From Syncephalis plumigaleata (Eukaryota > Zoopagomycota > Zoopagomycetes > Zoopagales > Piptocephalidaceae), in contig JAIXMF010000090.1 of the NCBI GenBank assembly GCA_025201365.1, forward strand, positions 1-42,038: a stretch of 42,038 nt of DNA, given 5' to 3'. The first letter of the stretch is position 1; the number at the start of each line of letters is the position of its first letter. Made by a program: the position numbers and the translations under genes. The notes under the pieces were generated by a model. It ran no database searches, was not told the origin of the DNA, and saw only the letters and a program-made list of their open reading frames with translations. Positions 1 to 42,038 of the stretch are shown here, piece after piece.

Positions 1-735
1 TGCGGTAATGCTAACTGCTTATAAATACCAATACGATGCTGCGGGTAATCACCATGTCGCATCCAGAACATCGGAGTACCACGAGATGATTGTACAGCTG
101 TATCCTTACTAGTTACTTCATCTGAATCACTTGATAGATTAGAGTCATGTGTATCTGCATTGGTTGCTTCCTTCCTCTTCTTCTTCCGTATCATCATCAT
201 CATCAGTATCATCATCATCTTCACTTTTATGCTCGCTACATGTTTCAAATGAAGTATTACCATCTGATTCAACCCATAGACCTAATCGTCATTTGTTACT
301 TATTCATCTATCTATTCATTAATAGTACTTACCCAGTTTCCATAACTCATATTCATCAGCACTTAATGGTCGACCCAACTGATGAAGACGTCGACGTATA
401 TTCTCCACATGGAATGGTAGTTTAAAATGAGCACGTTGTGATTGACTATCAGCGAATGTGATATTACCGCAAGCAGTACATCGATATTGGCCCTGTGTCT
501 TATTGGTATTATCAATAATCGGATGACTAATAGCAATATTAGATGTCATTTCAGTAGTAGTAGTAGTAGTAGTTTGCCATGGTAATAATCCTGCTGTAAA
601 TGTATACGGTGCATTAAATAATGATAATAGCAGTGGTGGTGATTTCCGTGAAGCAGCACCATTCGTTCCTGAATCAGTCGATAACACTAATACTGTTGTA
701 GTATTAGCGTTAGAGGATGAACTACTCTTGGACAT
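1..735 (-). CDS. Vms1/ANKZF1-like protein, 5' part (runs off left edge)
   Basis: Vms1/ANKZF1 proteins release stalled nascent chains from ribosomes (peptidyl-tRNA cleavage) and act with Cdc48 in ribosome and mitochondrial quality control. Start ATG is at 735-733. Exon 1 (735-333) is Ser/Thr-rich and ends in a C2H2-type finger with CTACG, then a QRAHFK...FHVENIRRRL helix and SADEYE. This matches the N-terminal finger of the family, which is followed by a Tyr/His-rich helix and an 'LSxxEFE' segment. The donor is GTAAGT at 332. Exon 2 begins near 281 and encodes a strongly acidic linker (runs of D and E), as the family has there. A stop codon lies in that frame at 147-145. The next family-like segment (GTPMFWMRHG...HRIGIYKQL) is in another frame. 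The catalytic domain lies outside the window. The assignment rests on finger, acidic linker and order only. Confidence 0.6.
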
Positions 736-741
736 AGTCAC

Positions 742-1283
742 AAATACACGCTGATAATTGACTAATATAAAGGTGAAAATTTTCTTATAAAAAATAAAAA
801 ATAAATGTGACGACGATCAATCTATCAGTCAATCAAACGTTCTAGTAAAAAGAACAGAAGCGTAGAAGAAGAAAAAGAAGTAGAATTCACAGTCAATACA
901 AGTCAGCAAATACTGGTGGATCCCTTTTATACAAATTACCAAGATGGTTAATGATCTATATAATAATGAGTCATCAATGGTATAACATTTTAATGAAGTA
1001 TGATATTGTAATGGTAATAATGCGTCATTCCTTCTTTACTATCTAAAATGTATGAGTATTAACATGAAATGATGCTTACTACTGTTAAAGTTATATATAT
1101 TTATTAATTTATAAAATAGAATCTATCTACTTTACTCGTAGTAATAAGCATGTAATCAATATCTCACGATGGTGTTACAACAATAAAGAAAAACAATTCA
1201 GATATGAATGAATTTGTGCATGCTGTAGTGTTAGTGAGCATTTACATCCAATGAATAAATGGTTCAAGGTGTAACCCGCAGTA
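742..1283. other. Intergenic spacer upstream of the Vms1-like gene
   Basis: AT-rich, with no open frame or RNA gene that I can support. It should hold the promoter of the minus-strand gene starting at 735. The right edge is the terminal repeat of the transposon relic. Confidence 0.5.
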
Positions 1284-1834
1284 CAGGCTATTTCCATCCA
1301 ATTTGCGCAGTTAGCCTTCTGTTTTTTATGAATAAATAATAGTTATAATAACACTTACAATTACCCTGTATTTTGGGGTGTAGATAGCGATAACCATCAC
1401 GGATGAATTGTTTTTTGTTGTTTGGTTCCCTCTTGATCCTGTTCTTCATTGCTTGAACGTTTAGAAGGAACGGTACTTCGTTCAAATTGTGTTGGAATAC
1501 CCTTTCCATCGCGAACACTGTGGATAATCTGAATGAAGTTCAGACATGCTGTTATATCCCGATTCCATAAATGATGATCAATAGCTACTTGTAAGTACAT
1601 GACATGGCAATATCCAATTATACTAGTACACTTGTATCGTCTACCTTATAGAATTGATGATGGTAGTTATCGCTATCAATAAATGATCCATTACTAATAC
1701 TGATTTGTTATTATCATGCTATATCAATTGGCATTTCTATGGTAATAATGGTGTTAACAATTGTGTTAATCTATTTATTAATAAACAGCAAATGTTAAAG
1801 GATAAATGCGCAAATTGGATGGAAAAATCCGCAG
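1284..1834 (-). mobile_element. Short TIR element relic with TnpB/Fanzor-like fragment (copy 1)
   Basis: The ends are inverted copies of a core reading CCATCCAATTTGCGCA (left near 1294, right inverted near 1804). The left end reads TA|CAGGCTATTTCC, like Tc1/mariner-type ends with a TA target duplication; the right outer end has diverged. Inside, the minus strand is open from 1600 to 1397. It encodes WNRDITACLNF at 1567-1535, which resembles the third RuvC-like motif of TnpB/Fanzor nucleases (a D/NRDxNAAxN pattern). It is followed by a basic tail that typically follows this motif in fungal relatives. No transposase or full nuclease is present, so it is a non-autonomous or decayed copy. A related, inverted and longer copy lies at 30476-31698. 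The family assignment is inference; the repeats are directly visible. Confidence 0.6.
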
Positions 1835-2214
1835 CATTCAGCTTTCTTTCTTTCGTTTTTCATTTGTCTTTTTCTCTCTTCCTTTTAACTAGTTGCTGTC
1901 TGTACTTGCAACTGAAAGGTCGACTCTACTCAACGGCGACTCTTCTTTTCTTACGTAGAAGGCGTGTGCATGTGTAGGTGTACGTGCGTGTATGCGTGCG
2001 TGTGTGTCGGTGAATTCAATTCAATCTAGAAGACACCCATATATCATAGAAGCATAGTTGAGATTAGGCGGTAACTATTGACCTATCTGATCAGTGTGTA
2101 TGCTTCACAAATCTCACTCACTCACTCTCTTTCTTATCTACTTTGAACTCATAACACAGCAATAGTGTTGGATATTGTCCATGTACTTATTGTTACTCGA
2201 ACACTTGTCTACTG
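1835..2214. other. Spacer before the AcrB-like gene, with GT-rich microsatellite
   Basis: Contains pyrimidine-rich DNA and an interrupted GT/GC repeat around 1970-2012. This is presumably the promoter and leader of the plus-strand gene at 2215. No other structure is supported. Confidence 0.5.
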
Positions 2215-5192
2215 ATGACATTAACTACGCAGCGAAAAGTAATAGATTTCCGACAATCTATGCTATTTGCTTCTGCTAATTCTATGGCGTCGTTTCAACA
2301 CTCACCAGCTTGCTTCTCTCAGAGTATACTCGATACTTTATCGGGTAAGGTCTCATATGATGATATGCCAGCATCCGATAATCGTACAACAGGAACAGAA
2401 CAGGAACAACAGCAACAGCAGCAGCAACAGCAGCAACAACAATCATTTCTACATCGACTATTATTGTGGACATTTGTCCTAGGAACAAAGTGTATCGTCA
2501 ATCAGCCATGGAACTCACCTCTTGTAGCCACTTTATGCTATCATATGGATTGGATTCTATTTTGTCTTTTATCGGTATCGATTATTATACGAACACTTAG
2601 GGTATCTAAACGACTATTCGTTATTGTCACGCTATTTCATTTCATATTGGACCTGCTTCTATGGTCATTATGTCGATCATCGCTACCAGCAACCACTATC
2701 AAGGGTAATCAGCATAATGTCGACTTTGCATGGCCAGAAGCGGGTGGACGTGGCCATCGTTGGTACTACAATATGGCTAATTTCACCATATATATTCATT
2801 TACTATTATGGCTTCATAGGCCATTTATTAAGGCGTTAACCGACAGAAGATATCACTATGTCGGTGGTTTCAATCATTTCAATCAGCATGCCATCGCTAG
2901 TCTTACGCAACTAAGCGATAAATTCAAATGGTGGCAAACAAGTCTAGGTGGACTCGTTGCCATTGCGATACATCAATGGATAGATCAGACATGCTACTCG
3001 TATTACTATCGATCTAGATCGACATTAGGCGACATTCGTCCAATAGCAAATATAATGCTAGCGAATAGTGTTGAGCTATTGTTATGCATCCACGTAATGA
3101 CACATGGGATCTATCTGATATTATCGAAGAATCTGGAAATAATCATTCATTTACGACATCAGAAATCGATACTGCAACAAGGTGAGAAGAAACGACTAGA
3201 ACGACCATTATCAGGTTCATTTACATTTTCGACATTTAACGCGGAGAATGGTCAACTAGAACGAGATGATGCATTAGCAACTAGAACTAGTGGTGGTTCA
3301 CATTCACCTTGTATCCTATTGAAGAAAGAGTCAATGCCAACTGGTAAATCTGTCATGCTTCATCACACGGGAGTAGGTACGAAGAAACAATCAGCAAGTA
3401 TAACTACTACTACTACTACTACTACCGCGGCATCCAGTGATAACAAATCGTGGATAACCTCGAATTTCTTCCTACAAAATGGTAGTCATGATCATCTAAA
3501 GTCAAACAATACGACGACATTATTGAACGCGAATACCACCGTTGCCCCACATTCGATGATGCCATTTCAATCACGTTTACCGGATAACGTGGTAGAATCG
3601 ACCGATAGTAGTCTACGTTCACCAACTGCTTCCCACTTTGTCTTACAACGACCAATATACGCGCGAGTTGAGGTGCTGGATAGTTTTGATCTATGTGTTA
3701 TAGGATTATCAGCGTATACAGCCACATTCACTTGGATCTTTCCATCGTCGCTGATTGAGATTCTAGATGCAAAGCCATGGCAACAACAACAACAACGGAA
3801 TGATACCATGAATGATGAGGGAAAGACAAAGCTGGAATATAGCGACAATGATTATTCCGCTAATCGTTCTAATCGCGCTCTAATGGTAGTGGCACATGAT
3901 TTGACCATACGTGTTGATGATGTATTATGGACGGAAACCGATCTAGATCCTAGTTATCGAGCACTAACCGTATACGGACTCAGACCTATGACAGAATATC
4001 GGGTCACCATGTCACTAGCTGGTTATCGTAGTTCACCTATTAGAATATGCACAGATCCACGATCACAAGGTAATTTAAACAATTGAATATATTACTATTG
4101 ATGACGCTAACTAACTAGTTAACTAATTGAATTTGGAGAATAGTCAAATCTAATCCGGAGAAAGAAGCAGTTGTCGATGGTAGTACGATCAAATTGATGT
4201 CAGATGAATTTACGAAACAAACGACTACTATTGACACAAAGGAAATCCCGGAGGAGAATACGAGTTCACCTATTGATCAAGACGATAATCCTCCCATATG
4301 TGATGTTGCAGAATCTTCAGATTTACCTATAGAATTGGATAAACAAAAAGAAGAACACGACCAGGGACAGAAGGAATTGGATCGTTCGAGACAAGTATTG
4401 GCCGACACGCTAAAACTGCAACTAGATCAAGTGAACAAAGAGAAGCAACAGGCACAGGCACAACTACGTAAATTGAAGCGAGATTTACAGAAATCGGAAA
4501 ATCAGTTACGTGGTGAGATTGAAGCATTACGACGTGCCATTGCTCGGTCGGCTAGTCAGGATGTCAAGAATCGACAGCGCGTTCAATTTCTACAGGATCT
4601 CGTCAAACGAACACAAGGTTGTATGGATGAACTGGCCGAACAAGTTGCACAAGCACATGCAAATCATGCCGATGTAAGCTCGGAGGTGGCCGAACTGGAG
4701 GCCACCTTGCTACAACTACGCGAGGAACATCGAGAGGCGGAACAGCGTTACCAACGTCAAATGACCACCGTACAACGACATAATCGTGAGCAACAGTCGC
4801 GTTTACAAGCAGTCGAATTAGCACGCGATGAAACATTAAGTAAGATCGCACGACTACGTGAACAACAACTTCCAGCGATTATCAAGGATGTAGCCGATCT
4901 AGCAACTCGATTGGATGCAGCACAACGACGAATGGAAGAACTACGCCAGCAGTATGAAACGCGTGATCGCCAACAAACGACGCGTGACAAGGAAGGTGAA
5001 CACGGATTGAACCAGGTTAAACGGGATATAGCGATGGCACAGGAGCGTAATCAGTCTTTATTACAACTCACGCGTGAGGAATCAACATTCCGTGATCGAT
5101 TACGCAACGAGTTGACCAATCTACACGCATTGGTAGATTCAAATGCAACAGGAGGTAGTAAGTCACCATTATCACAGACATTCGATACGTAA
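2215..5192 (+). CDS. AcrB-like multi-pass membrane and coiled-coil protein
   Basis: One two-exon gene: 2215-4069 and 4144-5192, joined by a 74-base GTAATT...TAG intron in phase 1, giving 967 residues. The N-terminal part has a polyglutamine run (about residues 62-74). Hydrophobic membrane segments follow near residues 80-155, 190-205, 240-255 and 280-305. A Ser/Thr-rich loop comes next, then a beta-rich fibronectin III-like stretch (about residues 480-615) ending VYGLRPMTEYRVTMSLAGYR. The second exon is almost entirely charged coiled coil (about residues 690-940). This order matches the fungal family of Aspergillus AcrB, named for acriflavine resistance and a genetic link to the ubiquitination network. 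The biochemical role of that family is not settled. Convergent with the DUF1279 gene 187 bases downstream. Confidence 0.7.
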
Positions 5193-5378
5193 ACTAGTCA
5201 TAGTATCTACATTTACATACGTTATTCAATAAATTATATATACGTATGTATGTATGTGTATCTACGTACGTATACTGCTATTGTTAAACTTTTCATCTCT
5301 TATATTTGTATTAGTATTCGTTTTATTCTATAAACAACATTCCATTTCACGTCATTAACAATGAATCAACAATAGTTG

Positions 5379-6257
5379 TTATAGTTTGCCTGATGGTGAT
5401 GGTGATTTCTTCACTGCTTTTGCAGCATTCTTGCCCACTAACCATGTAATATGTCCGAATCGCTTAACCATAGGCGGTAGAATGAGAGCGGTAAACGCTA
5501 CGCGTAACGGCATAATTAACTTGTGAAGACCATAGGCAACGAGTAATAATGTCGCGGCACTTGCAGTTGATTTAGCAGTAGCATCATCACCATTGGACAT
5601 CTTTGCGAGTGCACGTTCACGGGCTGCTTCATCTTGTACGCGTTCCTTTAGATCGAGTATCTCCGGTGCAATACCATCCTCTTCATTATTATTGTTCCCT
5701 TTCGAGGGAAACAAGCTGAATCGACCTAGATTCTCCTTTAGCCATTGCTCCATGACAATCACTCGTTCCGCACCGGCTGCGCGTACCACCAAGTAGCAAC
5801 ACGCGTAATCCACCACCGATACTCCTAAATACGCGATAAGACCAAGTCGACCATACACCGTAACTAGACGCTTGAGTGCACCCATCTTCTGAGGTGAGTC
5901 ACCATTGGAGGCAGGAGTACCAGCGGCGTTACTCGCGTTAAGAACCCGTCTAGACGTAGAGAATAAGCGCTTGCTAGACAACCATTGTTTAGTAGTGGTG
6001 GTACGTGACATTATACGAGATATACCGGTGAATACTGATGGTTGTTTGATAGACCGTGCTCTCAACGCACTATACTGCCATTGTTGTGGCATAGTAAACC
6101 ATGTTCGGTAATGATACGCTGACACGGCGGTGGAGTAATGTCGTCCTTCTTGTACACCAACAGAACGTAAAACACCGAACGACACTTGTCCCAATGGACT
6201 AATAGCACGATACTTCACGCCACGCCATATACCCTCACTTAATAGACGAGTATTCAT
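5379..6257 (-). CDS. FAM210/DUF1279-type mitochondrial inner-membrane protein
   Basis: Single-exon gene of 292 residues starting at the ATG at 6257. The first ~110 residues are Arg/Ser/Thr-rich with almost no acidic residues (a segment reads LFSTSRRVLNAS), as expected of a mitochondrial presequence. The DUF1279 domain spans about residues 125-275. It opens with GALKRLVTVYGRLGLIAYLG, runs into a first membrane segment (VVDYACCYLVV), and has a second after a charged loop (ASAATLLLVAYGLHKLIMPLRV). It ends with the conserved PPMVKRFGH region. Human FAM210A/B and fungal relatives sit in mitochondria and affect mitochondrial translation or respiration; the molecular activity is not defined. A poly-Asn/Glu insert (NNNNEED) lies in the loop. 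Confidence 0.8.
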   Translation of the reverse strand: MNTRLLSEGIWRGVKYRAISPLGQVSFGVLRSVGVQEGRHYSTAVSAYHYRTWFTMPQQWQYSALRARSIKQPSVFTGISRIMSRTTTTKQWLSSKRLFSTSRRVLNASNAAGTPASNGDSPQKMGALKRLVTVYGRLGLIAYLGVSVVDYACCYLVVRAAGAERVIVMEQWLKENLGRFSLFPSKGNNNNEEDGIAPEILDLKERVQDEAARERALAKMSNGDDATAKSTASAATLLLVAYGLHKLIMPLRVAFTALILPPMVKRFGHITWLVGKNAAKAVKKSPSPSGKL

Positions 6258-6550
6258 AATGAAGTAAGTATATAATAAGATTAGACAAAGAGTAGCCTAG
6301 TGCAATAGTGCAATGAATAAGACAATAATAACTACTATTGAACGGTGATCTGAAAACAAAAACAAAAACAATTGTATCTATTATGACTGTACGGATAAAT
6401 CCTCGGTGAAATAGAGAGAGCGAGAAAGCGAGCATAATCATTTTTATTTAACCAATAAAATACTAATAACTATATATTGCTAACTAATATATTATATACT
6501 TGGAATAAGCAAATGAGTATGTTAATGAGGTGTAGTATACGTTTGTTCAT

Positions 6551-8155
6551 TTATTCATTGGCAACATTCAAGAATAAAGACTCGTCAATATCGAGAGAGT
6601 CCAAGTCGATATCCAAGTCATCTGCTAGTAGATCCCAGTCTTTCTCTTCATTTTCATCTGCTCTACCCGCATCATTACCATCATCATCACGATTACTGCT
6701 ATCCAATTGATTACCATGTACATTGATGCTATACTGTTCCGATAAGAATGATCTATACAATTGACTGCTAAATGATTCCTTCTCTTGTCCAATGTTCACT
6801 CGACCTATACGCTCCAAGCATCGATATCGATGTCGACATTGTCGTGCACTACGCTTGTACTTTAAATACTTTGAACATGACTCCCAGTCAAATCCCAATT
6901 GATTAGAGTCACCGGGTACCGACAATACTGCCGACATTAATTGCTCGTCCTCTTCCGGTGACCATTTCGAAAAGTTATACGTTGGATCGATGGCTGCATT
7001 CCATCGTGCACTACATTGACGTGGAGTACGACCGGGTATCATAGAGGCGACCATCTTCCAGCGTCTATTATACTGTTTAACACCTTGTCGTAGCAACTCG
7101 TCCTCCTCTTCAGTCCAGTGACCCGATTTAATACCAGGTGTCATCGAGGAACGCCATCGATCACGGCATTGTGTTGGCGTACGTGAACCCATGTGTCGTG
7201 CAATGGTTGTCCATAGAAAGCCGTACTCTGCCACTAGTCGTTTCAACCTTTCGCTTTCTTCTTCCGTCCATGTCGTCTTTCTACCACGGCGTATCGTATT
7301 TGAACTACTAGTACTACTACTACTAGCAGTAGCACTAGAGCTAGCTAAATGTTCCACCCATCGTCTACGACATTGACGATCAGTACGTCCTGGTACTTCA
7401 AGTGCCACCCTGGCCCATTCACCATATGGATGGGCGTTAACAGCTTCAGCTAGTAGGGCATCCTCCTCTGATGTCCAGTAGCCACGCTTAATTGTACTGG
7501 CAGTGGAGAAATACCATCGACTACGACATGAGTTTTGTGAACGACCCGGGAACAGCTTGGCTACCTTTGCCCATTCCATGCCGTATTCCTCGGCCGCTGC
7601 ACATAGTCTAGCGTCCTCTTCCTTTGACCAATAGTTGATGGCACGTCTACGTCTTACATTAAACGTAGATGCAGCAGCAGCAGCAGCAGTAGTAGTATTA
7701 TTGTTGTTGTTACTAGCTGTACTAGCATCATTTGTAGATGACTCGTTCACTTGTTCGGATTCATTGATGATATTCCAACGTGCGGCACATTGCTCGGGTG
7801 CTCGTTGTTGAACACCACTCGCCACTTGTAACCAACTCGTACCATGATGTTTTACACTCTTACATAGTGTATTGTCCTCCCAGGGTGACCATTGACCAAT
7901 TCTAACCAAATGTCCCTTGGATGGATCCTGACCTGCTGCTGCTGCGCTTATTGATGTTAGATGTGATGCTGTTATTACATTAGTGGATAGTTGCGATGAG
8001 GAAGACGTGTTTGTAGAATAGAATGACACTGGAATAATACGTGTATGTCTTTGTATTTTCATACATTTTGTTATTGTTGCTTTTGGAATACGTGCAAGAG
8101 TACAGAATGGCACAAGAAATACTGGTAGTGCGCACGAATAGTTGCCTAGTGTCAT
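6551..8155 (-). CDS. Six-repeat Myb/SANT domain protein
   Basis: Uninterrupted gene; the first in-frame ATG is at 8155 (534 residues) and a second at 8062. Six tandem Myb repeats occupy about residues 95-460. Each has a GxW(S/T)xEED...W..VA...PGRTxxQCRxRW pattern; repeats two, three and five are the most canonical. The sixth carries an insertion (SVPGDSNQLGF) before its second tryptophan. A polyalanine and Asn/Thr linker separates repeats one and two, and a Ser-rich linker separates three and four. The C-terminus is acidic (DLLADDLDIDLDSLDIDESL), as in activation domains. Multi-repeat Myb proteins of this kind bind DNA, for example SNAPc4 or Bas1/Cdc5-like factors; I cannot assign it to one. 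The second-ATG N-terminus (MKIQRHTRIIPVSFYSTNTS) looks like an organelle presequence. Confidence 0.85.
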   Translation of the reverse strand: MTLGNYSCALPVFLVPFCTLARIPKATITKCMKIQRHTRIIPVSFYSTNTSSSSQLSTNVITASHLTSISAAAAGQDPSKGHLVRIGQWSPWEDNTLCKSVKHHGTSWLQVASGVQQRAPEQCAARWNIINESEQVNESSTNDASTASNNNNNTTTAAAAAASTFNVRRRRAINYWSKEEDARLCAAAEEYGMEWAKVAKLFPGRSQNSCRSRWYFSTASTIKRGYWTSEEDALLAEAVNAHPYGEWARVALEVPGRTDRQCRRRWVEHLASSSATASSSSTSSSNTIRRGRKTTWTEEESERLKRLVAEYGFLWTTIARHMGSRTPTQCRDRWRSSMTPGIKSGHWTEEEDELLRQGVKQYNRRWKMVASMIPGRTPRQCSARWNAAIDPTYNFSKWSPEEDEQLMSAVLSVPGDSNQLGFDWESCSKYLKYKRSARQCRHRYRCLERIGRVNIGQEKESFSSQLYRSFLSEQYSINVHGNQLDSSNRDDDGNDAGRADENEEKDWDLLADDLDIDLDSLDIDESLFLNVANE

Positions 8156-8279
8156 ATTGAATAAGCAATAGTATACATGATATAAAGTAGCGGATATCTT
8201 CAAATGTCTTGTAGGAAAATAAAATAAAAAGAAAAAGCTGGCATTAAAAATAGCGCTATTTTAATTTTAAATAGCGTTT

Positions 8280-8536
8280 TATTGATGAGAGGCCAAAAAT
8301 CTTTATAAAGGAGCCGGTGAGTCCAGCTCACCGGCGACCACTACTTTTCTCCTTTATTCGTTTGTTGGCCATCTCTCCCACCCATCCACAGACCCTTATG
8401 CCTGGTGCGGAGAGTTAACTTTTCTCCTTTATTGTCGGTTTCCTCTTTGCTCACTAGCCTACTAATATTCCCTTTCACCCCCCATTAGCTCACATAGTTA
8501 ACAAATTTTCAATAAAGTTTTTGGCCCCAGGCAATA
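8280..8536. mobile_element. MITE-like element with Tc1/mariner-style ends
   Basis: The left end reads TATTGATGAGAGGCCAAAAA. The right end, reverse-complemented, reads TATTGCCTGGGGCCAAAAA, both followed by CTTTAT (one extra T on the left). TA lies at both boundaries. The interior holds no open frame but is highly structured: a perfect 9-bp stem with 5-base loop at 8313-8335 is enclosed by ATAAAGGAG (8305-8313) pairing with CTCCTTTAT (8349-8357). A further TCTCCTTTATT copy occurs near 8416. About 257 bases with GGCCAAAAA ends fits a miniature inverted-repeat element mobilised by a Tc1/mariner-type transposase (inference). It lies between the Myb gene and the small zinc-finger gene. Confidence 0.5.
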
Positions 8537-8648
8537 ATACATAATGCATTGTCTCCACCACCATCATCTTATCCTTCCTTTTCTTTCTTCATTTAGTAAT
8601 CGTATATTCTGTGATATTCTTTAACTGTGATTGTCGACATACCTCAAC

Positions 8649-9015
8649 ATGACTCGTGGTAAACAAAAGGAACAAGCAAGGTAGCATTGTTTGTTAGTTA
8701 GTAACAAGTAGAATATATGCTTATAGGAGTATTTTATTATTATTATTAGGGAACGTGCACAGAAACTTGCTGATAAAAATAAAGGCGGAAAATCACAGCT
8801 AAATGCGCGTGCTGCAGGTCTAAAAATTACATGTCCTACTTGCAAGGTATGTGTTTAACTAGAAGAATATACGTGTATTGAGTAGTTCATCTTCAACTAA
8901 TATGATATTCATGATGATATAGTTAGCAGTGCCTAATTATAAATTATTGCAAACACATATGGAAGCAAAGCATCCTAAAGATCCTATTCCACCTGAGAGT
9001 ACCTTTACTTCCTAG
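8649..9015 (+). CDS. ZNF706/SERF-type small zinc-finger protein
   Basis: Three exons, 8649-8680, 8750-8846 and 8923-9015, give 73 residues. The N-terminus MTRGKQKEQARERAQK is the basic SERF-like segment. It is followed by a Lys-rich stretch and a single C2H2 finger (CPTC, then HMEAKH). The finger runs into the family's diagnostic HPKDPIPPE end (human ZNF706 ends HPKTPLPPE). Both introns start GTAGCA/GTATGT and end TAG. Because all three exons are tiny, this gene is easily missed by frame-based searching. Members are conserved in eukaryotes; ZNF706 is linked to control of self-renewal and translation in animals, and the SERF segment relates to proteins that modulate amyloid assembly. The fungal role is unknown. 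Confidence 0.9.
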
Positions 9016-9355
9016 TTACTTAGGACATATTACTCATTCTCTTTCTTTCTTGATCTATACAATTACACTAATAGCTATAATATTACATGGTTGCTTCCAT
9101 GGCAATTAATAAACATTATAGCGTAATCACTAACATCATAATCAATATATTGTAAATGTAATACTGATCTAAATGACACACACTTATTCATTCATTCGTT
9201 TGTTCGTTTAATTGCTAGTTGAATGATATTGACATCATACTTGATGTATAAGAAAAGGAAAAGAGAAAACAGCAACCATATGACTACATATCTGTATATC
9301 CTATGGTAGGACGATGTGAGTATTGTCCCGATAATGGTGATCTTTTCATTTCAAT
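9016..9355. other. Convergent 3' spacer
   Basis: AT-rich DNA between the ends of the ZNF706-type gene and the unrecognised 992-residue gene. It contains AATAAA-like signals near 9109 (CAATTAATAAAC). No gene seen. Confidence 0.4.
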
Positions 9356-12300
9356 CTACATGTTGCATGCTCGAGCGGCAGTAGTATAATTTGATGAATT
9401 CAACTCGTGCATCGTCTTTTCGGCCGTATCTCTCGCCTATAATGATCACACTTGGTCAGTAACACGCACACACATATAGCTAGTATCGACTGCATGATTA
9501 CTTACAACATTTGGTAATGATGCCGCCACTGCTAATAATGTGGTGATACCGTCATTCTCGTTGTAACCAAGGCGTGTTCCTACAAAGCAACGATTACATC
9601 CACTGATGTATCCTTCACCGAGTGAATCTAATCCACGTGTGGAACGCGCTAGATTTGCCGTATTCAAGATGCAAGTTTCCGTTAACACATCATTGTCATC
9701 TGGTCTTGGTCGTACACTTCTTGGTATGTTTGTACGTTCACGCTTCTTGGTCTTGTCCACGGGACTCATCAATACATCACCGTCTTCGTCTTCATCTTCG
9801 CTGCTATCGCTGTCCATGCAGTGTTCTTTGTAATTGTTTTGTCCGTCAATCTGTTCCTCCGCCGGAATGACATCGGGCACTTCGACGTGTTGCTCTTTAT
9901 CGGCAGCACACGATTTCTTTGTACGTAGCAATGATCTAGCCACGTAGATCGGTTTATCGGCGTCGCTTGATGCCACTTTGTAGATGTACACCTCGATGGC
10001 CTGTAGATCACTGTCACCGTTGGCTTCCGCTAGTTTAATTTGTAGACAGGCGGCAAATCCTTCTGCTGCATGTGTGACTACATCAGCAATGTCTACCGTG
10101 AATGTCTCTTGATTCTCTGATAATTCCCTATGTACAATACCCGAAGGTAGACAGCGACAACTAAGACTTAACACAAAGGTGGATGCCACCTTCACTTGAG
10201 GATGAATGTTTAGGAATTGTATACGTAGTGCTATTACAAGTGTGTGTGTGTAAGTTAAACGGATCAATCGCTACTTAATAATACGCATAGCTACTTACTC
10301 GTTTTTGAACCATAACCGCTACACTCCATGCTCAGATTGTTGTTCTCGGCATCAATGTGTGGACGACAGGTCGATATGTTAGTGCTGGCGACATTGGGAC
10401 CACCGAAGCTAAGGAAATGCTTCACGTAGATTTGACCACGATGCAATAATGGTGCGCTATACTCGAATAGACCACCTGGCAATGCTAGTAGATCAACACG
10501 AACGATATCGAGGAATCGAGCAATAGCCGCACCATCATCTGGTGCATCTGCCGTGTCCATCATACCGTATACAACGGATGCACCCGCACGACCAATCAGG
10601 AAACTATTAACCACGTATTGTCGATGCTTGCTAACGAGTGTCGTGGCGTGTAACTCCTCCACGGCGTAGATACGACGACACGTCTTGCCGGGTTTCAATA
10701 TCAAGTCGTATAGATCGTAGCGTAGTGGCAGCATCACGGCACGATCACCAGGACGAATGGACATGATTCGTCTACCCGACAATGGTGTCTCGTAGATTCG
10801 TCGCAGTTGCATGACGGAATTTTCGTTATGCTCCACCAGCATGAGTGGTTCCTCGTCCTTCAACGTCAATCGATTCTCGATCACTCTATTGATATCTAAT
10901 AGTGCTTCATGATTCTTCCAGCTAATTACGCATAAAACATTAGTACAGCGCATTTATAACATCGACAGATTACACGCTTACTAGAAACCAGATGCCGGTG
11001 CATACAACATATAGCCGGTGTAGATATCTTTAAACTTGGATGTTTTAGGTGGACCTGGCAATGTTACAAATATATCTAGTACAGCTGGTTCCAAGTATCC
11101 GTCACTATAAATAAACAAATATAGTGAGTAAGACATTATTGTTATATATGAATAATACTTACTCGTTCGTATCAGGTGATGAAGGAGGAGCTGCTGCTGC
11201 TGCTGCCGCTGCCGACGTTCTTGATGCCGATACTGCTTTTGCCAAAAGTTGAGCACTATCCTGTCCAGGTCCAACGTTGACATTATGCTCAGTAGCCAAA
11301 AGTGTTATGGGCTGTTTATCAAACGCCTCTGGGGATTCGGCGTATTTTCTCGCAGCACTCTGGTATTTGCCGAACATTTCACCATTGGTGTACTCTTCCA
11401 TATGACTATCACGTCCTTTGATACTCGCCACTAGATTGAATGACACGCCATCTCTTAGGGGATAGGTCCATTCCTGGGTGTCACCGGCAAGTACGTGATT
11501 GGCGATCGTGTCAAAGAATTGCTTCTGACTGAAACCACGTAGAGGGAAGCCAGGACTATCCGCCTTCACCACCATGGCTGCCAGTTTATACCGATGGTCG
11601 CCGTCCTCCTCGACGATCTGTTCCTGGCTAGGTTTCGGCTTGCTAGGATTCACCTGCCACGACACGACAAGGAAATGACGATCCTTTTGTGGGTACGTTA
11701 CGCCGTTGGCATGATCCTGCGCGGTAATCACTTCATAGACGATATTACCGCGTGATTTACCATCAAGTGTGGATAAAAAGTAACCGGTACCCGGTTTATC
11801 GAGCGATACTTCCGATGTCAAGTCATCGCCCACCATGCCTGTCACTACGAAATGACTCGCCTTACGTAGAACGATATTTGGATGTTCCACGAACACATTA
11901 ACGAATAGACTGTCCTCTGGATCACTAACAATATACGAGGGTGGGTTAAGTTGATGCTCGAACGAGTTTTGTCGATTTAGACGTGGATGATACTTGGCAC
12001 TATTCAGGATAAATCGTTGTAATTAGCAATGAGATATGCGACTATTAGTAGTAGTAGTAGTAGTAGTAACTATAGCAATGATAGCGCTTCTTACCGTGGT
12101 GCAGCAAAAAAGTGCGGCTCATGATAAAAGATGTTCTCGTGTGCCTTCTGCTCCTCCAGCGAAATAAACATTTTACCTTCATTGGCACGCTCGATGGTGC
12201 CACGTACCAAGAAGCGTACACCGTCAATGTCACCGCCATGGAAGATGGGACAGTTATTGGGCATCAACCGATGCTTGAAATTCCATTCGTATGCATGCTT

Positions 12301-12684
12301 CAACGGCTCGTTATATCGATTTAGGTCGAGGTTGGGCTCGCACTCCGCCAACGTCATGAAATGTCGAACCTCGCCTTTACCGGCGGGTGCTTTAAACGCG
12401 AACACCGCGTAGCCTTGTATCTCCCGTTCGGGGTCATCTTTCTTCACGATACCAAGCGCGAATACACCTTGACAAGCTTGTCTAGCATCTTCATCACCGA
12501 AATTAAACACAGTTTTACGACCCTCCGTAAATGCAAGCGGCATGGGTATGTGTGCCGGTTCATTGGCACCCATTATATGCGTAATGCCATGAAATGTCAG
12601 ACTAGAGTGACTACACGTCACCTCTACATTCATGACGGGCACACTAGGCTGTGCCTGTGTTTTGGCTTGCGCGGACATGGTCAA
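9356..12684 (-). CDS. Unrecognised 992-residue cytosolic-type protein, six exons
   Basis: Exons: 12684-12095, 11999-11163, 11104-10982, 10921-10299, 10230-9506 and 9436-9356. All five introns (about 59-95 bases) have GTAAGN donors and AG acceptors, and phases agree throughout. No signal peptide or membrane segment is apparent. The N-terminal ~200 residues are beta-rich (for example SSLTFHGITHIMGANEPAHI and GDIDGVRFLVRGTIERANEG). A polyalanine linker near residues 455-463 separates this half from a second beta-rich half (DGYLEPAVLDIFVTLPGPPK). An acidic patch (DSDSSEDEDEDGD) followed by a basic KTKKRER segment lies near residues 845-865 and could be a nuclear-type signal. Coding DNA is more GC-rich than its surroundings. 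I recognise no domain, catalytic motif or family. A lineage-specific structural protein is possible. The exon model is well supported; the function is unknown. Confidence 0.8.
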
Positions 12685-12982
12685 GATGTAGTATGTACGT
12701 GTATGTTGGTTGACAAATGGTTATTCGGAACGTGAACAGAAGAGGAAAACGACTGGATAGTTAGATACAAAAAAAATACTGAATACCGATGAGTATGAGA
12801 TATTGAATAGGAAGAAAACGGTAAGATAGAAGGAAATGGTCAACGAGAATGATGATGACATATATATCCGCACTAGATGATTCATCATAGCAAGCTCTAA
12901 CTATAGTGTGTAACGCAAAGGCCTCATTATTGATACAAACTGATTGCAGTGAGCGTTGAATTATAGGCAACGTAATCATTAT

Positions 12983-15900
12983 TTATTTATTACTGCTACT
13001 GCCATTGTTATGGTTGTTATCATTACAACACCATTGATTGAGTACCTCGTAAAGTGTATGTTTTACGACGGGTTTAGTTAGATAATCATCTATACCTAAT
13101 AGTCGAGCATTACTGTTATTAGTAATAGAATAATAAGTATGCCTTAGTGATATTAACCTACCATATTCATGACATCGTTCTCGTATTCGATCCCCACTCA
13201 TACCGGTCAATGCAATGATAGGCATACGAGGCCGACCATTTAATACGCATTGTTGTCGTATTTTGTTGGCTGACTGACATCCATCCATGCCTACATATAC
13301 ATATGTATACATATAATCAAGTGACATTAGTAACAAGTAATCCTAAGAGTAAAAGTACACTTACCGGGTAACTAGATAGATACGTGTATAATTATAATAA
13401 AAAGACATTTAATATATTATGACTTTCTCTTACTTCTTACTTACCTGGTAATCCATAAATATCAATGCATAATTCTTTTCCATAGTTAAGCTTAATGCTA
13501 ATGAATAGAATGTGAATAGTATGTTAGCCATTTATTCGTGTTCACTACCGTCGAATCTCACCTTCTTCGCCACTAGATGCATGTTCAGCTCGATAACCAA
13601 AATTCTTGATAATATGACACATAAGCTAGATAGGTATTATTAGTTAGATATCTCGTATAATATACAGTACGAACAGCTTACCTTAGCATTCAATGGATTG
13701 TCTTCAACCACTAGAATCACTTGCTCTTGACGTAGCGACATTTCTTTATCCGATTTCGTTGCTTGTTCTTGCGTTCTATCCTGACTTGTACTTGATCTTG
13801 ATCGTTTATCACGCACAACTTCTTTCGTGCCATCATCACCACCATCATCATTTTCATTGCTAGTGGATATGATATCCTGCATTGGAACAATATCATCACT
13901 ATTGTTTCCATCTTTTGCTTGATGAAAACCGCTATCATTGTCATCGTGATATTGTCCACTTGCATGTTCTTTATCCGTAATATGTTCGCCTAATCCGCTA
14001 CGAGAAGGATGCGGTGTTATCGGAATAGGTGCAACTAATGCTTTCGATAAATGTGCATCTTCCTGCTCATGCATTGAATTGTCATCGTAAGCTCGTTTAC
14101 GTTTTAACTTGTCCAATTTTCGTGATTGTTGTAAGTGTCGGTGTAAACGAACAATTCTAAGCCATTTGAGGATACACTTAGTAATCTCATTTTGACGCGG
14201 TGGTTTCACTACATCAAGTGTTGTCCATTCAACTAGCGTTTCATGTTCAATCGAGAATAGCGGTTGGTCATTGGGACTAGTGCCAATGGGTAATAGCCTA
14301 AGATAAAGCTGATAATCCGAGACATCGAGATTGGGGCGCGTGGTTAATGCGCTGTATTTACGAACTGTCGATTGTTGATCATCATCAATACTAGGAGTCT
14401 TTTTAGAAATAGGATCTGGTAGTAGCGTGTTCAAACTAGCGGGTAGCGTTGTTTCCTGCGCCGTATCCTCATAGTCACTTGGTAAAAACCAAATAATACG
14501 TTCAAGTAGATCGTTGTGTACTTCCTTGGAACTCTTGCCCAGACACTCCTTTAGTATTTGCTCTATCGTCAGATCGGATATCACAATTGTACACATCATG
14601 AGGTGAAGTTTCTCCTCGAAAGGTAAACCCGTGCTATTCGATGGAATTAGAAAGACGTGTACATCGGTGAACTTCCATCCCCTTAGTTGTTCCATGATCA
14701 TATCAGCTACCGCCATACGCTTGACAACTATTGCAACGAAATGATCCGCTAATTGCGTGTAGAACTTGCCCACTCCACTGCCATGATGTGACAGTGTGGT
14801 CTGCGCTGCCTCCGATGCTGGTGGCGACAACGTGCTAGGCGTGTTTATCGTCAGTGAAGGCGACATTAGACCGTGGTCGTCGACACGCTCCAGTTCGGCC
14901 ACATTGATCGTGAACTTGAACGTCGATCCCTGGTTTGGTATGGAACTCGCCAACCATATATCACCGCCCATGTTACGTGCCATTTCCTTGCAAATCGCTA
15001 AACCCAATCCTACAAATGTGCCAGTTCTGATTAACCAACAAGTATAACCACATCATTCCCATTCAACTATCGGTACTTACCACTGCCACTCGTACGATGC
15101 TTACTATCGCTAAGCTGCATAAATCGACGGAACAATAGTGGCTGTGCATTCTTCGGTATGCCCAGTCCCTGATCTTCTATCGAAAACTCTAGGGTAACCG
15201 GTTTGCCTACATGATAATCGGAAGCAGTATCGGATGATAATTGCCTTCTCGCGCTATCTCGAAAGGCATGCGGACCACGTTTATTCGTCTCGCTTGAAAT
15301 CACATCATGATAATCGCCCATCACCGTGTCGGCATGTATGACGGATTTTAGCAGAGTCACCCGTATGATAATGACAGTATCCTCTGGCGAGAACTTTTCC
15401 ATATCACTTTCGTTAGGCATACGTCTTGTATTTTAGCATCATCATTACTATTATTACCTTTATAGCATTCGATAATAGATTGCCCAGGATCTGACGTACT
15501 CGGAAATCATCGGTTAATATCATGCTTGGACAATCGGCCGCTATCAATGGCACCAATTCCAGTGATTTCTGTCGTGCCATTGGTGATAGTAAACCTAGTG
15601 GTATAATGAGACAAATGCACTAACAATCGCAGTAGTAACTGATACTTACGGAGTGTCTCATCAATGATGCCGTGAACTGAACAATTAATCAGTTGGAAGT
15701 CCATCGTGTTAGATTGCACCTTGGATAGATCAAGCATTTGATTTACTAGACGTAGCAACATTTCACCACCACTACGTATATCACGACAATGCTCCTGTTG
15801 AATGGGCGTCAATTCAGTTTCCCTTAACAAATCTACAAATCCTAGTACGCCATTGAGTGGAGTACGCTAACATCGAATCAGTATGACAAGCAGTAATAAT

Positions 15901-18138
15901 GGTAAACATTACTCAATGTATAACTTACTAATTCGTGAACAACATTACTAATGATATGAACGAGTGAATCAGCTAACTACATGTAATAATAGATGAATAG
16001 AGCCTACCTAAAAAGCATTGTTTTCTCAACGAATTCCTGCTCTCTTTTCTGTGCTGCTTCCTCTTCCGCGGTAGGCACGGTAGCGCGACATTTAGTGGGG
16101 TTTTGTACTCGCTGACTTAATGCCCCGCCCACATGTGCCCCTAGTATTTCCAATAAAGCTAGGTCCGCATTGGTAAATGCCCGTGCATATGAGCATTGAT
16201 GCACACCGACGAGTCCATTGTATTCATTAGCTAATTGTACATGTAGCATCCATTAGTATACGGCTAAATAATAGATAGATAGATCTGTCATTGTGTGCAT
16301 TACCAGCATTTTTCGTTCGTATACTCATAGATGACTGGATTGAGCGGACATTAGTCAATGGAATGATGTATATATGTATATGTTAACATGTTTAACTTAC
16401 TCTAATATGAAGTTCATTAAGATGATCGAGTACGTGTACCAGGTGTGGATTATGTAACGCGTCATTAAATATCATACTACTGGACGATCTTCTTCCCGAG
16501 TTTGCTTTCTGTTGCATACTGTCGGGTTTCTTCATCATTACGTATACGTCCATGCCGAATTGTTGCTTCAAGATCATTGGCACATGATCATGACTTCGAT
16601 ATTCTGCTACCACGCTAATACTAAAAGTAAGGAATGTGATAGTTATCTCGAAGCAACTATTCATCGTACCTGCTTTTATAATCAAGTAGTTGATGTGGAT
16701 CATCAGGTTCAGCGAAATGAATAATCATACAACGATCTGCCTTAAATGCCCGACATATGGTCTTTGCCGTAGCAGCAAGTATCTATACGATATTCATTAT
16801 TATTATTACCACTATAGCTATTACTATATCGGTAATGCTTACCTGATCCGGTTCCATATGCGCGTTAATCGCTCTAAACATACGATTGACGATCATGGAG
16901 CGAGCCAGTTCATTCTTCGAGTATGTTTCTTGCACGTAACGTTCTAGCACGTGAGAAATACAACTGGCAGCGTATTGCAAGTAATAGGAACCGATGCTAG
17001 TCAACATGGAATCATTAAGGTAATAACCACCAGGTGAGGCAAGCTGCGCACTAGTTGACGCAGAGGACACTTGTGATGGTGTCGTCGCTGATATAATACC
17101 ATTCGTACTTGTCGTCATACGGCCACCTAATAATGATAACATTGTATGAATGTTATGACGATAGACTAGGAAATGCGGCTGCACATAGGGTGGCGAACTA
17201 GTAACAGGTGTCGGTGGCAGCATGCTTAGTATTCGTGATAGACATGTGGGTGGCACACGAGCACGTAAACATAAAGCGGAGAATGGCCTATCATTACGCA
17301 GGAATGGTATGCATAACACGGCAGTCTGAGTGGACACGGAAAGATGCTCTATAATCGTGGGTTCCGCACCCGAGACATATCGATATACATTGACGAATGA
17401 TTGAATTAAATCTTGTCGACGAAGTGGTGCCACCGATGTACCACCGTATATTTGTATAAGACGAATGCCATCTTTAGCTGGATCCATTGCCGACGAGTCT
17501 TCATTCTTCTTTTCGACACCCTCGTCAGCCGTATTGTCAAGTGTAGGAAACACGCCGTAATCCGGTTTATCTGAAGTAGATTGCTCGGATGTATCATTAA
17601 GATGTAGACCAAGTCCGGCTTCTTGCTCCGCATTCATAGCAAATGAATCAGAGTCAGTAAGAATTTGATCGGCAACATTTGGTAGCGAGAGTAGATTCGC
17701 ATCCCAGTAGACTGCCCATCCCGCATCGCAATGGAATAGCTGGCATATTGTCTTTAGTAGACGATAGAGCTTGTCTTCAACAGTCGTGTTTACACCAATA
17801 AGCGCGCTGTTGAGCGATTCATGAAATTGCGCTATTATCTGAGATGGTAATACTTTCTCCCGAGCACCATTAGGTGTGGAAGGAATATCCTTGAATAATG
17901 GTACGGTTGCTGCATAACGTAAAGCGGCAGGTGACGATTGTCTCTAAGGATGGATATGCGATGTTAGAACTAGTAGTTAGTAGTAACAAGTATTACCACT
18001 ACTTACAGTAGGTAGACGAATATTCTGTGCAATATTTGCACTCGATGCTGCTGCTGCTTGTGATGGTGGCACTCCGTCTATGTCAGCGGTTGATGTGTCA
18101 GTGCTGTATAATGACCTATCTTGATTCGAAGAGGCCAT
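12983..18138 (-). CDS. Hybrid histidine kinase: GAF domains, kinase, degenerate and true receiver
   Basis: Sixteen exons give 1399 residues: 18138-18007, 17943-16843, 16782-16670, 16620-16401, 16334-16304, 16230-16008, 15947-15929, 15866-15650, 15594-15458, 15393-15081, 15009-13682, 13625-13562, 13497-13445, 13371-13365, 13290-13162, 13095-12983. An N-terminal GAF-like region is followed by a clear GAF domain (about residues 400-590, ending ADLALLEILGAHVGGAL). The H-box SNVVHELRTPLNG holds phospho-acceptor His611. N-box (NLLSNAIKF, to ~732), G1 (EDQGLGI, ~804) and G2 (GLGLAICKEMA, ~836) are present. A divergent receiver-like fold without the aspartate spans ~925-1045. The C-terminal receiver has acidic VVEDNPLNAK, phospho-Asp1315 in FMDYQ, IALTG and Lys1370. 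Such sensors relay phosphate through a phosphotransfer protein to stress regulators. No membrane segments, so cytosolic. The GAF lacks an obvious bilin cysteine. Confidence 0.9.
13365..13371 (-). other. Seven-base microexon of the histidine kinase
   Basis: TTACCCG, preceded by CTAG and followed by GTAAGTG. Without it the receiver would read FMDYQ directly into ATGGATGGA out of phase. With it the join reads MDYQ-LPG-MDGCQ, exactly the conserved loop after the phospho-aspartate. Confidence 0.85.
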
Positions 18139-19532
18139 GAGACGGGCACTCTAGATAAAATTGCTTGTATAAGATAGTAATTACTAAGCGGAACAGACAG
18201 ACAATGAGTTATAGCGCTGATTACTTGAGAATAAACTCCGTTCTATTTCCCTCTCTCCTATTGAACTAGATAGTCCGCTTATTTCAGGAATACCATACGT
18301 ACTGAATTATTACTATAGCAATACTCTAATCTAACAGCTATTCTATTGTTTTCACTAGTCTAACCAATATTACAATAGTATATAGGAAAACAGTGGACGA
18401 AAGAGCATACGACAAGGCAAGGATAGCTGCTCACATGAATAGTCCAAAGAGTAATAAAGCTATCAGGTAATAAAAAGCAGGACACGCAGAATAATGTATT
18501 CACGCAAGGAATACACTTCTTATTCCACACAAATAAGCACTACTCCAATTACTCATTCTCTTTTCCTCTTTGTGTGTGTAACCATTCATTCAAGGATGTT
18601 TAGTAATGGTTATTATGGGTATCAGATTAAGTGGTATAAAAGTTTGCAGAATAGATTTTGACATTCTACGTGAGCGATAGGAGAAGTGGCAAGATGGGAA
18701 GGGCCTTGCCTTTGCATCTTGCCATCACTGCCCTCAATCCTGTCACTATCATATTTTATACTAGAAAACAATGACCGCCACCTTACTAAATAATGCTAGA
18801 TACAAAATGGATACTAATAAGCGTTATCCATTTAGCTATCCTACACTGTTTAGCCATTCATCTACATACATATATAGAAAATATGTTCATGCATCGATAG
18901 ACTAGATTGGTGCGCCAATGTGTAAACTTACCAATAAATTAGCAAGATTCGTAGACCCAGGGGCTGGACCGTTTACGATATATATGTGTATAATCAAATC
19001 GATCACACTAGTCTATTACCAAATGATGGTAATAATAGTACTAATGGCTAGTTCTTTCTTTCTTCTATTCTAATGGATGCAACGAGTAGCTATACCGTAG
19101 TGAATAATAACAGTGTCAACTAGAAATGATATATATATAAGCCAATAAATAAGCAATGATTAGATGTGGATAAACGACGATACCATCCCTATTCTACGAT
19201 TACAAGTAACACGCTGTCTTTTATTGATTCAATGGAAGCTGTCATGCAGCACATGTAACCAATGGTGTGGCAATGCTGCTCGGAAGCAATGCAAGCTGCC
19301 TTGTGTACATCAGCATGCCTAATCTATCAAACCGCCTATAGATGACAAAAACATTGCTAATGGCCATCATCATCGATATTAAAATGCACATTTAATCCAC
19401 TGATTTTAATACTCGCTCTTCTACTCTATCCTACTCTAGCTACTACTATTACTATTACTACTCGTATATACCATCACTTTCTACTCTCGTTCTAGTCAGC
19501 TGAGTTATCCATCCTATTAGGCCAATATCAAC
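18139..19532. other. 1.4 kb divergent spacer with a structured hairpin
   Basis: Separates the divergently oriented kinase and the small plus-strand genes, so it probably holds both promoters. At 18688-18723 GGCAAGATG and CATCTTGCC form a 9-bp stem that continues after one mismatch into AAGG/CCTT. No gene, tRNA or repeat family is recognised. Confidence 0.5.
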
Positions 19533-19699
19533 ATGAAGTTCTCTGCCGTTATTGCTATTGCCGTCGCCATTGTCGCTCTCACCAGTCTGGTCGCCGTTGA
19601 AGCTAGCCCAATAGGATGTGTCGTCGTGCTGTTGTCGAACGCCGTGCTCCAAATCCTGATCCTAATGTTCCTTTCACTCATTCTTCCGACGTCTCTTAA
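19533..19699 (+). pseudogene. Small secreted-protein gene with apparent frame break
   Basis: Begins with a textbook signal peptide (MKFSAVIAIAVAIVALTSLV, then AVEAS). At about 19611 the frame continues into an unlikely hydrophobic tail running to 19985. In contrast, the +2 frame from about 19610 reads RMCRRAVVERRAPNPDPNV and stops at 19699. That frame has dibasic RR sites and coding-like codon choice. No plausible intron (GT...AG of 45 bases or more) can join the two. Either a one- or two-base indel has broken a ~55-residue secreted peptide gene, or the assembly has an error here. If intact it would be a Kex2-type processed peptide (inference). Confidence 0.4.
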
Positions 19700-19939
19700 G
19701 CGGACAAGACAAGGACATCATCAAGTAGATATTATAGGTATTCAAGTCAATAATATATCGGCACTACAAGACCCTCATTTAGTGTCCATACCATTCAAGT
19801 CATTATTCCTTGGTACAACAATAACAAATATATCTACAAGATCATTCAATCATTTACTGAATAAATATCAAATTTTTTTTTATCCTGGAATTGAGACATT
19901 CACTCCAATTATAATATACTATACTGATTCCACGCCAAC

Positions 19940-20199
19940 ATGTCTACACCGACTGAGAACCCAAATATTATTCGTTCATTTCTAAATCTCTCGCCCAGAA
20001 CGCGTATTTACTTTGGTATAGGTATTGTATAGAGTTACAAGCAGTATATCACGGATAGTTAACCTTATTTGTAATAGGTGGCTTGATAGTAGGCTCATTA
20101 GGTTTATTCATTACCGACAAGTTGGAAGCACGCTGGGAGCAACAAGCGGAAGTGAAGAAACAATCAGATTCACCGATACCATCCGTGCAAAACGAATAA
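19940..20199 (+). CDS. 67-residue single-pass membrane protein, possibly Emr1/Ecm19-like
   Basis: Two exons, 19940-20021 and 20078-20199, joined in phase 1 by a 56-base intron (GTATTG...TAG). The product has a hydrophilic start, then SPRTRIYFGIGGLIVGSLGL leading a single membrane helix. The tail is charged and acidic-basic mixed (TDKLEARWEQQAEVKKQ). An arginine-flanked short helix with a cytosolic-type tail resembles small fungal mitochondrial outer-membrane proteins of the Ecm19/Emr1 kind, which influence ER-mitochondria contact foci. That match is from memory of the pattern and is weak. The gene sits 280 bases upstream of MCM7 on the same strand. Confidence 0.6.
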
Positions 20200-20478
20200 T
20201 AAACGCATAGCTTTACTTTGACTTTATACGTGCTTACTGTGTGCGGTGTAAGAAACCATTAATCATGCGCGTATGTATAGTGTATTTGTGTATGTGTGTG
20301 TGTGTGTGGCAAGAAGCATCCGGCATTCACTCTCCTTTTTTTATTTTGATATCTCTCGTATTCAAAATCCAAGCACCGCGCTTTTTTCTTTCTTTAACGT
20401 GTACATTGCGATTATTGAAATCCAGCCGCCTTATTGTATCGTATCCGTTTTGACGCTACCATAGCCACTACTTCAATT

Positions 20479-23407
<2,929 letters not shown>

Positions 23408-23590
23408 AAAGTACAAGCGACTCTCCACACGACGTATGCATTCTTTTGTTTATTTGTTTATCCATGCTACGTGGTCGATGTAGACAATGATTGTTTATCT
23501 ATTGGAATAAACTATATCGACTAAGAAATATTGCTATTACAATTGCTATAGGATATAAATAAATTATAGTATTTATTATTCATATAACCA

Positions 23591-25721
23591 TCATGCTTTG
23601 TGCACCATTCCCTGTCGCTGATTCATATCGACATCTGCACCGCCCAACTCTTCGAGTGTACGTCCTGCCGTCTCGGGTACATAACGCCACACGAACCACC
23701 AAGCAAGTACGCCTAATGACGCGTATAGCCAGAATGTACCCGCTGCCGTGATGGCATGCGTTAATGAAAGGAAACTAACGGATACGATAAGATTGCCCAG
23801 CCAATTAACACTGGTGGCTACACCGCCTGCTCGTCCACGTAGTGCCAACGGGAAGAGTTCCGATTGAATGAGCCAGGGCACATTACCCAATCCCAATGCG
23901 TAGGAGGCCACGTAAAATACGAGTGCCGCCAATGCGAACCAGGACCATCCCGCGCTATTCTCGCATTGTAACGATCCAATTGGTAGGTTGCCAGGATTGC
24001 CATTTTGCGATAGTATATCCGGTAGGAGCACCTGACTCTGCGGCATGCAACGATCGAGTGTTGCCACGTAGGCACATCGATTATCGGCCACACATGAGCC
24101 GCAATGAACGTAGGAGCTACAGTCCGCTTGATAGGGACGTAGACCGAGTAGGAATGCGAACGCCATACCCATCAGTAAAAGACCGAGGGCCATCGCCATG
24201 ATCGTATAGAGAAGGATACGTCGTCGTCCCACTCGATCCACGTAGCGAATGGCCACCAATGTCATGAACATATTTGTGGCGACCACTAAGATGGAGAATG
24301 TCACGGCACTTTGCTTATCGCGAAATCCGCTCATTCGTAGGATACTCGCCGAGTAGTACATGGCCGTGTTGAAACCGCTCAATTGCTGGAATGCTTGTAG
24401 ACCACAAGCCACCAGAAGTGAGCGACGATACTGAGGTCGAAGTAGATCGGCGTAGGTGGTACCGGCAGTAAGTGTAGCCGCATGTTCTATGGCTAATAGT
24501 TCATCTTCAACTTGTCGACTAACTTGCTCCTTGAATTTCATTTCATTTGCAGTATTTGCTACATGATTGCCATTATTATTTTTATCAGCATTATTACTAG
24601 AGCGTCGTAGTCGAAGACAAGCGGGTAACGAGACTGGAGTAGATGCATAAACCCGAGTTAACATGCGACGAGCAGCTGCCGTATTATCAGCTCGTGATCC
24701 TCGTTTACGTCGTAATAAATAGCGTGGACTTTCAGGCAGGAATGGCATACCTACACATTGGTGCATATCACAATAGTTAGTCATTGCAACATGATGATAG
24801 TCATCGTATTCCATTAGTGATCTATTGATTTATCAATTGACTTACCTATTAATTGAATGATAGGTGGAACACCCGCAATACCAAGCATAATACGCCAGCC
24901 ATTGGTTACATTGCCTAGACCGGCACTCACGCAATAGGCGACAAGTTGACCACCGGTAATCATTAATACGTTCATCGTAACAAGTTGACCACGATATTGA
25001 CTAGCAATTGATTTAGCATATGTAGCATAGTACAATGTGCTATTATTACTATCACTCCTTTACTTACCGCGGTGATACTTCACTAATATAGGTAGGCACT
25101 ACCATACTGGCGAGACCAACACCAATGCCTACTACAAATCGTCCTACTAGTAATACTTCGTAACCTGGTGCAAAAGCCATAAGTAAAGCCCCGAGTAGGA
25201 ATACAATCGAGGATAGTATCGTTACGGGTCGTCGACCGAATCGATCACTAAGAAATCCCGCAGAGAATCCACCGAAAATGGCACCTAACGTTGTCGCTAT
25301 CTATCACGTTAGCGATACGTACCTTGCTATCAACAGCCATAAAAGCACACAACTTACCACCTACGATTAGCTCCACTTGTAGCACACTCAAGTGAAACTC
25401 CTCTTCTATGAAGAGCATAGCACCGGAAATGACACCCGTGTCATAACCGAACAAGAAACCACCGATAGCTGCTAGCGTGGAAATAAATAATACATACCAC
25501 GATACGGGCAGTTGGTCGGTCTCGTCCACCTCGACTATCTCACCAGCTTGATGGCATAGACCAGCAAGTGGTTCAGCATCCTCCTCATTATTTGTATTAA
25601 TAAATCTTTTGTCTTTTTCTTCCTGCGTGGCGGCTACATTAGATACGATAGTAGTATCGCCGCGTACATGTCGGTTACGCGTAGTATCTGCTTCTTCACC
25701 TTTTATCTTGTGTGATACCAT
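23591..25721 (-). CDS. Sugar/myo-inositol transporter (MFS) with cysteine-rich loop
   Basis: Major facilitator of the sugar-porter family, probably a proton-coupled myo-inositol or hexose carrier. Exons 25721-25358, 25296-25068, 25000-24846 and 24750-23591 give 635 residues. Sugar-porter signatures are present: GFLFGYDTGVISGAML in helix one, GFLSDRFGRRP after helix two, PESPRYLL after helix six, QQLSGFNTAMYYSASI in helix seven, GRRRILL, and PETAGRTLEEL at the end. Between helices nine and ten there is a ~55-residue loop with six cysteines (460-512; DCSSYVHCGSCVADNRCAYV). This resembles the PSI-like loop of animal SLC2A13 and plant INT2-type inositol transporters, which argues for inositol. 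The central loop carries an Asn-rich low-complexity stretch. Convergent with MCM7. Confidence 0.9.
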
Positions 25722-26047
25722 ATCACTTAGCGTTACTATAATGAATATACCTGAATGTCAAATAGCAATAACAATAAAATATGGTTACGAAGTGCTGCAA
25801 TGTAATAATTAAAAAGGAGTCTCAACAACGCAGAGGGGAAAAGAACTTTTCTATCTATTAATAAAGTAGAAATAATTTTAGAAGCGAAAAAAAACACATG
25901 TACGCCAACGTTAAAAATAATCCTGTTCCGTTGTTACACGATACCGTTTCAGGTAAGACACTTTCATGTTTATTACCGAATATATTGGATCAAGCTACCA
26001 TTAACTAATACTATCTTTTTATTTAAATATCCATCATGTAGATTCGA

Positions 26048-27794
26048 TTACATCATAAATGTGATGTTCATATCCATAGGATGTCCGGTGGATAGTTGGG
26101 GAATCTGCGTGAATTGTCCTTTCATCCTACGTCGAAGATTCTTCAAGAGTTCCGTATAAGTTTGCTCGCGATTCTCCGATAATGTAGCAATCAACGCGGT
26201 GGATAGTGCACCCGTTGCTTGTTCCATTTCATGTAGATCAGCTGCAGTCTATTCAGGCGTGAAGTTAGTAGTGTTAGAATGCGTATACATTTACCGCAAT
26301 TACCTGGTCATCACGACATCCGCTAAACATGATTACATCAGCGAGCGATGTCTTGGTTTGTTCCGTTTTACGCTGTGCGTCTTTGTTGTCGCCCTTTTTG
26401 CGTAGCAACTTTAAACCTTCCATAAGCTGGCCTACAGCGTATACGGCATTACCTAATAGAGATATGATTTGATCAACAGTGTATAAGTAAAAGTGTATTA
26501 CGAGCAACTACTCCTTACGTTCTTTTAGGCCTCGCGCCATTTCCACAAATGCCTTAGCCGCCGCGCCTCGATATGATTCCGCGCACAGTTGTATTTCCCC
26601 GTCGCACTGGTAAACGTACGGTAAATCTAGTGCAGTTCCACTGTGACAACAGTCAAATACTGCCGTTAAACGTACCCCCGGTTGAAGTGGACGCACGAGA
26701 ATATCGTGTAGCATCTATGGAAAGGTAAGTAATAATCGCTGGCTATCTAATCTAAATGGATTACAACGTACATCATCCACGATGACACCACTCTCTTTGT
26801 AGTCCATGGGACAGATGGCCTCGTCGAATCCATCAGCTTCATCGCCATCTACGTTGTCACATCAGTTTGTATGTAGTCAATCGCACCATTGCTAATACTC
26901 ACCCTCGTCAACCACCGATATACCATGTCCGGAAAAGTGGAAAAACAACGAATCGCCCGGCATTGCATCGTAGACGAGCCAGTACATGCCACTGATAATG
27001 TGCTCCGCTGTCGGCAAATAGTCGGGATCATCTTGTTCATCGGTCAGCATTAGTATATTGTCGTCTTGAAAGCCATATCTCGACATAATGAACGCTGCCA
27101 TATTATGACAATCATTGATGCATCCTAGATCGATTAGACGAAAGCGATCAGTAAAAGAGTATTTTATTACACTTTCTTGTTTACCTTTCAATTCATTGCT
27201 TTGTCCCATGTAGTTACAACCGACAAACAAGGCTTTCCTACGTCCTCTAACAACAACGATTTAGTATTACAACATAATTAGTTACATGATAGCGATTAGC
27301 ACTTACTGACAATCCGACAATAGAAACTCGTCCTCAGATCCAGGTACCACGATTTTACGCGTGCCTCCAAATCGATTTCGTTTTAGATGACGATCCTGTT
27401 TCCATGAAGTTGGCAATGGTACCGTTGCAGTTTCGTCGTTTGCCTCCTCTTTCTCCTCGTCGTTTAAAGCATTCTCCGTGTCATCCGACACTAGTTCATC
27501 ATCCGATTTACGAATGTCTACTATGACATCGGACGAGTTTACCAAGGCCAATCCATCGTCCATGCTGTCACTGACTTTCGACGGGATAATCTCCTGCTCA
27601 GTCGCGCTATCATACACCGTGTGTCCATCTTCATCGGATGCATGGACGTTCGCCTGTTCCAAGACAACCTCCCTACTTGGTTTCGGATGTAGTCCCAGAC
27701 GTGTTATGATATTGTTGAAGTGGTTGGGCGTCTCACTCGCCGATATCTGTTTGCGACGTAGCTTTAATGGTTTGTCCGACTTTTGAGGAGTCAT
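26048..27794 (-). CDS. Type I metacaspase (paralog 1)
   Basis: Calcium-dependent Arg/Lys-specific cysteine protease of the caspase clan, linked in fungi to stress, proteostasis and cell death. Exons 27794-27307, 27246-27185, 27124-26903, 26848-26772, 26714-26519, 26452-26304 and 26248-26048 give 464 residues. The ~160-residue prodomain is acidic and lacks the Q/N-rich repeats of yeast Mca1. It ends in a [14 protein letters not shown] segment before the core [12 protein letters not shown]. Catalytic His250 is in FHFSGHG and Cys306 in VFDCCHSG. The calcium-site and small-subunit region ([10 protein letters not shown], then [12 protein letters not shown] and [13 protein letters not shown]) is intact. 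Same strand as the related gene at 32283-34298. Confidence 0.95.
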
Positions 27795-28311
27795 TCCCAG
27801 TAGTAATAATAATAATCACGGTGAGATTCTATAGCTATAATGATTCTTTGGTAACAATTCCAAGTGTTATATTTGTACAAGTATCAGAGTACAATAGCGA
27901 GTAGAACAGAAGAAGGGAAAGGTAAAGATATAAAGTAGGGAAACAACACTCATTCACGCACTCACTCACTCGGTTAGTCAGTCAGTCAGTCGGAAACGAA
28001 GTCAAGAAGCCTTGTGCGTTGAGGCCATGTGCTCACATGTTTGTGTACATACATCCGACGCGATATGCCTGATCAATTGACCATTTGCATGAGTGACATG
28101 TCATTGCAGAAATACAGTCTTATTATTACTAATCCCCAAATAATCTATAAAGATAATAATCGCATAAAATACTAAGCTATCATTTGTATTATATTGTCTT
28201 CCATTTATAAGATCATAAACAATAACACTCATGTTCATATCAACTAATTTTAATGGTAAATGAATAACGCATAAACCTCGTAAATATGATCTATACCCTC
28301 ACAAATGAGCC
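27795..28311. other. Spacer upstream of metacaspase 1
   Basis: Holds a (CACT)n/(AGTC)n-like simple tract near 27955-27995 and AT-rich DNA. It should contain the metacaspase 1 promoter and the 3' end of the phosphodiesterase gene. No gene seen. Confidence 0.5.
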
Positions 28312-30007
28312 CTATTGCTTTAGAATCATATTTGGTTGGGACCACTTAATAGTGCCGTCATTACGAGCGGGTTGTACCTTGAGAAGATGCGCCATCAGAT
28401 TGTAGAGGTTTACATTGAGGAATCCAGGTGTTTTAACGCCATTGCTAGTTCTAATGGCAGGACCACGAGCCAAGAATGATGCGCGCATCTCCACATTGGT
28501 GTTCCTGTAGCCGTGTGTGCCTTTACCGATGTAACCAATATCCTGGGTAGTTGTCATAACGTAGCCCTAATATCAGCGTTGATTATAGTAGTAGTTAGCA
28601 TAGGCTAATGATGGACAACGGTAACCGGTGTACTTACAGATCTTGGGACGCAGATGATCGGTGAAATGCGTGGACTACTCGAGAAGTGATACTCGGGCGG
28701 TACATCCTTCTTGAGGTAGACGTCGAACTTTTGGGTGGCATCAGCTTCTTTTTTCAATTTCAGATAGATAGGATCAACATCTAATATAGAGTCAATACAG
28801 CATTAGTATACAAAGGTGTAGTAGCAAGCTATCAATTGTGTTCATGATCTACACGTACGTTGCATATTGTGAGGAGTCAACATAGCAATAGGATAGCCAT
28901 GATTGGATACAATAAGTCTTGGATCGATGATCTTATCGAGTAAAATGGCACTTGGTGGACCGACATCTTTCATGCCATGATCACTCACCACGAGCACGTT
29001 AACAATGTTATCGAGATGTCTGGCTCTTAGTCCGTCGAACAAGCGTTTCATCATGCTGTCAACATTGGCCATGGCAACTTTAACCTAGTTGATTCATTCA
29101 GATTAGTTGATGAGCAATGCGTGCTTGCACAAACACGACCTACTTCATTTGAAGTTGGACCAAAATTATGACCCTGCGTGTCAACATCCGACACGTAAAG
29201 GCCTATAAATTGAGGGCGCTTGTCATCGGCCATGTCGAGCCATTCAAGTATCCGGTCGGCCTTTTGTGGTAATGCCACGCCATTCCTATACAAATCGAGA
29301 TAGGTTGGACCGAAAGTGTTACCCGTCACCGACGAACCAGGCAACATGTGCACAGCAGATCGTTTGTTTCCTTTGGCCACCGTAGTCCAAATCTAATGGA
29401 TACGGATTAGCATTGTAAGAAGTAGAGCGGTATAGTCGTGTATTGATAACATACCGGTTCACCACCCCACCATTTGGGATTCTTGATGTTCTCCAAGTCT
29501 TTATAGTCAAACGTATCCTTGCTCGTAGGATCGTAGAACGAGTTACTAATGATGCCATGGTTTTCTGGATATAAACCGGTGGCTAGCGTGTAATGATTGG
29601 CGAACGTGGTGGACTATAATAATAATAGTGACAAATGGTAGGATTAGTTATGGAACGAGATGATGTAAGAAGAGTTGCACTTACCGGGAAGGATGGTGTC
29701 ATGTAGTCGGCACGTACACCGTCTTTGGCCATTTGTGATAGGGTTGGTGCAGGATGAATGTCTATATAGTCACTACGCATGCCATCGATGGAGATCATGA
29801 TCACAGTTTCGGAGAACCAGCTCGAACCGTTGAATCTACCTTTATTAAGCTGTATTTGTCCTCGTTGAGCTCCTGGGAAAGGAGGCAAGGCATTCACGGC
29901 AAGTGTCGAAGCAACAAGCAAGGCTGCTACACTATAAATGTTTGCAACAATCTATGGATACATCGTTAGAATACAATGATATTATAACTCATGCGTGCAT
30001 TTACCAT
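28312..30007 (-). CDS. Secreted ENPP-type phosphodiesterase/nucleotide pyrophosphatase
   Basis: Alkaline-phosphatase-superfamily hydrolase of the ectonucleotide pyrophosphatase/phosphodiesterase type; likely substrates are extracellular nucleotides or phospholipid headgroups, not determinable here. Exons 30007-30005, 29951-29685, 29613-29455, 29392-29144, 29084-28859, 28780-28638 and 28566-28312 give 433 residues. The first coding exon is the ATG alone, with the GTAAAT donor abutting it. Exon 2 supplies a signal peptide (IVANIYSVAALLVASTLAVN). Metal ligands and nucleophile are present: ISIDGMRSDY (Asp57), FPSTTFANHYT (Thr93), SDVDTQGH, SDHGM and KGTHGYRN. WWGGEPIW matches the family's conserved post-nucleophile segment. 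Length is typical for fungal and bacterial single-domain members. No GPI or membrane tail is visible. Confidence 0.92.
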
Positions 30008-30475
30008 GACTGGTGTTAAATATATAGTCGTTAAACAATGTAAATCTAGCCTTGGATGCTAATAAAGCGATAATTGTATCTGAGCGTGTGATGTTAAGCG
30101 TCAAGTTATTGAGAGTAGGAAGCAGACGATGCGAACGAGTTGTAATTGTATTTCAGCGTTGTCGAGCAATGCAGTTGAAAATGAAAGGTCAAATACATTC
30201 GCTATTTATAAGGCAAATCAAGTCTATACTTCATACTACAGTATATTATACTTCATTATTTGTTTTTCACCTTCGCCTTTCTTCCTTAGTTTCAAGTAAG
30301 AGGACAATGGTGCTTGTGTTCTATTACAACTTGCAATCTTGTTACATATTACATGTGTATGACATAAAAATAGCATCCCAATAGAGTGTGATTTATTCCC
30401 GATGTAGTATCATAAATCTGATGATCTGTATCGGTAAATATCGCGCGCTTTCTCCCCCTCTCCTTAGTAGACATA
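30008..30475. other. Spacer between phosphodiesterase start and transposon relic
   Basis: AT-rich promoter-side DNA for the phosphodiesterase gene. No coding frame I would support. It ends at the TA flanking the relic's left terminal repeat. Confidence 0.4.
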
Positions 30476-31698
30476 CAGTGTTTTTCCATCCAATTTGCGC
30501 ATTTATCCTTTAACATTTGCAGCTTATTAATAAATAGATTAACACAATTGTTGGCACCATTATTGCATTGCTATTATTATTGAGTAGTTGTCATGGCACT
30601 AGCAGTTGAGAGAGATGTTAATGATCGCGATATCACATATTACAATTAGTGGTACATAATAATAGACACGTTGATAGAACTTACATACCTTGGATGCAAA
30701 GCGATACCAATCACGGATAAGTTGTTTTCCGCTGTTTGATCCTCGTTGTTGCACTGATTTTCCTTTTCTTTGAACCTTTGGAGTTGTGCCACTTTGATGC
30801 ATTGATCCTCCTTTTCTTGAGCATCTGAAGGTAACACCACTGACTAAATGTATCTAGAGGTATACGTAACCCTCTTTTTTTTGAGCATCAGAAGGTAACA
30901 CCATTGATGAAATGTATCTAGAGGTATACGTAATCCTTTCTGAGATGCGCTCCTTATTGCTCATTATTACTCCCCTATCACTCCTGCATCATGAGATTGG
31001 TGTCTATGTTGGTATTACAGCCATGTCCCTTAACACTCACCATAGTTTCAATATTGAATAATGTTGCATTATCCACTATAAATATGGGTCCTATTTTGTA
31101 CGAATTGAATAAACTTATCTTCACCTTCCAGTTCAATCGTCCCTATCACACTCTACTCACACTACCTTATTGTATATCGCGTACACATTGTGCTTGAGCA
31201 AATCGAGCAACCATAGCTCCCACACTATCAATGAGAAAGTGTCCTACTACTTGTCATGATCCCTTACGGTAAGTATACCTCATTACACTTTGATATTTAT
31301 TACAGTATACTAATTCATTATTCTATTAGATGCACACATCAAAAAATATAAAGAGGACATGCAAGTTAAAGGATTCGAGTATCGTTTGTGGAATCGGGGT
31401 TATGGTTGCTCGTCTGGATTTCATTCAAATCACCAACTGCCTTCGTAGTGGAACCGATGTTCCAACACACCCTCATCCAAGTGTCGTTGCTTCCAATCAT
31501 TCAAGACAAGGAGGACAAGGACATCGAGGAACCAAACAACAAATAACAAATTACCGGGGTTGTATCGTCAACCACCCCAGTTCTTCTCCAAAAGGGAGAG
31601 GGGCTGGGAAACAGAATACGGGAGTCCTTGTAAGTGTTAAATATTATTTATTCGTAAAAACAGAAGGCTAACTGCGCAAATTGGATGGAAAAAGCCTG
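30476..31698 (+). mobile_element. Longer TIR element relic with TnpB/Fanzor-like remnant (copy 2)
   Basis: Flanked by TA on both sides (30474-30475 and 31699-31700), with inverted ends reading CAGTGTTTTTCCATCC and, reversed, CAGGCTTTTTCCATCC. Each continues into the core CCATCCAATTTGCGCA. About 70 bases inside the left end match the inverted right end of copy 1 nearly base for base, and the right end matches copy 1's left. So this copy is inverted relative to copy 1 and about 670 bases longer. The plus strand at 31389-31400 encodes WNRG, the decayed equivalent of copy 1's WNRD, soon followed by a stop. The minus strand 30800-30690 carries a second related segment (GKQLIRDWYRFASK against KKQFIRDGYRYLHPK). 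Presumably non-functional. Confidence 0.6.
30805..30940. repeat. Tandem duplication of about 67 bases inside the transposon relic
   Basis: Two head-to-tail units, each containing TTGAGCATC, GAAGGTAACACCA and ATGTATCTAGAGGTATACGT, differ at only a few positions. They occupy about 30805-30870 and 30871-30938. Confidence 0.8.
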
Positions 31699-32282
31699 TA
31701 TACCTAAAACAACGGTTGTAGTAGACATACACGTGGGTCTGAAAATAAAGACAAGGCTTGTATACAAAATAAATAGGCCTAATTTTCGTGGGTAAATTTC
31801 ACTGTCTTATAATACAGGCAAGCTAGCTAGTAAGTAAGGAGATGGATGTACAAGTTGTTTGAATGGAAAGCAATGGGGAAACCTTATATTGTGCAAATCT
31901 AATAGTATCAAAGAGTATACTAGATCCATGAAAGCGAATTCAAATCATCATATATTGTCAATAAAGGTAGATGTAAATATCGATTGCAACTATTCTCTAA
32001 TGGCATTGCTATTGATGCATTGATGCCAAACAAATAATAAAAGCGATATATATCAATAGAACGAGCAATTGTTACAATTTTCATAGGTAGGAAACACATG
32101 TAACTCGAACGTGAATAAAGACTATCGAGTAAACACGAGATTGATAGTAGCAATGAAGGGGATGAAATGAAATATAATTTGAAAAGCAACAGTCTCATTA
32201 GCCATTATGCAACACTAGTCGTCGATCTATACAACAATGAACTTGAACTTGCAAACGTTTATTCATACGCTCATAGCATAGG
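31699..32282. other. Spacer downstream of metacaspase 2
   Basis: AT-rich DNA between the transposon relic and the metacaspase 2 stop codon. No gene or repeat supported. Confidence 0.4.
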
Positions 32283-33573
32283 CTACATAATGAACTCCGT
32301 GGTCATATCCATGGGACGCCCCGTGGACATTTGCGGTATTTGCGTGTACTGCCCCTTAAGTCGTTCACGCAGTCCCTTCAACAATTGCGTATACGTGACA
32401 CGACTATTCTCGCTCAACACCTTGATGAGCGCATGGGACATGGCACCCGTGGCTTGATTGTCGATATGAGCATCGGCCGACGTTTGATCATCGCGACAAC
32501 CCGAGAATTGAATCACGTCGGCATCGCTACGACGCATCTTTTCGGTACGTTTTTGTGCTTCAGAATTCTCACCGGGTTTCTTGAGCAAGCGATATCCCTC
32601 CATCAATTGTGCGATAGTATTGCCCACATTACCTGATCACATATCATACGATCTGTTAGCTATTATTACTATTACTAATGAAGTAAGTAATAAGCAAGTA
32701 CCTTGTCGTAAACTCATACCAGCTTGAAGGATAGACATGGCAATCTCCTTGTGATGACTGTCGGTAATCACTTCAATCTCACCGGTACACTTGTAAGTGA
32801 ACGGTAAATCGAGGATAGTACCACTGTGACAACAATCGAACACGGCCGTTAAGCGTACACCCTGCTTCAATGGTTTAACGAGTATCTCGTGCAATTCCTA
32901 TTAGATTATTGATTAATACATCATGTCAATGTCATCTTTCCTATACGTTTAGCATTCCATTCTATATATCTTACATCATCGACAATCATGCCGGCCTTCT
33001 CGTAATCGAGTGGCACGATAGTTTCATCTTGACCGTCCTTTTCATCGCCATCTAAATAGTATTAACCACACATACACACGATATTATTAGTAATTAAGCA
33101 TTATTCATTCGATTGTCAAATGCAATGTTCCGTCACGTTAACCCATCTACATGCACATGTCATGTTCAATCGTTCACACCCAACGCGCATACTAGAACAA
33201 GTATCAGCATATAAAACGCAAATTCTCGAACGCTATCGGCTTACCTCCTTTCTTGCTCATTGCCATACCTAAATCCTCGGTAGTAGCACCATGACCTATA
33301 ATATATAGTAGTTGACAGGCATAGCATGGTTATTTATATTCATACTGCTATAGCTATAACAAATAATTACCGGAATAGTGTAGGAATAGCGAGTCACCAG
33401 GCTCGGCATTTCGTACAAGCCATTGCATGGCACTAGTAATATTGCTACGTGTAGGCAAGTATTTAGCATCCTCTTGATCGTCAGTCAATTGAACACAATG
33501 ATCAGATCGGAATCCATAGTTATCTTGCATGAATCGACGAATATTATGTACATCATTGATACAGCCTATAGAC

Positions 33574-33608
<35 letters not shown>

Positions 33609-34298
33609 TATATTACTATAATAAAATCAATAGCTTACCTTTCAATTCTGCCTTAGTACCCGTATAATTGATACCAATGAATAGAGCCTTCTTATTACCA
33701 CTATTAATGTACATCATTAGTATTACTATTAATTGATTATTACAGCTACTTACCGACAATCAGATGAGTATAGCTTATTCTCAGATCCTGGAATATCCTG
33801 TACAATTGTACTACCACTATTCATCTTTGGTGGTTCCGCGTATTGTTGACTACTTTGTTTACCCGATGAAGCAGACGTAGAAACGTGAGGAGCATGCGAG
33901 AAGTCCGGATGAGAATGACCATGGTGATCTAGCGTATGATCCTGTTCTTGCGTATCATCACGTCTATGACGACCATCATCTCGCCTGTCATCTCGCCTGT
34001 CATCTCGTTTATCGTCTCTTCTGTCATGAGAAGACGACGAATAACTTGTTGTATGGTGTTCTTGGTATTCTTGGCGTTCATATCGTCCATTATCATCTCG
34101 TCGTTCATAGTGTTCCGTACGTCCATGGTTGCCATGTCCATCGTCGTATCGGTTCTCCTCATAGCGTTGATTACCGCCACTGCCACTACCACTGCCGTGG
34201 TTATCGTTCGACTGGTCACCCGAGAGTGCTGCCTCCAACTTCTCCTTCACCATTATGGTGGCTTTTTCCTTGAATTGGTCGGCTAGTCCCTTGAACAT
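32283..34298 (-). CDS. Type I metacaspase (paralog 2) with RD-rich prodomain
   Basis: Calcium-dependent cysteine protease related to the gene at 26048-27794. Exons 34298-33754, 33700-33639, 33565-33371, 33295-33245, 33051-32975, 32897-32702 and 32632-32283 give 491 residues. The prodomain starts with an amphipathic Lys/Glu segment (MFKGLADQFKEKATIMVKEK). It continues with Gly/Ser and Arg/Asp-rich low complexity (RRDDKRDDRRDDRRDD) and ends IVQDIPGSENKLYSSDCR. The core KKALFIGINYTG, His269 in HYSGHG and Cys333 in VFDCCHSG are intact. The C-terminal part ([17 protein letters not shown]) keeps the calcium-site region. Intron four is unusually long (193 bases). Intron two holds a (TA)n tract. An extra intron splits the glycine just before the catalytic histidine. 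Confidence 0.95.
33579..33606. repeat. (TA)n microsatellite in a metacaspase 2 intron
   Basis: About 13 consecutive TA units within the 73-base second intron, just inside its acceptor (TATACGTCTATAG on the minus strand). A length-polymorphic site is likely. Confidence 0.9.
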
Positions 34299-34847
34299 TT
34301 CGGTTACTTGAACAAGTATGTCACACTAGTAGAATGGTGAAAGCTGTGCTTAACAAACAAACAAACAAACAAGCAAAAGAGCAAAGAATACGAATAGTAA
34401 AGTGATAATTGCAATGAGTGAACAAAAAGAGCTAAATGTGTGAGAGAAGCGGAGAAAAGTGCTGATAGGAGTCGCTTTTTAAAACAGACATACCACTACG
34501 TCACTTGAATGGATTGATTGATTGACTGGTCAATTGGGGAGAAAGGGGTGAATGAGTGAATGAGTGATAACATAGTAGAATACATTTATGGCAATTGGTA
34601 TTATCATTGCATCCTACTGTTTATCCATTAAATGGACGTAGATTAGCGTGTAACACCAAATTTATTTATAAACCATAGTAAATGATGTACATGTAACTTA
34701 TGCATCAATGAGATATAGATAGAGCGAGTAACTGATTCGTATCAATGTGATGTAGCTATTTGATGTGGAAATGCGTTACTATTTTGTTTATTCATTAGTA
34801 AACTGGGAATACGCTGTGTATATCCACACACACACACACACACACAC
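34299..34847. other. Spacer between metacaspase 2 start and phosphoglycerate mutase end
   Basis: Contains (ACAA)n at 34351-34371, GATT and GAGT tetranucleotide tracts near 34510-34566, and a (CA)n run ending at 34846, directly before the stop codon of the next gene. It should hold the metacaspase 2 promoter. Confidence 0.5.
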
Positions 34848-36980
34848 TTATTGTTCAAGAAGGGATTGACCTGTCATTGCTTCTGGAATGGGTAAGCCCA
34901 TTACTTGTAGAAGAGTGGGTGCGACATCGCATAGAGCACCATTACAGTTGGGTACGAATTTATGTTCCTTGGATGTCATCACAAATGGAACTATAATCAA
35001 GTCATTAGTTATAGTGGAGAATGTTCAATAATATAACTACTTACCAGGCGATGTCGTATGAGCTGTATGTGGTTGTCCATTGTCGCCAATCATCTTTTCC
35101 GCATTACCATGATCTGCAGTTACAAAGAGCGTGTAACCATGAGCTTGGCAAGCCTCGAAAATAACACCGATTGCTTTATCTATTTGTGTTGCATCTAGTA
35201 TAAGTATATAGAAGCGTATCGCGGATAAACATGCTAATTACCAGTGGCCTCTACACCGAGAATTGCCTTGTCATACTGGCCTGTATGTCCAACCATATCG
35301 GGTGGTGCGAAATTGCACATGACAAATGGATACTTGCCACTGGCTACAGTTTCTGCCACCTATAATATACAAATAATCAATATACAAATAATATACGTGT
35401 ATTATGGCCAGCTTACCTTGTCACCAACTTCTTTGGCACTCATTTCTGGCTTCAAGTCATAGGTGGCAACCTTGGGTGAAGCAATAAGACCGCGCTCCTC
35501 ACCGTCAAACTGAGCCTCGGTACCACCATTAAAGAAGAAGGTGACATGCGCGTATTTCTCCGTTTCTAATCAATCAATCAATCAATCAGCTTAGCTGTAC
35601 TACTATTATTGCTCATTATTGTTATTACCGGCTATGTGACATTGAGGTACATTCTGTTTGGATAACCATTCAGCCAGTACATCATTCATTGTTTGTGGTG
35701 GGAATGCAACAGAGAAGGGATAGTCAGACTTGTATTGCGTAAATGTGGTAATATCCAGATCCTTTGGCAGTTGAATCTCAAATGGAGCAGGTGCAACACC
35801 AAATGCTTGTGTAATCTGACGCATACGATCAGCACGGAAATCGAAGAAGAACAAAGTGTCGCCATCTAGATTAACATGTAAATAACTAGCATAATACAAT
35901 ATAATAAATAGCTATGTGTATACCTTGTACTAGGCCAGATTCATCAACAATGATAGGCTTCAAGAATTCATCAGTCTCATTCTGAGCATATCGTGCCTCA
36001 ATGGTCTAGTTGTACATATAATATACAGGATAATCATAGTATTAGTAGACTGGTATATCGATATAATAGACATCATCACTTACCTCAATGGGATTGGTGG
36101 TCTTTTCACCTTTACCATGGATAATACCCTCCATCGCCATTTGGATACGCTCCCAACGACGATCACGATCCATGGCATAGTAACGACCGGTAATGGTGGC
36201 CAATTTGCCATATTGATGCTCGTTCATATGTTCCTGCAATTGTTTCAGATAGGTGACTACCGATAAATACATTCATATCGTAAGTTTATATTATTCAATC
36301 AAGTATAGTCTGTATGTAGAAATAACTACTTACTCGCTGAGCGTGGTGCTGTATCTCGACCATCACCGAAGAAATGAATGTAGACTTGTGGTACGCAATC
36401 CTCTTTGGCAGCCTCTAGCAATCCTAATAGATGATTGATATGGCTATGCACACCACCATCAGAGATCTAACAATAATAAATATACTATCTATTAGTGATA
36501 TGAATGGCTTAATCATGATAGACATCGAGACATACTAGACCAAGGAAATGAAGACGACCATTGCCGGATTTGGCACGTTCGAATGATCGTTTAATATTGT
36601 CAATCTTGACGAATTCACGATTTCTTAGGGCCAAGTCAATACGAACGATATCCTACGGGATAAGCATAGGATGCATGTGACACGTTAATAAATACACGTA
36701 TACGTACAGGTATATGTACACGTATATGTATACTTACTTGATAGACTACGCGACCTGCACCGATATTAAGGTGGCCCACTTCCGAGTTGCCCATGAGACC
36801 GTCAGGCAAACCAACCGCTAAACCATGGGCTGCCAACTTCGTAAATGGCCAGTTTTGCTCCAAATTATCCATGACCGGTGTCTTTGCATTGCGAATAGCG
36901 TCACCGGTAGGATCAGGATTGGTGGAGATACCCCAACCGTCAATAGCAATAAGACATACGGGTTGTTTAACGTTAGCCAT
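34848..36980 (-). CDS. gpmI: 2,3-bisphosphoglycerate-independent phosphoglycerate mutase
   Basis: Glycolytic enzyme interconverting 3- and 2-phosphoglycerate through a phosphoserine intermediate with manganese, in the cytosol. Ten exons: 36980-36738, 36652-36536, 36466-36334, 36256-36084, 36005-35924, 35865-35629, 35565-35417, 35359-35242, 35194-35045, 34990-34848. The 514-residue product is exactly the usual size. Metal ligand Asp14 is in IAIDGWG and the nucleophile Ser66 in [15 protein letters not shown]. Other hallmarks are [84 protein letters not shown] and [12 protein letters not shown]. Most fungi related to yeast use the cofactor-dependent enzyme; the independent type is typical of filamentous and early-diverging fungi and plants. 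A (GA)n tract lies upstream at about 37125-37144. Confidence 0.98.
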
Positions 36981-37637
36981 TTCGAATGCAGACCAGAGAC
37001 AACAGAGGCAGATCAAGCACAAATAGAAAGAGAAAAAGAACTACAATAGTGTGGTGGATAATTGGGGAGGAAGAAAAAGGAATGATGACACTTATCAGTG
37101 AATGACATATGAATAAATAGATAAAGAGAGAGAGAGAGAGAGAGCCTATCAAATTCATACATTGATTGGATTCATCTGATGACGTCGTAATGTGTAATCC
37201 CGTGATAACTGCAACAAATGTCATCTATTTACATTGTCATACTATTTCCCATTTTCTATTTCCTAATTGGTGATTGCGGATACATCGTCAGGATGGTTGA
37301 CCAGCTTGTAGAAGAGAGGAAACTCGCACATGACATTTTATTATGGAGTAAACAAAACAAGTAAATATGATGGCTGAGATTCATCGCGGAAATGTATGTT
37401 TATTGTCAGCTTATCGGAATTTAGAAAGAAACAATCTATAGATAATGAGGTTTTGATAGCTGTCCAACTATAAAGAAATATTGCTCATTGCCGACAATAT
37501 ATAAGGGCCAATGGATCATTTGGAGCAAGGAACATGGCCAAATACATCTCTTTCTCTCTTTATCCCCACTGCTCTGTCTCTCTATTACATAACGTACAAG
37601 AAGTAACAATCCATTATTGCAGAATTATATGTAAACC
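36981..37637. other. Divergent spacer between phosphoglycerate mutase and secreted-protein gene
   Basis: Contains a (GA)n microsatellite (about 37125-37144) and presumably both promoters. A TATATAAG element at 37498-37505, about 135 bases before the start at 37638, may be a TATA box. Confidence 0.4.
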
Positions 37638-38298
37638 ATGATGATATGTCATTCATGGTTAGCGGTACTAGTTGTTAGTAGTGTTGTTATGGTGGTTGCT
37701 CGACCAGAACCTGGTATTATACAAAGTGTAGAGCATCATTTTATGCCAGGCATTTATCCAGATACAACTTCAATGGAGAGTGTACTTGCAGGCAATCAGC
37801 CTCAATCATACGCAAATCAGAATATTGCCCGTATCACAGAGAGTGTAGTGTCATATAGGAAACCACACGAATGGGATTCAATACCTTTTCAATTCCTACA
37901 TCCCTGGGAGAGTGATCCCGAAAATAATTGGGCTACGAATTACGCTAAAATAAGTGTAGATTTAGGCTATGGTGCGCATAATATAGTGAGTAAAATGGTG
38001 CACGTCATGTGTACGATATCTCTGCAAGCATTTGGAGCATTTGTAAAGAAAATGAAGGTAAGATCATATACATGTGATAGTAGTAATGAAGCAATACATT
38101 AACAAGTGACAATCGTGGATATATACATATGCATATGATATATAGAGGGCGAAAACGATGACAGATCGCGTGGAACAAAAGCGATACATACAATCGATCA
38201 TACTACCTCATAGCGCGGCTACTATAGACGGGCAAACCTTTTACTTTATGCCTCATAAGCAGTTGGCCTGTCTAGCTCATGAAATTATTTGGAAATAG
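37638..38298 (+). CDS. Small secreted protein of unknown function
   Basis: Two exons, 37638-38057 and 38146-38298, joined in phase 0 by an 88-base intron (GTAAGA...TATAG), give 190 residues. Reading through the donor instead adds only 14 residues before a stop. Splicing opens a further 50 codons to the stop at 38298, so I prefer the spliced model. The start has a signal peptide (ICHSWLAVLVVSSVVMVVA) with likely cleavage before RPEPG. The mature part has aromatic and proline-rich stretches (HEWDSIPFQFLHPWESDPEN) and few cysteines. No family is recognised. A secreted or vacuolar protein, possibly lineage-specific. Confidence 0.6.
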
Positions 38299-41200
38299 TT
38301 GATATACAATTGAAATACTAGTAGTGTTGTTTATTATACGGATAAATCATTGATAGTTGCAGCCATGAAAAGATGTGTATGAATCAGCGTGTATGTATCG
38401 ATATCAATCTGTAGATGAATAAGCAGGTTACACCTCCTCAATTGAATAATGCCTCATTCTCTTTCTTCGTTCTTTCGAATGATCTATCAAAGATGAATGA
38501 ACGGATTCATTTTATGACTTTGCTATCTGACTACATAAATGACATTTTGATTCTATCCTACTCTTTTCTTTATGTATTCGCTTAGCTTGCGTATCTTCCT
38601 TAGTCTATAACTCTTTCTTTTCTTTTCCATGTAATCTGTACTGCATGCATTGATAGAAATCAAAACGAGTGTACACTGGCCTTGGTCTATGAGTATGCAG
38701 ACTAGCTAACCTCACATGGTGGTTAAACTTGTTTTGTCCTGTTTATTATTGTCGTTGCAGGAGAGCCCAAAGGCCTAGGCATGAAAACAGACACTAGTGC
38801 ACATTCAGGGAAACTTCTAATTAACACCATATTCGGATATACAAGTTAAATACCAAAGTATTGGCTTTTACTCGCTATATCCTCAATGATAACAAGGCGG
38901 ATATAACACTAATAATAGGGGTGTAATTAGTCAGTTTATTGAGCAAAGCGGACGAGTGGCAGTAGTGCATCACGAAACGACGCTTAATTTGCCGAGCGTC
39001 GTTCCATCGTCGCTCAACCTTGAATCATCAGGGCATCAATTGTCAAAGGCTAATGTGAAGCGACACAAAACGATGTTCATGCCTTCAATGGGTTAAAGGC
39101 GCCTGCTTTCGGACATGAAACTAACGCGTGTACACCCGGCTCTATTTGGCCATGTGCACTGCTCATCCACGATTGCCAACGAAGTAGCCGTGATCGTTTC
39201 TTATGAAGCTAAGAGCATATCTGTCATGATGTTCACCGGAGATAGACCAAATGAGGATAGATGAGTAGAACCTAAGAGAAAATGAAAGAGAGAGAGAAAG
39301 AAAATGACGCTACACTTTACAATATTTATTACTATTCTATAATGAATGAATCATCAATCAAATGGCTAAACACTGACGATAAAACATTCACGTGGCGACA
39401 AAGTAGAGAACAATATGCATGTGTGTGTGTGTATGGCTGTGTCTGTGTCTGTGTCTGTGTAAAGAACCAACCAATGCCGCTCATCTCGTAAATTTACGCA
39501 CTGACATTAACGGGTTATTGTGCTCCTCCTTTCCATCCTTACATTCCATTCTTCCATTCTCCACATCCGTAAACATGTCACATTAGCCGTATCGCAAACG
39601 TGCAGCACACTCGATCAATGGGTGGATTTCATGTTGTGATTGAACTGATCCCGCCTTTAATGTCCTCAAATGGCTGTCCACTAGTTGAAGACCTTCTACT
39701 ATCAATAATTGTTACTAGCCATAACAATTTTCATTAATCTCGTCATTAGCGACATCGTAACCGTTGCTGCGTCAGGCTACATCGTTACTCTCCTATACCA
39801 CGGAGGTGCAAGGAGCATCATCGCCCTTCCTTTCTCTCCTTTCTCGACACTAAACACTATTCTGATGGCTATTACTATGATCGTAATGGAAATGGTAACA
39901 GATGTCAAGGGCACACAAGCCTCAACAACCTTTTGGTTTTAAAACATATCCCCGTAATGAGCTTATTAGTATCTTATTATTATTGTTACTGTTATTATTG
40001 CTACAACTGTTTTACGGACTCGTTCGTGTTGCGGCACAGTTTCGGTTCAAGGGATTCAATTCCAAAGAATGCTATTCGATAACATGGCCATGAGCTTAGT
40101 AGCTTCTGACTATTGGCCACCATTTTAGGCAAAGATTCGCGCATGTCTGTCCATGCGTCTTGGATGAAATAGGTATGTTTTCCCATTTGGTCGTCACAAA
40201 GCATGATGGCAAACTAGAGACATCACATCAATGCAGAAATGATTCATCATCACCACCACCGCCACTAATACTACTAAAACGGCAACAACAAAGCAATGAA
40301 TGGCAGGAATAATACATCGTGGTAGTGTTGCGCAGTAATGCAATGCAGCAATCATGAGTTTATTGGCATCATTATCATTCATTACTCATAATAAAATTGT
40401 TTATCATTGTCGCGATTATTACTAGCAATTGAACAAGCATATCCGTAAGCAAATAGTTGGCATGCATGCTGTTTGAAAACACTACGTGCATGAAGAGTCG
40501 CAGCCTCGAGCTAGCTGCATCAATTAACGTAGGCGACGATGAAATTGTTCCCTCCAACTAGTAACGAATGGGTGCCCGAACCACTCATTAAAATCACTCG
40601 TTATTGCAGTTGTCATCAAAACAACCCAAAAAAAAAAACGAATCATCAACAACAACAGCCATAGCAGTAATGGTGATTGTAACAGTAGTAGTAACATTAA
40701 TGGTAACATTATTACAGCCGTAGCACACAGGTGGTAATTCCATAAAGTTGGCCTTCCTTGCTTGTTTCGCCTTTTTCTCTCCTCTACTCCTCCTTGCTCT
40801 CCTACTAACACTCGCTCGCTCACTCTCATACAGTACTCATTATCAAGTTACTCTCGCTCTTTCGTTCGTTATCCATCGTTGTCATTGTTTTTCTCCATCA
40901 AGTCTAGCTTCTTATAACTTGTGGCTTCCCTCGCGTATTCTCGTTCGTTTTACCTGTAGCATTTCTTTCCCATTAAATTTGCCCACTCATCGCACCTCCT
41001 TGCCAGTTAGAGGACATCTATTACAACTACTACAACTATTACAACAACTATTACTACTAGTACTACTACAATTATCGTCATTGACAGTGCTACTATTACA
41101 TATCAGTTGCCTTTTTTCCTTTCCTTTCTTGTTTGTTAACTGACATCCTACAAAATAACTATAATAATATTAAGTTACAGACAATTCTGACTCAGCAGTA

Positions 41201-41617
41201 TTTAAATATTGCTATTGCTACAGTCGCATTTCCATCCATCATTCATCCATCATATCACTATTATATCACTCTACCAAAGAACTTTATTTCATCCATTTGT
41301 GATCCAATTTATTCATCCTATACTACGCTGACTGCTACTTTTTATTCCTTTCTACTACTACTGTTACTATTGCTGTTGCTGCTGCTACTATTTTTACAAC
41401 TATTATTGCTCAGTTTACCCTTGTGGTTCGCCGTCACCACGCTTATCATCATATCCGAAAACGCCAGGTGTGCATCAGTGGCTATTTTAGTGTGTCACTT
41501 TTCTTTATTCGTAGACTGGTCATTACTATACCATAAATACCATACACCATAAACGCCAGAGACATTCCTTTTCCATTTCCTTTCACTCTGCTATCAACTA
41601 TTTCGGACGATTACAGA
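38299..41617. other. 3.3 kb gene-poor, repeat-rich stretch
   Basis: No convincing gene. It contains a (GA)n tract near 39282-39305, an interrupted (GT)n tract at 39418-39462, and TTA/CTA trinucleotide tracts near 39965-40005, 41022-41095 and 41345-41410. A short frame without an ATG (about 38899-39095) is open but unrecognised. Strong CT richness from 40740 onward looks like the upstream region and leader of a plus-strand gene beyond the window. Confidence 0.5.
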
Positions 41618-41888
41618 TTGGTCTTTTTTCATTTTGCTTTGCCTTGCTCTGTTGCTGTTATCGTTGCTCTAAATTGTTTTTCTCATTATAAATCAGCTTA
41701 TTGCAACGACTATCGTCTTTCATTTCCTGTCCTTTTTTCATCTAGCAACTTTTATATACACACATATAAACGCCTACACACGCACACGCTAGCCAAGTAC
41801 TCGTCGCCTTTGTTTGATCATCTCATCAACCAAGATTTGTCGGCAACATTAAATCGTATATCAACATTGACTACGGCACTTTTTACCG
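41618..41888 (+). other. Possible leader or first exon of a gene beyond the right edge
   Basis: Pyrimidine-rich DNA ending in a consensus donor (CCG|GTAAGTAG, intron from 41889). The frame is open, but its translation is not family-like. The downstream exon is outside the window, so coding status is unknown. Confidence 0.2.
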
Positions 41889-42038
41889 GTAAGTAGTTGC
41901 TTGTTAACTTTTTGCTGTTCATGTTATTATTATTACGGTTGTCATTATTAGCGTATACGCGCACTTCGCCTTGATCATCATCGTATGTATTAGTTGTTGA
42001 TTTCCCGTGCTTTTTTTCTTTATTATGTCACTTTATTT

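Follow-up and report, generated by a model that had tools for sequence, protein, structure and literature searches.

The window, that is the whole analysed stretch of 42,038 nucleotides, constitutes the entire contig C374 of a genome of 32.6 Mb in 383 contigs. Chitin synthase (4 matches) marks this genome as fungal, and since CotH was absent the fungus probably lies outside the Mucorales. On its minus strand lies a gene of six exons that assemble into 990 codons with all joins in phase. The gene's stop is at 9356, as claimed in the preliminary description of an intact six-exon gene; the start given there (12684, for 992 residues) lies two codons ahead of the frame's first ATG at 12676-12678. 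A small gene on the plus strand (8650-9020), which we take to resemble the 4F5/zinc-binding kind, is convergent with it. Further neighbours are a protein with six Myb-repeat stretches (6554-8260, minus strand; Myb_DNA-binding, E 1.9e-79) and a partial hybrid histidine kinase (12983-15052, minus strand), whose HATPase end covers 13643-15052 (E 1.7e-6) and whose receiver domain was recognised by reading at the 3' end. More distant are an MCM7-like replication licensing gene (21705-23404) and, adjoining it, a sugar transporter (23594-25757). The parts of the 990-codon gene are:

12095..12678, minus strand: exon 1, aa 1-194 and two bases; the second copy retains the splice sites
11163..11999, minus strand: exon 2, to aa 473 and two bases; the second copy retains the splice sites
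10982..11104, minus strand: exon 3, to aa 514 and two bases; the second copy retains the splice sites
10299..10921, minus strand: exon 4, to aa 722 and one base; the second copy retains the splice sites
9506..10230, minus strand: exon 5, to aa 964; from the assembly and the comparison with the second copy
9356..9436, minus strand: exon 6, aa 965-990 and stop; the two copies identical
12139..12633, minus strand: module 1, about aa 16-180
11384..11908, minus strand: module 2, about aa 226-400; an AF2 model and structural alignment suggest the cytolysin/lectin fold as a candidate
11189..11212, minus strand: polyalanine run that separates the two halves, aa 458-465; differs by 12 nt in length between the copies
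10336..10674, minus strand: possible third-module core, about aa 598-710
9782..9814, minus strand: acidic run, aa 862-872
9740-9748, minus strand: basic KKR, aa 884-886, following the acidic run

All five introns are of the GT-AG type with GTAAG donors, and retention of any of them would lead to in-frame stops. With four neighbouring open frames with Pfam matches as codon-usage reference, the coding frame scored +0.21 bits per codon. The two remaining sense frames reached -0.22 and -0.14, and the antisense frames lay between -0.13 and +0.01. The second copy of the region is located on contig C223 (around 1.60-1.63 Mb): window positions 1-25571, the extent of the comparison, match it at 97-98 % DNA identity, except for two stretches of about 300 bases each (window 1362-1676 and 8253-8532) that remained unaligned. 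Probably the fungus is heterozygous or dikaryotic and this stretch represents its second haplotype. Between the copies the exons of the gene differ in 63 substitutions, distributed as 10/6/47 over the codon positions; 47 of the changed codons are synonymous and 15 are non-synonymous (dN 0.0066, dS 0.0755, dN/dS 0.09). There are just two exonic indels, both in frame: the polyalanine run differs by 12 nt and the acidic run by 6 nt. GT and AG are retained at all five introns in both copies. Intron 5 and exon 6 are identical between the copies, thus the last junction is placed by its splice signals alone. This invariance, together with the fact that the gene is known here from sequence alone, is what could be held in favour of an artefact or a pseudogene; the low dN/dS, the in-frame indels, the kept splice sites and the coding-frame score speak against it, and we regard such an origin as extremely improbable. 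Judged by these comparisons, the gene is real, intact and constrained, and the coding-like codon choice and in-phase introns expected for it were confirmed.

Searches with the protein sequence yielded no family. A Pfam search with the whole protein up to E 10 returned nothing but FAM25 at E 0.21, and exons 1, 2, 4 and 5 used singly gave a best E of 0.047, again FAM25 (exon 5), a short match below the cut-off. A PRC2_EED_ins match of exon 2 was limited to one of four members (E 1.4) and was rejected. The PDB sequence search with the whole protein was empty. A profile built from exon 2 together with the relatives in the genome described below matched the whole chain of Fc receptor-like protein 5 in the PDB at E 0.031; no stretch was significant, and the match was set aside as a chance-like immunoglobulin hit. 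Four exon pieces produced a single row in NCBIfam, PRK11553, at chance level (E 0.032). Exon 2 or its profile had no match in phage records, while 73 pattern matches in viral contigs and 44 in prokaryote genome contigs included none that was confirmed. As far as the sequence searches of Pfam, PDB and NCBIfam reach, the protein is outside all named sequence families, and the earlier statement that no family is recognisable was borne out.

Outside the modules, the polyalanine linker and the acidic-then-basic patch were found as previously described. The acidic run and KKR may be read as a nuclear signal, which is a guess. The best 19-residue hydropathy window reached 1.46, so a transmembrane-like stretch is absent; a signal peptide was not seen in the 990-aa protein on reading by eye. 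On both points the preliminary description agrees.

A repeated architecture emerged from profile comparisons, in which 23 pairs were scored against shuffles after 28 pairs had been viewed earlier without shuffles. Five of the 23 pairs stood out, by shuffle counts uncorrected for the number of pairs: module 1 against module 2 (none of 200 shuffles as good), module 2 against three overlapping cuts of exon 4 (0, 0 and 3 of 150 shuffles), and, within the dispersed relatives, P4 against P5 (1 of 150). The remaining 18 did not stand out, including module 1 versus exon 4; module 2 versus exon 4 pooled with the third segment of the relatives had no signal (144 of 150 shuffles), and none of the pairs with this third segment, within one 8-pair shuffle set, stood out. 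The repeat of modules 1 and 2 is shown statistically by these profiles. The modules would be largely one per exon, with at least two, perhaps three, diverged members. A fourth module in exon 5 was considered on account of a hairpin motif at aa 724, the best in the second half; it is not claimed because shuffles reach the hairpin score (P 0.09) and the profile alignment fails.

The structure prediction and Foldseek search proposed in the preliminary description were run on two exons. The AF2 model of module 2 (exon 2) had a pLDDT of 36 and a pTM of 0.38, and Foldseek found no match to it at E <=0.001 in PDB or BFVD. VIA-align placed the cytolysin/lectin fold at ranks 1-11 and 13 of 23 rows, with the top Z for sticholysin II and other actinoporins. 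This beta-sandwich is the fold of the actinoporins and of the fungal fruit-body lectins. For exon 1 the model (residues 13-194, pLDDT 35) had no Foldseek match in PDB at E <=0.001 and a best structural match different from that of exon 2. Foldseek brought no significant match for either model, and the one structural match that stood out, by VIA-align for module 2, favours the cytolysin/lectin fold at low model confidence. For module 2 we consider this predicted fold moderately supported; the other modules may share it. The same data could be accounted for by a lineage-specific fungal repeat protein with beta-sandwich modules of another kind and a misleading AF2 model. The low pLDDT of both models, the missing Foldseek significance, the different best match of exon 1 and the absence of a Pfam match all fit such a protein, and we take it as a serious alternative, though on balance the less probable one. 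The view that an unknown fold is the best reading was not upheld, given the relatives in the genome, the repeated modules and the structural match at low confidence; the protein is more probably an unusual recognition protein than a new fold.

Within the cytolysin/lectin fold, toxins and lectins have to be distinguished. The top Z values to sticholysin II and other actinoporins would suit a true pore-forming cytolysin that inserts an N-terminal helix as actinoporins do. The actinoporin pore is lined by an N-terminal amphipathic helix (PMC9526159). In the protein described here the first conserved strand (placed by eye) begins after only some 15 residues, including two prolines, which leaves no room for such a helix, and none was seen before the first strand in the exon 1 model. 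Nor was a signal peptide or hydrophobic stretch seen, and fruit-body lectins have the same fold with binding and defence roles (PMC10890737). A pore-former is therefore considered very unlikely. The protein further differs from actinoporins and actinoporin-like proteins (PF06369, Anemone_cytotox) by its tandem modules and the lack of an HMM match, neither the whole protein nor exons 1, 2, 4 and 5 being matched up to E 10; the genome had no PF06369 match, and control genomes gave none either. From the fruit-body lectins (PF07367, FB_lectin; XCL, SRL, ABL), whose solved chains have 141-143 residues, it is distinguished by at least two modules in a 990-aa chain and likewise by the lack of an HMM match, the gathering score not being reached and no match found in the whole protein or exons 1, 2, 4 and 5. 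An allorecognition protein of Podospora anserina owes its specificity to a lectin-fold domain akin to the fruit-body lectins (PMC10890737). The likeness to that protein would lie in a related lectin fold used for recognition inside a fungus; the differences are the several modules and the absence of a HET domain in Pfam.

The absence of a signal peptide and of a membrane stretch, the lack of space for a pore helix and the chain of sandwiches make a multivalent intracellular recognition protein the best reading. In this proposal modules 1 and 2, the polyalanine linker, a possible third module and the acidic/basic tail would form one chain, each sandwich would offer a surface for ligand binding (glycan, lipid head group or protein partner), and the avidity would rise with several sandwiches per chain. 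That the single-locus, constrained fungal gene encodes an intracellular multi-module protein of the cytolysin/lectin type, likely for multivalent recognition, is in our estimation an evenly balanced proposition. The intracellular location would follow from the missing signal peptide, the three ligand classes are not distinguished here, and a role in defence or self/non-self recognition may be supposed. If true, about one module per exon would show how a toxin/lectin fold became a multivalent receptor or scaffold inside the cell. Should the fold hold, the cytolysin/lectin fold, solved as one-module toxins and mushroom lectins, would occur also in a multi-module intracellular fungal protein, from a family in which one branch duplicates and decays, a new candidate among fungal recognition and defence proteins; should it fail, a constrained, unnamed fungal protein family of repeats would still be left. 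In the accessible text of the literature searched, no such tandem protein was described.

The same genome contains six dispersed relatives of the gene, mutually about 94-96 % alike in DNA over the first 3.3-3.4 kb, and all six are broken, with apparent frameshifts. They are collinear with the gene in three segments, and the protein shares 27-32 % identity with four of the six copies in module 2. In one copy, compared by eye, one intron position is clearly and one probably shared: the intron before exon 4 splits a codon between SGF and W after the second base, and so does the intron of the relatives. After about position 7100 of L029-L033 the 3' part is far more diverged, with 35-75 % between pieces at the protein level. 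The relative L028 (contig C112, 3670-8057) is a 4.3-kb insert flanked on both sides by a 45-bp direct repeat, the two repeats being 96 % alike. Its left flank was found again on two contigs, C329 (98 %) and C359 (96 %), where it is continuous with about 320 bases of the right flank and a single copy of the 45 bp; the right flank beyond these bases was unmatched in the stretches compared. The continuity with one 45-bp copy implies that the L028 unit was inserted as a block at a site empty elsewhere.

Such an insertion, and a set of copies about 96 % alike and without exception broken, might indicate a host gene that came from a mobile family, the six relatives being mobile and the gene in the window tamed. 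However, the copies retain introns, their pairwise matches stop at differing places, and at E 0.01 ten flanking frames lacked any transposase or reverse-transcriptase match and showed only host-like domains (helicase, armadillo, weak kinase matches). An RVT_2 match at E 0.023, below its cut-off, lies in a segment of the relatives and not in a flank. Viral contigs and viral folds (BFVD) gave nothing, and the direction could equally be from the host gene to duplicates, so that we consider a mobile origin unlikely. The recognition reading may tentatively be extended to an undescribed fungal family of intracellular tandem proteins with two to three or more cytolysin/lectin-fold modules, comprising a single conserved locus alongside a dispersed branch that moves fast and decays repeatedly, which we think rather doubtful as a whole. 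The latter branch is what recognition genes that duplicate and die would show. Behind two of the copies weak protein-kinase frames, below the Pfam cut-off, were observed at L029:584-1996 (E 8.1e-5) and L033:7821-8741 (E 3.2e-5), and both belong to a longer block common to these two copies.
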